Shown: piece after piece, positions 1-64,000 of the stretch | Position numbering within the stretch: the stretch's first letter is position 1 | Layout: the number at the start of each line of letters is the position of its first letter | Assembly: GCA_025963715.1 (NCBI GenBank) | Contig: JAOQAG010000041.1 | Location: forward strand, 1 to 64,000 | Origin: Bacteroidota bacterium | Lineage (GTDB): Bacteria; Bacteroidota; Bacteroidia; 2-12-FULL-35-15 | DNA length: 64,000 nucleotides | Direction of reading: 5' to 3' | Notes under the pieces: model-generated | Databases searched by the model: none | What the model was told of the DNA's origin: nothing | The model's input: the letters and a program-made list of their open reading frames with translations, nothing else | Made by a program: the position numbers and the translations under genes

Positions 1-43
1 CCCGGGATCTGCCAATTAAGAACTGTGTAGGCGCTGCAAGTAT

Positions 44-75
44 TTAACAGATCCCGGGTCAAGCCCGGGATGACA
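44..75. repeat. 32-bp palindromic intergenic repeat, copy 1
   Basis: This stretch is centred on the palindrome ATCCCGGG-tcaag-CCCGGGAT. A second copy at 16213-16244 matches at 31 of 32 positions. The first bases of the window (CCCGGGATCTG) look like half of another copy. It is a REP-like short dispersed palindrome and no protein is encoded. The rest of 1-239 holds a TCTGTGAATCTGTGG motif near 146-162 that recurs in other intergenic regions of this window (about 26783, 35330 and 58150). Confidence 0.75.
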
Positions 76-239
76 ATATTATTTGTGAACATTGTAAAAA
101 AACAACATTTTACTACAACATAACCAATTGAAATAGAAAAAATCTGTGAATCTGTGGCTGATTACGTGCTTATTCACAAAATGTTTTTGCACTCAATCTC
201 TATTTCATTTACCTTTATCAAACAAACAACTACGCAAGC

Positions 240-848
240 ATGTATCTCGTACGGCCACCATATCTGCTCAAGAAGCTTTACCCAAAGGCAGTATGGAGAA
301 TGAGCGCTACACAGAAAATAATTTACCTGACATTTGACGATGGCCCTGTTTCGGAAATCACGCCATGGGTGCTGGACCTGTTAAAAGAAAAAAACATCAA
401 CGCCACTTTTTTTTGTGTGGGAGAAAATGTGCAGAAAAACCCGGAGATCTTCCAGCGCATCAAAGAGGAAAAACATACCACCGGCAATCACACTTTCAAT
501 CATGTGAATGGCTGGAATACGCATACTGCGGATTACCTGGAGAATGTGGAAAAATGTGCAGCAGATAATCCAACTTCGTTATTTCGTCCGCCTTACGGAA
601 AATTAAAAAAATCGCAGTACCACATGTTAGGTGCGCAATATTCTATCATTATGTGGGATGTGCTAAGCGGCGATTATGATAAAGATACAACACCCGAAAA
701 ATGTTTGGAAAATGTATTGAAACACGTGAGAAACGGCTCTGTGATTGTGTTTCACGATAGCTATAAAGCGCAGAAAAAATTAAAATATGCATTGCCGCGT
801 TTCATTGATTGGGCGTTGAGCAGGGAGTATGAGTTTGCGGTGCTCTGA
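240..848 (+). CDS. polysaccharide deacetylase (NodB homology domain)
   Basis: A carbohydrate esterase family 4 protein of 202 aa, expected to remove N-acetyl groups from a GlcNAc polymer such as peptidoglycan or an exopolysaccharide. Motif 1 is TFDDGP (residues 31-36, catalytic and metal Asp). Motif 2 is H84-x3-H88 (metal ligands). Motif 3 is RPPYG (116-120). Motif 4 is around W139-D140, and motif 5 is FHDS (171-174). This is close to the minimal domain. The first 20 residues contain no clear signal peptide; a later Met (residue 21, MSATQK) would still keep every motif, so the start is uncertain. It ends directly against the convergent gene at 849. The family is certain; the polymer is not known. 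Confidence 0.92.
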   Translation: MYLVRPPYLLKKLYPKAVWRMSATQKIIYLTFDDGPVSEITPWVLDLLKEKNINATFFCVGENVQKNPEIFQRIKEEKHTTGNHTFNHVNGWNTHTADYLENVEKCAADNPTSLFRPPYGKLKKSQYHMLGAQYSIIMWDVLSGDYDKDTTPEKCLENVLKHVRNGSVIVFHDSYKAQKKLKYALPRFIDWALSREYEFAVL

Positions 849-1370
849 TCAGATCTTACGAAGCGGAATGTAGGTTTTTTCATTCTCTATCACAATGTGT
901 CCCTGTTCTGCTAAGCCTTTAATGATCTCAAAAAATAATTCTTTTACCAGCACATTGTCTTCTTTCCAGAAATGATTCACGGTGGCTTTTACGGTTTCTT
1001 CGATCCGTTCGATCTTGTGAAAACCCATGCGCCCGATGTAAAAAATAAGAATATCCGATTTTAATTCCAGGCGCTTGTTCCCGAATACGGTTGCATTTTG
1101 TTCGGCAATACTATTTGCTGCTGCCGGATCAATGCGTTTTACCGCCCAGCCTTTATCGCCTTCAATGGCGCCGCAGGTAAATTTCATGTTTTGTGTTTTC
1201 TCAATATAGCGTACCAGCGTACCCGGACCGGCCTTGCGTTTCCAATCCTTTTTTTCGATCAGTACCGCTTCGCCGATCTTTAAATTAATGATGGAATTGA
1301 ACACTAGGGAACTTCTGCCTTTGCCTTTTATAGGCAGCTGATCGAATTCTTCATTGCTCAGTTTTTTCAT
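849..1370 (-). CDS. conserved hypothetical protein, 173 aa
   Basis: No function recognised. It is a soluble protein without signal peptide or membrane segments, with a basic N-terminal half (KKDWKRK near residues 40-46). The C-terminal part (FFEIIKGLAEQGHIVIENEKTYIPL) resembles a winged-helix fold by eye only. It converges tail to tail with the deacetylase with no base between the two stop codons. The 228 bp upstream (1371-1598) are AT-rich and would hold its promoter. The coding call rests on its length, its amino-acid composition and its fit between neighbours. Confidence 0.75.
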   Translation of the reverse strand: MKKLSNEEFDQLPIKGKGRSSLVFNSIINLKIGEAVLIEKKDWKRKAGPGTLVRYIEKTQNMKFTCGAIEGDKGWAVKRIDPAAANSIAEQNATVFGNKRLELKSDILIFYIGRMGFHKIERIEETVKATVNHFWKEDNVLVKELFFEIIKGLAEQGHIVIENEKTYIPLRKI

Positions 1371-1598
1371 TTAAAACGTGTTTTTGCAGGTTGGATGAAT
1401 CAAAAATAAGGAAAATTTACAAAAATACATCCTAAAATAGATTTAACTGATCATTTAAGTGTATTAAAATTTAATTAAAAGATCTTTAATTATCGTTTAA
1501 AAGCTGTTTGATTTATTAAATTCGATTTGCCGCACCCAAATGGATTGTGCAGTCATTGATGAGGTGAAATTAGCCTTGGAAAGGCTTTTAGGAACTGT

Positions 1599-2015
1599 CT
1601 ATTTTTGTAACAGCATAGCAGTATAGAGTTCGGGTACTACCAACTCCTGTGTGCAATATTGCAGCTTGTTTTTAATAGAAGCGGGGTAATTTTGCACAAC
1701 GACGAGGCCAAAAGGCTGAAAATAATCGGGAATGATGCACACAAGGTAAAGCATGGCGGGTGCACGCCGGATCAGCTCTGCTACAATGGCTTTTCCGATG
1801 CCCTGCTTGCGGTGATCCGTTACTACGCCAAGCGAGCACAGCTCGGTACAATCAGCATGCAGGCGCAGGCGTCCGAAACCAACCAGCTCATCATCGCGGT
1901 AAGCGGCGGTAAACTCCTGTTGCTGCAAGTTGCGGTTATCCAGCTCAAACTCGCGGATGTAACCGCAAATTTGTTGGAACTCTTTTTCGTTGGGCGTTTT
2001 CAGCAGCAGGTTCAT
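1599..2015 (-). CDS. GNAT family N-acetyltransferase
   Basis: A small 138-aa acetyl-CoA-dependent N-acetyltransferase. Residues 45-65 form the beta-strand pair with GFGRLRLHAD. The pyrophosphate-binding motif A follows as VTDHRKQGIGKAI (about 64-76), matching the family signature Q/R-x-x-G-x-G/A. The C-terminal part (YFQPFGLVVVQNYP) fits the acceptor-side strand. The substrate cannot be told. It is a single gene, probably with its own promoter in the 103 bp between it and slyD. Confidence 0.88.
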   Translation of the reverse strand: MNLLLKTPNEKEFQQICGYIREFELDNRNLQQQEFTAAYRDDELVGFGRLRLHADCTELCSLGVVTDHRKQGIGKAIVAELIRRAPAMLYLVCIIPDYFQPFGLVVVQNYPASIKNKLQYCTQELVVPELYTAMLLQK

Positions 2016-2118
2016 TTTTTCCGGTAATTAAACTTCAACTCTGCTTACTAACATCCGTAAAGGCTGCTAATGAAGCGGAGTTAAAGGAGTACAGCTTTCC
2101 GGCTGTATTTATAAATGC

Positions 2119-2625
2119 TTAGTGCTGATGTCCGTGTTCGCCGTGTACGTGCCCGTGTGCGATCTCATCTGCAGTAGCAGGGCGGATCTCCAACACTTCT
2201 CCTGCAAAATGAAGATCCTGGCCAGCCAAAGGATGGTTAAAATCCATTTTTACAAATTCGGAGTTGATCTCCAATACTTGTCCGTACATACGGTTTCCTT
2301 CATTATCCACCATTGGAAGCGTAACGCCCACTTTTACATTTTCGTCATCCAGCTTTCCTTCTTCGTCCTGGAATGCACCGATAGGGATCATTACAACGTG
2401 ATCTTCGTGACGGTTTCCGTAACCGTTTGCAGCATCAATGAAAAAATCAAATGTATCGCCTACTTTTTTACCTGATAAATTTGCTTCAAAATCAGGCAAC
2501 AGTCCACCCGTTCCGAAAATGAATACGAACGGATGCTCTTTGCTGGTTTGTTCTACTTGTTCGCCGGTTCCTTTGTTTTTTAAGGTATAATTTACCGAAA
2601 CCACTTTGTTTTGTTCTATCGTCAT
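2119..2625 (-). CDS. slyD: SlyD-like FKBP-type peptidyl-prolyl isomerase
   Basis: A 168-aa cytoplasmic prolyl isomerase and chaperone. The FKBP half (residues 1-68 and about 130-150) has VNYTLKN, a shortened substrate loop (FIFGTGGLLPDFE) and DTFDFFID. The insert-in-flap chaperone domain lies at about 69-130 (ANGYG...DFNHPLAG). The tail (157-168) carries five histidines in 12 residues (HGHVHGEHGHQH). That matches the nickel-binding tail of E. coli SlyD in position, but is shorter and lacks its cysteines. A role in metal handling is therefore possible, not shown. Confidence 0.92.
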   Translation of the reverse strand: MTIEQNKVVSVNYTLKNKGTGEQVEQTSKEHPFVFIFGTGGLLPDFEANLSGKKVGDTFDFFIDAANGYGNRHEDHVVMIPIGAFQDEEGKLDDENVKVGVTLPMVDNEGNRMYGQVLEINSEFVKMDFNHPLAGQDLHFAGEVLEIRPATADEIAHGHVHGEHGHQH

Positions 2626-2659
2626 CGTTAATAGTTTTTAAATTTTAATAATTTGCGCG

Positions 2660-2667
2660 CAAAATTA
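2660..2667 (-). promoter_or_regulatory. putative -7 promoter element of the FKBP gene
   Basis: Read on the minus strand it is TAATTTTG, which fits the Bacteroidota -7 consensus TAnnTTTG and lies 35 bp before the ATG at 2625. I see no convincing -33 TTG at the usual 19-21 nt spacing, so support is partial. Confidence 0.4.
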
Positions 2668-2765
2668 AGTTAATCAAACAAGTAAACCATAAAAATTAAG
2701 GTTTATTTTCAGGAGTGCTGTTCATTAATCCGGAAATTTTAACTTTAAGGCACAAAACTGAACGT

Positions 2766-3920
2766 ATGAACTATCCTAATTTAATTATAAGCAAGTTGCC
2801 GAATGTGGGGACTACCATTTTTGCAGTGATGAGCAAGCTTGCCGCCGATCACAATGCTATTAACCTTTCGCAGGGTTTCCCCGATTTTAATTGTCATGAA
2901 GACCTGGTGTCGCTGGTAAACAAGCACATGAAGAACGGCAACAATCAGTACGCGCCAATGCCCGGATTGATAGGGCTGCGGGAGGCGATCGCTGAAAAAA
3001 CGGAATTGTTATACACCGCAAAATACGATCCGGAAACGGAAATTACGGTAACAGCTGGCGCTACACAAGCCATTTTTACAGCCATTACAGCGCTGATCCG
3101 CGAAGGCGATGAAGTGATTGTGTTTGAACCGGCGTATGATTGTTACCAGCCTGCAATTGAGCTGAACGGTGGAAAAACCGTGTATTTACAGCTAAAAGCG
3201 CCGGATTATACGATCGATTGGGAAGAGGTGAAAAAAATGATCAGCCATCATACAAAAATGATCATCATCAATACACCGCACAATCCAACGGGGAGCATTA
3301 TGTCGAAGGACGATCTGAAAATGCTGGAGAAGCTGACGAAGGATACCGACATTGTGATCATCAGCGATGAGGTGTATGAGCACATTATTTTTGATAAGAA
3401 CGAGCACCAGAGTGTGGCGCGTTATCCGAAACTGGCGGAACGCAGCTTTATTATTTCTTCGTTCGGCAAAACGTATCATACAACAGGATGGAAGACCGGG
3501 TATTGCCTGGCGCCTAAAATTTTAATGACCGAGTTCCGGAAAGTACATCAGTTCCTGGTGTTCTCCGCCAATACGCCGATCCAGTATGCGCTGGCGGAAT
3601 TTTTAAAACAGAAGGAGCAGTACCTGGAGCTGGGTGATTTTTATCAGAAAAAACGTGATTATTTTATCCGGCAGATCAGCAATTCGAAATTTACATTTAC
3701 ACCTGCTGCCGGTACGTATTTTCAATTGCTGAACTATGAAAAGATCAGCAAGGAAAAAGATACGGAATTTGCGATCCGCTTAACAAAGGAATTTGGTTTG
3801 GCGAGCATTCCGGTTTCGGTATTTTATCATGAAAATGTAGATAATAATGTGCTGCGTTTTTGTTTTGCCAAAAAAGAAGAAACGCTGGAAAAGGCTGCTG
3901 CGATTATTAATAAGATCTAG
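2766..3920 (+). CDS. methionine/glutamine-type aminotransferase (class I, YbdL/KAT-like)
   Basis: A PLP-dependent fold-type I aminotransferase of 384 aa. It has the N-terminal INLSQGFPDF typical of the methionine aminotransferase/kynurenine aminotransferase group, NPTG (173-176), DEVYEH (201-206), the Schiff-base lysine K235 in SSFGKTYHT, and a C-terminal RFCFAKK with the carboxylate-binding Arg. I start at 2766 (MNYPN), where family homology begins, not at the GTG at 2715. In this family the enzyme transaminates 2-keto-4-methylthiobutyrate with glutamine or another amino donor. The omega-amidase encoded at 7738 would remove the alpha-ketoglutaramate formed from glutamine. The exact substrate is inferred. 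Confidence 0.93.
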   Translation: MNYPNLIISKLPNVGTTIFAVMSKLAADHNAINLSQGFPDFNCHEDLVSLVNKHMKNGNNQYAPMPGLIGLREAIAEKTELLYTAKYDPETEITVTAGATQAIFTAITALIREGDEVIVFEPAYDCYQPAIELNGGKTVYLQLKAPDYTIDWEEVKKMISHHTKMIIINTPHNPTGSIMSKDDLKMLEKLTKDTDIVIISDEVYEHIIFDKNEHQSVARYPKLAERSFIISSFGKTYHTTGWKTGYCLAPKILMTEFRKVHQFLVFSANTPIQYALAEFLKQKEQYLELGDFYQKKRDYFIRQISNSKFTFTPAAGTYFQLLNYEKISKEKDTEFAIRLTKEFGLASIPVSVFYHENVDNNVLRFCFAKKEETLEKAAAIINKI

Positions 3921-4373
3921 TTTCACCACTAAGGCACAAAATTTTACCACTAAGCGCACTAAGAAAAAAGAGAGGAAGTTTTTTTGGATAGTGTTGTTGC
4001 GAGGTCTTTTCGCCCGAAGCAATCTCATTAACTATTCGTGTATCTACTAAATACCAATATTTACTAATATACCAATCTGTGTGTGATTAAAAATACGTGC
4101 AGGATCCATTCCCCTCTTGAGAGGGGCTAGGGGTGTGTTATACGGATAACAAACAGAAATGCCCGCCTGAACATTTCGGCCAGGAAACTACGAATCTGTG
4201 TATCTACTAAATACCAAATTTTACTTATGTACTAATCTGTGTTTATTAGTTTGTGACCAAAGTCTGCTAAAATTAATTAACTTTTTTCTTCTTCGTGCCT
4301 TCGTGGTAAAAAACGCTTCGAAGGAGCATCGCAAACACGGTCTAATATCTAACATCCAATATCCAACAGCTGA
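3921..4373. repeat. intergenic mosaic of dispersed repeat modules
   Basis: No gene is seen in these 453 bp. In order it holds: a 'CACCACTAAGGCAC' type module; a half copy of the CTTTTCGCCCGAAGCAATCTCA repeat (about 3998-4027), otherwise found as a full inverted repeat at 26629 and 36807; a module ending in TCTGTG near 4035-4080; a hairpin CCCCTCTTGAGAGGGG near 4112; and a module about 57 bp long (4145-4200) present in reverse orientation at 21288-21345. Confidence 0.7.
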
Positions 4374-5213
4374 TTACCTGATCGTTTTCGAATATTCTTC
4401 GAGTGTTTCTTTTTCTTTCGGCGTAAGGCTGTTCATTCCTTTCTTTCCGATCTTATCCAGCAGGCGGTCTACTTCCTGTTGTTTGCTTAATCGTTCCTCG
4501 TTGTATTTATAATCAATGGGTTCGTACTTTTTATGTTTCCTGAAAAAGAAATTATCTATCAGTAAAATATGCGGACGTGTGATGATCAGGTAGATGAAAA
4601 TAAATGTGGGAATTAAAATGAGCGCTATCGGTAAATAATTTTGCAGCAATGCAGAAGGCACGATAATGATGGCGGCGACCATTCCGATCAATGCACCACC
4701 TAGATGTGCTTCATGCCCGATATTGTCGCGTTTGGAGTGGATCCCGTAAATGGAATACGCAATGTAAACAATGCCGTACAACCAGCTGGGAATATAAATG
4801 GGCAGAAAGAAAAAGCCAATACCCATTCCCGGATACAATGCAATGCTTGCGAAGATAATGCCGCAGACAGCGCCGGATGCACCCACGGAACTATAATCGC
4901 CATGATGCTTGTGTACGAGCAATGCCAGCAGATCCCCGCCGATGAGACTGGCAAAATAAACGATCAGAAAATAAATCTCACCCAATTGATGCTCCACCAT
5001 ACCTGAGAAAAGATAAAGGCTGATCATGTTAAAGATAAGGTGTTGCCAGTTGATGTGCAGGAAACCCGAGGAAATAAGGCGGTAATATTGTTTTTCGATC
5101 AGAATTTTATCGACCTCGAATTTATACTTATCAAAAAATACAAAATCAGTAAATCCTTTATAGGAAAATGCAATGTTTGCGATGATGATGAGGATGCCAA
5201 TGATGCCAGTCAT
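4374..5213 (-). CDS. rhomboid family intramembrane serine protease
   Basis: A polytopic inner-membrane protease of 279 aa. The six-helix core spans residues 1-215. The L1/TM2 motif is HINWQHLIFN (H58, N62). The nucleophile is S113 in GASG (111-114). The catalytic His is H170 in HEAHLGGALIG. The C-terminal 50 residues are soluble and charged (ERLSKQQEVDRLLDKIGKKG), a tail often found on Bacteroidota rhomboids. Substrates are unknown. It is a single gene flanked by intergenic repeats on the 3' side. Confidence 0.95.
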   Translation of the reverse strand: MTGIIGILIIIANIAFSYKGFTDFVFFDKYKFEVDKILIEKQYYRLISSGFLHINWQHLIFNMISLYLFSGMVEHQLGEIYFLIVYFASLIGGDLLALLVHKHHGDYSSVGASGAVCGIIFASIALYPGMGIGFFFLPIYIPSWLYGIVYIAYSIYGIHSKRDNIGHEAHLGGALIGMVAAIIIVPSALLQNYLPIALILIPTFIFIYLIITRPHILLIDNFFFRKHKKYEPIDYKYNEERLSKQQEVDRLLDKIGKKGMNSLTPKEKETLEEYSKTIR

Positions 5214-5382
5214 AATAATGTTTAATTTTCAGAAAATTTGATTTTCTGGTGCTGAAAACAGTTCTTAAATTTACTAAAAAGGCATAAACTAAAATTGATT
5301 TTGCGTTTTTTAACAGATGCGGACGAGCATTTATTTTTTGTGCCGCTCTTCCTGTGATAAGATCTTTACTGTAATGGTTTTA

Positions 5383-6006
5383 CTATTGTTTTTTACTTTC
5401 TGTTAACTCCCCGTTTTTATAAATCTCAATCAGAAGCAGCTTTCCGCTTTGGTCCCAGTATTTCCATTCGCCATCTTTTTTTGTTTTTACATAGTTCCCT
5501 TCGTTTTCCTTTTGCCCGTTTTCGTACCAGGCCGTATACAATCCTTCCCAATACATTCCGATGAATGTAAATTCGTTTTTCTTTTTTCCATTGCAATAAT
5601 AATTGATGATGTGCTCTGTTCCTGTATTATTCAAGTGTCCTTTGCGGATCAGCTGGCCGTTCTCACAATAAAATTCCTGGTAATCTGCCACATAAAAATC
5701 TTCATTTGGAAGCTTGTAACTTGTTTGCAATCTTTTCAGCTTTCCATTACTTCGCCAGTAATCATTGGTAATGGTGGTATCGCCTTTGATGATCACTTCA
5801 AAAGCAAGCCTTGTTTTTTTCTGATCGAAATACACCTTCCGGGGAACGGTATTGTAATCCTTATCACTTATTAAAACAATTGTATCCAGCTCTGGTTCTG
5901 TGCTTAGAAATTTCACGACATGAGCAGAATCCGAATATAAAAAAACCTGTTGCGCTTTCAGCGAAAGCGATACTAAACAGATGAATGCGAGAAAGATTTG
6001 TTTCAT
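5383..6006 (-). CDS. secreted MORN-repeat (YwqK-like) protein
   Basis: A 207-aa exported protein. The start is placed at 6006 because MKQIFLAFICLVSLSLKAQ is a clean signal peptide; the reading frame extends 27 codons upstream without one. The mature protein holds about four MORN-like variant repeats of the form E.NG...G, such as YCENGQLIRKGH, YCNGKKKNEF, YENGQKENEGNY and KKDGEWKYWDQSGKL. Such beta-hairpin repeats are common in Bacteroidota exported proteins, often labelled YwqK antitoxin-like, and do not by themselves imply a toxin system. It lies 17 bp after the membrane-protein gene and likely shares its transcript. Confidence 0.85.
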   Translation of the reverse strand: MKQIFLAFICLVSLSLKAQQVFLYSDSAHVVKFLSTEPELDTIVLISDKDYNTVPRKVYFDQKKTRLAFEVIIKGDTTITNDYWRSNGKLKRLQTSYKLPNEDFYVADYQEFYCENGQLIRKGHLNNTGTEHIINYYCNGKKKNEFTFIGMYWEGLYTAWYENGQKENEGNYVKTKKDGEWKYWDQSGKLLLIEIYKNGELTESKKQ

Positions 6007-6023
6007 TATTTTAAAATTTTTAT

Positions 6024-6356
6024 TTACAACAAAAATTTGGAAAGTCCTTTTACAAAGAACAGCAGCCCGCTTACAGCAAGTCCCCACAATACATAATGTA
6101 CAGGAGAATCTTTTAAAAACGACAGGAGCGTAAACACAAATCCTACGGCGATAAAAGAAAGCCCGTAGATTATTTGTTTCATGCCGTTGTTTCGTTGCCC
6201 CGATTTTCTTAAATGTTTTATCTCCACACTGATTTTATCAATTGTTGTGTCGTCAATGCCTTTGTCGGCAAGCTGCAGTTCAATGTAGGTATTGTCGTGC
6301 CCCATCGCATACATTGTTTTTGCTTCACTTAATAAGCTTTCGTAATCTGTTACCAT
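6024..6356 (-). CDS. small two-helix membrane protein, 110 aa
   Basis: No family recognised. The N-terminal 55 residues are soluble (LLSEAKTMYAMGHDNTYIELQLADKGID), with a helical pattern that resembles a small helix-turn or UBA-like bundle. Two hydrophobic segments follow at about residues 61-82 and 87-108. It sits in a tight same-strand run: TPR gene, this gene 32 bp later, then the MORN protein gene 17 bp after it. Co-transcription is therefore likely. Confidence 0.75.
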   Translation of the reverse strand: MVTDYESLLSEAKTMYAMGHDNTYIELQLADKGIDDTTIDKISVEIKHLRKSGQRNNGMKQIIYGLSFIAVGFVFTLLSFLKDSPVHYVLWGLAVSGLLFFVKGLSKFLL

Positions 6357-6388
6357 TCCTTTTGTTTTTTAGTAAACGCTGTTGGCCG

Positions 6389-7162
6389 TTATTTATTTTT
6401 TAATCTTGCTGCGTTATCGCGATCGAGCTTTGCATTTTTTGCATCTCCCAGTTTTTCATACGCATCTGCCCGGGCCGAATAAAATTCATAACAGCTAAAA
6501 GCGGGCTGCAATTCAATTGCTTTGTTATAATCGGCAATGGCGCCGGCAAAATCACCCAGGTTGTATTTTGCAAAACCGCGGTTAAAATACACTTCTTCGT
6601 AGTGCGGGTTCAGTTCAATCGCTTTGTTATAATCTTCGATCGCTTCTTTGTCAAATCCCATTTTTTTCTTTGTAAATCCCCTGTTGGCGTATGCTTTGGC
6701 ATAATCCGGTTTTAAAAAAATGGCTTTTGTAAGATGCAGAATGGCATTTTCATATTGTTCGTATTCACTTTCTGCGTAAGCCAGATTGAGGTAATGAATG
6801 GCATCATCCGGTTTTAATTTTAAGGCTGTTTTTAAAGCATCCAGCGATTTTTCATATTCTTTCAAAAAACAATAACACATGCCAATATTGCTGTAAGCAT
6901 CGCCACTATTTGGCTGGAGCCGGATGATCTCATAGCTGTCTTTGATACAGGCGCCATAATCCGCAATCTCGTATTCCTGTACAGAACGTTTGATGTATGC
7001 CTCCACATTGTTGGTATCAAATTTCAGAAAAAATGTTTGGTCTTTGATGCGGCTACGGGCATTGGAATAATTCGATGTATCTTTTGCAAAATTGGCGGTG
7101 ATCTGCGCCCGTACTGCATTTAAATGCAACAGGAAAAGAAGCGGGAGCAGCAGTTTTTTCAT
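6389..7162 (-). CDS. secreted TPR-repeat protein
   Basis: A 257-aa protein with a signal peptide (MKKLLLPLLFLLHLNAVRAQ) starting at 7162; the longer frame adds 12 unlikely residues. It then has five to six TPR units from about residue 45, including GDAYSNIGMCYCFLKEYEKSLD, AKAYANRGFTKKKMGFDKEA and EVYFNRGFAKYNLGDFAGAI. TPR proteins are protein-protein scaffolds, and no enzymatic part is present. It is probably the head or second gene of the run leading to 5383. Confidence 0.88.
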   Translation of the reverse strand: MKKLLLPLLFLLHLNAVRAQITANFAKDTSNYSNARSRIKDQTFFLKFDTNNVEAYIKRSVQEYEIADYGACIKDSYEIIRLQPNSGDAYSNIGMCYCFLKEYEKSLDALKTALKLKPDDAIHYLNLAYAESEYEQYENAILHLTKAIFLKPDYAKAYANRGFTKKKMGFDKEAIEDYNKAIELNPHYEEVYFNRGFAKYNLGDFAGAIADYNKAIELQPAFSCYEFYSARADAYEKLGDAKNAKLDRDNAARLKNK

Positions 7163-7215
7163 AGGGATCACATCAGAATACCTGTTGGTATTTACCACAT
7201 AAATGTAGGAAAAAT

Positions 7216-7626
7216 TTATGCTTTTAAATTCAATTGCCAGGAAACACCATACGTATCGGCCAGCCAGCCGAATTTTTTGCTGAAGCCATAATTATTTAAC
7301 GGCATCAGCACGTTTCCATTTGTTGAAAGCTGTTGAAAAAGGGAATTAATTTCTTCTTCGTTTTCACAATTCACGTAAATAGAGATGGCGGGTGTAAATG
7401 TAAACTGGTGTACAGGTGGGCTGTCTATCGCCATGTATTCCTGGCCGTCAAGCGTAAATGTGGCAAGTTTTACATCGCCTTCTTTTCCGCCTGCCTCACC
7501 GGCTTTAAAATGTTGAATGCTTTTTATCCCGGAATTTTTAAAAAGCGAAATATAAAAAGCAATCGCTTCTGCGGCTTTGCCGTATTGAGCGCCGGTGAAC
7601 ATGAGGAAGGTGGTTGTTTTTTGCAT
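7216..7626 (-). CDS. VOC-family protein (PhnB / 3-demethylubiquinone methyltransferase-like fold)
   Basis: A 136-aa member of the vicinal oxygen chelate superfamily. It has the characteristic AAEAIAFYISLFKNSGI (residues 17-33), a central QEYMAIDSP, and the C-terminal GFSKKFGWLADTYGVSWQL. The family label '3-demethylubiquinone-9 3-methyltransferase' is historical, and most members have unknown substrates. It lies 53 bp upstream of the TPR gene on the same strand and may be the first gene of that transcript. Confidence 0.88.
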   Translation of the reverse strand: MQKTTTFLMFTGAQYGKAAEAIAFYISLFKNSGIKSIQHFKAGEAGGKEGDVKLATFTLDGQEYMAIDSPPVHQFTFTPAISIYVNCENEEEINSLFQQLSTNGNVLMPLNNYGFSKKFGWLADTYGVSWQLNLKA

Positions 7627-7737
7627 GTGAAAAACGTTTTTTGATTCTTGTTTTTATTTAGCCGTTACCTGTTTTTTGTATTATAACGAAACATCGTTAG
7701 CTTTACATAAAGATAAATAAAACTCCACATCTGCGAT

Positions 7738-8529
7738 ATGTCTGATCTAAAAATTACTCTTATTCAATCCGATTTACACTGGGAAAATAAAGCTGAAAAC
7801 TTAAAAATGCTTTCGCAGAAAATAGAAGCGATTACCGAAGCAACCGATCTGATCATCCTTCCGGAAATGTTCAGCACCGGTTTTAGCATGCAACCCGAAA
7901 AGCTGGCGGAAACAATGAGCGGCGAAACCGTAAAATGGATGCAGGAAGAAGCGAAGAAAAAAAATGCAGTGATTACCGGCAGTTTTATTTGTGGCGAAAA
8001 GGGGAAACATTTTAACCGGTTGGTGTGGATGAAACCCGACGGGACTTATAACATTTATGACAAGCGCCATCTGTTCAGCATGGGCGACGAAAACAATCAT
8101 TATACATCCGGCAGCGGACGGATCATCGAGGAAATAAAAGGCTGGAAAATTTGTCCGCTCATTTGTTACGACCTGCGTTTTCCGGTTTATGCCCGCAATT
8201 CAAAAACAAATCCATACGACCTGCTGATCTATGTTGCCAACTGGCCGGAGCGTCGTGCACATCCATGGAAAACATTATTGCTGGCCCGCGCCATCGAAAA
8301 TCAGGCGTATGTGGCCGGTGTAAACAGGGTGGGTACGGATGCAAACGAATTATATTATTCCGGCGATTCGGCGATGATCAATTACAAAGGCGAGATCATG
8401 AGTAAAATTCCTTCTGAAAAAGAATTTACAGAAACAATTACATTGAGTTATGCGGAGCTGCAGGAATTCAGAAAACAATTCCCGGCATTAAATGATGCGG
8501 ATGACTTTGAGTTACGGGATACGAATTAA
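7738..8529 (+). CDS. omega-amidase-like carbon-nitrogen hydrolase (YafV/Nit2 type)
   Basis: A cytoplasmic nitrilase-superfamily amidase of 263 aa. The catalytic triad is visible as E43 (ILPEMF), K109 (YDKRHLF) and C143 (LICYDLRFP). GNAT-like or N-terminal domains seen in other branches are absent. The combination of the YDKRHLFSMGDE loop and ICYDLRFP is that of the YafV/Nit2 omega-amidases, which hydrolyse alpha-ketoglutaramate or alpha-ketosuccinamate. This would pull forward the glutamine-dependent transamination by the aminotransferase at 2766. The pairing is by inference from known pathways; the two genes lie about 3.8 kb apart. Confidence 0.92.
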   Translation: MSDLKITLIQSDLHWENKAENLKMLSQKIEAITEATDLIILPEMFSTGFSMQPEKLAETMSGETVKWMQEEAKKKNAVITGSFICGEKGKHFNRLVWMKPDGTYNIYDKRHLFSMGDENNHYTSGSGRIIEEIKGWKICPLICYDLRFPVYARNSKTNPYDLLIYVANWPERRAHPWKTLLLARAIENQAYVAGVNRVGTDANELYYSGDSAMINYKGEIMSKIPSEKEFTETITLSYAELQEFRKQFPALNDADDFELRDTN

Positions 8530-8586
8530 TACAAATCTTTAAAACGAATTTTTACGAATCTGTGTTTGATTGTTGTGAGTCGTGTT

Positions 8587-8644
8587 GTCACTCTGAGCTG
8601 GTCAAAGAGTATGCTGTAAGATGTTTCGACAAGCTCAACATGAC
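8587..8644. repeat. imperfect inverted repeat, GTCACTCTGAGCT type
   Basis: The arms GTCACTCTGAGCTGGTCAAA (8587-8606) and TTTCGACAAGCTCAACATGAC (8624-8644) are imperfectly complementary. This is a common dispersed palindrome type in bacterial genomes (CTGAGC...GACAAGCTCA). It lies between the convergent amidase and the small Cys/Lys protein. Confidence 0.6.
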
Positions 8645-8666
8645 CTCGCATGAACTAAAATGAAAC

Positions 8667-8825
8667 CTACGAATTTGCCGGGCACTTTTTACAGCGCTTA
8701 TCGGTTTTAGAGCTTTTGCAGCATTTTTTCTTTTTCTTCATTTCCATCACTTCCGGATAAAAGCTCCAGAGGCTCCAGGCGGTAGCTTCGGTGATAGCTT
8801 GTGATGTACAGTTCTCTTTTTGCAT
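8667..8825 (-). CDS. small Lys/Cys-rich protein, 52 aa
   Basis: The reading frame runs further upstream, but the ATG at 8825 (MQKENCTSQAITEAT) is the likely start. The C-terminal half is very basic and cysteine-rich (MKKKKKCCKSSKTDKRCKKCPANS), with four cysteines arranged CC-x8-C-x2-C that could bind a metal. The N-terminal half contains a short amphipathic helix (TAWSLWSFYPEV). I have seen this layout, a short helix then KKKxCC...KxCKxCP, in small uncharacterised Bacteroidota proteins. No function is known to me. Confidence 0.6.
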   Translation of the reverse strand: MQKENCTSQAITEATAWSLWSFYPEVMEMKKKKKCCKSSKTDKRCKKCPANS

Positions 8826-9021
8826 TGCATTACAAAATTGCGGCAAAAGTGGGGGAGCCGCAATACCTAAAACAAGGTATAATTTACCAAAAATCACCCC
8901 GGGTACTGAGGTATTAAAAATAAAAACCCGGATTGAAATTTTTTGACAAACCTTCGTGTTCTCAGTGTCTTAGTGGTAAAACACAAATTATCAACATGTG
9001 TAAAAACGTGATCGAATTGAC

Positions 9022-9029
9022 TAATTTTG
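9022..9029 (+). promoter_or_regulatory. putative -7 promoter element of recJ
   Basis: TAATTTTG matches the Bacteroidota -7 consensus TAnnTTTG and ends 19 bp before the recJ ATG. A weak -33 match, TGTG, lies at 8997-9000 with a 21-nt spacer. Confidence 0.45.
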
Positions 9030-9048
9030 TACACTATAAAAAGCAGGT

Positions 9049-10770
9049 ATGGAAAAACGTTGGGTGATAAAACCGAAAGCAGATGAAGTGGTGGTGAGTT
9101 CTTTGGCCTCTGAGCTGAAGATTGATAAGGTGTTGGCAAATTTGCTGGTTCAGCGCGGCGTAACTTCTTACGATGAAGCAAAAAAATTTTTCCGGCCAGG
9201 CTTTGACGAGTTACACGATCCTTTCCTGATGAAGGACATGGACAAAGCGATCATCCGCCTGGAGCGGGCGATCAAAAACAATGAAAAAATATTGGTATAC
9301 GGCGATTACGATGTAGATGGAACTACAGCTGTTTCGCTGGTGTATTCTTTTTTGCTCAACCTTCCGGAGATCGCGGATAAAGGACAAATTGAATTTTACA
9401 TTCCCGATCGTTATTCCGAAGGTTACGGCATTTCTTTCCAGGGAATTGATTATGCGCAGGCCAATAACTTTACACTGATCATTGCACTGGATTGCGGAAT
9501 TAAAGCCATTGATAAAGTAGCGTATGCCAATGAGCGTGCTGTTGATTTTATCATCTGCGATCATCACCGTCCCGGCGATACATTGCCGGATGCAGTTGCT
9601 GTGCTTGATCCGAAGCGCGATGATTGTTTTTATCCTTTTGATGAATTGTGTGGTTGTGGTGTAGGATTTAAACTGGTGCAGGCATATTCGCAAAAAAATA
9701 ACATTGCTTTTTCGGAGCTGGAACAATACCTGGATCTGACTGCTATTTCTATCGCTTCCGACTTAGTGCCGATCGTTGGAGAAAACCGGATCCTGTGTTA
9801 TTTTGGCTTGCAGCAAATAAATAAAACGCCACGCAAAGGAATCAAAGCCATTCTTGAATTAGCGAATATCAAAAAAGAAGTGACGATGAACGAGCTGGTG
9901 TTTACCATCGGGCCGCGCATTAATGCGGCGGGAAGATTGGAAACCGGGCGCAATGCGGTGGACCTGCTGATTTCCGATAACCTGGCGGATGCTGCCATGA
10001 ACGGAAAAAATATCAACATCACCAATACGGAACGCAGAAGCATTGATGTAACCATCACACAACATGCGCTGAGCATGGTGGAAGAAAATGTGGAATTGAT
10101 CAAACGTAAAACCACCGTTCTTTTTTATCCGGAATGGCATAAAGGCGTGGTGGGAATTGTGGCATCGCGGATGATCGAAAAATATTACCGCCCTACGATT
10201 ATCTTAACAGAGTCGAATGGTAAAGCAACCGGCTCTGCGCGCAGTGTAAAAGATTTTGATGTGTACGATGCAATTGAAGCCTGCAGCGATCTGCTGGAGC
10301 AATTCGGCGGACATAAATACGCAGCGGGATTAACGTTGAAATTAGAAAACCTGGAAGCGTTCCAGCAAAAATTTGAAGAAGTGGTAAGCGCTACCATTCA
10401 GGACCACATGCTGATCCCGGAGATCGAGATCGATGAGGAAATTGAATTGAGCGACATTACCCCGAAATTTTTTCGCGTGCTCAACCAGTTCTCACCGTTT
10501 GGGCCGGGAAACATGTCGCCGGTATTTATGTCGAAAAGCCTCGTGGACAAAGGCGCTGTTCGCATTGTTGGAAACAACCATTTAAAAATGGACATTCACA
10601 GCAATGATAAAGAAACGGAAGTTTTTCCGGCTATTGCATTCGGACAGGCCAAACATTTTGATGATGTGTTGCGCCAAAAAACATTCTGCGCCTGTTATGC
10701 CATTGAAGAAAATGTGTTTAACGGAACCGTTTCTTTGCAGCTGAATGTGAAGGATATGAGGATCGAATAA
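9049..10770 (+). CDS. recJ: single-stranded-DNA-specific 5'-3' exonuclease RecJ
   Basis: A DHH-superfamily exonuclease of 573 aa, usual RecJ length, acting in recombination and mismatch repair. The motifs present are YGDYDVDGTT (84-93), ALDCG (146-150), CDHHRPG (170-176), the DHHA1 GGHKYAAGL (420-428), and a C-terminal OB-fold region. The metal-binding Asp/His set (D86, D88, D148, D171, H172, H173) is intact. The N-terminal VIKPKADEVVVSSLASEL is typical of Bacteroidota RecJ. It is a single gene with a likely promoter at 9022. Confidence 0.97.
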   Translation: MEKRWVIKPKADEVVVSSLASELKIDKVLANLLVQRGVTSYDEAKKFFRPGFDELHDPFLMKDMDKAIIRLERAIKNNEKILVYGDYDVDGTTAVSLVYSFLLNLPEIADKGQIEFYIPDRYSEGYGISFQGIDYAQANNFTLIIALDCGIKAIDKVAYANERAVDFIICDHHRPGDTLPDAVAVLDPKRDDCFYPFDELCGCGVGFKLVQAYSQKNNIAFSELEQYLDLTAISIASDLVPIVGENRILCYFGLQQINKTPRKGIKAILELANIKKEVTMNELVFTIGPRINAAGRLETGRNAVDLLISDNLADAAMNGKNINITNTERRSIDVTITQHALSMVEENVELIKRKTTVLFYPEWHKGVVGIVASRMIEKYYRPTIILTESNGKATGSARSVKDFDVYDAIEACSDLLEQFGGHKYAAGLTLKLENLEAFQQKFEEVVSATIQDHMLIPEIEIDEEIELSDITPKFFRVLNQFSPFGPGNMSPVFMSKSLVDKGAVRIVGNNHLKMDIHSNDKETEVFPAIAFGQAKHFDDVLRQKTFCACYAIEENVFNGTVSLQLNVKDMRIE

Positions 10771-10771
10771 T

Positions 10772-10958
10772 TTTTTGAGTATCCAGAATTTTCCACCATA
10801 AAAAAGAATTCAATTCTTTTAAGAACGTCATTGCTTCGGGCGAAAAGCCTTGTGCCACTGCTAAAGCTATGGCGACACGCGGTCGCAATGACGCAGTAAT
10901 TAAAAAAATTTCAATAAAAATAAAATAGGCTTGGCATAAACTTTCCGATAGCCATTTA
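10772..10958 (-). repeat. composite repeat element, copy in minus orientation
   Basis: Read on the minus strand this region has the same order of blocks as 26565-26775: a CTTTC-GGATAG/CTTTCCGATAG block with GCTTGG.ATAAACTTTC, then CGTCATTGCG, a palindromic core, CAATGACGTTCTTAAAA, a TTCTTTT-ATGGTG block, and GGATACTCAA. The core here has decayed and differs from the 36-bp inverted repeat in the other copy. No transposase or coding sequence is present. Confidence 0.65.
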
Positions 10959-11070
10959 ATTTTTTTTATTTCAATAAAAAGCAGGATATTTGAGGCTGAG
11001 CATTTGCAAACATTTCCGCTGTTACTCCGGCTTTTTTTCAAAGACCTCTCTTACATTTAACCAATATTTT

Positions 11071-14000
11071 ATGAAACTACTCCTGCGTTCCGTTTTGCCG
11101 TTTATTTTTTTTAGTATTCTTTATCCTGCTGCTGTTTCTGCACAAACAAAGCAATATCCTTCCCTGTTATGGGAAATTACAGGAAACGGATTAACAAAAC
11201 CATCGTACCTGTACGGCACCATGCATGTGAGTAAAAAAGTGGCATTCCACCTGAGCGATGCATTTTTTGACGATCTGAAAAGTGTTGATATCGTAGCGCT
11301 GGAAAGCAATCCGGAAACATGGTTGTCGGAATTAATGTCTGAAAGCACCTCCATGCTTACCAATAGCTATTTTCGCAATTATTTCGGAAAAAATGCATCG
11401 GGCTTTTACGACAAGGCATTTGATTTTACTATTCCTTCCAATAAATATTTGAAAAATCAAATTGCGGTAGAACCCGAAAATGTAAACGGCTTGTTGTATC
11501 GCTTTAATGGAAGCAGTTCCGAAAATTTTGAAGAATACACTTATCTTGATCTGTTTATTTTTCAGTCGGCACGCAAATCCGGAAAAGATGTACTGGCTCT
11601 CGAAAACTTCCGCGCCAGTATGGAAATGCTGGTGAAAGCTTCTATGCCGGACGAGGATAAAAGCACGCAGATAAAACACAAAGCGCCATCGTACCACATT
11701 GGCGAACAAATTGAGGATGCATACCGCAATGCCGATCTGGATGCATTGGATTCACTGAATAAATATTCCTACACATCAAAGAATTTTGAGAAATACATGA
11801 TTGTCGACCGCAATGTGATCATGGCCAATCACATGGATAGCATCATGAAAAAACAAAGCTTGTTCACAGCCATTGGTGCGGCGCATTTGCCCGGAAATGA
11901 TGGTGTGATCAGTCTGTTGCGCAAAATGGGATATACCGTAAAACCGGTGATCAGCAATGTTTCTAAAAAAAGCATCAAAACAATGGACCAGCTGGAAGAA
12001 GCACACACGCCGCTGGTATTTACCACACAATATGCAAGCGATTCGTCTTTCCAGGTGGATGCACCGGGGCATTTGTTTGCCATGGTTGGTTTTGACCCGA
12101 TCGATACGTATTTGTACACCGATATGGTAAACGGATCGTATTACCTGGTGAAACGCATTCATACCTACGGCGTGCTGAAAGGCCAGGATGCTGCGTATCA
12201 GCAGCGTCGCGTAGATAGTATTTTATACGAAAGCATTCCCGGAAAGATCATGCACAAGGAAGCGATAAAAGCAAACAATGGCGATCCCGGTTTTGATATT
12301 GTAAACAAAACAAGAAGAGGCGATTTGCAGCGTTACCGCATTTATGTTTCGCCGGAGTACATTACTATTTTCAGAGTGGCCGGAGATGATGATTACATTG
12401 AAAAATCGGATGTAGATAAATTTTTTAAATCCATTACGTTTAAAACAGTTACAGGAAAAGGCAGCTGGGCAACGTATACACCTGCATACGGCGGATACCA
12501 GGTAAAACTTCCATCCGGTTACACTGCTGTAAAGCCAGGCGCATCGCAATATCAGAAAGAGCGCATTACGGCCAGTGAAGGAGCTGATTTTTACATGGTG
12601 GGCCGCTCTGTTTTGAATGATAATTATTACATCGAAGAAGATACATTTGAACTGTCACAACTGGCGAAAAATTTTTATGAATCGCTGGATTTTCAATTGC
12701 AAAGCAAACAATTTATTACCTACGCTTCTTTTCCGGGCATCGATGTAAATGCAAAGAAAAAGAACAGTGACAATTACATACACCTGCGCATTGTTTTGAA
12801 AGATCAGCAATATTTTTTGCTCAGCTGCATCAACACAAAAAAAGAAATGCCGGATAATTTTTTTAGTTCCCTGAAATTTATGGATTTCAAGCATGAAAAA
12901 ATGGAAACGTATACCGATACCTCGCTTTATTTTAGTGTAAAAACGGATTATACCGAAGCAAAAAAATCGTTCATGCAAAGCCTTGCCGATCCGGAAAGCT
13001 ATTATTATGCAAAGCTGATGAAAAAGCCTGCGGCGTATAATAACTGGACGAGGGACAAAACAGTTGAATCGCCAACGACATCGGAAGCAGTGGATGTGGA
13101 AGTAATGAAATGCAGTGATTACCGCATGGATAAATCGCCGGATGAATTCTGGAAAACCCGCACCGATTATTATAAATACAATACATCGTTACGGATTAAA
13201 GAGCAAAAGCGCTACGACAAGAACGGAATGCAGGTAATGGACCTTATGTTGTGCGATACCAACTCGATCCGCGAGATCAAAACCCGCATGATCCTGAACA
13301 ATGGGCTTTTATATACATTGAATACAACCATTGATTCTGTTACCGGACCGGGCGAATGGGTAAAAACATTTTATGAAACATTTAAACCGGCAGATACCGT
13401 GATCGGCAGATCGATCTTCGAAAATAAGGTGGCCGAATTTTTAACTGCTGCAGCATCTAAGGATAGCACAACACGTGATAAGGTAAATTCGCTTTACAAC
13501 AGCATTGATTTTGAAAACAAAAATGCACCGGTCTTAATAAAATTTATCGGTGGCCCGGATTTTAATACTGCTGCATTGCCGCTGAAAACATACCTGATCC
13601 TGCAATTAGGCGAATTGAAAGACCCGGGTGTTGTCGGATTTTTGAAAAACCAATATCCGAAATATGCCGATTCGGCTTCCATTCAGCTTGCTATTCTGGA
13701 AGCGCTTTCGAGCCAGAAAACAGTGGAAGGAAATAGTGTTTTTTTACAATCATTGTTAATGGATAGCCCGTTATCGAATTCGGATGATGATGTGACCGAT
13801 ATTTTTACGGCATTTTATGATACGCTGAAACTGGCGCCTGCATTGTTTCCGCAGTTATTGCAGATCACAAAATACGATGAATACAAATCAGGGATCTACG
13901 ACCTGATGAGTACGCTGCTGGATTCGGCGCTGATAAAAACAACATCGTATGAAGCAACTAAAAAAGATCTGTTGAGGGAAGCAAACGATGAGTTAAAACG

Positions 14001-14787
14001 ACAGATCGCAAGCGAAGAAAATTCGGGCTCAAACAATTATCAAAACGATTACGGCAATTACGGTGGTGATCGTAGTGGTGGCGGAGATGCAGCTACCGAG
14101 CAGGCGATAGCCGATGCCATGGCTGTAGCAAAAGCTGCCCAGGATTATAAAAGCAGCGGACAATCCAGTCCGGACGATGTGTTGGTAAATTATTGCAATT
14201 TACTTGCTCCTTTTTATACAGATCCTGCTGTAAAAAACTTTTTTGGCAAAGCGCTGAAAACAAAAAGTGATGATTTTAAAATTTCACTAGTAAGCATTCT
14301 GCTAAAAAATAACCAGGTTATTCCGGATACCATGATCGATCATCTTGCAAAAGACCTGAACACAAGAGTGGATCTTTACACGGCATTGAAAAAAATAAAC
14401 AAGCTGGATAAAATGAAACCGGAATACCGCAGCCAGGAAAGTCTTGCAAGAGCATTGCTTTTTTCGGGCAATGATATTCCGGCTGACAGCATCAAATTAG
14501 TTACATCAAAATTTGTTCAGAGCAAAGAACATTCCGGTACTGTTTATTTTTACACCTCTACCAGCAAAGACGGCGGCAGAAAATTCCTTCGCCTTATTGG
14601 TTTTCAGCCAACCGATAGCACAAAGGTGGAAATGAATGTGGTCAAAGATTTAAAAATTGTGTATGAAAAAGATAATATAGATGAAATGATTAACAAGGCA
14701 TGTTACGAGTTGAGTTTAACGGGAAGAAAACGTGCATCAACCTACAGTTATGGAGGTGAAGATGATTTTTCGTATGGGGATTATTAA
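11071..14787 (+). CDS. TraB/GumN (Tiki-like) domain protein with long C-terminal extension, 1,238 aa
   Basis: The start at 11071 gives a signal peptide ending near VSAQ (residue 25). Residues 30-300 are a TraB/GumN domain: SLLWEI.GNG..KPSYLYGTMH (GTxH, H52), VALESN, and the second GxxH-type motif AIGAAHLPG. In this superfamily these motifs form a putative metalloprotease site, as described for animal Tiki proteins. TraB/GumN proteins are usually 300-400 aa. Here about 900 further residues follow, with no domain I recognise apart from a Gly/Ser-rich linker near residue 1000 (GNYGGDRSGGGDAA) and helical HEAT-like stretches. The protein is probably periplasmic or surface exposed. No T9SS sorting domain is seen. 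Confidence 0.85.
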   Translation: MKLLLRSVLPFIFFSILYPAAVSAQTKQYPSLLWEITGNGLTKPSYLYGTMHVSKKVAFHLSDAFFDDLKSVDIVALESNPETWLSELMSESTSMLTNSYFRNYFGKNASGFYDKAFDFTIPSNKYLKNQIAVEPENVNGLLYRFNGSSSENFEEYTYLDLFIFQSARKSGKDVLALENFRASMEMLVKASMPDEDKSTQIKHKAPSYHIGEQIEDAYRNADLDALDSLNKYSYTSKNFEKYMIVDRNVIMANHMDSIMKKQSLFTAIGAAHLPGNDGVISLLRKMGYTVKPVISNVSKKSIKTMDQLEEAHTPLVFTTQYASDSSFQVDAPGHLFAMVGFDPIDTYLYTDMVNGSYYLVKRIHTYGVLKGQDAAYQQRRVDSILYESIPGKIMHKEAIKANNGDPGFDIVNKTRRGDLQRYRIYVSPEYITIFRVAGDDDYIEKSDVDKFFKSITFKTVTGKGSWATYTPAYGGYQVKLPSGYTAVKPGASQYQKERITASEGADFYMVGRSVLNDNYYIEEDTFELSQLAKNFYESLDFQLQSKQFITYASFPGIDVNAKKKNSDNYIHLRIVLKDQQYFLLSCINTKKEMPDNFFSSLKFMDFKHEKMETYTDTSLYFSVKTDYTEAKKSFMQSLADPESYYYAKLMKKPAAYNNWTRDKTVESPTTSEAVDVEVMKCSDYRMDKSPDEFWKTRTDYYKYNTSLRIKEQKRYDKNGMQVMDLMLCDTNSIREIKTRMILNNGLLYTLNTTIDSVTGPGEWVKTFYETFKPADTVIGRSIFENKVAEFLTAAASKDSTTRDKVNSLYNSIDFENKNAPVLIKFIGGPDFNTAALPLKTYLILQLGELKDPGVVGFLKNQYPKYADSASIQLAILEALSSQKTVEGNSVFLQSLLMDSPLSNSDDDVTDIFTAFYDTLKLAPALFPQLLQITKYDEYKSGIYDLMSTLLDSALIKTTSYEATKKDLLREANDELKRQIASEENSGSNNYQNDYGNYGGDRSGGGDAATEQAIADAMAVAKAAQDYKSSGQSSPDDVLVNYCNLLAPFYTDPAVKNFFGKALKTKSDDFKISLVSILLKNNQVIPDTMIDHLAKDLNTRVDLYTALKKINKLDKMKPEYRSQESLARALLFSGNDIPADSIKLVTSKFVQSKEHSGTVYFYTSTSKDGGRKFLRLIGFQPTDSTKVEMNVVKDLKIVYEKDNIDEMINKACYELSLTGRKRASTYSYGGEDDFSYGDY

Positions 14788-14793
14788 AGGAAG

Positions 14794-14928
14794 ATGAATG
14801 TATAAATCATAATACTACAATCTAAATTGTTTAGTAAATGATAATTTCGAAGCGCGTCCCCCTTGTGCGTTTGTAATAGTGCGCAAGAGAAGTGGAACGA
14901 AGGATGAAAAGGGGCGGGGAAACAATGA
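14794..14928 (+). repeat. truncated second copy of the DUF559 element left end
   Basis: This segment repeats 14960-15097 with an offset of 166-167 bp and few differences. It contains the 26-bp terminal repeat (14841-14866) and extends through the position equivalent to the start codon of the DUF559 gene (ATGAAC at 14925). The match stops right after that start codon, so it is a left end whose gene body is missing. Confidence 0.85.
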
Positions 14929-14959
14929 ACAGCGATGATGCAAGGAGATTGTTAAGAAA

Positions 14960-15543
14960 ATGAATTTATAAATTATAATACTACAATCTAAATTGTTTAG
15001 TAAATGATAATTTCGAAGCGCGTCCCCCTTGTGCGTTTGCAATAGTGCGCAAGGGAAGGGGAGCGAGGGGATGAAAAGGGGCGGGGAAATCATGAACAAC
15101 AACTACAATCACTACAATAAAAACCTAAGACCATTTGCTGTACAACACCGGAACGGTTCTACACAATCAGAAATTCGTGCGTGGTGCGAGTTGTTCAGAA
15201 ACAAAAAAATGCTAGGCTATCCATTTCTTCGCCAACGGCCGGTTGGTAACTACATTGCCGATTTTATGTGTAAGGAATTAAAACTGATCATCGAAATAGA
15301 TGGTCCGTATCATCAGTTCAGATATAAAGAAGATCTGCAACGCGAACTGAATTTAAATAAATTAGGCTTTACTGTTTTACGGTTTACAAATGAGGAAATA
15401 AGGACGCAGATCAATAATGTAGAGCGTGCAATTGTTTTGTGGATAGAGGAAAACAAAAAGCATTCGTTATCCCGCGCACCATCCCCCAGCCCCCTTCGCT
15501 AGCGCGCTACCTTCCATACAAGGGGGACGCGCTTCGAAATTAT
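14960..15543 (+). mobile_element. candidate DUF559 nuclease element with terminal inverted repeats
   Basis: A 26-bp sequence at 15007-15032 is repeated perfectly in inverted orientation at 15518-15543, and the DUF559 nuclease gene (15092-15502) lies between them. The last codons of the nuclease lie in the CCCC-rich right-end sequence. A truncated left end lies just upstream (14794-14928). No transposase is present. Mobility is inferred from the repeat structure and the duplicated end; I cannot see a clear target-site duplication. Confidence 0.5.
15092..15502 (+). CDS. DUF559 domain endonuclease-like protein
   Basis: A 136-aa protein with the DUF559 (Vsr/PD-(D/E)XK-like) fold. It has SEIRAW (E27), FLRQRPVGNYIADF (45-58, D57), LIIEIDG (64-71, E68 and D70), the following H74, and a basic helix before LGFTVLRFTNEEI. 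The start is set at MNNNYNHYN (15092); the upstream frame is read through the repeat. The tail SRAPSPSPLR is encoded by repeat DNA. Family members are small nucleases of uncertain role, found scattered and often multi-copy in genomes. The flanking inverted repeats suggest it travels with them. Confidence 0.88.
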   Translation: MNNNYNHYNKNLRPFAVQHRNGSTQSEIRAWCELFRNKKMLGYPFLRQRPVGNYIADFMCKELKLIIEIDGPYHQFRYKEDLQRELNLNKLGFTVLRFTNEEIRTQINNVERAIVLWIEENKKHSLSRAPSPSPLR

Positions 15544-15584
15544 TATAGCGTAAAAAATAAACTTTATCGCGGTGTGATTTATTA

Positions 15585-16166
15585 CTAATTAGCATCCCGA
15601 GGCGGCATTCTTCTTATCGCATCCCTCGCAACTTCATTATTTGTTTGCGCTATTTTTACAGAATCCGTTTTTGTCTGTTTTCTTTCGGTGTTTATTTTTT
15701 TTCCGAATTCGAATAACGCTTTGATTTGTGCCGACGGTTTGGTAAAATGAACAATGTGTTTGTTTTTATTTGTGTAGTAGACCAATGCATAGTCGGGGCC
15801 ATCATATATGCTGTATTTATCACGTGTTCTTTCTAATCCATCTAAGGAAGGTATACTATCCATGATCTTATTTAATGCAATAATATCATTTGCATCCAGA
15901 TCTTTGGAATGACGGATTTCCTCAGTAGGGCTTGATGAAGTTGCTTCCGATCCATCCGTGGCTGAATAATAAAAAACAGAACTGTCGATCATAAAGCTTT
16001 CAAATATTTTAAAGGTAATTTTTTCTTTTGCAGGATCTGCATCATCTGGTTTTGATCTCAACAAATATTCGGAAACACTAAAATTGTATTTCAGCTTCGG
16101 TGGTTCTTGTTTGCAGGCAGAAATGAAAAAAGAAAAGCCAATAAAAAGGATGAGTATATTTTTCAT
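15585..16166 (-). CDS. lipoprotein of unknown function, 193 aa
   Basis: The start at 16166 gives a lipoprotein signal, MKNILILFIGFSFFISACKQ, with the lipobox Cys at residue 18. The longer frame to 16316 would translate the CCCGGG palindromic repeat (NCHPGPDPGS) and is rejected. The mature part has no recognised domain. It contains VYYTNKNKHIVHFTKP and a Lys/Thr-rich tail (INTERKQTKTDSVK). It is probably anchored in the outer or inner membrane facing the periplasm. Confidence 0.75.
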   Translation of the reverse strand: MKNILILFIGFSFFISACKQEPPKLKYNFSVSEYLLRSKPDDADPAKEKITFKIFESFMIDSSVFYYSATDGSEATSSSPTEEIRHSKDLDANDIIALNKIMDSIPSLDGLERTRDKYSIYDGPDYALVYYTNKNKHIVHFTKPSAQIKALFEFGKKINTERKQTKTDSVKIAQTNNEVARDAIRRMPPRDAN

Positions 16167-16212
16167 GTTTTGAATTTTTATTGCTAAGAAAAATGTTGAA
16201 AATGCTTTCTGA

Positions 16213-16244
16213 TTAACAGATCCCGGGTCAGGCCCGGGATGACA
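16213..16244. repeat. 32-bp palindromic intergenic repeat, copy 2
   Basis: It matches 44-75 with a single difference (A to G in the spacer between the two CCCGGG halves). It lies in the 181-bp gap between dnaG and the lipoprotein gene, just upstream of the latter's start. Confidence 0.75.
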
Positions 16245-16347
16245 GTTTGCAATAATGAACCAGCTTTTTAGAAAACACAGATTTGTAAATTCGTATTCAT
16301 TCGCTGTACCCAGCAAAACTTTAAACTTTTGAACTTTAAACTTTGAA

Positions 16348-18360
16348 CTATTTTACAACGATCCTGCCCAGCAACGCATTCAACATTTTTTTCGCCTGTA
16401 GCAACTGCACCTGTGTTTGCATGAGCATCAGTAATTCTTCTTCCGGTGGATCTTCCTTCAAACGTTTTTGGTTATCATGGATCATGATCTCCAGCTTGCG
16501 GCTTTTCAACGAATAGATCGCGTTATAAATGCTTTTTTTCAGCACATCCTCTTCCATGGTAATAAAAATATCGTGCTGTTCCCAGTTGGAAAGGTTGTAA
16601 GGTGAGCTGAGCAGATCCACTGTGAGTGAGCAGATCGCGATGTTCTCGTGATTGATAAAAAATTTCTGATCGGGTACCGTTTGGTGTTTTTCAATACAGG
16701 CCACAAACTCATTGAACACACTGTTGTACACTAAATTTTCGAGTTGGATCGCATCGTGCTGCAATTCATGAATGATCAGCTCCGCCGTGGTGATCTCCAC
16801 ATCAATGGGTTTACCTTCCTCATCCTCGCTCGCAATCGTCACCATCTTATCGCCAAAATTGATCATGATCCGGATAATATCGCGTTCCTGGTGTTCCGCA
16901 TCCGCAACCGATACCTCCTTGCGGGTTTCCACCACCGGCTCCTCCGGCGGCGCTTCCATGTTTCCGTTATCGGAATAAGGAGTTGGCTGATTTCTTTTTT
17001 CGTTAAATTTTTTACTGCGGATCTTGTTCAGCTCGCTCAATAAGATCTGTTCTTCCACATCCATAATGCGGCTGCATTCCTTGATGTATACCGAGCGGTA
17101 GATCGCTTCCGGGATCAATGCAATGCTCTCCACAATGTTCACGATCGCAGCAGCTTTTTTCAGCGGGTCGTTTTGGGTGCCTTTGGTCAGGATCTCGGCC
17201 TTATAGGAAATAAAATTCTGCGCTTTGTCTTTGATAAAGGTTTTTAATTCCTCCGTTGTTACCAGCTTCGAATACGAATCCGGGTCATGCCCGTCCGGGA
17301 ACGAAAGCACTTTCACATTCATGCCTTCTTCCAGCAGCAAATCAATTCCTTTTAATGCAGCATTGATTCCGGCCTGGTCGCCATCGTACGAAACAATAAT
17401 ATCATTGGTATACCGCTGGATCAGCTTTATTTGTCCGCCCGTTAATGCCGTTCCGCTGCTTGATACCACATTTTCCACGCCAGCCTGGTGCAGCGCGATC
17501 ACATCCATGTAGCCTTCCACCAAAAAGCAGAATTTTTCCTGGCTGATCGCATTTTTGGAATGGAACAAACCATACAGCACATTGCTTTTATGATAAATAT
17601 CCGTTTCCGGAGAATTTACATACTTCGATGTTTTTTTATCCGTGCGCAGCGTTCGTCCGCCAAAACCGATCACCCTGCCACTCTGGTTGTGGATCGGGAA
17701 CATCACGCGCCCCCAGAACCTGTCCACGTAACGCGCTTCCGCTTTTGCAGGTGGATTTTGAGGAGCTGCGCCCGGTTCCGGCTCGTTGCGGTACTCGATC
17801 GTTAATCCCGCTTTTACAAGATATTCGGTTTTGTACCCCGTAGCAATGGCAATATCCGTAAAGGCAGTACGGTGGTTGATGCTGTAACCCAGCTGAAATT
17901 TCTGGATAATGTCTTCGCGCAAGCCACGCTCTTTGAAATAACCCAGCCCAACGGATTTTCCTTCGTCGGTATTGTATAGATTTTCGGAAAAATGTTTTTG
18001 TGCATACGAAGAAACAACGTACAGGCTTTCACGCTCGTTCTGATGAACACTTTCTTCCGGCGTTAATTCCTTTTCAACAATTTCGATGTTGTATTTCTTT
18101 GCCAGATAACGCAATGCATCCGGGTACGAGAGCTTATCGTGCTCCATGATAAAATTCACGGCATGCCCGCCTTTACCGCAGCCAAAACATTTGTAAATGC
18201 CTTTTACCGGCGATACATAAAATGATGGCGTTTTTTCATTGTGGAATGGGCAACAGCCGATCAGGTTAACGCCGCGTTTTTTTAATGACACGTAATCGCC
18301 AACCACTTCCTCTATCCGGACGGTTTCAAAAATCTTATCTATATCCTCTTTCTTTATCAC
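16348..18360 (-). CDS. dnaG: DNA primase DnaG
   Basis: A 670-aa replicative primase. The N-terminal CHC2 zinc ribbon has C37, H40, C58 and C61 (CPFH...CFGC). The RNA polymerase core holds RVMFPIHNQSGRVIGFGGR and the TOPRIM elements FLVEGYMDVIALHQAG and VSYDGDQAG, with the metal-binding acidic residues intact. The C-terminal helicase-binding region (from about residue 480) is poorly conserved, as usual. The start codon is GTG (18358-18360) with MIKKEDIDKIFE, the standard Bacteroidota N-terminus. It is a single gene here, not in the usual rpsU-dnaG-rpoD arrangement. Confidence 0.97.
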   Translation of the reverse strand: MIKKEDIDKIFETVRIEEVVGDYVSLKKRGVNLIGCCPFHNEKTPSFYVSPVKGIYKCFGCGKGGHAVNFIMEHDKLSYPDALRYLAKKYNIEIVEKELTPEESVHQNERESLYVVSSYAQKHFSENLYNTDEGKSVGLGYFKERGLREDIIQKFQLGYSINHRTAFTDIAIATGYKTEYLVKAGLTIEYRNEPEPGAAPQNPPAKAEARYVDRFWGRVMFPIHNQSGRVIGFGGRTLRTDKKTSKYVNSPETDIYHKSNVLYGLFHSKNAISQEKFCFLVEGYMDVIALHQAGVENVVSSSGTALTGGQIKLIQRYTNDIIVSYDGDQAGINAALKGIDLLLEEGMNVKVLSFPDGHDPDSYSKLVTTEELKTFIKDKAQNFISYKAEILTKGTQNDPLKKAAAIVNIVESIALIPEAIYRSVYIKECSRIMDVEEQILLSELNKIRSKKFNEKRNQPTPYSDNGNMEAPPEEPVVETRKEVSVADAEHQERDIIRIMINFGDKMVTIASEDEEGKPIDVEITTAELIIHELQHDAIQLENLVYNSVFNEFVACIEKHQTVPDQKFFINHENIAICSLTVDLLSSPYNLSNWEQHDIFITMEEDVLKKSIYNAIYSLKSRKLEIMIHDNQKRLKEDPPEEELLMLMQTQVQLLQAKKMLNALLGRIVVK

Positions 18361-18543
18361 GCAGCTGATTTTTTTTGGAATGCTAATTTACAAAAAAAGA
18401 CGATAAAGTCAGGAGCGTGGCGACAGGAAATCGCGGATCATCGGCAGGCAGCCGGATACAGCCGCTGAGGGATAATGCCATCCGGAATAAACACAGCAAA
18501 GGAATGAACCAATGAACAAGTCGACCAATGAACAAACAGCAGG

Positions 18544-19074
18544 TTATGCTAATTCTACCAGGATCAGCAGTGTGGTATCTGCTGCATTTTTAATATAATA
18601 ACGGTTGCGTGCCGATAAATAGATCTCGTGAGGTGTTTTTGCACTTCCGCTCATTATATCTCCGCTCATGTACAGCGAAAACAGCTCCAGGGCTTCTTTA
18701 TCGCTTGCGGGATGCATGTATTTGTATTTATGAAAGGCATTTGGCTTTTCAGCATTTACCATAAAATGAAATATTCGTTCCGGCGATTCGAAACAAACAG
18801 ATTTATCACCACTTTGATATCGGAGATTGAAAATTTCTTCCATGACATCATTTTTAAAATCCATCAGATCTTTCATTTTAATTCCAAGCCCTTCTGTAAT
18901 CTGAAATAAATAATAAGAGGAAGCGTTGATTTGGCCCTGTTCGAGCCGGGTAATGGACTGCTTGTCCTTGTCACAATTTCTGGCAAGCTCTGCCTGCGAC
19001 CAGCCTTTTTCCTTACGTAACTTCACTACTTGTCTTCCCAATTTCTGTAGAAATTCGGCTTTGGCCCTGTCCAT
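18544..19074 (-). CDS. XRE-family transcriptional regulator
   Basis: A 176-aa regulator. Residues 10-70 form a Cro/C1-type helix-turn-helix (LGRQVVKLRKEKGWSQAELARNC, then KQSITRLEQGQ). The C-terminal 100 residues match no domain I know; they hold aromatic and charged segments (KYKYMHPASDKEALELF, IYLSARNRYYIKN) that could sense a ligand. It stands alone. The 18361-18543 gap downstream contains repeated ACCAATGAAC units (about 18507-18530). A perfect tandem 17-bp repeat abuts its start codon and may be an operator. Confidence 0.85.
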   Translation of the reverse strand: MDRAKAEFLQKLGRQVVKLRKEKGWSQAELARNCDKDKQSITRLEQGQINASSYYLFQITEGLGIKMKDLMDFKNDVMEEIFNLRYQSGDKSVCFESPERIFHFMVNAEKPNAFHKYKYMHPASDKEALELFSLYMSGDIMSGSAKTPHEIYLSARNRYYIKNAADTTLLILVELA

Positions 19075-19108
19075 CTTAATAAAGTAAAAACCTTAATAAA
19101 GTAAAAAC
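19075..19108 (-). promoter_or_regulatory. perfect tandem 17-bp repeat at the XRE gene start
   Basis: CTTAATAAAGTAAAAAC occurs twice head to tail (19075-19091 and 19092-19108), directly against the ATG of the XRE regulator. Further upstream a near-palindrome GTAAAC-ggatcg-GTTTAC lies at 19144-19161. Both are candidates for autoregulatory binding sites. The remaining sequence to 19383 shows no gene. Confidence 0.45.
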
Positions 19109-19383
19109 TTATGGCAAGTATCTATAAAATGTTAAAGAATAAGGTAAACGGATCGGTTTACCCGCGGTGATTTTTTAGGTTTGCTTAGTAATTTAAGCAA
19201 AAAAATGCAGGAATGCCTGATATTATTGGTGTTTGCTGTGATTTGCCTTCTCCATAATGGGAATTTGATGCTGGGCCTGGAGAGTAGAGTGGGGTAATAT
19301 TTATGATTTTATAAAATGATCAACCAGCCAAAATATTGCCGGTTTAAGTTTTTGCATGAAATAGAATTTAAGGTGTTAAGTCA

Positions 19384-20796
19384 TTACTTCACACCCAATC
19401 GTGCCATTTCGCGCATGCTGTCCTCGTTATTCGGGTTCAGCTTCAGCGATTTTTTGTAGTATTCGATCGCCTGTTCCTTTTTTCCCATCATGCGGCAGGT
19501 TTCTCCTAAACCATGGCACACCGCATCCGATTCAGGATATTGTGCCTCATTCAGTTTAAAAACTTTATAGGCTTCTTCCGGTTTTTTTGCACGCAGCAGC
19601 ATGTAGGCAATATCGTTGTAATGACCATCACTGTATGGGAATGCAGCCGGGCTTAAACCGCTGAGCTCCGTTTGTACCGCTTTCACTTTCGTGATAAAAT
19701 AATCAAACGGGATCACACCTTCCACCAGGTCGGTTTCGTATTTAGCGATGCAATTCCCTAAATAATGACAGGCATCGTACGGTGCACATTTACATTGAGC
19801 GTACTGGTAATACATGCGGTCGCCATCGATCAGGTAAACCGAGTCCATTGGCATCACCATCGCATCAAAATTGCTGAATGCAGCCAATACCAACTGCGAA
19901 TAATTTTGCGACGCATTTTTAAATCCGCCGTAAGTTGTTTGCCATACCTGCTGGATCAAAGGCATTCCGCCTTCACACGGATTTATTTTCCGGATCACAC
20001 CAGCCACATTGCCTGCTCCTGCATGGTAACTGTGCATCACCAGCAAGCGGAACCAAAGGTCGGTTTCGTTGTATGGCACGTGCGCACTGTCCAGCATTGC
20101 TTTGGTATAAGGAATGCAAATTCTGCTCAGCAACCGGGATGCACCGTAAGCAGCGCGTTCCACGTCTGTACGTTCATCTGTATTTTTATTCACGATCAGC
20201 CCCTGCGCCCTTGCAACCGATTTCATCAGCTGGAATGGCCCGTTGGCGCCAACCCCTGATTTTGTATTGCTTTTGCCCGGACTTTCGATCAATAAGATCG
20301 CCTGTGCATACCACGGATCCACGCCATTTTGTTTAAACACATCAATAGCTTTGCTGATGGTAGGCATTACTTTTTTAAACTCGTAAAAATCTTTTTTTCC
20401 GGTGGTTACCAGTAATGAAACACTGTCCGGAATGCCGTTGAATTTTCGTACACTGTCTTTATAAAGTGCACGCTGCACATCGCTTAATTTATTCCAGTTC
20501 TTTAAATAAATTTTATCCAGGATCTGGCGGCTTGCTCCTAAATTCACAATGGCCGAATCCGGCGGAAGCGACATGATCTGCTGCCAGAAGCGGGGCTGCG
20601 GTAAATTATTCCAGCCTTCTTTGTACAACACTTCATCGTTCATGAATTGCATTGCGGAAACGCTGTTGTATCCTACCACATACCGGTCGATGGTAGTAGC
20701 GCTTTGCTGTGCATTACCTGTAAGGTAAATAAACACAAAGCCCATTACAAACAGGCTTTTCAATAGAAGAGATGATATGTTGTTTTGTTTTTTCAA
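19384..20796 (-). CDS. secreted lytic transglycosylase with C-terminal TPR repeats
   Basis: A 470-aa exported protein with signal peptide ending GNAQ (residue 30). The SLT (soluble lytic transglycosylase) domain spans about 150-300, with catalytic E171 in ILLIESPGKSNTKSGVGANGPFQLM and the later MHSYHAGAGNVAGVI. It would cut peptidoglycan glycan strands. The last 80 residues hold two TPR units (AYKVFKLNEAQYPESDAVCHGLGE and KEQAIEYYKKSLKLNPNNEDS). LysM domains are absent. It is a single gene with AT-rich upstream DNA. Confidence 0.92.
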   Translation of the reverse strand: MKKQNNISSLLLKSLFVMGFVFIYLTGNAQQSATTIDRYVVGYNSVSAMQFMNDEVLYKEGWNNLPQPRFWQQIMSLPPDSAIVNLGASRQILDKIYLKNWNKLSDVQRALYKDSVRKFNGIPDSVSLLVTTGKKDFYEFKKVMPTISKAIDVFKQNGVDPWYAQAILLIESPGKSNTKSGVGANGPFQLMKSVARAQGLIVNKNTDERTDVERAAYGASRLLSRICIPYTKAMLDSAHVPYNETDLWFRLLVMHSYHAGAGNVAGVIRKINPCEGGMPLIQQVWQTTYGGFKNASQNYSQLVLAAFSNFDAMVMPMDSVYLIDGDRMYYQYAQCKCAPYDACHYLGNCIAKYETDLVEGVIPFDYFITKVKAVQTELSGLSPAAFPYSDGHYNDIAYMLLRAKKPEEAYKVFKLNEAQYPESDAVCHGLGETCRMMGKKEQAIEYYKKSLKLNPNNEDSMREMARLGVK

Positions 20797-21350
20797 TACA
20801 AGAGGAAATTAATTTTTATAAAAGTAATTCTCTAAATTTAGTATTCAAACGCGTTACTGTCAAACTTTTTAACAAACGTTTTCAACAGCCGGTTGGGCTT
20901 TATAACGAGTATTATTTCAGGATGTTGCATTATTGGCTTCTTTCACAAGGCAATTTCGCCGGAAGAGGCGTAAAGAATGCTGAACATAGCGTTTATAACG
21001 ATTTTTTCTTAGGAACGCGATACGCAGATTTGTAATTTAGCAGCAATTCGTATTACACACCCCTAACCCCTCTCAATGGCTCCTACGCTGAAGCTTCGGT
21101 GCAAGCGCAAGGAGAATTGATCCTGCATATTTTATAATTATAGTCTAACATGCAGGTTAGTATATTGGTACAGATTGGTATTTAGCAGATCCGTTTAAAT
21201 CTGCTAGACCTGCGTCATCTGCGTTCCGTTACACACAGCACCACACAGATTGGTATATTGGTACAAATTAGTATTTAGCAGATCCACAGATTCGTAGTTT
21301 CCTGCCCGAAATGTTCAGGCGGGCGTTTCTGTTCGTTATCTGTAATTTAT
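20797..21350. repeat. AT-rich intergenic region ending in shuffled repeat modules
   Basis: From 20797 to about 21050 I see only AT-rich DNA and no credible gene. From 21055 the region has ACACACCCCTAACCCCTCTCA...GATCCTGCA, two TTAGTATATTGGTA...TATTTAGCAGATC modules (about 21158-21195 and 21243-21283), and a module about 57 bp long (21288-21345) with CAGATTCGTAGTTTCCTG and TGTTCAGGCGGGC. The same modules occur at 4030-4260 in the opposite orientation and in a different order. Confidence 0.7.
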
Positions 21351-21355
21351 TTCAT

Positions 21356-21363
21356 TACTTTTG
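21356..21363 (+). promoter_or_regulatory. putative -7 promoter element of the acyl-CoA dehydrogenase gene
   Basis: TACTTTTG fits TAnnTTTG and lies 30 bp before the ATG at 21394. A weak -33 match (TTCG) sits at 21332-21335 with a 20-nt spacer. Confidence 0.45.
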
Positions 21364-21393
21364 TCACGCAAAAAATTTTAAAACTTTTAACAA

Positions 21394-22572
21394 ATGGCAA
21401 CAGACAGATTTGAAGCTCACGATTATTATTTAATGGATGAGTTGTTAACTGATGAACATAAATTGATCCGTGAAACAGCGCGTGCATGGGTAAAAAAAGA
21501 AGTTTCCCCGATCGTGGAAGAAGCTTGTCAAACCACCACTTTCCCAAAACAATGGATCAAAGGATTAGCAGAGATCGGTGCCTTCGGGCCTTATATTCCT
21601 GCTGAATACGGCGGCCCGGGCCTGGATCAGATCTCTTACGGGATCATCATGCAGGAGCTGGAGCGCGGCGATAGCGGCTTACGCTCTACCGCATCCGTAC
21701 AAAGCTCGCTGGTAATGTACCCTATTTTTACATACGGCACCGAAGAACAAAAACGTAAATACCTTCCAAAGCTGGCTTCCGGCGATCTGATGGGCTGTTT
21801 CGGCTTAACAGAGCCGGATCACGGTTCCAATCCTTCCGGAATGATCACCAATATTAAAGATAAAGGCGACCATTATTTATTGAACGGCGCTAAAATGTGG
21901 ATCTCCAATGCACCTTTCGCTGATATTGCAGTGGTTTGGGCAAAGGATGAAGCAGGCGATATCCGCGGATTGGTTGTGGAACGCGGTATGGAAGGCTTTA
22001 CAACACCCGAAACACACGGTAAATGGAGCTTACGTGCCAGTGCTACCGGCGAATTGGTGTTCGACAATGTAAAAGTGCCGAAAGAAAATTTATTTCCTAC
22101 CATCAAAGGCTTGAAAGGCCCATTGGGATGTTTGAACAGCGCGCGTTACGGAATTGCCTGGGGCGCTATCGGCGCAGCAATGGATTGTTACGATTCGGCT
22201 TTGCGTTATTCGAAAGAACGCATCCAGTTCGGGAAACCGATCGGAGGCTTTCAATTAACACAAAAAAAATTAGCGGAAATGATCACCGAGATCACCAAAG
22301 CACAATTATTAACCTGGAGATTAGGTGTTTTGAAAAACGAACACCGTGCAACACCTTCACAAATTTCTATGGCAAAACGCAATAACGTGAACATGGCATT
22401 GCAGATTGCACGTGAAGCACGCCAGATCCATGGCGGAATGGGCATCACCGGCGAATACCCGATCATGCGCCACATGATGAACTTGGAATCCGTGATCACT
22501 TACGAAGGAACACATGATATCCACTTGCTGATCACCGGAATGGATGTAACAGGGATCAATGCATTCCAGTAG
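21394..22572 (+). CDS. acyl-CoA dehydrogenase, glutaryl-CoA dehydrogenase-like
   Basis: A 392-aa FAD-dependent acyl-CoA dehydrogenase with the standard three-domain layout. LTEPDHGSNPSGM (about 138-150) lies at the substrate/FAD interface. KMWISNAPFADIAVVWAK is the beta domain. The C-terminal catalytic base is E371 in TYEGTHDIH. The latter, with ITGMDVTGINAF and the short N-terminus (DYYLMDELLTDEHKLIRETAR), is closest to glutaryl-CoA dehydrogenases, which oxidise and decarboxylate glutaryl-CoA to crotonyl-CoA in lysine/tryptophan breakdown. No partner pathway gene is next to it, so specificity remains inferred. Confidence 0.93.
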   Translation: MATDRFEAHDYYLMDELLTDEHKLIRETARAWVKKEVSPIVEEACQTTTFPKQWIKGLAEIGAFGPYIPAEYGGPGLDQISYGIIMQELERGDSGLRSTASVQSSLVMYPIFTYGTEEQKRKYLPKLASGDLMGCFGLTEPDHGSNPSGMITNIKDKGDHYLLNGAKMWISNAPFADIAVVWAKDEAGDIRGLVVERGMEGFTTPETHGKWSLRASATGELVFDNVKVPKENLFPTIKGLKGPLGCLNSARYGIAWGAIGAAMDCYDSALRYSKERIQFGKPIGGFQLTQKKLAEMITEITKAQLLTWRLGVLKNEHRATPSQISMAKRNNVNMALQIAREARQIHGGMGITGEYPIMRHMMNLESVITYEGTHDIHLLITGMDVTGINAFQ

Positions 22573-22650
22573 ATAAAATTTTTAATGAACTGTTTAAAAG
22601 CGCTTTTCTGAAAAGAAGGGCGCTTTTTTGTTGCCCGCAGGCTCGCTGTA

Positions 22651-22975
22651 TTTTCTCGCAGAGACGCGGAGCTACACGCTTAAAAAGCGTCTCGCAAAGA
22701 CGCAAAGTTCGCAAAGACTGTGTGTAAAATACTACGGCTTGCATTGTTTATTTTTTGTTTTCTTTGCGGGCTTTGCGTCTTTGCGAGAAAATATAAGCCT
22801 CACATGCACAGCTCCGCGTTCTCTGCGCCTCTGCGAGAAAATAATTTTACGCAACATTTCACACCACGCCTTATGCGTTCTTTTGTTTTCTTTTGTGGTT
22901 CAAAAACATACAGCTCCGCGTTCTCCGCGCCTCTGCGAGAAATATATACAGCGTCTCCGCGAGAAACGATACGTT
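22651..22975. repeat. cluster of heptad-type CTTTGCG/CTCTGCG inverted repeats
   Basis: This region encodes no credible protein. TCTCGCAAAGACGCAAAG (22690-22707) is a perfect inverted partner of 22771-22788. The block 22651-22673 is the inverted partner of 22810-22841, except that the latter carries about nine extra bases, roughly one CTCTGCG unit. A third related block follows at about 22910-22941. The sequence TTCTTTTGTTTTCTTTTG and its continuation (about 22876-22904) recurs at about 55053-55081. Confidence 0.7.
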
Positions 22976-23042
22976 CAAAACCGGTTGATAACTATCAAGC
23001 CCCCGAAAACCAACATTTGCAAAAAAAGCGCACATTCGTTGA

Positions 23043-23852
23043 ATGGATTATTTGGGCTACATCGCGGCAGTACTGATCGGCATTTCGCTGGGACTTATTG
23101 GCGCCGGTGGCTCCATTCTCACCATCCCCGTATTGGTTTACCTGATTGGCATTTCCGCTGTGGATGCTACCTCCTATTCGCTCTTTATTGTCGGTGTTTC
23201 TGCATTTATAGGCGTTTTGCGTTATGTCCGGAGCGGTTTGGTATGTTTCCGCACCGTCATGGTATTCGGGATCCCTTCCGTGGTCAGCATTTTCCTCACC
23301 CGTAAATTCCTGCTCCACGCCATTCCCACGCATTTGTTTGCTATTGGCGGCATGGAAGTTACCAAGAATGGTTTATTGATGATCCTGCTGGCCGTTTTGA
23401 TGATCATTGCCGCTTTTTCCATGATCCGTAAAACTCCTGCCATCCGTATCGACGGAGAAAAAAACAATGAACAATACCGTTATTTCCTCATTTTTCAACA
23501 GGGCATCATTGTTGGGCTTTTAGTTGGATTGGTAGGCGCTGGCGGCGGTTTTTTAATCATTCCGGCGCTGGTGGTGCTGGCAAAACTACCTATGAAAAAA
23601 GCCATTGGTACATCCCTGGCAATCATTGCGTTGAACTCCACCATTGGCTTTCTCAGCGATTTTGGCGTACATCAGTTCAACTGGTCCTTTTTATTCAAAT
23701 TCTCCGCATTTGCCGTTACCGGGATCATCCTTGGCAGCTACCTGGCCAAATACATCAGCAGCGTTAAATTAAAGCCCGCATTTGGCTGGTTTGTACTGAT
23801 AATGGGTATCTACATCATTACCAAAGAGCTGTTTTTCGGCATCACAGTCTGA
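23043..23852 (+). CDS. TauE/SafE family sulfite/anion exporter
   Basis: A polytopic membrane protein of 269 aa with about eight helices and the internal duplication of the family: repeat 1 around IGISLGLIGAGGSILTIPVLVY (residues 12-33) and repeat 2 around IVGLLVGLVGAGGGFLIIPALV (about 157-178). Members carry sulfite, sulfonate or other organic/inorganic anions across the inner membrane. The next gene, 65 bp downstream, is a persulfide dioxygenase that makes sulfite. Sulfite export is therefore a sensible job here. Confidence 0.92.
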   Translation: MDYLGYIAAVLIGISLGLIGAGGSILTIPVLVYLIGISAVDATSYSLFIVGVSAFIGVLRYVRSGLVCFRTVMVFGIPSVVSIFLTRKFLLHAIPTHLFAIGGMEVTKNGLLMILLAVLMIIAAFSMIRKTPAIRIDGEKNNEQYRYFLIFQQGIIVGLLVGLVGAGGGFLIIPALVVLAKLPMKKAIGTSLAIIALNSTIGFLSDFGVHQFNWSFLFKFSAFAVTGIILGSYLAKYISSVKLKPAFGWFVLIMGIYIITKELFFGITV

Positions 23853-23893
23853 TTTTTCCTTTTTTCCCGTTTTAATAAGTCGCAGGATTGTTG

Positions 23894-23901
23894 TAATTTT
23901 G
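23894..23901 (+). promoter_or_regulatory. putative -7 promoter element of the persulfide dioxygenase gene
   Basis: TAATTTTG fits TAnnTTTG and ends 16 bp before the ATG at 23918, in the 65-bp gap after the transporter gene. The dioxygenase may thus also be transcribed on its own. No clear -33 box is seen. Confidence 0.4.
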
Positions 23902-23917
23902 CATAAATATTCAATTT

Positions 23918-25312
23918 ATGTACATCGAACAACTTTATACTTCCTGTCTTGCGGAAGCCGCTTATTACATTGAATCGGATGGCGAAGCTGCCATCATTGA
24001 TCCCCTGCGTGAAACCGAACCATACCAATTGCTGGCAACCAAGCGCAATGCAAAAATCAAATACGTTTTCGAAACGCATTTTCATGCTGATTTTGTTTCC
24101 GGCCACGTGGACCTGGCGCGTAAAACAGGTGCCGTGATCGTATACGGGCCTACTGCCGAAACCGGTTACGAAACACTGGTAGCGCACGATGAGGAAATAT
24201 TTACACTTGGAAAAATAAAATTAAAAGTGTTGCACACCCCCGGTCATACATTGGAATCATCCTGTTATTTACTGATCGATGAAAACGGGAAAGAACATGC
24301 CGTGTTTACCGGGGATACCCTGTTTGTAGGCGATGTAGGCCGACCTGACCTGGCTATAAAAAGCGATCTGACAGTTGATGACCTTGCCGGAATGATGTAC
24401 GATTCGCTGAATGCCAAGATCAAGCCTTTAGGCGATGATGTGATCGTGTATCCTGCACACGGTGCGGGTTCTGCCTGCGGAAAAAATATTGGCAAAGAAA
24501 CATTTTCAACGATCGGGCATCAGAAAAAAATGAATTACGCCTTGCAGCCAATGGACAAAAAAACGTTCATTCAGCAGGTAACGGATGGTTTGACAGATGC
24601 ACCTAATTATTTCGCGCTCGACGCAACACTCAACAAACATGGTTATTCCAGCATTGATGAGGTGCTGGTAAAAAATACAAAAGCACTTTCTGTTGCTGAA
24701 TTTGAGAATGAAATCAGTAAAGGCGCAGTGGTGCTGGATGTACGCAATCCCGATGATTTTGAAAAAGGATTTGTGCCGCATGCAGTAAACATTGGGCTTA
24801 ACGGGCAATATGCGCCCTGGGTAGGCGAACTATTGGATGCAAATGTACCATTGGTGCTGATCACCGATGCAGGAAAAGAAACCGAAGCAGTATTGCGTTT
24901 GGCGCGTGTTGGTTACGAAAACGTAAACGGTTATTTGAACGGCGGCATCGCAGCATGGATCGCAGCCGGAAAAAAAGTAGATACAGTAGAAAGCATTTCT
25001 GCAAACAACCTCGCCGCAAGGATCAACAGCAATCCCGAACTGAATGTGCTGGATGTGCGCAAGCCCGGTGAAATAGAAGGTGGGATGGTAGCAGGTGCAC
25101 AACACATTTGTTTATCAAAGCTGAAAAAAGAATTACACACGCTGGATCAAAGTCAGCACTATTTTGTGCATTGCGCCGGTGGTTACCGCTCCATGATGGC
25201 AGCATCTATTATGAAACGCAATGGATTTGAAAAAGTAACCAATATTTTAGGAGGCATGGGTAAGATCAAAGAAGCCGGAATTGCTTTGGTACAGCCGGTT
25301 GCGGTTGTATAA
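23918..25312 (+). CDS. persulfide dioxygenase-rhodanese fusion (MBL fold plus two rhodanese domains)
   Basis: A 464-aa enzyme. Residues 1-245 are an ETHE1-type metallo-beta-lactamase fold with THFHADFVSGH (53-63), HTPGH (106-110), FTGDTLFVGDVGRPDL (130-145) and YPAHGAGS. The likely iron ligands are H54, H110 and D133. It would oxidise glutathione- or other persulfide to sulfite. Two rhodanese domains follow. The second has the active cysteine C419 (FVHCAGGYRSM). The first (about 255-350) has D317 where the Cys should be (LITDAGKE) and looks inactive. It sits behind a TauE/SafE exporter, giving a persulfide-to-sulfite-export unit. Confidence 0.94.
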   Translation: MYIEQLYTSCLAEAAYYIESDGEAAIIDPLRETEPYQLLATKRNAKIKYVFETHFHADFVSGHVDLARKTGAVIVYGPTAETGYETLVAHDEEIFTLGKIKLKVLHTPGHTLESSCYLLIDENGKEHAVFTGDTLFVGDVGRPDLAIKSDLTVDDLAGMMYDSLNAKIKPLGDDVIVYPAHGAGSACGKNIGKETFSTIGHQKKMNYALQPMDKKTFIQQVTDGLTDAPNYFALDATLNKHGYSSIDEVLVKNTKALSVAEFENEISKGAVVLDVRNPDDFEKGFVPHAVNIGLNGQYAPWVGELLDANVPLVLITDAGKETEAVLRLARVGYENVNGYLNGGIAAWIAAGKKVDTVESISANNLAARINSNPELNVLDVRKPGEIEGGMVAGAQHICLSKLKKELHTLDQSQHYFVHCAGGYRSMMAASIMKRNGFEKVTNILGGMGKIKEAGIALVQPVAVV

Positions 25313-25356
25313 GCTTAAGTCAAAAGAGAAGAAGTTTAAAAGTCAAAAAAAATAAA

Positions 25357-25394
25357 AATTGCCACGAATTCTATTCATAGAATTCGTGGCAATT
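25357..25394 (+). terminator. bidirectional intrinsic terminator
   Basis: An 18-bp perfect stem (25357-25374 with 25377-25394), a minimal loop and a run of T on the plus strand, with a matching A run on the other side. It lies between the convergent dioxygenase and lipoprotein genes and can serve both. Confidence 0.85.
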
Positions 25395-25428
25395 TTTTTA
25401 GCACCTTGGCATTTATAATTTATAATTC

Positions 25429-26421
25429 CTAATTTATAATTCCCTTTTGGGTAACTTTTACATCAAAGAATTTTACATCGCCAAATTTAATGCGGTTTAC
25501 CGGGTTCTTGCTTAAGCGCGATAGCGGCCCGGTCCAGTAACCAAGCCCATCATCTTTTGAAAGATAATCGTGGTCATATACACCGATGCCGATACTATCA
25601 GCAGCATAATAATGATACAGATTAAACGTATCATGCGCCGTGTATTTATCGGTGGATTTTTCATAAACCGTTTTGGTGTAATACAGATCCGTAGGATAAT
25701 AGATTATCCAGTAAATATCCGGATAGCTGCTGTTCCAAAGCGTATTATCCATTCCCGCAGGCGAAAATGCCGAATCATTGCGCAGCTCCAAACCATAGCC
25801 ATACACCATGCTTTTATAAACAGGCGGAACATTCAGATCAAATTTTACACGTGCATTCAACAAGAGTTTGTTCTCCTGCAAATGTATTTCGTTCGTACTG
25901 TTTTCAATGGAAACATTATCCGTGAAAACGTTTTGTGAAATATTGAGCTCAATACTTTGTTTTCCTTTTTTTAAATTATGAAAAGCATACATCGGGATCT
26001 GAAAATTGATCGGGCCGGAGCTTCTCAGATCCACGGTATCCGAGTAAATGCTTAAATGGTCAATGTTTCGGGACGAATCGGTTTCCCATGCGGAATTATG
26101 CAACGGAATATAATCCGACAATAATGGTTTTCCCTGGTAATAAAAATCAAAAATAAAAGAGGTATTCGTTAAGGTGTCCTTGTATTGTGCATTAACCGGG
26201 AACGGAAATTTTTTAAATCCTTTAATGTTTAATGTAAAATACACGAGGTGATCAACGGAATCGATCGTCAGCAACATGTTTTTATCATTAAAAAATGCAG
26301 AATGATTTACCACTGTATATGCTACCGGTTGTGGAATTGGTTTCTCTTTATAATGCAAGTTGAGGCAGCCATACAGGCAGCAGCTTAAAAGCAGGATCAA
26401 AGCAAGCGTAGTGGTTTTCAT
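25429..26421 (-). CDS. lipoprotein of unknown function, 330 aa
   Basis: The start at 26421 gives MKTTTLALILLLSCCLYGC with the lipobox Cys at residue 19 (LYGC). The frame extends 24 codons upstream without a plausible start. The mature part is beta-rich and aromatic (YWIIYYPTDLYYTKTVYEKSTDKY). I recognise no family. A good promoter match lies almost directly before the ATG. It is a single gene, convergent with the sulfur enzyme. Confidence 0.78.
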   Translation of the reverse strand: MKTTTLALILLLSCCLYGCLNLHYKEKPIPQPVAYTVVNHSAFFNDKNMLLTIDSVDHLVYFTLNIKGFKKFPFPVNAQYKDTLTNTSFIFDFYYQGKPLLSDYIPLHNSAWETDSSRNIDHLSIYSDTVDLRSSGPINFQIPMYAFHNLKKGKQSIELNISQNVFTDNVSIENSTNEIHLQENKLLLNARVKFDLNVPPVYKSMVYGYGLELRNDSAFSPAGMDNTLWNSSYPDIYWIIYYPTDLYYTKTVYEKSTDKYTAHDTFNLYHYYAADSIGIGVYDHDYLSKDDGLGYWTGPLSRLSKNPVNRIKFGDVKFFDVKVTQKGIIN

Positions 26422-26427
26422 GTATGT

Positions 26428-26457
26428 CAAAGATAAACTATTAAAACAAAAAATCAA
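26428..26457 (-). promoter_or_regulatory. promoter of the lipoprotein gene
   Basis: On the minus strand TTG (26455-26457), a 19-nt spacer and TATCTTTG (26428-26435) fit the Bacteroidota TTG-N19/20-TAnnTTTG pattern. The ATG at 26421 lies six bases after the -7 box, so the transcript would be leaderless or nearly so. Confidence 0.55.
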
Positions 26458-26564
26458 TTTCACTTTGTATAAGTGTTTTTGCCACAGATTCACAGATTAA
26501 AAAATAATAAAGGAATTGCATGGATTAGTAAAAATCGCTTCGCGGTTTTTATCTGTGTAATTTT

Positions 26565-26775
26565 AATTGACTATCCGAAAGTTTATACCAAGCTTATACT
26601 ATTTTAATTGAAAAAATCTTAATTTGTGCGTCATTGCGAGGGCTTTTCGCCCGAAGCAATCTCACACCAGTATATAATCTAGAATGAGATTGCTTCGGGC
26701 GAAAAGCCCTCGCAATGACGTTCTTAAAATAATTTCTTTTCATGGTGCAAAGTTCCGGGTACTCAATTAATTTTA
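26565..26775 (+). repeat. composite repeat element with a perfect 36-bp inverted repeat
   Basis: The core arms are 26629-26664 and 26685-26720, identical as inverted repeats over 36 bp, with a 20-nt loop. The flanks (GTTTATACCAAGCTTATACT before, GACGTTCTTAAAA and TTTCATGGTGCAAAGTTCC after) are shared with the minus-oriented element at 10772-10958. The same core with co-varying arms recurs at 36807-36898. There is no coding capacity. Confidence 0.8.
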
Positions 26776-26816
26776 ATTTGAAAATCTGTGAATCTGTGGC
26801 TTTTTAGATTCACAGC

Positions 26817-27072
26817 GTGATGGCAGGATGCCATCAAATAAACGGTACGAGCGGGACGCTCGCGCCAGCGCTGAAAAAAGAAAAGCCCCTGACAGGGTTT
26901 CAAACCCTGTCAGGGGTATAGTAATAACCTTCGCAGGCGCGAGTGTCCCACTCGTGCCAAACTATTTTATGGCATCTTGCCATTTCTAAAATACATAAGA
27001 GCGGGACGCTCTAAAAATAAAAAGGCACGAGTGGGACACTCGCGCCTGCGCACAAAAAACCCCTGACAGGGG
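26817..27072. repeat. cruciform repeat block with small hairpin modules
   Basis: It contains ATGGCAGGATGCCAT (about 26821-26835), GAGCGGGACGCTC, and a 31-bp palindrome (26886-26916: CCCCTGACAGGGTTT, one C, and its complement). A 27-bp perfect inverted repeat follows (26932-26958 with 27024-27050), enclosing ATGGCATCTTGCCAT-like and AGAGCGGGACGCTCT hairpins. A second CCCCTGACAGGGG lies at 27060-27072. Together with 26422-26564 (AT-rich, no gene) this fills the gap before sdhB. On the minus strand the 26886 stem is followed by a T-rich stretch and could end the sdh transcript. Confidence 0.75.
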
Positions 27073-27126
27073 TATAGTAATAACACACAGATTTAGTATA
27101 TTCGTACTAATTCGTATTTAGTAGAA

Positions 27127-27885
27127 TTATTCTTTAATGTTCGCTGCAAAAAATTCACGATTCATTCTTGCAATGTTTTCCAATGAAATCCCTTTCGGAC
27201 ATTCCACTTCGCAGGCACCGGTGTTGGAACAATTTCCAAACCCTTCTTCGTCCATTTGCGCTACCATGCTTTTTGCACGGGTGGTGCGTTCCACTTGTCC
27301 CTGTGGTAATAACGCCAATTGCGAAATTTTTGCAGATACAAACAACATCGCGGAAGAGTTTTTACAGGTAGCAACACAAGCACCGCAACCGATACAAGCT
27401 GCTGCGCTGAAAGCCGCATCTGCATCCGGTTTGGGGATCGGTAAATTATTTGCATCCTGTGCATTTCCTGTGTTTACAGAAATGTAACCGCCTTTTGCAA
27501 TGATGCGGTCAAATGCCGAACGGTCTACCGTTAGATCTTTGATCACCGGGAAAGCCGCAGCTCTCCAAGGTTCTACCACAATCGTGTCGCCGTCTTTGAA
27601 CGACCGCATGTGCAATTGGCAGGTGGTTACTTTGCTTTTTGGACCGTGCGGACGGCCATTGATGAACATACTGCACATTCCGCAAATTCCTTCTCGGCAA
27701 TCATGGTCAAATGCAACCGGCTCTTCGCCTTTCACGATCAGCTGTTCGTTCAGTACATCAAACATTTCCAGGAACGACATATCCGGGGAAATATCCTTTA
27801 ACTGGTAGGTTACCAACTGTCCGTTTGTTTTTGAATTTTTCTGACGCCAAACTTTTAATGTCAGATTCATATTTCCTTGACTCAT
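27127..27885 (-). CDS. sdhB: succinate dehydrogenase / fumarate reductase iron-sulfur subunit
   Basis: A 252-aa subunit that passes electrons from the flavoprotein to the quinone. The [2Fe-2S] ligands are C63, C68, C71 and C89 ([26 protein letters not shown]). The [4Fe-4S] and [3Fe-4S] clusters are bound by [13 protein letters not shown] and [15 protein letters not shown]. Length and motifs match the subunits found with single cytochrome b anchors (B. subtilis/Wolinella type). It is the last gene of the sdhCAB operon, 143 bp after sdhA. Confidence 0.97.
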
Positions 27886-28028
27886 ATCTGTATGATTTGA
27901 AAATTAATTAATTTGAAAATGTTTCGAACCAATTAATGTTTTGTTTTTTATTTCAATATTTAGTTGTCAGATGAAAGAATTTAAGTAGAATCAAATCTTG
28001 ATTCCTCCTGGCTCTTACATCCTGCTTC

Positions 28029-30008
28029 TTATTTGTAAGAACGTGCAGCAATTTTAATTACTTCAAAATTTAACTCTTCTTTATGCAATTCATACGTGTT
28101 ATTGCCTTTGTTTTCCCATGCAGCAACGTATTTGTAATTCTCATCATCGCGTTTTGCTTCACCGTCTTCCGTTTGGTATTCTTCACGGAAGTGGCCGCCG
28201 CATGATTCATTACGGTTCAATGCATCAATACACATCAATTCACCCAGTTCCAGGAAATCGGCCACGCGGCCTGCTTTTTCCAGTTCAGGATTAAACTCAT
28301 CTGCAGTACCCGTTACACGCACATCTTTCCAGAATTCGCTGCGCAAAATTTTGATCTCTTCGATCGCTTCTTTTAATCCTTTTTCGTTACGCGCCATACC
28401 GCATTTTTCCCACATGATCTTTCCTAATGCTTTGTGGAAATGGTCTACCGATTTGGTTCCTTTGATGGCAAAAAACTGATCGATCTGTGCCTGTACCGCT
28501 TTTTCAGCTTCCACAAAAGCTTCATGATCCGTTGGGATCGCTTTGGTGCGGATCTCGTTGGCAAGGTAAGAACCGATGGTGTAAGGGATCACAAAATAGC
28601 CGTCTGCCAATCCCTGCATCAATGCAGATGCACCAAGGCGGTTAGCACCGTGATCGGAGAAGTTGGCTTCACCCAGTGCGTACATTCCCGGAACGGTCGT
28701 CATCAGGTTATAATCCACCCATAATCCGCCCATGGTATAATGCACTGCAGGGTAAATGCGCATTGGCACTTCGTACGGATTTTCACCCGTGATCTGCTCA
28801 TACATCTCAAATAAATTTCCGTATTTTTCTTCTACCACTTCTTTTCCGAATGTTCTCAATTGCTCGGCAGTAGGGTTGTGCACGCCATTTTTAATAGCTT
28901 GTGTATGTCCATAACGATCGATTGCCGCTTTGTAATCCAGGTATACTGCCATTTTAGAAGCACCCACGCCGTAACCGGCATCGCAGCGCTCTTTGGCAGC
29001 ACGTGAAGCCACATCGCGCGGCACTAAATTCCCGAATGCAGGGTATCTGCGCTCCAGGTAATAATCTCTTTCTTCTTCCGGAATTTCATTCGCTTTGCGT
29101 GTATCGTTCTGTTTTTTAGGAACCCAGATCCGTCCGTCGTTACGCAGTGATTCGCTCATCAGCGTTAATTTCGACTGGTGATCTCCCGATACAGGGATAC
29201 AGGTCGGGTGAATCTGCGTATAACAAGGATTTCCGAAGAATGCACCTTTTTTATGTGCTTTCCATGCCGCAGTAACGTTGCTTCCCATGGCATTGGTAGA
29301 TAAATAAAATACGTTTCCGTAACCGCCGGTACACAATAAAACCGCGTGTCCGAAATGGCGCTCCAGCTTACCGGTAATTAAATCGCGGGCAATGATGCCG
29401 CGTGCTACTCCATCGATGGTCACCACTTCCAGCATTTCGTGACGGGAGCACATTTCAACCGTTCCCATTCCCACCTGGCGCTCCAGGGCACTGTAAGCAC
29501 CCAATAATAATTGCTGGCCTGTTTGTCCGGCTGCATAAAACGTACGTTGTACCTGTGTACCGCCAAATGAGCGGTTACTCAGCATTCCGCCGTATTCACG
29601 CGCCAATGGAACACCTTGTGCCACACACTGATCGATGATGTTGGCACTAACTTCTGCCAAACGGTGAACATTTCCTTCGCGTGCACGGTAATCGCCGCCT
29701 TTGATCGTATCATAAAATAAACGGTAGGTGCTGTCACCATCGTTCTGATAATTTTTTGCTGCATTGATCCCTCCCTGCGCCGCAATAGAATGTGCTCTGC
29801 GGGGTGAATCCTGGAAACAAAATACTTTTACCTTGTAGCCCATTTCGGCTAATGAAGCTGCTGCAGAGGAGCCTGCAAGTCCCGAACCAACAACGATGAT
29901 CTCGATGCTGCGTTTGTTTGCAGGGTTTACAAGAGCAACGGAAGATTTGTATTTACTCCATTTCTGATCAATGCTTCCTTCAGGTATTTTTGAATCTAAT
30001 TTTGACAT
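28029..30008 (-). CDS. sdhA: succinate dehydrogenase / fumarate reductase flavoprotein subunit
   Basis: A 659-aa catalytic subunit. It has an FAD Rossmann motif [19 protein letters not shown] (about 36-54), the covalent-FAD region [14 protein letters not shown], the substrate-side [13 protein letters not shown], the active-site [21 protein letters not shown] with its Arg, and the capping [12 protein letters not shown]. It oxidises succinate to fumarate in the TCA cycle. A fumarate reductase role cannot be excluded from sequence. It lies 30 bp after sdhC, clearly co-transcribed. Confidence 0.97.
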
Positions 30009-30038
30009 AATGCTATATTCTAAATGTGTTCAATATGA

Positions 30039-30722
30039 TTATTTAATAAGTCCGCAAAAAATAGAGATCGGCATGGCTGCAAAAAGCAGGCACACAATGA
30101 TCGTAAACCAAAAGCCCAGGCCTTTGATCAGCGGATTGTATTTTTTGTGATTTAAGCCCAATGACTGGAATGCGGATGGGAAGCCGTGTAATAAGTGAAA
30201 GGCCAATGAAAAAACGCCCAGCATGTAAACCGCTACAAACAATGGATTTTTAAATACTTCCAGCATCACCAGGTACAAATTCTCATTTCCGTTGGCATCC
30301 ACACCCGGTAAGCCCGTAAAGCGCGATTTAACCCAGAAATTTGCTAAATGGATCACTAAAAAAAGCAATAATAAGGATCCTAAAATACCCATGGAGCGGG
30401 AATACCATTTGCTGTTGGCAGCGCCGTTTGTAAATGCATATTTTACCGGGCGTGCTTTGCTGTTTTGCATGGTCAGGATCAGGGCCTGCACCATGTGAAG
30501 GATCAATCCGGCAAACAGCACATATTCCATTACACGGATAATAGGGTTGGTGGCCATGAATTTGGCTCCCTGGTTAAACATCAGCCCGCCGTCATTAAAA
30601 AAGATAAATGAATTTAAGAAACAGTGAACCAGCAGAAAAGAAACCAGGAAAAGGCCTGTTAAGCCCATCAACAGCTTTTTTCCGAGTGAGGATTGTAAAA
30701 ATTTTCCAGAAGTGTTACTCAT
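30039..30722 (-). CDS. sdhC: succinate dehydrogenase cytochrome b subunit (single-anchor type)
   Basis: A 227-aa inner-membrane anchor with five predicted helices, the b558/'type B' arrangement in which one large subunit replaces SdhC plus SdhD. Conserved heme-linked histidines sit in helices near LVSFLLVHCFLN, FAGLILHMVQAL, LLLFLVIHLANFW and FSLAFHLLHGF. It is the first gene of sdhC-sdhA-sdhB, preceded by a strong promoter match at 30765-30795. Confidence 0.95.
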   Translation of the reverse strand: MSNTSGKFLQSSLGKKLLMGLTGLFLVSFLLVHCFLNSFIFFNDGGLMFNQGAKFMATNPIIRVMEYVLFAGLILHMVQALILTMQNSKARPVKYAFTNGAANSKWYSRSMGILGSLLLLFLVIHLANFWVKSRFTGLPGVDANGNENLYLVMLEVFKNPLFVAVYMLGVFSLAFHLLHGFPSAFQSLGLNHKKYNPLIKGLGFWFTIIVCLLFAAMPISIFCGLIK

Positions 30723-30764
30723 AACGTATAGAATTATTTTGATCGGTTTTGTGATTTTGCGTCA

Positions 30765-30795
30765 CAAATGTAAAACTCAAAACGGTTTCTATCAA
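30765..30795 (-). promoter_or_regulatory. promoter of sdhCAB
   Basis: On the minus strand TTG (30793-30795), a 20-nt spacer and TACATTTG (30765-30772) match the Bacteroidota promoter consensus fully. The -7 element lies 43 bp before the sdhC ATG. Confidence 0.65.
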
Positions 30796-31206
30796 GTAAA
30801 TGAAAGCCGGATTGATCTGTTTGCAGTAGATCCCCTCTAAAAAGCCCTGTTTCAGTGAAAAAAAACTCTAATTTATAACGATTTTAAATTAAGTGAACGG
30901 CTGGGAAAAGTTAACCCCTGTTTTACGATCAACTGCCATTGTTTCCGGACAAACTATTAAATGAAGCAGACGGGAAAAATAAAAAAACAGGCTACATGTT
31001 AAATTTTTAATAAATTTGAACCTGGATTTAAGGCACAGGAAACTACTTCATTACGCTTCAGAATAAATTTTACTACTGATTTTTTTCGTTTTTATGCAAC
31101 CATTCGTTGCAAAAAAACATCTTACAATATAGATTTAATAATGATTTCTTGACGGTCAGCTTATAAATCGCACTTGAAAAATAAACCACGTAAATACAAA
31201 AACAGA
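30796..31206. other. intergenic region before the type B T9SS cargo gene
   Basis: No gene is seen. TAAATTTG at 31011-31018 is a possible plus-strand -7 element, which would give a leader of about 180 nt before the ATG at 31207. That leader contains the small hairpin GCAAC-catt-cGTTGC near 31098-31112. There is no strong -33 box. Confidence 0.4.
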
Positions 31207-33963
31207 ATGAGAAATGTTGCATTGTTTTTAATGCTTTGCTTCTTGCAAACAGCGTCGTACGCGCAATTAGTGGGCCCCGACGCCTATTTGAAAGGAACCA
31301 GTGTGGAGGTAGGAATAAATGGCGGCGGCGGATACGAAGGAGTAAATACCACCACTTCACCACCACTTCCCGGTATGCATTTCAGGGCTGGAGGATCCAG
31401 CTTTTTTGGATTTGTGGCCAATCCGCAGGTAAACGCCTGGTCAACTTTTAACGGCGATTTTTTTACACCGGGTTCTTCCGAGAACGGCTGGGGATTTGAA
31501 GTCGGTACCGTATCTGCAGAGATAGGCTCCAACAATTGTAACGGTGACCTGGACATGCCGGGATCATTAAACTTCGGGCAAACATTCAATTGTTATACTT
31601 CCGATTGGCAAGGCGCTACTTCCTCAGGCGACCTTAGTTTTAGAGTGAGCTACCTGTTGCAGCAAAACGATCTGTATTACACCACTACCATTTCCGTTAC
31701 CAACAATACTACCGCAGTTATTCCTGAAATGTACTATTACCGCAACCTGGATCCGGATAATAACGAATCTGTGAGCGGCGATTTCAGCACTATGAATAAA
31801 ATTGAAAGTCAGCCTGCATCCGGTTGCAACCTTGCATTTGTAAGCGCAAAACAGGGAGCAAGCTCCGGTTCCGATCCTTCTTTCCTTGGACTGGCAGCCA
31901 TCGGTACTAACTGGAGAGCCTGCTACGGCGGATTTTCCAACAGGGACGGTTCCGATCTTTGGAGCGGTATCGGGCCATCGTATTCTCCTGCTTTGGATGG
32001 TACAGTTAACGATTCATTACAGTGGGATTGCGGAATTGCACTGGCATACAAGATCTCAAACCTTGCTCCCGGAGCAACCGAGACCTTTAAATTTGTAACC
32101 ATCCTGGATGCCGCTTCGGCAACCAATGCGATCAATAACTTATTGTATTTCTCATACCCGGGTTCGGCAAGTGCGCCACCTGCCGTATGTACACCTTATA
32201 CAGATACCGTTAGAACCTGCGGTGTGGCTGTTCCTATTTCCGTAGGCGGATCCATTGTGGGTGATTTTAACTGGACCTGGAGTCCCGGCACAGGCTTATC
32301 CTCTACAACAGGATCAAGCGTTACTGCGGCGCCTCCTGTAACAACAACCTATACCATTACCGGAACACCGATCACTCCTTGTGTTGCACCTGTTACATTA
32401 TTTGTAGTAGTACAGGTTACACCGGGTGCAGGTGTACCACCAACCATTGCAGCGGTTACACCGATGTGCGTGGGTGCTCCGCCATTTAACCTTTCGGTGG
32501 ATAGTGCCGGAGGAACGTGGAGCGGGCCGGGTATTACCAGCCCGACGCTGGGAACATTTAATCCTGCTACAGCCGGTGTAGGCTCACATATAATAAGCTA
32601 TACGATTCCCGCCGCGGGTTGTCCGCGAACGGATACAGTGCTGATCACGGTATTGAACGGAACCAGCGCCAATATTACACAAGCGGATACCACGGTATGT
32701 AACGGATCCAGTCCGTTTAACATTGCTGCCGCTACTTCGGGCGGTACATGGTCGGGAACGGGTATTACCAATGCCAGCAGCGGAACATTTGATCCGTCAA
32801 CAGCAGGGCCGGGTACATATACCATTCATTATAACTTTACAGGAAGCTGCGCTTCTACCGATTCCGTAAGGATCACAGTAGGAACAATCACTACGCCGAT
32901 CACCACGTTCTCGTATCCTGCAAGTCCGGTTTGTACAGCCGGTATTAATCCGATACCGCAGGGAGATCCGGGCTTTACAACCGGTGGTACGTATACATCC
33001 ACTCCGGGCTTATCGGTAAACAGCAGTACGGGAGTTGTGAATTTAGGATTGAGCGCTGCGGGTACATATACCGTAACGTATCATGTGAATGCAACGGGCT
33101 GCGGCCCGGCAGGCAGCAGTACAGCTACAGTCACGATCATCCCGTTAACACCTGCAATTACCAATTTCTCATACAATACACCTGTGTGTACCAATGATAC
33201 TAACCAGGCGCCACAGCATGTTGCTGGCTTTACAGCGGGTGGTGTATATTCTTCTACTGCCGGATTGATCATCAACGACAGTACAGGTGTGATCAATATT
33301 GCAGGAAGCACACCGGGAACATATACAATAACGTACCATGTGAACGGATCAAATGCATTGTGTACGGCATCCGGCACCAATACTACCAGTGTTACCATCA
33401 ATCCGTTGCCTGCGATCACGATCAGCTCGGATGTGAGCATCTACATCGGCGAAAGCACTAATTTGTTTGCAACCGGCGGTACCGTTTACAACTGGAACCC
33501 GGGAATTGACCTGGTGTGTTTGAATACAAATTGCGACAGTATTAAAGCAAGCCCGACTGAAAGCACTAAATACTGTGTAATCGTAGTAGACTCGGTAGGT
33601 TGTATCGACAGCTCCTGCGTGAAAGTATTGGTAGAGATTCCTTGTTTAACCAACAGGAATTTAATTGTACCAAATGCCTTTACGCCGAATGCGGATGGTG
33701 TGAACGACGAATTGTGCCTGAATGGTTGGGGTGATTGTGTGGCTACTTTCCAGATCTTTATTTACGACCGCTGGGGTGAAAAAGTATTTGAATCGGTAGA
33801 TCCTAAATTCTGTTGGGATGGCGTTTACAAAGGTAAATTAATGGATCCTGCTGTGTTTGTATACTACATAAAAGCAACGTATCTCACGGAAGGTGCAACC
33901 ATTACTGCTCCTAAGAAAACGATCGAGATCAATAAAAAAGGAAATATTTCACTGGTCAGATAA
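31207..33963 (+). CDS. T9SS type B sorted surface protein with Ig/PKD-like repeats, 918 aa
   Basis: Signal peptide MRNVALFLMLCFLQTASYAQ. I prefer the ATG at 31207 over the TTG at 31174. An N-terminal domain of about 310 residues (GPDAYLKGTSVEVGINGGGGYEG...) is followed by repeated Thr/Gly/Pro-rich Ig- or PKD-like units with internal similarity (FNPATAGVGSHIISYTI versus FDPSTAGPGTYTIHYNF; also GTYTVTYHVNATGCG versus GTYTITYHVNGSNALC). The C-terminal 85 residues are the gliding-motility (CHU_C/type B) sorting domain: VPNAFTPNADGVND, FIYDRWGEKVFES, WDGVYKGK. It is 12 bp upstream of a PorP/SprF gene, the standard partner of type B cargo. Confidence 0.92.
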   Translation: MRNVALFLMLCFLQTASYAQLVGPDAYLKGTSVEVGINGGGGYEGVNTTTSPPLPGMHFRAGGSSFFGFVANPQVNAWSTFNGDFFTPGSSENGWGFEVGTVSAEIGSNNCNGDLDMPGSLNFGQTFNCYTSDWQGATSSGDLSFRVSYLLQQNDLYYTTTISVTNNTTAVIPEMYYYRNLDPDNNESVSGDFSTMNKIESQPASGCNLAFVSAKQGASSGSDPSFLGLAAIGTNWRACYGGFSNRDGSDLWSGIGPSYSPALDGTVNDSLQWDCGIALAYKISNLAPGATETFKFVTILDAASATNAINNLLYFSYPGSASAPPAVCTPYTDTVRTCGVAVPISVGGSIVGDFNWTWSPGTGLSSTTGSSVTAAPPVTTTYTITGTPITPCVAPVTLFVVVQVTPGAGVPPTIAAVTPMCVGAPPFNLSVDSAGGTWSGPGITSPTLGTFNPATAGVGSHIISYTIPAAGCPRTDTVLITVLNGTSANITQADTTVCNGSSPFNIAAATSGGTWSGTGITNASSGTFDPSTAGPGTYTIHYNFTGSCASTDSVRITVGTITTPITTFSYPASPVCTAGINPIPQGDPGFTTGGTYTSTPGLSVNSSTGVVNLGLSAAGTYTVTYHVNATGCGPAGSSTATVTIIPLTPAITNFSYNTPVCTNDTNQAPQHVAGFTAGGVYSSTAGLIINDSTGVINIAGSTPGTYTITYHVNGSNALCTASGTNTTSVTINPLPAITISSDVSIYIGESTNLFATGGTVYNWNPGIDLVCLNTNCDSIKASPTESTKYCVIVVDSVGCIDSSCVKVLVEIPCLTNRNLIVPNAFTPNADGVNDELCLNGWGDCVATFQIFIYDRWGEKVFESVDPKFCWDGVYKGKLMDPAVFVYYIKATYLTEGATITAPKKTIEINKKGNISLVR

Positions 33964-33975
33964 GCGGAAACGAAC

Positions 33976-35040
33976 ATGAAAAAATATCTATTTCTTTTAG
34001 CGGGTATTGCAGCGGGAACATCTGTTTATTCACAGGATATCCACTTTTCTCAATATCTTGAAACGCCTGCATTGATCAATCCTGCATTGGTAGGATCGCA
34101 ATATGTGATGCGTGCATCCGTCAATTATAAAGATCAGTGGGGAAGCATTTCGGCTCCGTACCGCACCTTTGGTGCATCGTACGATATGAAGTTCAAGGCG
34201 AGCAACTGGGAAAAAACGGATCCGTTTAAAACCAAAACATATAAAAAAGCATTCAGCCGCTTAGCCGGTGGTTTGGCTTTTTTCAGCGATAAAGCAGGCG
34301 ACGGACAAATGGGAACCAACCAGGTGCTTTTGTCGCTGGCGTCGTTCATCAAGACCGGAACAAACAGTACGCTTTCATTGGGTTTACAGGGCGGTGTTGT
34401 TCAAAAATCAGTAAATTTCAGCAAGTTTATTTTTTCCAATCAATACAATGGCAGCACCTACGATCCCAATATTTCCAACCAGGAAATGGAAGGTTCGCGC
34501 AGTAAAATATATGCGGATGTATCGGCAGGTTTATTGTGGAATTATGTGAAAGAAGAATCTGCGATCGGTTTGAATGATCAGCTGAGCGGAAATGCGGGTG
34601 TGGCAATGTTCCACATCAACAAGCCTAATGATAACTTTTCGGGAAATTCCAGCAATCAACTGGATTCGCGTTATGTGGTGCATGGAATGGCATTGATTGG
34701 GATCCGGCATACCAGTTTAGGTATTGTACCGAGCTTTATGCTGGAATTCCAGGGCAAACAAAAAGAATTACTGGCAGGTGCAATGGTGCGTTATTACCTC
34801 AAATACGATTCGAAATACACCGGCTTTGTAAAACGTTCGTCGTTTTCTTTAGGCGCGTATTACAGAAATAAAGATGCAGCAATTATATCGGCTTTGTTTG
34901 AATTGGCGTCGTATGCGATCGGCATCAGCTATGATGTAAACACATCGGGCTTATCAAAGATCAGCGGTTTCAGAGGCGGACCGGAGATTACGCTACGTTA
35001 CAATTCGGCGAACAGGTATTTGTTCCAGAAAAAAGGATAA
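33976..35040 (+). CDS. PorP/SprF family type IX secretion outer-membrane protein
   Basis: A 354-aa outer-membrane beta-barrel with signal peptide (ending SVYSQ) and the family N-terminus QDIHFSQYLETPALINPALVG. The remainder has alternating amphipathic strands with the typical GGLAFFSDKAGDGQMGTNQ region and ends without a sorting domain. PorP/SprF proteins attach type B cargo (such as SprB) at the cell surface. The gene follows its likely cargo by 12 bp. Confidence 0.95.
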   Translation: MKKYLFLLAGIAAGTSVYSQDIHFSQYLETPALINPALVGSQYVMRASVNYKDQWGSISAPYRTFGASYDMKFKASNWEKTDPFKTKTYKKAFSRLAGGLAFFSDKAGDGQMGTNQVLLSLASFIKTGTNSTLSLGLQGGVVQKSVNFSKFIFSNQYNGSTYDPNISNQEMEGSRSKIYADVSAGLLWNYVKEESAIGLNDQLSGNAGVAMFHINKPNDNFSGNSSNQLDSRYVVHGMALIGIRHTSLGIVPSFMLEFQGKQKELLAGAMVRYYLKYDSKYTGFVKRSSFSLGAYYRNKDAAIISALFELASYAIGISYDVNTSGLSKISGFRGGPEITLRYNSANRYLFQKKG

Positions 35041-35104
35041 TCTACGAAATGCCAATTAATACGAATCTACCAATCTGTGTATTTTCTGTGTGTTAAAAAT
35101 TATA

Positions 35105-35135
35105 CCCCTGTCAGGGTTTTAAACCCTGACAGGGG
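35105..35135 (+). terminator. repeat-derived intrinsic terminator after the PorP/SprF gene
   Basis: CCCCTGTCAGGGTTT (35105-35119), one T, and its complement (35121-35135) form a 15-bp stem followed by TTTTTGTTTTTTT. It belongs to the same palindrome family as 26886-26916, with a T/A swap in both arms, and ends the operon 65 bp after its last stop codon. Confidence 0.7.
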
Positions 35136-35156
35136 TTTTTGTTTTTTTGCAGCGTT

Positions 35157-35262
35157 GGCGCGAGTGTCCCAACGTGCCTTTTATTTATAGAGCGTCCCGC
35201 TCTTTTGCTTAAAATAGGGCGAGACGCCCTGAAATAGTTCGGCACGTTGGGACACTCGCGCC
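35157..35262. repeat. cruciform repeat block, second copy
   Basis: A 22-bp perfect inverted repeat (35157-35178 with 35241-35262) encloses the hairpins AGAGCGTCCCGCTCT (about 35199-35213) and AGGGCGAGACGCCCT. The outer arms resemble those at 26932/27024, but the inner five to seven bases differ and have changed together in both arms. The rest of 35041-35461 shows no gene. Confidence 0.75.
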
Positions 35263-35427
35263 TGTTGCGTATAAAATCGCAAAGCAATTTTGAAACAGCC
35301 TGCGTAATTCTTTTCCATTATTTTTTAATCTGTGAATCTGTGGCAACCGGGCTTAATAAATTAAATCTGGGACTTTTTGCTTTTGCAACAAATCCGCAAT
35401 TAACTATTTCCTGAATAAGTAAATTGC

Positions 35428-35435
35428 TAACTTTG
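35428..35435 (+). promoter_or_regulatory. putative -7 promoter element of the aminopeptidase gene
   Basis: TAACTTTG fits TAnnTTTG and lies 26 bp before the ATG at 35462. No clear -33 TTG is found. Confidence 0.42.
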
Positions 35436-35461
35436 AAATTCCATTTTAAAACAACATTCAC

Positions 35462-36751
35462 ATGAAATATTCCGCTATTGATTCCGCCTTATTTATTGAG
35501 AACCGCAAACGTTTTGCTGCCAGCTTAAAACCAAATTCCATTGCACTTTTTGTAAGCAATGATATTTTGCCAACCAATGCAGATGGCGCTATGGGCTTCG
35601 TTCAGAACTCCGACCTGTTTTATTTAACAGGCGTTGACCAGGAAGAAACCATTTTGCTGATCTATCCGGATGCAAAAACAGGATCGCACAAGGAAGTATT
35701 GTTTGTGCGTGAAACCAGCGAGCTGATCGCTACCTGGGAGGGTGCAAAATTAAACCAGGCGGAAGCAACAAAAGTATCGGGAATTAAAACGGTTTTGTGG
35801 GCAAATGGTTTTGATGCGTTTTTAAAATCGCTGATCTTCCAGGCGGAGCATGTGTATCTGAACAGCAATGAGCATACCCGCAGATACATTGAAACGGAGA
35901 CAGCAGAAATGCGCTTCAATAAAAACATCATGGCAAAATTTCCGCTGCATAAATACGAGCGTTCGGCGCCAATCATGCACTCGTTGCGTGCGATCAAATC
36001 CGGCTACGAAGTGGAACTGATCCAGCAGGCATGTAACATCACCGAAAAAGGCTTTCGCAGGTTGCTTGGTTTTGTAAAACCGGGCGTGATGGAATATCAG
36101 ATCGAAGCAGAATTAATTCATGAGTTTGTACGCAACCGCTCCCGCGGATTTGCATACGGGCCGATCATTGCATCGGGTGCAAGCGCTTGTGTGCTGCATT
36201 ATATTGAGAACAACAAAGAATGTAAATCCGGCGATGTGATCTTATTGGACGTTGCTGCAGAATACGGAAATTATGCAAGCGATATGACACGCTGCCTGCC
36301 TGTAAACGGAAAGTTTACTCCGCGTCAGCGCCAGGTATACGATGCAGTTTTGAGAGTGATGAAAGCGGCAACAGCCATGCTGACCGTTGGAAATGTGATC
36401 CCGGAATATCAAAAAGCAGTGGGCTTGCTGATGGAAAAAGAGCTGGTCGATCTTGGATTATTGACAATGGATGATATCAAAAATCAGAAGCCGGAATGGC
36501 CTGCATATAAAAAATATTTTATGCACGGCACTTCTCACTTTTTAGGTTTGGATGTGCATGATGTTGGAGATTTCAACCGCAAGATCGAAGCTGGAATGAT
36601 ATTTACATGCGAACCTGGAATTTATATTCCACAGGAAAATTTAGGGATCCGTTTGGAAAATAATATTTTAGTAACAGCAAAAGGCCCGCAGGATCTGATG
36701 AAAAATATTCCACTGGAAGCCGATGAGATCGAAGCATTGATGGCGAAGTAG
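35462..36751 (+). CDS. pepP: Xaa-Pro aminopeptidase (aminopeptidase P, M24B)
   Basis: A 429-aa cytoplasmic metallopeptidase that removes N-terminal residues ahead of proline. The N-terminal AMP_N domain (residues 10-140) has SDLFYLTGVDQEE. The pita-bread catalytic domain has all five metal ligands: D263, D274 (LLDVAAEYGNYASDMTR), H359 (HGTSHFLGLDVHD), E384 (CEPGIYIP) and E399 (RLENN). Length is normal. It is a single gene, followed by the 36807 inverted repeat. Confidence 0.95.
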   Translation: MKYSAIDSALFIENRKRFAASLKPNSIALFVSNDILPTNADGAMGFVQNSDLFYLTGVDQEETILLIYPDAKTGSHKEVLFVRETSELIATWEGAKLNQAEATKVSGIKTVLWANGFDAFLKSLIFQAEHVYLNSNEHTRRYIETETAEMRFNKNIMAKFPLHKYERSAPIMHSLRAIKSGYEVELIQQACNITEKGFRRLLGFVKPGVMEYQIEAELIHEFVRNRSRGFAYGPIIASGASACVLHYIENNKECKSGDVILLDVAAEYGNYASDMTRCLPVNGKFTPRQRQVYDAVLRVMKAATAMLTVGNVIPEYQKAVGLLMEKELVDLGLLTMDDIKNQKPEWPAYKKYFMHGTSHFLGLDVHDVGDFNRKIEAGMIFTCEPGIYIPQENLGIRLENNILVTAKGPQDLMKNIPLEADEIEALMAK

Positions 36752-36806
36752 TCTTGAGTAATTAGTCCTTAGTTTTTAGACTGTGTGTTAAAACTAATTA
36801 CTTTAA

Positions 36807-36898
36807 CGTCATTGCTAGGGCTTTTCGCCCGAAGCAATCTCACACCAGTTTATGAGCTAGAATGAGATTGCTTCGGGCGAAAAGCCCTAGCAATGACG
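36807..36898. repeat. perfect 36-bp inverted repeat, co-varying copy
   Basis: The arms are 36807-36842 and 36863-36898 with a 20-nt loop (CACCAGTTTATGAGCTAGAA). They match 26629-26720 except for one position in each arm (G to T on the left, C to A on the right), so pairing is kept. The loop also matches with three or four changes. The flanks of the 26.6-kb element are not shared here. After it, 36940-36985 holds CTCTGCG/CTTTGCG heptads. Confidence 0.85.
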
Positions 36899-37031
36899 CG
36901 CCAAACATCTAAACACTAAAACTATAATTCTCAATTTTTTTCTCTTTGCGCTCTCTGCGCCTCCTCTGCGCTCTTTGCGGTTAAATATTTTTGTACACAG
37001 CATCTAAAGACTAACGACTCCGGACTAACGA

Positions 37032-38579
37032 CTATCTACTAACCTTCTCTTCCACAATTTCCCTGAACGATGTTTTCCTGATCTTGCTGTCCACCCAGGA
37101 AATAAAATCAAAATTTTCAAAAACAGTTTTTTCGAAGGGGTCTTTCTCCAGCGGCAACAGTGCAGCTTTCAGCTCCTTGTAATATTTTGTTTGCTCTTCG
37201 CGATTTTTTGTTTTCAAAATTTTTCCTACGAAATCGAGGAACACATTCTCAAATTTGTACACCCTGTTCCTGGAACTTAAATAACGGTAAGTCGATTTAA
37301 ATGCATGCGGTACAAAATCATCGTGCTTTAATTCAATGTGAATGATCAGGCTCAGGATCTGCGCATAACAGTGCAGGTCCATGCTTTCGTCGATGGAAAC
37401 ATCGTTCAGCAATTTGTTGGTCCATTTTAATGCAGCCGTGTATTTTTCCGCACCAAAATAAGCAGCGGCAACATTCAAACAAAAAGAAGCGATCCGTAAT
37501 TTGGAAAATTTACCCGGATATTTATTCAGTTTGTCTTCGATCTTCGGCGCCAGTTCAATTGCTTTTTCAAATTCGGCAGTCATTAAATAAATATTTAGCT
37601 CGATGCTCATCGCAGTAGAAAAAAGCTTCACTTCCAGATCCTCATTCTTGCTGCTTTCCAGCTCCTGCCAGGTGGAACGTAATTTTTTTAAGCTGGCAAA
37701 TACTTCATCAAATTTTTTGAGCTGACTGCCTACATAAATTGTATTTGTTAATACAGAAAAATAAATATTTGGCTCTTCACGGAAAATATCCGGGTTGGTT
37801 TCGATCAGCGCCACATTTTTAACGAGGTTACTATAACTTTTTTCATAATCGCCGATCCCAAAATAATACGCGCTGTAAATGTGGTAGAATAAATATTTTG
37901 TTTCGCGCGACAGTGCTTTCTCTTCACCTTTTAAAAGTGTGTTGTCGATTATTTTTTTGAACTTCGCTAATTCCGAGTCATTCCGCACTTTTCCCTGTTT
38001 GTTGAGGATCATGAAAAAGCGACTTTTGATGTTCCAGTATTCGTTAAAATTTTTAATTTTTTCACTCGTTAAGCTATCTTCTTTTAAGATATTGATGATC
38101 ATCTCATCTGTTTTTCCTGCATAATTTTCCGTTTCGATCAATCGTTTTTCCCACAAGCTGATCTCCAGCAACGAGGAATGACGCTCGAAACGTGTGGCTG
38201 TTTTTTTTGCACTCAGTAATATTTTTGCGCATTGATCATACAATGTTTTTTTGTAGAGGATCTCCGCGCAATGCAAATCTTTTTTTAACTGCGCATCAAT
38301 AGAACTGTTGGAGTGGAAGGCATCCAGGCTGTCGAGGATCGTATCATACAAGCGTGCTTTGGCGATCGAGAATTTATTGACGAATGCTTCTTTCCGGAAT
38401 TGTTTCAGGATCGCTTCTTCATCGTATTCCGTTTGTTTATCAATGCCTTCAAATAATTTCAGATAATTATTGGTTTCGCCCGCTGTATGGCGCGAAGCAT
38501 AAATGCTGAAATACCTTTTTTCTGACTTGCTGAGTGATTTTATGAGTCGGTGAAGTTGCCCGGATACTTTGTTAGACAT
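37032..38579 (-). CDS. large alpha-helical protein of unknown function, 515 aa
   Basis: Predicted cytoplasmic, with no signal peptide or membrane segment. It is rich in Lys, Leu and Glu and made of repeated helix pairs (AKARLYDTILDSLDAFHS, LKKDLHCAEILYKKTLYDQCAKILLSAKK, AAYFGAEKYTAALKWTNKLL). The layout resembles degenerate TPR/SEL-type solenoids. The opening LHRLIKSLSKSEKRYFSIYAS looks like a conserved N-terminal helix pair in Bacteroidota proteins. Function unknown. It stands alone between an inverted repeat and a 608-bp gap. Confidence 0.85.
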   Translation of the reverse strand: MSNKVSGQLHRLIKSLSKSEKRYFSIYASRHTAGETNNYLKLFEGIDKQTEYDEEAILKQFRKEAFVNKFSIAKARLYDTILDSLDAFHSNSSIDAQLKKDLHCAEILYKKTLYDQCAKILLSAKKTATRFERHSSLLEISLWEKRLIETENYAGKTDEMIINILKEDSLTSEKIKNFNEYWNIKSRFFMILNKQGKVRNDSELAKFKKIIDNTLLKGEEKALSRETKYLFYHIYSAYYFGIGDYEKSYSNLVKNVALIETNPDIFREEPNIYFSVLTNTIYVGSQLKKFDEVFASLKKLRSTWQELESSKNEDLEVKLFSTAMSIELNIYLMTAEFEKAIELAPKIEDKLNKYPGKFSKLRIASFCLNVAAAYFGAEKYTAALKWTNKLLNDVSIDESMDLHCYAQILSLIIHIELKHDDFVPHAFKSTYRYLSSRNRVYKFENVFLDFVGKILKTKNREEQTKYYKELKAALLPLEKDPFEKTVFENFDFISWVDSKIRKTSFREIVEEKVSR

Positions 38580-38969
38580 GTATATTTTTTAATGTTTTTT
38601 ATGAAGGGGACGCTTTTGTATTATTCCTGTTTTTGCATTAGAACACTATTGAATTTATTTTTTTATTCAATGCCGGTCTATGGAAACTCAATAGTAAAGG
38701 GTTTTTCATAAGAAAGTAGTAGATGGTTTAAACTAAAGATAGTTATAAAGTTTTGTAATTCATAGGATCAGCACTGTTAATTTGAGTGTAATAATGACTA
38801 TTAGAGATGTATATATTTAAAAAAGCGTGAAAATGCATTTGAGATGTATCGCGGAAGCGGGTGAAATGCCCTTAAAATAAGGAGTTTGGTACGGAATGAA
38901 TATTTAAAAGACAACTTTGAGATGTATAGAATTGGAAAATCTTGTTTTATAATGTAAAGTAAGTTGAAT
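38580..38969. other. AT-rich gap with three GAGATGTAT motifs
   Basis: No gene is seen. GAGATGTAT occurs at about 38804, 38840 and 38921, each in a different setting. They could be binding sites or chance in AT-rich DNA. The promoter and leader of the next gene follow at 38970. Confidence 0.3.
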
Positions 38970-38977
38970 TACATTTG
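38970..38977 (+). promoter_or_regulatory. putative -7 promoter element of the giant surface-protein operon
   Basis: TACATTTG is a full match to TAnnTTTG. The nearest upstream TTG (38942-38944) has a 25-nt spacer, longer than usual. Transcription from here would start about 38984 and give a leader of about 200 nt that includes the structured element. Confidence 0.45.
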
Positions 38978-39000
38978 ACCAAGTTTAAATGCTACAGTCA

Positions 39001-39074
39001 ACCTGCCGGAGGCTAAACATGGGGATGTTGTAATCCGGCAGGTGGCTAAAGCAAAAACTAAATGCGTCCCCGCA
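39001..39074 (+). ncRNA. structured 5' leader element (candidate cis-regulatory RNA)
   Basis: The outer stem ACCTGCCGGA (39001-39010) pairs with TCCGGCAGGT (39034-39043). Inside it AACAT (39016-39020) pairs with ATGTT (39025-39029) around a GGGG loop. A second hairpin TGCG-TCCC-CGCA follows at 39063-39074. The first loop, GGGG plus the next A (39021-39025), can pair with TCCCC (39067-39071), a possible loop-loop contact. GGCTAAA occurs twice (39011 and 39044). It matches no riboswitch class I know and ends 113 nt before the ATG of the 1,745-aa protein. Confidence 0.4.
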
Positions 39075-39187
39075 ACCGTTTAAGCAATAAATGTGACCAC
39101 ACGTTAAGTCAGCAGCGCCATTTGAATGTTTATTAGATTCTTTGAATAATAACAGGCGTACATTTCCATTGCAGAAAGCCACTACTT

Positions 39188-42100
39188 ATGAAAAAAATAA
39201 TCACTCTCCTATTTATACTGACCGCTTTTTTAAATGTTGGTATTGCACAGCACAACTGGCTGCAAGGCGCCGGTAGTAATGCAAATGATGAAGCATTGGA
39301 TGTAACGCACGATGCGCAGGGAAATATTTATGCGACAGGTTATTTCAGCCAGTCGGCACGTTTTGATAATATGATCAGCAGCTCCGCAGGACTTAGCGAT
39401 GTATTTGTGAGTAAGCAGGATTCGCTCGGAACGTTCCTGTGGGTTGCAAAAGCAGGCGGAACGCAGGATGATAAAGCAGTAGCATTAACGGTTGCTCTTT
39501 CCGGCGAGATCTACATTACCGGTAATTATAAAGGAACAGCACATTTCGGATCGTACACGCTTACATCTACCGGTGGCTCGCAGGATATTTTTGTTGCGAA
39601 GCTTGATAACAGCGGAAACTTTGTGTGGGCGCACAGTTACGGCGGAGGTGATGTAGACATTGCCACAGATCTTGTGGTGGATGTGAATGGAAATGTAACC
39701 GTTGCCGGACAATTTAAAGGCGTATCCAATTTTGGAACGTTTTCATTTACCTCCGTCAATTATCCCTTGACCATGCCTGTAAATGGCGGTCAGCCTTCGT
39801 TTGATGCCTTCATTTTTAAAATGAATACATCGGGAACGGTAAGCTGGGCAAAACAGGGAGCTGCGGTGTATGATGATCGTGTTTTAAAATTAGGCGTGGA
39901 TGATCAATCCAATATTTATGTATGCGGACAATTTTCAGACACACTTTCATTTACAAATCACTACAATAACAATGCGTTTAATGCCGGTTTCCTGATGAAG
40001 CTGGACAGTAACGGAACGGAAAACTGGTTTCGCCGTATGATCGCTACACAGTTCATGGTGTACGACATGGCAGTGGAAGGCAATGATGTATGGCTTACCG
40101 GCGATTTTAAAGGAACGATGGTGTACATCGGGCCACCGAACAGTTACATAAACGGAACATCCGCCAACAAAACATTTGTATTAAAAGCGGATGCAAGCAG
40201 CGGAAATTATTCGGCAGGTACCAGTGAAAGCAGCGATAATGAAGTGTCTTCGCGCGGGATTGCGGTGGATGCGCATAACAATGTATACACAACGGGATAT
40301 TTTAAATGCTCGTTCACACCTTTTTCGCACACACATGGCAACGGCGTTTTTTACAGTGTGGGCTACCGCGATGTGTATGTGATCAAATATGACAACACGC
40401 TGTCACGCCAGTGGGAGAAGCAATACGGCGGTATTGGCGATGATTACCCGACTGCAATGACGGTGCTGAATGATGACAAGCCGATTGTTGCCGGAAGTTA
40501 TACCAAAAATTTTAATGCTACAGATGGTAATCATTTTACCACGCATGTGAATAACCTTACCACCATCAATTCAAATATTGGCAATGTGATCTGCGGTAAT
40601 AATTTGTATGGAAAATTTATCACACAAAAAGGATTTGGCAATAAAGATATTTTACTGGCGCAACCGGTGGATGCAGCGTGCCCGCTGTACGATTATTTTA
40701 AAAGGATAAGCGGAACCTGCACGCTGGATACATTGATGCCGCAGCGTTTTCCGCTGGGCGATACCATGATGGCCTGCGACCGTTTGCTGGCGTATGTAAC
40801 TACACCGACCACCACGGATAGTTTACAGGCACCGGAATGGTCGTATCACTGGACTGGTGGCGGAACAAATGACAGTATTTATTTTACCACTTCCGGATGG
40901 AAAACCATTACTTACGGTTATGCCGATAATTGCCGCAACTTTGTAGATTCATTTTATGTACAGATAGATCCAACACCATCTGTACCAATGATCAATGTAT
41001 ACGGAGTTCAATCGATGGAAGCGATCCCGGTTGCGGGCTGTTTGAAAAAAGCGCTGCTATATACCGGCGATACGGCTACGCTTGTTGCATCGGGTATTGC
41101 ACCCGGTAACACATATCACTGGACATTACCCGATGGAACAATTGTAAGTTCTGTTGATACCATCCGTGCCGGTGCTCCGGGTGTTTATTCTTTGTCGGTA
41201 ACCAGCCCGAATGGTTTTTGCAGCAACGAAAATTGTGTAACGGTTTATCAATGGAATGCGGCAGGAATCGGTGGCAGCCTTTCTGCATTTGTTCCGCAGA
41301 TTATTTTTACAAACAATACATTTAATACCAGCGATACGGTAAGGATCTGTAAAAATGATCTTTTTGAAATGCAATTGGTAGATAGTACTATTCATGCTTC
41401 CGGAAGCACAACCACACTTTTTGCATTTACAACCTGGAATTTATCGGGTGGTTACGAATTTCATCCCTACGATTCATTTGTGAATACATTTGGAACACAC
41501 ACGCAAAATTTTCAGGCAGATTCCACTACCAATTGTACGGTTACCGCCACCGTTTTAGATCCGGCAACGGGAGCGCCTTTGCTCACGATCAGTCGTAATT
41601 TTTTCCTGGAAGTGCATGAAGCACCATCCAATGTGCCTGTAATTTCGGGGCTTTCGTTCTTTTGCCCGGGTGATACCGTTTTATTAACTGCCAGCGGCGG
41701 CGATAATTATATCTGGAACGGGCCGGGAATAGTGCAGTCCTCGCACGATTCGGCGTTTGTAAATTTATTGGGAACGTACGGCATCTCATCCACCACGCTT
41801 GATCCTGTACTGGGTTGCCCGAAACATGCCAGCACAACATTTAACCTGGGTTCCATGCCAGCACCGTTGATCACGATGTACCCGGCGCATGGCGTTATTT
41901 GTCCGCTCGATTCGGTATTGCTTACCGCAGAAACCGGTGGAACGTATATGTGGTACGGGCCTACGGGAACTGTTATTGCAACAACACAATCGGTTTACGT
42001 ACACACACCCGGTATTTATTATTATACATTTATATCAGCAACCGGTTGTTCCTTAGTATCGGAAATGGCGGAAGTAAAACAATACAGCACGCCGTACATT

Positions 42101-44425
42101 GATGCATTTCCGGGAACGAGCCTGTGTGCCACCGGTACGGTTTTAATTACTGCATTAACAGATCCAAGCACCATTTTAAACTGGTCGGCGCCTTTGAGCG
42201 GATCCGCTTTCACGCAAGTGATCAGCTCAGCAGGAACGTATACGGTGAGTGCAAATTTTTGCAACATCACTACCATTGCCAATATTACCATTACCAATGC
42301 AGCAGGCACTCCGGTGGATCTTATTTATACCGGCCGCGATACTATCTGCGCGCAGGATACGCTGGTGCTGCTTGCTTCCAACGGATATTCCAATTACACG
42401 TGGTATCCTGCATTCCAGGAATCACAATCGTATTCGACCACTGGCGGTGGAACGTTTTATGTGCAGGCCCAAAATGCGGAAGGTTGTTTGAGCAGCGACA
42501 GCATTACCGTGTATACACTTCCGGCAGTTGTAGCGCCTGTTACTGCAGATACGATAGTATGTGCCGGAAGCAGCGTTTCGCTTACCGCTTCGGCTACAGG
42601 AACATTGTTATGGTATTCCGATCTGTATGGCGGAAGCTTAGTAGCTACCGGTACTTCCATCACAGCCAATGCGGGCCAGAGCGATACTACTTTTTATGTG
42701 GCAGCATCCAACGGAACGTGTTCGAGCGCGCGTACTCCATTAACGGTAAATATTATCAACGGGTCGCAGATCCCTGTGATCACTGGGAATGCAACCGCAT
42801 GTGTAGGCGATACATTATCGCTGAGCGTGAATGCGCCGGTGAGCGGTGTAAGTTATACCTGGAACGGCCCGGCAACAAGTGCAGTAACAACTACACAATT
42901 GATTATTTATCCTGTTACAGCCGCACAGGCAGGCAATTACACCGTGTATGCAAGCAACGGTGTGTGTACAAGCGGTACGGATAGTATTACCGTTAATGTA
43001 AATACGATCCATCTGCAAGCCTTTGCTACCAATAGTTACACCATTTGCCAGTATGATTCCGTACAATTACAAACGGACACGCTTACAGGAACGTACCTCT
43101 GGAATACAGGCGCAACAGGTAATTCGGTGTATGCCAATCAAAATACGAGCAATTATTTTTATACCTATACCAATTCATTCGGATGTACTGCAACATCAGA
43201 TACCGTGCATTTGAATTTGATCCCGGCGCCGGTGTTGCTTACAATGGCAGATACAACAGTATGTACAAGCAGTCCGCTTAATTTTATTGCCACAACCGAT
43301 TCTTCACTGATGTTAACCTGGTATGATGAGTTGCATAATTTATTAAGTGTGGGCACTTCTTATGCGATCAGCTCCGTAAATCAGGCCACTGTAATTGCCG
43401 TGCAGGCAACAGGTGCCAATGGTTGCGCCAGTGCATGGGACAGCATTCATATTGCGATACAAACACCAATTACAGCGCCGTTGCTGAGTGTGAACGATAC
43501 CGTGTGTGAAGGTGGCACATTGAATTTATCGGCTACCGGTTTGCCTGGATATTCATATTACTGGAACGGCCCCAACGATTTTTCATCTACGGATGTAAAC
43601 CCTGTAATTCCAATGCTTGCTGCAAATGCAAACGGAACATACACCTTGTACGTTGTAAATGGTTATTGCTCCAGCGATACAGGGCATGTTGATATTGCAT
43701 TGTTCCCGATGCCGCTGATCACTGCCAGTGCAGATACCGCTATTTGTATTGGAGCGGAGGCAACATTAACAGCCAGCAGCAGCGAAGGAAATTTATTGTG
43801 GAATACCGGTGATACAACTGTAGGAATTACAGTTGCGCCAACAACGAGCACAAATTATGTGGTGCAAACCACCAACGCCTGTGCAACGGTAACGCACACG
43901 GTACATGTATCTATAAATGCATTGCCGGATGTAAGCGCCGGATCGGACGTTACTATTTTACTGGGAGAAACGGCCGCGCTAAATGCAAGTGGTGGCGCAA
44001 CTTATAGCTGGTCGCCGGATAACGGTTTGAGCTGCAGCGAATGCCCGAACCCGGGAGCAACCATTACCGCTTCGCAATATTATTATGTGACGGTAACAGA
44101 TAGCAACAATTGTTCGAGCGGCGATAGCGTATCTGTAAATGTACTGAACGTAAATGCCATTTATATTCCAACAGCATTTTCGCCAAACGGCGATGGATTG
44201 AACGATGAATTTAAAGTGCAGGGAAATAACATCAGCGAATTTAAAATGCTGATCTACGACCGCTGGGGCACAAAAGTATTTGAATCAAGTGATGTAAACG
44301 TTGGCTGGAACGGGCAATACAAAGGAAAACCGTCGGACCTGGAAACGTATGTCTACAAAATAAATGTAACCATGGATAACGGAGAGTCGCGCAAATACAG
44401 TGGTGCGCTTACGGTACTCAAATAA
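39188..44425 (+). CDS. giant T9SS type B surface protein, 1,745 aa
   Basis: Signal peptide MKKIITLLFILTAFLNVGIAQ. Residues 22-490 are SBBP-type beta-propeller repeats (DVTHDAQGNIYATGYFS, VALSGEIYITGNYKG, VDVNGNVTVAGQFKG, VDAHNNVYTTGYFK). About a dozen Ig/PKD-like domains follow, with repeated openings of the form VCAGSSVSLTASATGTLLWY, ACVGDTLSLSVNAPVSG and VCEGGTLNLSATGLPGYSYYWNG. The C-terminus is a gliding-motility type B sorting domain: IPTAFSPNGDGLNDEF, LIYDRWGTKVFESS, WNGQYKGKPSD. It is likely a cell-surface adhesin or filament. It heads a tight run with the next two genes (48 and 38 bp gaps). Confidence 0.93.
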   Translation: MKKIITLLFILTAFLNVGIAQHNWLQGAGSNANDEALDVTHDAQGNIYATGYFSQSARFDNMISSSAGLSDVFVSKQDSLGTFLWVAKAGGTQDDKAVALTVALSGEIYITGNYKGTAHFGSYTLTSTGGSQDIFVAKLDNSGNFVWAHSYGGGDVDIATDLVVDVNGNVTVAGQFKGVSNFGTFSFTSVNYPLTMPVNGGQPSFDAFIFKMNTSGTVSWAKQGAAVYDDRVLKLGVDDQSNIYVCGQFSDTLSFTNHYNNNAFNAGFLMKLDSNGTENWFRRMIATQFMVYDMAVEGNDVWLTGDFKGTMVYIGPPNSYINGTSANKTFVLKADASSGNYSAGTSESSDNEVSSRGIAVDAHNNVYTTGYFKCSFTPFSHTHGNGVFYSVGYRDVYVIKYDNTLSRQWEKQYGGIGDDYPTAMTVLNDDKPIVAGSYTKNFNATDGNHFTTHVNNLTTINSNIGNVICGNNLYGKFITQKGFGNKDILLAQPVDAACPLYDYFKRISGTCTLDTLMPQRFPLGDTMMACDRLLAYVTTPTTTDSLQAPEWSYHWTGGGTNDSIYFTTSGWKTITYGYADNCRNFVDSFYVQIDPTPSVPMINVYGVQSMEAIPVAGCLKKALLYTGDTATLVASGIAPGNTYHWTLPDGTIVSSVDTIRAGAPGVYSLSVTSPNGFCSNENCVTVYQWNAAGIGGSLSAFVPQIIFTNNTFNTSDTVRICKNDLFEMQLVDSTIHASGSTTTLFAFTTWNLSGGYEFHPYDSFVNTFGTHTQNFQADSTTNCTVTATVLDPATGAPLLTISRNFFLEVHEAPSNVPVISGLSFFCPGDTVLLTASGGDNYIWNGPGIVQSSHDSAFVNLLGTYGISSTTLDPVLGCPKHASTTFNLGSMPAPLITMYPAHGVICPLDSVLLTAETGGTYMWYGPTGTVIATTQSVYVHTPGIYYYTFISATGCSLVSEMAEVKQYSTPYIDAFPGTSLCATGTVLITALTDPSTILNWSAPLSGSAFTQVISSAGTYTVSANFCNITTIANITITNAAGTPVDLIYTGRDTICAQDTLVLLASNGYSNYTWYPAFQESQSYSTTGGGTFYVQAQNAEGCLSSDSITVYTLPAVVAPVTADTIVCAGSSVSLTASATGTLLWYSDLYGGSLVATGTSITANAGQSDTTFYVAASNGTCSSARTPLTVNIINGSQIPVITGNATACVGDTLSLSVNAPVSGVSYTWNGPATSAVTTTQLIIYPVTAAQAGNYTVYASNGVCTSGTDSITVNVNTIHLQAFATNSYTICQYDSVQLQTDTLTGTYLWNTGATGNSVYANQNTSNYFYTYTNSFGCTATSDTVHLNLIPAPVLLTMADTTVCTSSPLNFIATTDSSLMLTWYDELHNLLSVGTSYAISSVNQATVIAVQATGANGCASAWDSIHIAIQTPITAPLLSVNDTVCEGGTLNLSATGLPGYSYYWNGPNDFSSTDVNPVIPMLAANANGTYTLYVVNGYCSSDTGHVDIALFPMPLITASADTAICIGAEATLTASSSEGNLLWNTGDTTVGITVAPTTSTNYVVQTTNACATVTHTVHVSINALPDVSAGSDVTILLGETAALNASGGATYSWSPDNGLSCSECPNPGATITASQYYYVTVTDSNNCSSGDSVSVNVLNVNAIYIPTAFSPNGDGLNDEFKVQGNNISEFKMLIYDRWGTKVFESSDVNVGWNGQYKGKPSDLETYVYKINVTMDNGESRKYSGALTVLK

Positions 44426-44473
44426 AAATAAACAAATCATCCCCGAAATGTTTAATCTTAAAACGCTACGATC

Positions 44474-46180
44474 ATGAAAAAAAAATTACTCAGCCTCTGT
44501 TGCATTATTGGGTTTGCAGCAGCAAATGCACAAATTGTTCCGGGACAATTTCTGGATCTCAATAATATAAAAGCACGTGTAAATGCCGATGGATCATTAT
44601 TTACGAATTATACCAACGCACAATTTGAGGCTCCGAAAGGCAGCGGAAAAAATACCATTTTTGCCGATAACCTTTGGATCGGTGGTTTTGATGCAGGAAA
44701 TCAGTTAAAGATGGCGGCGCAAACGTACCGTCAAACCGGAACAGATTTTTTTCCGGGACCGCTCAATTCCCTCGGTCAGGCCGATACAAGCGCAGCATGG
44801 AACCAGGTTTGGAAATTAAATAAATGCGATATCGATGCATTTCATGTTTGGGTGCTTAGCGGTGCGCCGGGGCCACTTCCTATTGATTCATTTGCATTGA
44901 ATGAGATCGTCACATGGCCAACAATAGGAAATGAGGGCCAGCGTTTAGCGCCTTATTTTGATTATAACGGCGATAATTTTTATGATCCCTATGTTGGGGA
45001 TTATCCTTTGATCAAAGGCGACCAGGCTATTTATTTTGTATACAACGATAAAGGAGGCATACATACCGAAACCGGTGGCGCTGCTATCGGCGTGGAGATC
45101 CAGGGAATGGCGTATGTATTTAATTGCCCGGATTCCGCTTTGTACAATACTGTTTTTGTAAATTACAAGATCACCAATAAAAGTTCCAATGCACTCAACC
45201 ATGCTTATATTGGTAAATGGACCGATTTTGATATTGGAACCTACAGCGATGATTACATTGGAAGCGATGTAACACGCGGCGCTTACTACGCATACAACGG
45301 AGCTGTGAATGATGCAACTTATGGTGCAAATCCACCGGCACAGGCAGCTGTATTTTTGCGCGGGCCGTATGCCGATGCTGATGGAATGGCTGATCCGGCC
45401 GACAGCACAGTAAATGGTACAGGTTATGGCGATGCTGTTGTGGACAATGAACGGTTGGGAATGTCAAAATTCATTGCCTACAATAACAGCTCATCTGCCA
45501 GCGTAGGAAACCCAACTACTGCAGCGCAATATTATGATTACCTGACAGGGACATGGAGAGATGGAGGTACGTTAACATACGGTGGAACCGGCTATGGTAT
45601 AGGTTGCTCCTGCGATTATATGTATCCTGGAGATTCTGATCCAACAGGTGCGGGGATCAACTGTGGTACGATACAGGCACCCTGGAGCGAATGGATGGCG
45701 GGTAATACTCCCGGCGACAGAAGAGGAGTTGGCGCCAGCGGCCCGTTTACATTTAATCCCGGAGCAGTGGAAGAAGTGGACATGGCTTATATTTTTGCAA
45801 AAGCAACAAGCGGCGGAAACCTGGCTTCGGTAACCACCATGCAGGAACGCATTGATAGCGTGAGATCACAATTCAACAGAGGCATGAGTACTTGTGGCTG
45901 TAATTTAATTGTAACCGGAATCCAGAATAATTCAACTCCGGATGCTGAATTATCGGTATATCCGAATCCTGCAACCAACATGATTTCTATTGGTTACAAA
46001 TCACCATCTAAAAATGTAATTGTTGGAATTTACGATGTAACCGGGCAACTGGTGAAACAGGAAATAATGAATTTTTCATCTGCACAAACAATGGATGTAA
46101 GCAACCTGGTAACTGGTTTATATCTTCTTAAAATTCAGGATGGCAAGAATATTTCGTCAAAAAAATTCTTGAAGCAGTAA
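44474..46180 (+). CDS. T9SS type A sorted protein with LWIGG/YRQTG module, 568 aa
   Basis: Signal peptide ending near ANAQ (residue 20). The body (residues 25-470) starts LNNIKARVNADGSLF and contains LWIGGFDAGNQLKMAAQTYRQTG, DYNGDNFYDPYVGDYPLIKGDQ and HTETGGAAIGVEIQGMAYVFNC. The same module makes up the second half of the neighbour at 46219. The C-terminal 75 residues are a type A sorting domain (VYPNPATNMISI, GIYDVTGQLVKQ, LVTGLYLLKIQDGKN...KKFLKQ). Function of the module is unknown; its conserved acidic DxNGDxxYDP segment could bind calcium. Confidence 0.9.
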   Translation: MKKKLLSLCCIIGFAAANAQIVPGQFLDLNNIKARVNADGSLFTNYTNAQFEAPKGSGKNTIFADNLWIGGFDAGNQLKMAAQTYRQTGTDFFPGPLNSLGQADTSAAWNQVWKLNKCDIDAFHVWVLSGAPGPLPIDSFALNEIVTWPTIGNEGQRLAPYFDYNGDNFYDPYVGDYPLIKGDQAIYFVYNDKGGIHTETGGAAIGVEIQGMAYVFNCPDSALYNTVFVNYKITNKSSNALNHAYIGKWTDFDIGTYSDDYIGSDVTRGAYYAYNGAVNDATYGANPPAQAAVFLRGPYADADGMADPADSTVNGTGYGDAVVDNERLGMSKFIAYNNSSSASVGNPTTAAQYYDYLTGTWRDGGTLTYGGTGYGIGCSCDYMYPGDSDPTGAGINCGTIQAPWSEWMAGNTPGDRRGVGASGPFTFNPGAVEEVDMAYIFAKATSGGNLASVTTMQERIDSVRSQFNRGMSTCGCNLIVTGIQNNSTPDAELSVYPNPATNMISIGYKSPSKNVIVGIYDVTGQLVKQEIMNFSSAQTMDVSNLVTGLYLLKIQDGKNISSKKFLKQ

Positions 46181-46218
46181 CCTGTTTTTTGTTATAAATC
46201 TTTATAAATAAACCGATC

Positions 46219-48852
46219 ATGAAAAAAATATTTTTACTCAGCATTTTAATTCTATTGGGGATTAATTTGATGGCACAAAATGGCTTTACTACCTGGCCAA
46301 ACAGCATTGCCATTACTGCACCGGAATTCAGAACAACACTTAAAATTGATCACACCGGGAACAAATGGTACAGTACAACCAAAGGCCTTTATAAATTTGA
46401 TGGTACCAGCTGGTTGGTTTACAATATCAGTAATTCAGCAATCCCGGGCAATACTGTAAACGGACTGACAATTGATCCCGCAAACAATGTATGGGTGGCA
46501 ACGCAAAATGGTATTGCAAAATTTGATGGCATCAGCTGGACTACTTACAACGTTTCCAATTCCGGGCTTGTAAATGATACGGTTAATTGCATTCATGCAG
46601 AATCGTCGAACATTTGGGCAGGAACGAAACAAGGCCTTTCAAAATTTGACGGTGCATCCTGGACGCTTTATAACACAGCTAATTCGGGCATCATTAATAA
46701 TAATATCAACGCGGTAAATGTAAATAGCGGGGGAGATGTATGGGTGGCAGCAGTGGGTGGCCTTTCTGTAAAAACAGCCAGTAGCTGGACTCATCATTAT
46801 GAAATATATAATCCAATAACTATTTATTTTGAAAACGCAGGCACAACATGGGTTGGGAATACCAACGGACTATATAAGTATGATAATGCAGGCTTTTCAT
46901 CTTACGCTTCCATGATAATGGGAATGGCTGCTCCGGCTACGGGCCCTGTTCAAAGTATTACAAAAGGCCCGCAGGGTGGAGTGCTTGTTGCAGGAGTGAT
47001 GTCTTCGAATGGAGGCTTTATTGAGATCCTGGGATCAGCTGTTTATTTTTATGCCTTTCCTCCTTCCTCTTCCTACAATTCTTATGTAAGTGATTTTGAC
47101 CCGGCAACCAATATGGCATGGTTTACAAGCAAAACAGGTACGAGCACTAACAACAGGATTTTTTCATTTGACTATTCCCTTTTCACCGGTACATTCACTG
47201 CTCATCTGGAAACAGGTTTGAACATACTGGACGTGAACCAGGTGCGCGCTGTAATTCTTGATCGCGGGGATATGCACTGGGATCTTACTTCTGCAGGTTA
47301 TGAAGTTCCAAAAAATTTAGGTGTCAAAGCTATTTTTGCTTCTTCCTTATGGATCGGCGGATTGGATAATGGCGGCACGTTGCACCAGGCTGCTATGACC
47401 TATCGCCAAACCGGTAACGATTACTGGCCTGGCCCGCTGGATACGATTACCGGAACAACCGATTCAACAGCGTCCGCAGCATTTGATAAGATCTGGAAAC
47501 TCGACCGCTGGAAAATTGATGAGTTCCGTACTAATTTTGCGAACGGAAATGTGACTTCCGGAGCCTACATTCCTGATCCTGATCTTATCAACTGGCCTGC
47601 TGTAGGAAGCGGTAATTATGGAAAAGACATGGCGCCGTTTGTAGATGTGAACGGCGACGGATTATACAACCCAATGGTTGACGGCGATTATCCGAAAATA
47701 AAAGGCGATCAGATGTGTTACTGGATCTTCAATGATAATTTGCATGCACATACCGAAACAGGTGGTGCCGCATTTAAAGTAGAAGTGCATGCATCTGCTT
47801 ATGCTTATAACTGCGATAGTATCAGCGATAGCTTGAAAGCATTGAATTATACTACTTTTTACGATTATGAAATTTATAACCGCAGTGCCTCAAACTATCA
47901 CAATATGTATGTGGGTTTGTGGGAAGATTCCGATCTGGGCGCTTATAATGATGATTATGTAGGTTGTAATCCCGCCAACAATTATTCCTTTACCTACAAT
48001 GGCGATTCAATTGATGAAGGAACCGGCGGCATACTCGGTTACGGCGCCAATCCTCCGATGCTCAGCAATGTGATCCTCAATGGCCCGCTTGCCGTTCCCG
48101 GAGATGGCATTGATAATAACAATAACGGAACAATTGATGAAGCAGGAGAAAAAAATTTAATGACCAACGTGTTGAATTATAACAACAATACCAATCCGGT
48201 AAACGGAAACCCGGCTACAGCAGCTAATTTTTATAGTTACATGCAGAACAAATGGAAGGATGGTAGTGATGTAACGTATGGAGGTGATGGAGTAGGAGCC
48301 GGAACACCGGTAAGGTATATGTACGATGGTGTTCCAACAGCACCGGGCTGGTCGGAAGCAACGTTGAACAATCCTTTCGTAGACAGGCGGATTGTGATGA
48401 GCTGCGGACCGTTTAACCTGGATGCAGCACAGCATGTTAATTTTAATTACGCAATTGTATACACGCGGGATAATCAACCGGCGTATAACATCGTAAGCTT
48501 ATACAACAGGAACAAAGCAGATGTGGAGCAAATTCGTCAATGGTACACCCTGGATAATTTCCCATCCTGCGATCCTGTTACTACCGGAATTGCAACACAT
48601 ACCACACCTGTTGATAATAGCATGCTGTTGTATCCGAATCCGGCTAACGAGCAGCTGTACATCCGTTACGAAACAACGGAAAAAAATACGCTTGTGGAAA
48701 TTTATGATGTAACCGGGCAATTGGTAAAACAGCGAAAAATGAACTTTTCATCTACGCAACAAATCGATATCAGCAATTTATCCGCAGGATTGTATGTGTT
48801 AAAAATTACTGATGGAAAAAAAGTAAATGCACAGCGGTTTGTAAAACAATAG
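46219..48852 (+). CDS. propeller plus LWIGG-module T9SS type A protein, 877 aa
   Basis: Signal peptide ending LMAQ (residue 20). Residues 35-320 are two-component-regulator-type propeller repeats (KWYSTTKGLYKFDGTSWLVY, NVWVATQNGIAKFDGISWTTY, NIWAGTKQGLSKFDGASW). From about residue 345 the module of the preceding protein is repeated (LWIGGLDNGGTLHQAAMTYRQTG, DVNGDGLYNPMVDGDYPKIKGDQ, HTETGGAAFKVEVHASAYAYNC). The end is a type A sorting domain (LYPNPANEQLYI, EIYDVTGQLVKQ, NLSAGLYVLKITDGKK). It is thus a fusion of a sensor-like propeller to a secreted module, paralogous to 44474. Confidence 0.9.
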   Translation: MKKIFLLSILILLGINLMAQNGFTTWPNSIAITAPEFRTTLKIDHTGNKWYSTTKGLYKFDGTSWLVYNISNSAIPGNTVNGLTIDPANNVWVATQNGIAKFDGISWTTYNVSNSGLVNDTVNCIHAESSNIWAGTKQGLSKFDGASWTLYNTANSGIINNNINAVNVNSGGDVWVAAVGGLSVKTASSWTHHYEIYNPITIYFENAGTTWVGNTNGLYKYDNAGFSSYASMIMGMAAPATGPVQSITKGPQGGVLVAGVMSSNGGFIEILGSAVYFYAFPPSSSYNSYVSDFDPATNMAWFTSKTGTSTNNRIFSFDYSLFTGTFTAHLETGLNILDVNQVRAVILDRGDMHWDLTSAGYEVPKNLGVKAIFASSLWIGGLDNGGTLHQAAMTYRQTGNDYWPGPLDTITGTTDSTASAAFDKIWKLDRWKIDEFRTNFANGNVTSGAYIPDPDLINWPAVGSGNYGKDMAPFVDVNGDGLYNPMVDGDYPKIKGDQMCYWIFNDNLHAHTETGGAAFKVEVHASAYAYNCDSISDSLKALNYTTFYDYEIYNRSASNYHNMYVGLWEDSDLGAYNDDYVGCNPANNYSFTYNGDSIDEGTGGILGYGANPPMLSNVILNGPLAVPGDGIDNNNNGTIDEAGEKNLMTNVLNYNNNTNPVNGNPATAANFYSYMQNKWKDGSDVTYGGDGVGAGTPVRYMYDGVPTAPGWSEATLNNPFVDRRIVMSCGPFNLDAAQHVNFNYAIVYTRDNQPAYNIVSLYNRNKADVEQIRQWYTLDNFPSCDPVTTGIATHTTPVDNSMLLYPNPANEQLYIRYETTEKNTLVEIYDVTGQLVKQRKMNFSSTQQIDISNLSAGLYVLKITDGKKVNAQRFVKQ

Positions 48853-48881
48853 TTTTAAATTTGGGTAATTCATATTACCTG

Positions 48882-49688
48882 ATGATCCACACCGCCGATT
48901 TTAAAAAAATAAAAGTTGCATATACCGATGCAGGCAAAGGCCGTGTAATAGTTTTATTACACGGCTTTTTAGGTTCGCACGAGATCTGGTCGGAATTCAG
49001 CAAAAAACTTTCCAAACGCTTTCGCGTGATCGCCATTGATCTGCCCGGGCATGGCAAAACGCCCAGCATTGGTTATTACCACAGCATGGAACTGCTCGCG
49101 CAAAGCGTAAAAGCGGTACTGGATAAAATAGGAGTGAGGCGGTACGTGGTGGCGGGGCATTCCATGGGAGGTTATGCAGCGCTGGCTTTCGCCGAATTGT
49201 ATCCCGAAAATGTAAGCGGGCTTTGCCTGTTCAATTCCACTTCGTATGCTGATACAGATGAAAAAAAACGCGACCGCGATCGTGTGATCCGGCTTGTGAA
49301 AAAAGAACACCGGCATTATGTTTCGGAAGTGGTAAGCTCGTTGTTTGCGCCCGAAAATCTTGAAAAATTAACAACAGAAGTGGAAAAAGCCCGGCAGATA
49401 GCTGCGGGAACTTCCCAGCAATCCATCATCAATAGCCTGGAAGGAATGAAGGAGCGTAAAAGCCGCGACCTGATCCTGCGTTTTTCGGAAGCGCCTGTAT
49501 TGTTCATCATCGGGAAAAAAGACGGGGTGATCAATTACGAAACGATGTATGCTCAAATGGCCTTATGTAAATACCCTGTCGTACTGATGCTCGAAAATGC
49601 AGGACACATGGCATTTTATGAAGCGCCAAAAGAAACAGTAAAAGAGCTGGCTTCGTTTGCAGAAAGATGCTTCCGCAAAAATTATTAA
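48882..49688 (+). CDS. alpha/beta-fold hydrolase
   Basis: A 268-aa hydrolase starting at the ATG 48882, 30 bp after the T9SS protein; the TTG at 48861 is less likely. The oxyanion strand HGFLGS (27-32), IDLPGHGKT (52-60), nucleophile S94 in AGHSMGGY, a cap region of about 130-200, the acid in GKKDGVI, and the catalytic His in ENAGHMAFYE complete the triad. No signal peptide, so cytoplasmic. Close to MenH/esterase-like members, but the substrate cannot be told. Its TAA overlaps the TAA of the convergent orphan gene. Confidence 0.92.
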   Translation: MIHTADFKKIKVAYTDAGKGRVIVLLHGFLGSHEIWSEFSKKLSKRFRVIAIDLPGHGKTPSIGYYHSMELLAQSVKAVLDKIGVRRYVVAGHSMGGYAALAFAELYPENVSGLCLFNSTSYADTDEKKRDRDRVIRLVKKEHRHYVSEVVSSLFAPENLEKLTTEVEKARQIAAGTSQQSIINSLEGMKERKSRDLILRFSEAPVLFIIGKKDGVINYETMYAQMALCKYPVVLMLENAGHMAFYEAPKETVKELASFAERCFRKNY

Positions 49689-49918
49689 TCCTTCTGAAAG
49701 TGTGTTCTCACAAGCGATCCGCCATCCACAATGTAAAGGATAAAAAATCCGCGCGGTAATTTTTCAATCGGGATCCTGGTTGGTTTTTCACAATTATAAA
49801 GCCCTTTCAATATAATACTTCCTGTAAGATCGGCAATAGAATAGGTCACACGAGTAGTTCTGCAGGAATAATTAAGTTCCAGCACCTTATTGTCCGTTAC
49901 AGAAACAAGTTCGGTCAT
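49685..49918 (-). CDS. orphan T9SS type A sorting-domain-like protein, 77 aa
   Basis: The whole protein resembles a type A C-terminal sorting domain: TYSIADLTGSIILKG corresponds to EIYDVTGQLVKQ, and PIEKLPRGFFILYIVDGGSLV with THFQKD corresponds to ISNLSAGLYVLKITDGKKV with QRFVKQ in the neighbour at 46219. It lacks a signal peptide, a cargo and the YPNP opening. It may be a remnant of a larger gene or a stand-alone small protein. It converges with the hydrolase, sharing the TTAA at the stop codons. Confidence 0.6.
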   Translation of the reverse strand: MTELVSVTDNKVLELNYSCRTTRVTYSIADLTGSIILKGLYNCEKPTRIPIEKLPRGFFILYIVDGGSLVRTHFQKD

Positions 49919-50062
49919 CGTTGTTGTTATATATGGTATGTGAACGGCCTTAAAATGAGGAAGTTAAATGTTTTAGACGAAGGCCGGATTTTTTATCGAC
50001 AAACCACCGATAAGAAATCAAGAATTAAAGCAGCAGCAAAAATTACAGGGTTTATAAAAGTA

Positions 50063-50095
50063 GAAACGGCACTTGCTTTCAACAAGTGCCGTTTC
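50063..50095 (-). terminator. intrinsic terminator-like hairpin
   Basis: GAAACGGCACTTG (50063-50075) pairs perfectly with 50083-50095 around a 7-nt loop. On the minus strand it is followed by CTACTTTTAT, a weak T tract. It lies 50 bp after the stop codon of the 42-aa gene. Confidence 0.55.
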
Positions 50096-50144
50096 CGGAT
50101 CTAAACTAAAACTAAACAAACAAACTAAAACAAACTAAAATGAG

Positions 50145-50273
50145 TTATATAGCTGCGCAATAGATACTGTAAAAAATAAATGCTACTGTAACAATTGCAA
50201 GTAAAATGGTTCCGGTTCCGATACCTTCTTCGTGGTAATTGTGTCCGTGGCGGATCGCTGATTTTCTGTTCAT
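50145..50273 (-). CDS. small single-helix membrane peptide, 42 aa
   Basis: An ATG at 50273 opens a frame of 42 codons ending in TAA. The N-terminal half is polar with four histidines (RHGHNYHEEG). The rest is one hydrophobic helix (TILLAIVTVAFIFYSIYCAA). A 13-bp hairpin lies just downstream, so the unit looks like an independent small gene. I know no family. The coding call rests on the sharp polar/hydrophobic layout and the downstream hairpin. Confidence 0.5.
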   Translation of the reverse strand: MNRKSAIRHGHNYHEEGIGTGTILLAIVTVAFIFYSIYCAAI

Positions 50274-50841
50274 GGCTGTTGGATTTAAAGTGTTAAACTT
50301 GAGTAGTGTTGTTGCCATACTTTTAGAAATTATATTATTAGAAACTGAATCTTTAGAAAGGAATAAGAAGTAAAAGTAAGGTGTGGGTTTTTGCCAATTA
50401 ATTTAAACAACATCCCCATGTGCCAATTAATTTTTAGTGCAATCCCCCAACACCTGCTCTTTTATTCTTAGAATTATAGTGTATCAATGAACTACACAAT
50501 ATTACGGCGTAATTGAACAGAAGTAAACCCACAATGAGTAAATGGCAGGGTTAATTATTTAACGGTGGTAAATGGAAGGTAAACGGTAAGCTGATTTTGG
50601 CGGATTACTGATTTCTGATGTGCAGATGTGCAGATTTGCTTTGCGCAGAAAGGTTTCCCATTGATTGAAGAATCTCTATAGGAACGCTCCCTTTCAGGGC
50701 TTTTTTGTCCCTGGAAGGGGTAGATCAGCGTTTAGTACTTCAGTTTTAGCAGAAATAAAGAAACAGGTTAAACATATAGGAATGGCAGGATGCCATAAAA
50801 TAAACGGACACGAGCGGAACGCTCGCACCTGCAGAAACAAA
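50274..50841. other. intergenic region without a clear gene
   Basis: No convincing gene. It holds CATCCCCATG near 50410, an ATGGCAGGATGCCAT hairpin at 50783-50797 and GAGCGGAACGCTC at about 50811-50823, both members of the small-hairpin family seen at 26820-27010 and 35199-35230. An open frame on the plus strand from 50665 runs through these repeats and is not believed. Confidence 0.5.
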
Positions 50842-50874
50842 AAAGCCCTGAAAGGGCTAATCTTTCAGGGCTTT
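50842..50874 (-). terminator. intrinsic terminator of the LytTR operon
   Basis: AAAGCCCTGAAAG (50842-50854) pairs with CTTTCAGGGCTTT (50862-50874). On the minus strand the stem runs into a stretch of seven T. It lies 110 bp after the stop codon of the response regulator. Confidence 0.65.
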
Positions 50875-50898
50875 CAAAAATCTTTTTCTGCATCCGGT

Positions 50899-50984
50899 AC
50901 ATCAGCAATCTGCACATCAGTAATCAGCAATCCTTTCCACACAGTACGTCCATCTGCACATCAGCAATCAGCACATCAGTAATC
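50899..50984. repeat. short CACATCAGYAATC repeats
   Basis: The 13-mer ACATCAGCAATC/CACATCAGTAATC occurs about four times (near 50899, 50913, 50957 and 50972), with GCACATCAG spacers, directly after the LytTR gene stop codon. A related segment lies at 50608-50635. Function unknown. Confidence 0.55.
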
Positions 50985-51736
50985 TATTGATGCGACAGCT
51001 TTTCCAGGAATTCATTCTTATTCCTCCTGGAAACCTCTACCTGTGAGTTATCCGACATGATCACATAACCGCCTTCGCCTTTAATGTATTTTTTTACATG
51101 CTCCAGGTTGATCAGGTGGGAGCGGTGTACTCTGAAAAAATTATCGTCCGCAAACATTTGCTCATACTCGCCCAACGTGCGCGATGCAATGATCTTTTTA
51201 CCCGTAGTCAATAAAAAATACGTGTAATTTCCGTCAGAGTCGCAGCGGATAATATCCGCCAGGTTGATAAAGATCAGCCCATCTCCATCCGGGATCCCCA
51301 CTTTTTTTAATTTATTTTCGGGTTTCACATTGGAAAGCAGCGTTTTGAATTTTTTATCCAGCGAATTTTTATTTTCCAGCTGGCTTTCAAAGCGCGAAAC
51401 CGCTTTTACCAGCTCTTCCGGATCCACCGGTTTCAGGATGTAATCAATCGCGCTGAACTTGATGGCCTTGATCGCATAATGATCGTACGCCGTTACAAAA
51501 ATAATGTTGAAATTTATTTCCTTGAAACGCTCCAGCAGATCAAAGGCATTGCCATTCGGCATTTCAATATCCAGGAAAACCAGGTCGGGCTGGTGATTGG
51601 TAATTTCAATAAATGCATTCATCATCGAATCTGCTTTTGCAACCACTTCAATGTTCTTGCAATTTTTCTCGATCATTTTCGATAACGATTCACGTGCACC
51701 CAGCTCATCGTCTACAATTACAGCTTTTATTCCCAT
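50984..51736 (-). CDS. LytTR-family response regulator
   Basis: A 250-aa regulator. The receiver domain (1-125) has the acidic pair D9-D10, phosphoacceptor D56 (FLDIEMPNG), T/S and K sites (VTAYDHYAIKAI, YILKPVD). The LytTR DNA-binding domain (about 150-250) has IIRCDSDGNYTYFLL, ASRTLGEYEQMF and FFRVHRSHLINLEHVKKY. It is 26 bp downstream of the sensor kinase gene and surely its partner. Targets are unknown. Confidence 0.96.
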   Translation of the reverse strand: MGIKAVIVDDELGARESLSKMIEKNCKNIEVVAKADSMMNAFIEITNHQPDLVFLDIEMPNGNAFDLLERFKEINFNIIFVTAYDHYAIKAIKFSAIDYILKPVDPEELVKAVSRFESQLENKNSLDKKFKTLLSNVKPENKLKKVGIPDGDGLIFINLADIIRCDSDGNYTYFLLTTGKKIIASRTLGEYEQMFADDNFFRVHRSHLINLEHVKKYIKGEGGYVIMSDNSQVEVSRRNKNEFLEKLSHQ

Positions 51737-51762
51737 AGCATTATGTCTTCTTAAATTCGTAA

Positions 51763-54726
51763 TTAATCTTCGTTACTGTCCATCGGGATCATGATCTGCA
51801 CCTTTGTTCCCGCCGGTTCCCCGTTTTCATATAAATCCAGGATCTGCGCATTCAGGTTTTGGTTCAGGCTCGAATTTAAAATATCCAGCCGTTCCTGTGT
51901 AATGCTCATTCCCACCGATTTATGCTGTTGTACCCGGTTCTTTTTAAATTCATTGGAGCGTTCGCGGCCAATCCCGTTATCCTCTATCGTGCACAAAATG
52001 CTGTCACCCTGTTTTTGTAAATGTATTAAAATTTTCCCATGTCCCTGCTTCGGCAATAAGCCGTGGATAATGGCATTTTCCACATATGGCTGGATCAGCA
52101 TCGATGGGATCCGGTCGTAATTCTGATCAATGTTCGGGTCCACCTCAATCTTGTATTCGAATTTATCGGTAAACCGCATGATTTCCAGCTCCAGGTATAG
52201 GTTCAGGGCATTCAGCTCTTCCGCGATCGAGATCATCTGCTGCTTGGAATTGCCAATGATGCTGCGCATTAATTTGGCAAATTTCGACAGGTATTTTAAT
52301 GCCGCATCCGTATCATTATTGGAAATGTAATGCTGGATGGAAGCCATGGTATTAAAAATAAAATGCGGGTTCATCTGCGCACGCAAAGCCTGCAGCTCAA
52401 TGTTCGCTATTTTTTTATTCAGCTCCGTTTTTCCTTTTTCTTTTGTTTTAATATTGCGGATCCGTAAGCGGATGGAAAAGATCAATGCCGTTATAAAAAA
52501 CAGCGAAAATAAAATGTAGAACCAGGCTGTTTTCCAAAATGGCGCTTTGATCGTGAAAGCAAATTCAGCGGGTAATTCCGTCCAGATTCCCTCATTATTG
52601 GTACATTTTACCTTAAATATATACTTTCCGGGAGGCAGATTAGAATATGTTACCGTGCGCTCGTAACCAACCGGCGACCACTTTTTTTCAAAACCTTCCA
52701 GGATGTGTGAGTATTTTACTTTTTGTGGATTCGTCAGACAAATTCCGCTGTAGTTGAACGAAATATTATTCATATCATAACTCAGCGATGTATTTGGCTG
52801 CAGCAATGTATCCGTATAAAACAGGCGGATGTTTGTAATGTTGATCTTCGCTAACGTGTTGTTTTCGATGTATTCCTGCGGCGCATATTTTATCAGGCCG
52901 TTTACAGTACCAAACCAGATCGCACCGTCCTTATCATTGTAAATCCCATTGGTATTACATTCCACGCCGCTGAATCCTTCGTCTTTTCCGTACGTGGTAA
53001 TTATTTTTTCACCCGTTTTTTTATAACGGGCAATGTCAATTTTACTCAAGCCCTGGTTGGTACCCACCCACAATTCGGTTTTATCATTGTTAAAAGCCAT
53101 GGTGTATACCAGCTCCGAGCTAATACCTTCCGCCTTCCCGAAATTATCCGTTTGTTTTGTTTTTGTATTGTAAACGTATACACCGTTAAACGACGAAAAA
53201 TAAAGTACACCGTCATTGTCTGCCAAAATCGTAAAAAACGAATCGCTTTTAAAACCTAATTTTCTGCTCTGCTCCGTAAAATTTTTACCGTCAAATAAAA
53301 ACAATCCGCCCAAATACGTTCCAAACCAAATGTTGCCGTTAATGTCTTCGTAAATCCCGTCTACCGTGTAGGAATTTACCGGCGATACCGGTTTGTATTT
53401 CGTCACCGAATCCTTGTAATACTTATACACCGCATCGTTCACACCAATCCACAAATTGCCTTTGCTATCCTTGTAAAATACGTTTACCGATTCGGCCCTT
53501 AAGTCATCAAACCGTTTGTCGACCCTGAATTTTTTTCCATCATACACACTCACACCGTTGGATGTACCCAATAAAATAGTGCCGTCATCCTCTTTAAAAC
53601 ACGCTTTAATATCCTTATCGGGTAAACCGTCCTTGGTACTGTAATTAATAAATTTTTCTTCACCTTCCTTGTAAACCCCGCCATCCTTGGTTCCCACGAT
53701 CAGTCGGTCCTGGTTATCGCGCGTGATCGTGTACACAAAATTATTCGTCAGCCCTTCATTGTCCGAATACACCTCAAACAGATCACTACGGTATTTATAC
53801 AAACCGTTGTACGTACCAATCCAAATGTTTTGCTCATAATCCTGGTAAATGCAGTTCACCAGGTTGCTGTTCACTTCCTTGCGGATGGTATAATTTTTAA
53901 ATTCAAAGCGTTTTACCCGCGCAATCCCTTTGTTGGTCCCCAGCCAGATGTTGTTGCGCTTATCGCAGATCACGGTGGTGATCTCATTATCCAGCAAACC
54001 TTCTTCCACCGTATGGTTGATGAATTTCTCATTCTTCAGCTTGCTCAATCCTTCCGAAGTGGCTATCCACACACCGCCTGCGCTATCCTGCGTAATTGCA
54101 TTCACTGTATTTCCGGCCAGCCCGTTGATGATCGAATAGTTTTTAAACGTTTCCCCGTTAAACATACTCATGCCCGATTCCGTTCCGATCCAGATATTGT
54201 TGTGACGATCTTCATACAAACAGCGGATCTTATTACCGGCCAATCCTTTTTGCATGGTGTAATTTTTAAACATGCCATCCTGCAACAGGCTCAATCCATC
54301 GCTGGTGCCAAACCATAAATTGCCTTTCGAATCGCGGAGAATACAGGTAATATTATTGTTTATCAATCCCTGTTTGGTAGTAAAACTTGTAAATTTTTTT
54401 CCGTCGTATTTGTTGATCCCGCTAATAGTACCAATCCAGATATTACTGTTTTCGTCTTCCGTAATGGAGGTTACGGAATAGTTCAGCAAACCGTCGTGCG
54501 GAGTATAATTTTTAAACGTGTAGCCGTCAAACTTACTCAATCCGCCATAACCGCCGGTCCATAAATTTCCTTTGCTATCCTGGTAAATCGCGGATACCTG
54601 TACAAAAGGCAAACCATCGTCTACCGAATAATTTTTAAAAAAATAGGATTGCGCAGCGCTTTGAAAAGAGAGCGTTGAAAAAATAAAAAATAAAAGAAGA
54701 AAAAAGGTATTCCTGATTTTTTGCAT
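51763..54726 (-). CDS. propeller-sensor LytS-type histidine kinase, 987 aa
   Basis: Signal peptide (ending SAAQ). About fourteen Reg_prop repeats then form two seven-bladed periplasmic propellers (NLWTGGYGGLSKFDGYTFKNY, NIWIGTISGINKYDG, NLWFGTSDGLSLLQDG and so on). A Y_Y_Y domain follows at about 650-740 (YSNLPPGKYIFKVKC), and a membrane helix near 745-765. The cytoplasmic part is a His_kinase (LytS-type) domain with H788 in NPHFIFN, and an ATPase with N884 (YVENAIIHG) and EDNGIG. Unlike hybrid two-component systems in Bacteroides it has no receiver or AraC domain; the output is the LytTR protein encoded 26 bp downstream. The ligand is unknown. Confidence 0.95.
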   Translation of the reverse strand: MQKIRNTFFLLLFFIFSTLSFQSAAQSYFFKNYSVDDGLPFVQVSAIYQDSKGNLWTGGYGGLSKFDGYTFKNYTPHDGLLNYSVTSITEDENSNIWIGTISGINKYDGKKFTSFTTKQGLINNNITCILRDSKGNLWFGTSDGLSLLQDGMFKNYTMQKGLAGNKIRCLYEDRHNNIWIGTESGMSMFNGETFKNYSIINGLAGNTVNAITQDSAGGVWIATSEGLSKLKNEKFINHTVEEGLLDNEITTVICDKRNNIWLGTNKGIARVKRFEFKNYTIRKEVNSNLVNCIYQDYEQNIWIGTYNGLYKYRSDLFEVYSDNEGLTNNFVYTITRDNQDRLIVGTKDGGVYKEGEEKFINYSTKDGLPDKDIKACFKEDDGTILLGTSNGVSVYDGKKFRVDKRFDDLRAESVNVFYKDSKGNLWIGVNDAVYKYYKDSVTKYKPVSPVNSYTVDGIYEDINGNIWFGTYLGGLFLFDGKNFTEQSRKLGFKSDSFFTILADNDGVLYFSSFNGVYVYNTKTKQTDNFGKAEGISSELVYTMAFNNDKTELWVGTNQGLSKIDIARYKKTGEKIITTYGKDEGFSGVECNTNGIYNDKDGAIWFGTVNGLIKYAPQEYIENNTLAKINITNIRLFYTDTLLQPNTSLSYDMNNISFNYSGICLTNPQKVKYSHILEGFEKKWSPVGYERTVTYSNLPPGKYIFKVKCTNNEGIWTELPAEFAFTIKAPFWKTAWFYILFSLFFITALIFSIRLRIRNIKTKEKGKTELNKKIANIELQALRAQMNPHFIFNTMASIQHYISNNDTDAALKYLSKFAKLMRSIIGNSKQQMISIAEELNALNLYLELEIMRFTDKFEYKIEVDPNIDQNYDRIPSMLIQPYVENAIIHGLLPKQGHGKILIHLQKQGDSILCTIEDNGIGRERSNEFKKNRVQQHKSVGMSITQERLDILNSSLNQNLNAQILDLYENGEPAGTKVQIMIPMDSNED

Positions 54727-54745
54727 GGAGCAAAATAGATTTACT

Positions 54746-54753
54746 CAAAGATA
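54746..54753 (-). promoter_or_regulatory. putative -7 promoter element of the sensor-kinase operon
   Basis: On the minus strand TATCTTTG fits TAnnTTTG, 19 bp before the ATG at 54726. The nearest TTG lies at a slightly long spacing (about 23-24 nt). Confidence 0.4.
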
Positions 54754-54836
54754 AAAAATTAAATCAGGAAAGGAAAGCAAGGGAAGCCACAGATGCACAG
54801 ATTAGAAATTCATTACTGTGTGACCAAAAAAATCTA

Positions 54837-55082
54837 CCACATAAGGCACAAAGAAACACATAAGACTAAATGCAACATGCCAATGTGTAGTTCTTACCAA
54901 TATATTCTTTTTTAACACGCTACGCCTTATGTGTTTCTTTGTGCCTTATGTGGTGGAAAAAAAACGCAGCTTTGCGAACTTTGCGTCTTTGCGAGAAAAA
55001 ACATGCGAGCCTGCGAGCCTTCAGGTTGGCAGGTCACACATTTCTCTTTTGATTCTTTTGTTTTCTTTTGTGGTTCAAAAAA
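54837..55082. repeat. 28-bp perfect inverted repeat plus CTTTGCG heptads
   Basis: The arm CCACATAAGGCACAAAGAAA and its continuation (54837-54864) are perfectly inverted at 54926-54953, with a 61-nt spacer. CTTTGCG/TCTTTGCGAGAAAA heptads follow at about 54971-55001, and a segment shared with the 22.88-kb cluster at about 55053-55081. The gap between the sensor kinase and thiL contains no gene. Confidence 0.75.
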
Positions 55083-55099
55083 CGCGAGTCGGCGAGCTT

Positions 55100-56149
55100 T
55101 TACTCCGGTTTTTTCAGCAATGCATCCCAGCCCTGCGCCGTAAGCGGATGCTGCGTTCCACCTTTGGTGATCAAATTCACGCCGTCTTTTTTATTTGTCA
55201 TGTGACCAATTACCGTAATATCCGGGTTGGCTTTTATTTTAGGAAAATCCGCCTGGTCGATCGTAAACAACAACTCATAATCCTCGCCGCCATTTAATGC
55301 ACATACCGTTGGATCAAGGTTAAACTCCCGTGCCGTATTATATGCGGATGGATCGATCGGAATTTTTTCCTCGTATAAATTACAACCCGTATCCGAATCC
55401 GTACACAGGTGCAGGATCTCACTTGCAAGCCCGTCCGATACATCGATCATCGCCGTAGGTTTCACTTCCAGTTTTTCCAGTAATACCGGAATATCTTTTC
55501 GGGCTTCCGGTTTCAGCTGGCGTTCAATAATGTAATCATTTCCTTCCAGGTCGGGCTGTACACCCGGACTTTCCAAAAAGATCTGTTTTTCGCGTTCCAG
55601 CAATTGCAAACCTACATAAGCAGCGCCCAGGTCGCCGGTAACGCATAGCAGATCGCCTTCTTTAGCCGTGCTGCGGTACACGATCTTATCGGCATCCGCT
55701 TCCCCGATCGCAGTAATGCTGATCACCAGCCCGCTTTTGCTGGAGGTAGTATCGCCACCTACAATGTCCACTTTATGTTTTGCACAGGCAAGCATCATTC
55801 CTGCATACAGCTCTTCCATGGCTTCTACCGAAAACCGGCTGGAGATCGCCAGGGAGATCGTTACCTGTTTTGGCATTGCATTCATCGCATAAATATCCGA
55901 TACATTTACCGAAATGGCTTTGTATCCCAGGTGTTTCAGCGGCATGTAGGCCAGGTCGAAATGTACGCCTTCCACCAGCATATCCGTAGAAACAACCATT
56001 TGTTTGCCTTTGTAATCGATCACGGCAGCATCATCACCAATCCCTTTTAACGTGCTTTCATTTTTTATTTCCACAAACTGGGTCAGGTGTTTTATCAATC
56101 CAAACTCACCTAAAGTGCTTAATTCCGTACGATCCGTATTTTCTAACAT
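55100..56149 (-). CDS. thiL: thiamine-monophosphate kinase
   Basis: A 349-aa enzyme that phosphorylates thiamine monophosphate to thiamine diphosphate, the last step of the pathway. ThiL motifs: LKGIGDDAAVIDYKGK (34-49), VVSTDMLVEGVHFDL, AISVNVSDIYAMNAMP, ISLAISSRFSVE, VGGDTTSSKSGLVISITAIG, AMIDVSDGLASEILH and LNGGEDYELLFTI. All acidic metal/phosphate ligands are present. The last codons run close to the repeat region. No other thiamine gene is near. Confidence 0.96.
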   Translation of the reverse strand: MLENTDRTELSTLGEFGLIKHLTQFVEIKNESTLKGIGDDAAVIDYKGKQMVVSTDMLVEGVHFDLAYMPLKHLGYKAISVNVSDIYAMNAMPKQVTISLAISSRFSVEAMEELYAGMMLACAKHKVDIVGGDTTSSKSGLVISITAIGEADADKIVYRSTAKEGDLLCVTGDLGAAYVGLQLLEREKQIFLESPGVQPDLEGNDYIIERQLKPEARKDIPVLLEKLEVKPTAMIDVSDGLASEILHLCTDSDTGCNLYEEKIPIDPSAYNTAREFNLDPTVCALNGGEDYELLFTIDQADFPKIKANPDITVIGHMTNKKDGVNLITKGGTQHPLTAQGWDALLKKPE

Positions 56150-56169
56150 AATGGTTCCTGTATTTTTTG

Positions 56170-56177
56170 CAAAGATA
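56170..56177 (-). promoter_or_regulatory. putative -7 promoter element of thiL
   Basis: On the minus strand TATCTTTG matches TAnnTTTG, 20 bp before the ATG at 56149. No -33 TTG at standard spacing. Confidence 0.42.
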
Positions 56178-56305
56178 AGGGAATCTGTACCGAAATGCGA
56201 ATTTTTAACGGTTTCGCGATTGTTAACAGATCATAAACTTATACGGGAATGCTTTGCGATGTGGTAATTTTATATAATTTTAACCTGCTTAATTTTTACG
56301 ATCAC

Positions 56306-58021
56306 ATGGCAAAAAAAGATAAACATCAGCATCAGCATAAACCACAGCAAAAGGCGCAAACTATAAAAACAGTTTCCGCAGAGGAAGGCATTTTTGTAAA
56401 GCTTGATACCTGGTTTGAAAAACACAGCACCAAATTATTCTACATCCTGTTATTGTTATCCACGCTGTTTTCGCTGTTGCTTTTCGATTCAAAAGTATCC
56501 GAAGGCGGTGATGATTCCAGCTACATCCAGCGCGCATGGTCGTTGCTGCACGAGCATACATTCCCTTATTTTCAGGGACCCGCTTATCCCGTTTTTTTAT
56601 CAGTGTTTGTTAAAATGTTCGGGTTAAATGTGATCGCACTTAAATTTTTCTCCGTGATCTGCCAGATCGGATTTGTGTGGTTTACCTATAAAACATTTGT
56701 AAAACGCATCCCGTACACGGTATTGTTTGCGCTTATTTCCTTTATCTCGTTCAATGCATTTATCCAGTATTATGCAAGTCAAACGTTTACCGAAACGTTT
56801 TTCCTCTTTGTACAATCCATTTGCCTGTATGTTACATTTAATATCATCGATAGCATTGATGCCGATGCGGGTTGGATCGACGGGATAAAAAAAGATTATA
56901 AAAAATGGCTGCTTTTCGGGTTCATGTTCATGTTGCTTACCATCTCAAAAAGTATAGCATTTGTAACCATTGCAGGAGTATTGTTATATTTTGTCCTGAA
57001 AAAAAATTACAAGCAGGTCGTGTACGCCATTGTTTTTTTCCTGATCATGCGGATCATTTATCAACTGCTGACCACTGCTATTTATGGCGCAAATGATAGC
57101 AACCAGCTGGAGATGATGTTGCGCAAAGATCTGTACAAGCCCGAGTTGGGACACGAAGGTTTTGGCGGAATGATCGACCGCTTTTTTACCAATTTTTATA
57201 CGTACATGTCCATGCAGATGTACCGGATCTTAAATATCCGGAATGTAGAGAATGATGCAAAATACATTCTTCCCGGATTATCATACATTACAGCCATCAT
57301 CATGGGAGTATTTACATTCCTGAGCTACAAAAAAAATAAATATGTATTTTTTTCCTGTTTATACATGCTTGTTTTATGCGGAGGTGTTTTTTTCGGTGTT
57401 CAGGCAAATAACATGCAGGACAGGCTTATTATTATTGCAATGCCGCTGATCTTCCTTGTGCTGTTTTATGGTGCGTACGAGCTTGCAAAACGTTCTGGCA
57501 TATTGCAATTCCTGGTACTTGCTTTTGCTGCGGTTATGCTGCTCGTTACCATTGGCAAATCGAGCATTATTGCAGAGAAAAATATTACGGCTTTAAAGAA
57601 AAATTTAAACGGTGATGTGTATTACGGTTATACTCCCGATTGGGTAAATTTCCTGAAAATGAGCAAATACTGTGCGGATAGCCTGCCGGACAGCGCACAG
57701 GTATTGTCGCGCAAACCCAATATGAGCTTTATTTACGGAAATGGTAAAAAATTTGCCGGACAATATTGGGTAACCACTACCAATGCCGACAGTATAAAAA
57801 TGGAATGGCAGACAAAAAAGATCCAATATATTTTATTGCCGAACCTGCGGATGATCCCAGGTAAAAACAACGGCCGCATCGTTAATACGATCCACCGCAT
57901 GTTAGGGCCTTACGCCGAAAAATATCCTCAGAATGTAAAGCTGGTAAAAACCATCGGCACCATCGAAAAATGTGAGCTGTATGAGATCACGTACGGACCG
58001 GCAACAATACCGTTAAAATAA
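56306..58021 (+). CDS. polytopic membrane protein, ArnT/PMT-type glycosyltransferase-like, 571 aa
   Basis: The start at 56306 (MAKKDKHQHQHKPQ) follows a frame extension that is AT-rich and unlikely. A polar, His/Gln-rich cytoplasmic tail of about 40 residues precedes the first helix. About ten or more helices follow, with the early lumenal motif DSKVSEGGDDSSYIQRAW, in which the acidic pair after the first helix is typical of GT-C lipid-linked sugar transferases. SLLHEHTFPYFQGPAYPVFLSVFVKMFG is likewise characteristic. The C-terminal 120 residues are soluble and periplasmic. Probably transfers a sugar from a polyprenyl carrier; the acceptor is unknown. Confidence 0.82.
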   Translation: MAKKDKHQHQHKPQQKAQTIKTVSAEEGIFVKLDTWFEKHSTKLFYILLLLSTLFSLLLFDSKVSEGGDDSSYIQRAWSLLHEHTFPYFQGPAYPVFLSVFVKMFGLNVIALKFFSVICQIGFVWFTYKTFVKRIPYTVLFALISFISFNAFIQYYASQTFTETFFLFVQSICLYVTFNIIDSIDADAGWIDGIKKDYKKWLLFGFMFMLLTISKSIAFVTIAGVLLYFVLKKNYKQVVYAIVFFLIMRIIYQLLTTAIYGANDSNQLEMMLRKDLYKPELGHEGFGGMIDRFFTNFYTYMSMQMYRILNIRNVENDAKYILPGLSYITAIIMGVFTFLSYKKNKYVFFSCLYMLVLCGGVFFGVQANNMQDRLIIIAMPLIFLVLFYGAYELAKRSGILQFLVLAFAAVMLLVTIGKSSIIAEKNITALKKNLNGDVYYGYTPDWVNFLKMSKYCADSLPDSAQVLSRKPNMSFIYGNGKKFAGQYWVTTTNADSIKMEWQTKKIQYILLPNLRMIPGKNNGRIVNTIHRMLGPYAEKYPQNVKLVKTIGTIEKCELYEITYGPATIPLK

Positions 58022-58427
58022 AACCAGGTGTTTTGCCACAGCCCCGATAGCTATCGGGACACAGATTAAAAAAATAAATAAAACGATTCGCACAAATTGT
58101 TTCAAAATCGCAAAGCGATTTTATCTGTGTAAATTAATTTAAGTGAAAAAATTTGTGAATCTGTGGTTTTTTTTTCGGGTTCCTGTACAAAATAAAAATC
58201 CCTGCCAGGGTTTCAAACCCTGGCAGGAATACTTTTTATAAGACATAGCAACAAAATATTTAAGCGAAGCACTAACCGCTTATTCTAACCTTGTCAGGGG
58301 CAAAAAAGCCCTAACAGGGGATACAGAAGAAACAATACGGTTAAAAAAATATCCGTTTTAAATCCGTTTTATCCGCAGCATCCGCGTTCCATCACACACA
58401 GATTAGTATATTGGTATAAATTGGTAT
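58022..58427. repeat. intergenic region of dispersed repeats
   Basis: No gene. It contains CCCGATAGCTATCGGG (about 58041-58056), TTTGTGAATCTGTGG (about 58151-58165), the palindrome CCTGCCAGGGTTTcAAACCCTGGCAGG (split at 58214; 58201-58227, related to 26886 and 35105 with both arms changed), the partial forms CCTTGTCAGGGG and CCCTAACAGGGG near 58290-58320, and the ATTAGTATATTGGTA...TTTAGTAGATT module at about 58400-58436. Confidence 0.7.
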
Positions 58428-59435
58428 TTAGTAGATTAATTTAGAAAGATCAGCAATCCACGCTTTCAGCAAAACCATTTCCTCTTTTCCGATCACTTCA
58501 ATATCGATCAGTTTTTGATAGCACGTCAGTAAATTTTCTGTCATATTTTCCTGTCCGGATTTTAACTGCAGCTCCTGCAACTCTTTGCAGATCCTGAAAT
58601 TATTAGAATATCCCGGGATCTCATCTTCAAAATCTTTCATCAGGTTATGCGCATTACGCTCCTGCCAAACCGTAGGCTCGTGATACAAAATGCTCCAGCC
58701 GCATTCCCAGGCAATGCGCTGCGCCACGTAACTGCGCCAGATATCCGTCATGCGGAAACTGCAATACGAAGGCAGGTACATCAGTGCAAATGCTTCTTTG
58801 AACCAGTGTGTATTCTGGCTGTTGAACGGGCTCCAGGCATTTTTACCCAAGGCAAGTTTCGCTTTTAATTCAAAGTTCAATGGCAACGGATACGTTAAGC
58901 GGTACACCGCATCCACATCCGGGTTTTCATCTGCCAAGCCTTGCTGGATCGGGCAATTGATAGATTCCTGCTTTAGAGCAGCAAGCTCCGTTTGTTTATT
59001 TTGTAGTTCTTCCAGCGGAAAACCGCGTGGCCAGATCATGTTTTTAGTAAAATAATGATAAACGTTTACCCAGCCCGTATTTTCAAATACATGGCTTTTT
59101 ACTTCGCGTTGTTTCTCTGTCCAGAATTCTGCACGCGGAATATTATCATCATCCGTTTCCACCAGCTCAGTTGCGCCGTTTTTAATTGCCAGCAAATACC
59201 CTAAATTTTTACGGGAATAATGGCGTGTAGGAGTGATCTTCGCCAATTCAAAAGGTAATGTTTGCTGCCGGTCCACGCTCCAGAAATCACACCCTTCCAG
59301 CTTAAATTCCGCAGACGATTTGGTATCGCCGATCACAATAAACGGGACGTCATGTGTTTTACATTCAGTAGCAAATTGTTTTAAGATCGGGTGCTGGTCG
59401 TTGGCAATGGAAGTAATAATAAGCGTTTTTTTCAT
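58428..59435 (-). CDS. STELLO-type glycosyltransferase-like protein (DUF288)
   Basis: A 335-aa cytoplasmic protein with the STELLO/DUF288 layout: LIITSIANDQHPILKQFA at the start, FIVIGDTKSS, YSRKNLGYLLAIKNGATELVETDDDNIP (74-100, with the acidic TDDDN as likely metal/nucleotide-sugar site), a central WINVYHYF-like segment (NTGWVNVYHYFTKNMIWPRGFPL), and FRMTDIWRSYVAQRIAWECGW. In plants STELLO proteins affect cellulose synthase assembly; bacterial members are found in surface polysaccharide contexts. The next genes on the same strand upstream (GT2, acyltransferase) fit that. Confidence 0.88.
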   Translation of the reverse strand: MKKTLIITSIANDQHPILKQFATECKTHDVPFIVIGDTKSSAEFKLEGCDFWSVDRQQTLPFELAKITPTRHYSRKNLGYLLAIKNGATELVETDDDNIPRAEFWTEKQREVKSHVFENTGWVNVYHYFTKNMIWPRGFPLEELQNKQTELAALKQESINCPIQQGLADENPDVDAVYRLTYPLPLNFELKAKLALGKNAWSPFNSQNTHWFKEAFALMYLPSYCSFRMTDIWRSYVAQRIAWECGWSILYHEPTVWQERNAHNLMKDFEDEIPGYSNNFRICKELQELQLKSGQENMTENLLTCYQKLIDIEVIGKEEMVLLKAWIADLSKLIY

Positions 59436-59491
59436 AGATGCTTTTGATTATGCTTTCGCTTTTTACAGGAATAAAAAAGGTTTTTTTGTAT

Positions 59492-60226
59492 TTATAAGGT
59501 TGGTTTTTTTCCGGATAATCTCAAAAAGAAATAATAAAAAAGCGTTTGATACGCATTTTTGATCGCATTTTTCGAAACCCTTGGAGATGGCGCCTGGTAA
59601 TGGATAGGCACTTCAAAAATCCGGCGTTTGCGCAATAAATAGCGCAATTCGGTTTGGTAAAAATGGGCTTTTGATTTAAAATCGTGCGTAATAATTTTTT
59701 CTACCACATCGCGGTGAAATCCCTGGAAGCCCGATGTCATATCGCGCAATTTTGTTCCCAGCAATAGATTGGCAAGTGTGGTTCCTGTTTTCGAAAGCAT
59801 TCTGCGTTTGAACGGCGAATCTCCCATAGAGCCGCCATTAATAAACCGGCTGCCGAAAGCACATTCATTCCCTTCGTTCAATACGCGTAAAAACATCGGG
59901 ATCGCTCTCGGGTCGTGAGAAAGTCCGGCATCCATCTCAATAATGATCTCATGCCCGGCTTCATACGCCACCCGCAATCCTCTTACATAAGCATCCACCA
60001 CATTTTTATTTTCCGGCGCCCATACAGTAATATAGCGCGGGTCTTTTGCTGAAACCTCCTGGCACAATTCCAGTGTGCGGTCGTTGGATGCCTTATCCAC
60101 TATAAAATACACATTACCCGGGTTTAGCGTATCGATCACAAAATTTACCATATCAATAAAGGGCTTAAAATCAGCCTCTTCATTTGCCATAGGAACCACA
60201 ATGGCCCATTTTTTATAGTAAAACAT
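59492..60226 (-). CDS. glycosyltransferase family 2 (polyprenyl-phosphate sugar transferase-like)
   Basis: A 244-aa GT-A fold enzyme. VVPMANEEADFKPFI at the N-terminus, the nucleotide-binding VDKASNDRTLEL (43-54), the metal-binding IIIEMDAGLSHDP (94-106), FGSRFINGG, and the SGFQGFHRDVVEK acceptor helix match dolichyl/undecaprenyl-phosphate mannosyl or glucosyl transferases. No C-terminal membrane helices are present. It could supply the lipid-linked sugar used by a GT-C enzyme such as the one at 56306. That is inference. It is 56 bp upstream of the STELLO-like gene and likely co-transcribed. Confidence 0.92.
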   Translation of the reverse strand: MFYYKKWAIVVPMANEEADFKPFIDMVNFVIDTLNPGNVYFIVDKASNDRTLELCQEVSAKDPRYITVWAPENKNVVDAYVRGLRVAYEAGHEIIIEMDAGLSHDPRAIPMFLRVLNEGNECAFGSRFINGGSMGDSPFKRRMLSKTGTTLANLLLGTKLRDMTSGFQGFHRDVVEKIITHDFKSKAHFYQTELRYLLRKRRIFEVPIHYQAPSPRVSKNAIKNAYQTLFYYFFLRLSGKKPTL

Positions 60227-60307
60227 TCTTTTTCCGGTTATTTTGGTGTAAAAATAATCTTTCCTGACAAATGAGATTCAAATTCAGGCAATTTTATTGC
60301 TATTGCC

Positions 60308-61462
60308 TTATTCAGCAGCAGAAAGCCTGGATTTGTAGCGTAAAAACGGCTTTTCAATAAACCGGTAGCTGAGCCATGCAACCAGCAGTGTCATTGCAAA
60401 TGCAAGTGCCGATTCGGAAGCAAAAAGTAAAGGTCCGGGAGCTCCCGTACTGAATTTATATACCGTAAGCCTGTTCATCACAATGTAAATCACGATCATG
60501 TGAAAGCAGTACAATCCATAACTGATGGTTCCCAGCTTTGTAAGGAAAGGGATGCGGCCGACTTTAAACAGCGAGCGTTCCGCAAACACTTGTTCCATGA
60601 TCACAAAAGCAAAAAAGAAGGCGTAGAATAAAGGCAAAACCGCTTCGATATAGTGCGAGTCTTTATCCTGCAGCTGCAAAATATCTTTTTGTATCACGAT
60701 CAGTGCGATCCCTGCAATGTAAACACAAATGATCAGCAGCCTGCTCATCTTTTTAATTTTTTCAATGGCCTGCTCATTCATCGTCAGGTAAGCAATAATG
60801 CCGCCTACCGCTAAATTGTAAATGCAGGAGAGCGTATGGTAGGAAAGCATCAGGTTCATTGATTTGCCGGTATGTGCAAAAAGCCGGAAACTGATGGAAA
60901 GGATCACCACCAGTGTCAGAAATTTTACCATGTGTTTCATCGGCACAATTAACAGTAAAAGCGGCCAGAATAAATAAAATTGTTCTTCAATGGAAACCGA
61001 CCATAATACACTTACCAGGAAATTGCCTACGCCATGTTTTACGAGATCAAAATTACCCATAAACAAAAAATACAAACCATGGTTGATCTTTGGATTTCCT
61101 TTGTAGCCGCCGCAAGCAGGGATAATATAAAATGAGATCAGCAATACTAAAAAATACAATGGCCAGATCCGCAATCCTCTCCGCAGATAAAACTTATTGA
61201 TAACAATAGTGTCTGTGGATTCTTTTTCTTTCAGCAGCAAATAAGTGATCAGGAACCCGCTCAGTACAAAAAAGAAATTTACACCCAGGTTACCGTTCAT
61301 CATGCATCGGCTTATAAATTCATTTGCCCACACACTCTCCGGTTTAAAATACAATACGCTGAAAATGTGATGGAGAAATACAACCAGGAAGGCAATAAAG
61401 CGCAGCGCATCCAGGTTTTCAAAATAAACAGAAGACAGCTTTTTTGTTTTTATTTTTTTCAT
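60308..61462 (-). CDS. acyltransferase family 3 membrane protein (OafA/NodX-like)
   Basis: A 384-aa protein of about ten helices, starting with the signature NLDALRFIAFLVVFLHHIF (catalytic-type His in HH), then FFFVLSGFLITYLLLKE, RRGLRIWPLYFLVLL, and WSVSIEEQFYLFWPLLLL. It would acetylate or succinylate a surface sugar from a cytoplasmic acyl-CoA. It lies 81 bp upstream of the GT2 gene on the same strand, giving a three-gene surface-glycan unit. Confidence 0.94.
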   Translation of the reverse strand: MKKIKTKKLSSVYFENLDALRFIAFLVVFLHHIFSVLYFKPESVWANEFISRCMMNGNLGVNFFFVLSGFLITYLLLKEKESTDTIVINKFYLRRGLRIWPLYFLVLLISFYIIPACGGYKGNPKINHGLYFLFMGNFDLVKHGVGNFLVSVLWSVSIEEQFYLFWPLLLLIVPMKHMVKFLTLVVILSISFRLFAHTGKSMNLMLSYHTLSCIYNLAVGGIIAYLTMNEQAIEKIKKMSRLLIICVYIAGIALIVIQKDILQLQDKDSHYIEAVLPLFYAFFFAFVIMEQVFAERSLFKVGRIPFLTKLGTISYGLYCFHMIVIYIVMNRLTVYKFSTGAPGPLLFASESALAFAMTLLVAWLSYRFIEKPFLRYKSRLSAAE

Positions 61463-61559
61463 ACATGAAGTAGTGAAGTGGTTATGGGGACACGCAAAAA
61501 TATCAGTTATTTTCAGAAATCCACATTTTTTATTCAGGTAGATGCATTCAATTAATCCC

Positions 61560-61567
61560 TACATTTG
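61560..61567 (+). promoter_or_regulatory. putative -7 promoter element of the VCBS-repeat gene
   Basis: TACATTTG is a full match to TAnnTTTG, 29 bp before the ATG at 61597. The -33 region lacks a clear TTG. Confidence 0.45.
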
Positions 61568-61596
61568 ATAAATATATACTAACCTAAAATAAATTC

Positions 61597-63303
61597 ATGA
61601 AAAGGATCTCTACCCTGCTTCTCTTTACATTCTCTGTTTTCATCGTAAATGCGCAGCCTGTTATTAACTCATTTTTGCCTGTTTCCGGCGCTATTGGCAG
61701 CACTGTAACTATTTCCGGAACAAATTTCGGCGCTACGGCTGCTAACAATACCGTTTATTTTGGCGGTGTAAAAGCGGCTATTTCTGCAGCAAGCACTACC
61801 TCGTTAACTGTTACCGTTCCGGTAGGAGCCAATTTTGGCAGTATTACGGTTACCAATCTTACTTCTCATTTAACAGCGTATTCCGCCACTCCTTATCATG
61901 TAACGTTTGGCTGTAATGCTATCATCTCCCTTTCGTCTTTTGCACCCAAAGTGGATTTTGTACCGGGCTCACATCCGGTTGGGATCGCAACGGGTGATAT
62001 TGATGGCGACGGTAAACTCGATATGGTGGTTACAAATGCCTATGATAATAGTATTTCCGTATTTTTAAATACCAGTACAGCGGGTAGCATCTCTTTTGCT
62101 GCAAAAGTTGATTTCACTGTGGGTGATTACCCGTACGGCCTGGCATTGGGCGACCTGGATGGAGATGGAAAGCTGGATGTTGCCGTAGCAAACGGAAGTT
62201 CAATCGATATGTCCGTATTAAGAAACACATCCACCATAGGAGCCGTTTCCTTTGCTGCAAAAACAGATTATCCGGCAGTAGGAGAGCCTTATGCGGTAGC
62301 GATCGGCGATTTGGATGCCGATGGAAAACCGGACATTGCACTTGCAAATTTCAGTACTCCCGGATACGTTTCAGTATTTAAAAACACAAGCGTAACCGGT
62401 ACGATAGCATTGAATGCAAAAATCGATTTTTCAACCGGTGGAAACCCTAAAAGTGTTGCCATTTATGATATTGACAGGGATGGAAAACCGGATCTTACAT
62501 TAGCAAATTATAATTCATCCTCCAATAGCATTTCCATTTTGAGAAATACTTCCCCAACAGGGAGCATTGCGTTTGCAGCTAAAGTGGATTTTACAACCGG
62601 TGCAAACCCTTATGCTATTGCAGTTGGCGATCTGGATGGCGATTCAAAGCCGGATATTGCTGTGCCAAATAACAGTGATAACACGTTCTCGATCTTCAGA
62701 AACACATCTACCGTTGGAACCATCTCTATGGCTGCCAGGGTAAACTATACAACCGGTAGTAGCCCGGTAACGGTTGTTATCGACGACCTGGATGGGAATG
62801 GAAAGCTGGATGTAGCTGTTTCAAACCAGTTTTCAAATTCTGTTTCTTTGTATGAAAACAATTCCACAACAGGCCTTATTTCTTTTGCTGCAAAAGTAGA
62901 TTTTACAACAGCAGCAGTTCCGTACAGCCTTGCCATTGGCGATCTGGATGGTGATCAGCGCCCCGATCTTGCCACAGCAAATGCAAGCGCCAATTCCGTT
63001 TCAACACTCAGAGATCTGGAATGCCCGGTAGGAATCCTCTCTTACGATAAACCTTCATCAGAAGTGAAAATTTATCCAAACCCTGCTATCTCACAAATAA
63101 CAGTGGAGATTGCCGAATTTAAAAAAGAAAATACGTATGAGGTATTGGTATATGATGTGTTAGGAAAAGTTGTTTTAACTGTAGGTGTAAACAACCAGTT
63201 AACAACCATCGATCGTGGAGCATTACCTGCAGGTATTTATTTTATCCAGGTACTTTCTAAAAAAGAAGTGGTCGCCAACGAAAAGGTGATCATTCAGAAT
63301 TAA
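61597..63303 (+). CDS. T9SS type A protein with IPT/TIG domain and VCBS/FG-GAP repeats, 568 aa
   Basis: Signal peptide ending VNAQ (residue 19). Residues 20-105 are an IPT/TIG domain (INSFLPVSGAIGSTVTISGTNFG). Seven FG-GAP/VCBS repeats follow at about 120-475, each with a calcium-binding loop (DIDGDGKLD, DLDGDGKLD, DLDADGKPD, DIDRDGKPD, DLDGDSKPD, DLDGNGKLD, DLDGDQRPD), so probably a seven-bladed propeller. A type A sorting domain ends it (IYPNPAISQITV, LVYDVLGKVVLT, ALPAGIYFIQVLSKKE). Surface-attached or secreted; ligand unknown. Confidence 0.93.
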   Translation: MKRISTLLLFTFSVFIVNAQPVINSFLPVSGAIGSTVTISGTNFGATAANNTVYFGGVKAAISAASTTSLTVTVPVGANFGSITVTNLTSHLTAYSATPYHVTFGCNAIISLSSFAPKVDFVPGSHPVGIATGDIDGDGKLDMVVTNAYDNSISVFLNTSTAGSISFAAKVDFTVGDYPYGLALGDLDGDGKLDVAVANGSSIDMSVLRNTSTIGAVSFAAKTDYPAVGEPYAVAIGDLDADGKPDIALANFSTPGYVSVFKNTSVTGTIALNAKIDFSTGGNPKSVAIYDIDRDGKPDLTLANYNSSSNSISILRNTSPTGSIAFAAKVDFTTGANPYAIAVGDLDGDSKPDIAVPNNSDNTFSIFRNTSTVGTISMAARVNYTTGSSPVTVVIDDLDGNGKLDVAVSNQFSNSVSLYENNSTTGLISFAAKVDFTTAAVPYSLAIGDLDGDQRPDLATANASANSVSTLRDLECPVGILSYDKPSSEVKIYPNPAISQITVEIAEFKKENTYEVLVYDVLGKVVLTVGVNNQLTTIDRGALPAGIYFIQVLSKKEVVANEKVIIQN

Positions 63304-63318
63304 CGCTTTTCAACTTTC

Positions 63319-63358
63319 AAAAAATGATGCCTGATCTATAGATCAGGCATCATTTTTT
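63319..63358. terminator. bidirectional intrinsic terminator
   Basis: AAAAAATGATGCCTGATC (63319-63336) pairs perfectly with 63341-63358 around TATA, with T runs on both strands. It lies between two convergent T9SS cargo genes. Confidence 0.9.
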
Positions 63359-63391
63359 TATTTAATTCCATCTGAAAAAACATTTCAATCA

Positions 63392-64000
63392 TTAATGCAG
63401 CACGGCTACTTTTGAGTAATAAAGCCTGTTTCCGGTGATGATCCGGAGGGAGTAAAACCCATTTGCAAGCGGAGCAGTATCCAGCTGGATTATCGCATCA
63501 CTTGTTTTTTCCTGCCGGATGATGCGCCCTGTTTCATCCATGATCTCAATGGTTACAAGCGTATTGTTGCGCTGTTCCAATGCGATCGTTAGTATTCCGT
63601 TGGCCGGATTCGGATATGCATTTATTTTTTCAATGCTGCTGTATTCCTCAATTCCTGTCGGGTTTTCCACTTTCCAGCTTTGTTTCAGCCGCGTGTTGGT
63701 CTGGTCGATGCCGGTAGTATAATACAAGGCAGATCCGTTTGTAAAACACATCCCGCCTTTGCGTCCCTGTGCCGGAATGCTGCCTAATTGCTGCCATACG
63801 GATGTGGTGATGGTATAGCGCCACATATCGTTGTAATACGTGTTGAGCGTATCCAACCCGGCCGTCACCAGCAGGTCGCCCGCAACCGCTTTCATTGCCG
63901 CGTAGCTTCTGCCCCTGTCGGGAAACGTGCTGATCTGCGTCCACGAATCCATTACCGGATCGTATTCAAATAATTCGTTGCAAAAACGGTTGTGTTCATC
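63392..64000 (-). CDS. Kelch-repeat T9SS type A protein, C-terminal part
   Basis: The gene is cut by the right edge: the frame stays open beyond the internal Met at 63952 up to base 64000 (DEHNRFCNELFEYDPV...). The visible 202 residues hold the ends of Kelch-like propeller blades (YDPVMDSWTQISTFPDRGRS, YNDMWRYTITTSVWQQLGSI, with GL and GG turns). A type A sorting domain follows (AYPNPANGILTIAL, EIMDETGRIIRQE, PLANGFYSLRIITGNR). It is likely a secreted beta-propeller protein of several hundred residues. The start lies outside the window. Confidence 0.88.
   Translation of the reverse strand, partial: DEHNRFCNELFEYDPVMDSWTQISTFPDRGRSYAAMKAVAGDLLVTAGLDTLNTYYNDMWRYTITTSVWQQLGSIPAQGRKGGMCFTNGSALYYTTGIDQTNTRLKQSWKVENPTGIEEYSSIEKINAYPNPANGILTIALEQRNNTLVTIEIMDETGRIIRQEKTSDAIIQLDTAPLANGFYSLRIITGNRLYYSKVAVLH

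Follow-up and report, generated by a model that had tools for sequence, protein, structure and literature searches.

The window, by which the whole stretch of 64,000 nt analysed here is meant (C12:1-64000, C12 being the contig), carries a DUF559 nuclease gene enclosed by inverted repeats, with an additional, gene-less copy of the left repeat upstream of it. The features of the locus are the following:

15092..15502, + strand: DUF559 (PF04480) nuclease gene, ATG start, 136 aa, from a profile match and a structure model
14956..15088, + strand: left end of the unit, with the outer 26 bp (15007-15032), a palindromic REP-like core and an AT-rich upstream part; second copy of a direct repeat
15480..15546, - strand: right end of the unit, with the 26-bp end inverted at 15518-15543; codes for the nuclease's last codons and stop
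14790..14922, + strand: headless duplicate of the left end, with the equivalent of the start codon and no nuclease sequence; 26-bp end at 14841-14866
4111..4137, + strand: a REP-like motif, further copies of which flank a different DUF559 gene of the same genome (L007/L120)

The earlier note had described this layout of 26-bp ends and gene-less duplicate, and its positions were confirmed: an identical 26-mer occupies 14841-14866 and 15007-15032 and is inverted at 15518-15543. The direct repeat (14790-14922 / 14956-15088) extends over 133 nt with 88% identity and the inverted repeat (14968-15032 / 15518-15582) over 65 nt with 74% complementarity. Two further details of that description also proved correct, namely that the last nuclease codons fall within the right arm (the gene ends at 15502) and that the headless copy stops after the start-codon region. 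Placing the same geometry at 2000 random positions of the window gave perfect inverted matches no longer than 13 nt, with the exception of one of 18 nt and eight of 26 nt, the eight being taken to overlap the DUF559 locus itself. The unit has an inverted-repeat (IR) score of 32, whereas the best of 40 shuffles reached 13. Hairpin folding of the arms modestly beats that of shuffled sequences, 13/200 of which folded as well as the left arm, 2/200 as the right arm and 77/200 as the headless copy. This copy had been attributed to an element that lost its gene, a nested insertion or a tandem duplication; it most resembles a left end duplicated in tandem. Extra arm copies are present in 14 of 54 units. 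The 26-bp end has no further copy in the genome when up to three mismatches are allowed, an outcome that the earlier note had listed among those that would refute its reading. A dnaG-adjacent DUF559, lipoprotein or TraB-like gene was absent from all 29 loci of relatives examined; the dnaG neighbourhood is non-syntenic in them and therefore does not polarise the presence of the window unit there. A separate repeat family is represented by the palindrome GATCCCGGGTCAGGCCCGGGATGACAG at 16220-16247, with near-identical palindromes at another locus of the genome (L307, contig C18).

The window protein matches PF04480 with 103.1 bits (E 1e-29; cut-off 20.6), which places it in the DUF559 family. The HUH Y1 transposase domain is absent from it, DUF559 and a sub-threshold MTES_1575 being the only domains matched. 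Its AF2 model (pLDDT 90.9) is nearest to the solved folds 3hrl (NGO0050; E 4e-9) and 3r3p (E 1e-3), with 1vsr (Vsr) further off (E 0.25). The second of these, the catalytic domain of the homing endonuclease I-Bth0305I, aligns with a TM of 0.73 by target and was recovered in a second search with E 3.5e-6. Residues D57, E68, D70 and H74 are invariant across 25 alignment rows. The protein is thus predicted, from its model, to have a PD-(D/E)XK / Vsr-type nuclease fold. Substitution ratios demonstrate purifying selection on the nuclease, with pN/pS of 0.07-0.31 in 18 of 19 pairs and values for in-gene pairs similar to those of the host enzyme; the very close pair L112/L116 gave 0.49.

Inverted arms around DUF559 genes

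Other DUF559 genes without such ends would, according to the earlier note, have refuted its reading, and this does not hold: inverted palindromic repeats enclose all three DUF559 loci of this genome, the repeat sequence differing from locus to locus. One of the other two (L005) sits within the 1388-aa open frame of methionine synthase (MetH). At the other (L007) the flanking palindrome contains a motif with 111 copies across the genome (53 forward, 58 reverse; 0 for the reversed-pattern control), so that a gene flanked by a genome-dispersed repeat is found at L007 and not at the window unit. DUF559 is present in 31 of the 36 genomes of the genus, where 62 places were examined, the window included. 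An IR score of at least 15 was reached by 55/62 domains against 13/1240 random control segments from the same loci, and a score of at least 20 by 46/62 against 0/1240. The seven units below 15 are L084b, L088 (at a contig end), L095, L111, L117, L119 (truncated) and L127. Among named genomes, represented by the best 80 loci of a scan, 42 loci scored at least 15 (7/1600 controls) and 38 scored below it; the former include records from Bacteroidota, a cyanobacterium, Pseudomonadota, Cloacimonadota and Calditrichota. Of the 18 in-gene units in this set, just 5 reached that score. At L115 and L116 (G009, G027) the right arm forms tandem arrays that are read as a repeated peptide at the nuclease C-terminus.

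These arms bear on the view of DUF559 as a chromosomal repair enzyme of the Vsr type, with regulatory or incidental repeats. The fold is related to that of Vsr, and a role as a mismatch-repair endonuclease has been proposed for VsrA, a DUF559 protein of Caulobacter (PMC12907096). Unlike Vsr and VsrA, the window unit is flanked by arms and has no linked cytosine methyltransferase, no methyltransferase of any kind having been found among six scanned neighbours. The patchy presence and variable location of DUF559, its occurrence inside unrelated enzymes and the paired arms of 55/62 units also speak against a repair function, which is highly improbable as the explanation.

The relationship between arms and nucleases was followed along the DUF559 tree of the genus (59 rows, omitting L127, L126 and L119), which has two well supported clades, A and B, and along a wider quick tree (159 rows, omitting L127, L126, L119, L084b, L123, L088, L111, L090 and L124). 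The window nuclease belongs to clade A as sister to L106 of G035 (support 99/94 in the genus tree, 70 in the wider one), and the wider quick tree puts nucleases of Pontibacter fetidus and Fodinibius salsisoli close to it as well. The arms of these tree neighbours share the core of the window arm, CCCCCTT..AAGGGGG and then GGGGGATG; in the window itself an additional hairpin interrupts this core. Among the 54 of 62 units that score at least 15 and belong to the two clade lists (23 in A, 31 in B), arm similarity tracks nuclease identity, with a Spearman coefficient of 0.33 in clade A (1/2000 permutations as high) and 0.51 in clade B (0/2000). By regex counts, the arm tail points inward in 19 units of clade A, outward in none, both ways in one and neither way in three, and in clade B outward in 12, inward in 3, both ways in 6 and neither way in 10; the reversal of the arms between the clades is hence a tendency only.

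The dispersed motifs give a similar association for one nuclease type and a mixed one for another. All 8 genomes that encode the L007 nuclease subclade hold at least 10 copies of the L007-type motif, as do 3 of the 28 that lack it (Fisher p 5e-6, uncorrected for the relatedness of the genomes), the three being G003, G007 and G009, which hold 11-15 copies despite having no cognate nuclease. The L106-type motif has 12 copies in G035, which has the cognate, none in the genome of the window, and 22, 16 and 14 copies in G009, G033 and G015, which do not have it. In 30 fetched loci of the window's genome, the L007-type motif often stands in inverted doublets, oriented -,+ and about 111-124 nt apart among the copies listed.

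Two explanations of these repeats do without a role for the nuclease. Homologous recombination between dispersed repeats, present as terminators or structures, may have spread nuclease genes that are themselves blind to the repeats; solo repeats and doublets are indeed common, and the extra arms mentioned above fit as well. However, recombination of this kind predicts neither the co-variation of arm and nuclease nor a window arm that is absent elsewhere in the genome, and it leaves purifying selection unexplained, which makes it unlikely. Alternatively, the repeats may be REPs of the ordinary kind, mobilised by a RAYT (HUH) transposase, with DUF559 genes as passengers trapped between them. REPs and RAYTs are presented as an established pair in passages of PMC3733652, and the genome of the window has two RAYT-like genes; but the CCCC..GGGG motif is missing from their flanks, which carry either a different repeat or no repeat at all, while arm type tracks the DUF559 lineage and motif copy number the cognate DUF559. 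This second explanation is very unlikely. Near one of the RAYT-like genes (L130, contig C7) lies a near-perfect inverted repeat of a different kind, GTCACTAGGCGGAGCCTAGCGCC.

Empty sites are found in relatives. At the L110 locus, G033, G027 and G009 carry a stand-alone unit, as by match coordinates does G031, and the site is empty in G003, where 9 nt separate the matched flanks. In G035, G030, G005 and G019 the unit is absent and another short sequence takes its place, G026 has repeats without a nuclease and G020 a repeat of the other type. Inspection by eye revealed no target-site duplication, such as an IS element or MITE would leave, either at the junctions of this locus or at MetH; the relatives compared are diverged.

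Units within host genes

Part of the DUF559 units lie in frame inside other genes, defined by at least 90 open codons on each side: 20/62 in the genus, 18/80 among the named loci and 15 of 26 loci fetched class-wide (27 domains). The host proteins in the genus are the conserved enzymes MetH, LeuRS, IleRS, acetyl-CoA synthetase and PaaZ. The insertion sites were labelled as LeuRS before the editing domain (14), the MetH activation domain (10), the MetH linker (6), IleRS (5) and acetyl-CoA synthetase (5), with the remainder elsewhere; these names are motif-based labels, backed by Pfam for 9 of the proteins only. On the nuclease tree the labels cluster, requiring 26 changes against a shuffled mean of 57.6 (0/200 as low), and it is a single nuclease clade that resides in frame within conserved enzymes. 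Arms and host gene share one reading frame, which in 53 units stays open across the insert. Recurrent sites adjoining conserved motifs are also what homing elements show, and the in-gene units might be disguised inteins or introns. Against this, a Pfam search of 9 insert-bearing host proteins found no intein (Hint splicing) domain at E <= 1e-5, an Rfam gathering search of 15 sources found no intron family at an insert, and the frame stays open through the insert. The sole group II intron match (L011, 3113-3187) lies at a contig end, outside the DUF559 insert. Splicing elements in disguise are thus extremely unlikely.

Other in-frame arrangements were also observed. In L294 (G177) a DUF559 unit lies within recJ, a gene that in the window (9049-10770) is free of inserts. 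In L193 (Fodinibius salsisoli) a DUF559 domain of the window subclade is fused in frame before a sequence that we take to be HemF-like.

A MetH insert is also found in Flavobacterium frigidimaris (L236). The MetH site allowed occupancy to be compared across 32 of the 34 MetH-bearing genomes (G006 and G010 left out). It is empty in 18, holds a nuclease of type 1 in 4 and of type 2 in 5, and carries a remnant in 5, states being assigned by regex and length; under this rule G029, with 16 repeat-like aa, is scored as empty, and G002, with 21 aa and no clear repeat, as a remnant. On the host tree these states require 12 changes against 13.0 in shuffles (59/200 as low). Because chance gives as good a fit, occupancy of the site is independent of host phylogeny, and with filled and empty alleles side by side MetH displays the pattern of a homing element; the changes could be losses. 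In G015 and G033 the MetH flanks are identical at 843/894 and 416/441 positions (94.3% on both sides) and the nucleases at 50/104 (48%). Near-identical flanks around different nucleases indicate that at least one replacement at this site is recent. In G016 both arms are kept in frame and the nuclease is gone, which resembles the headless copy of the window. A structure model of the MetH insert was set aside for its mean pLDDT of 61.0. In MetH of G001, G018, G013, G014, G022 and G024, single in-frame repeats without a nuclease are located a few residues upstream of the main site.

A candidate class of mobile units

The window locus probably belongs, as a stand-alone unit, to a family of mobile units in which a Vsr/homing-type DUF559 nuclease lies between inverted REP-like arms. 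The earlier note had proposed that the nuclease and its ends form one mobile unit without a transposase. This receives support for the family as a whole from the ends of the paralogues, the co-variation of arm and nuclease, empty sites in relatives, gene-less remnants and turnover at one site, and as an interpretation it is partly supported. The best reading is a REP-like mobile unit in which a homing-type nuclease replaces the transposase, the window unit being a low-copy one. The nuclease would recognise its own hairpin arms, the cognate empty site or both, and cut the target, and the unit would be copied into the break through repair (homing) or single-strand processing. Arms would spread or persist without the gene as solo repeats, doublets and headless copies, and in-gene units would be translated as tolerated domains. 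The window copy itself has an intact, low-copy nuclease, diverged and elongated arms and a duplicated left end. Some of the patchiness may reflect loss rather than gain, and some units may be moved by recombination between repeats.

The proposed units combine traits of several known systems. They resemble REP/REPIN elements with RAYTs (REPtrons) in their short palindromic repeats, inverted doublets, solo genomic copies and dedicated DNA-processing gene flanked by repeats. They differ in the enzyme, which is of the PD-(D/E)XK/Vsr type and not an HUH Y1 transposase, and in lying in frame inside conserved enzymes. With I-Bth0305I and EDxHD homing endonucleases they share the fold of the catalytic domain (3r3p) and a conserved-gene site that is repeatedly occupied, with empty and filled alleles, whereas the inverted palindromic arms of their own, the lack of any intron or intein found and a frame that stays open as part of the host protein set them apart. 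Rickettsia palindromic elements are likewise palindromic DNA translated in frame within many genes, and passages of PMC10969869 that describe them name no enzyme; unlike them, DUF559 units carry a nuclease gene between two repeats. In L261, from a record titled as a Rickettsia typhi MAG (a doubtful name), a DUF559 domain lies in frame amid translated palindrome-like repeats, and this locus may bear on the enzyme behind the Rickettsia elements.

A literature search that covered few subscription journals returned no report tying DUF559 to repeats or placing it inside MetH or LeuRS. It is conceivable, at somewhat less than an even chance, that these units form a mobile-element class of their own, which homes without splicing: DUF559 and the hairpins recognised by it would travel as one, take up in-frame positions within essential enzymes as translated domains, and give rise to the dispersed palindromes of many bacterial genomes. 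If this is true, the widespread and uncharacterised DUF559 domain would acquire a function, palindromic repeats that RAYTs leave unexplained would have an enzyme named for them, and a homing-type nuclease would be seen to persist within essential enzymes without splicing.
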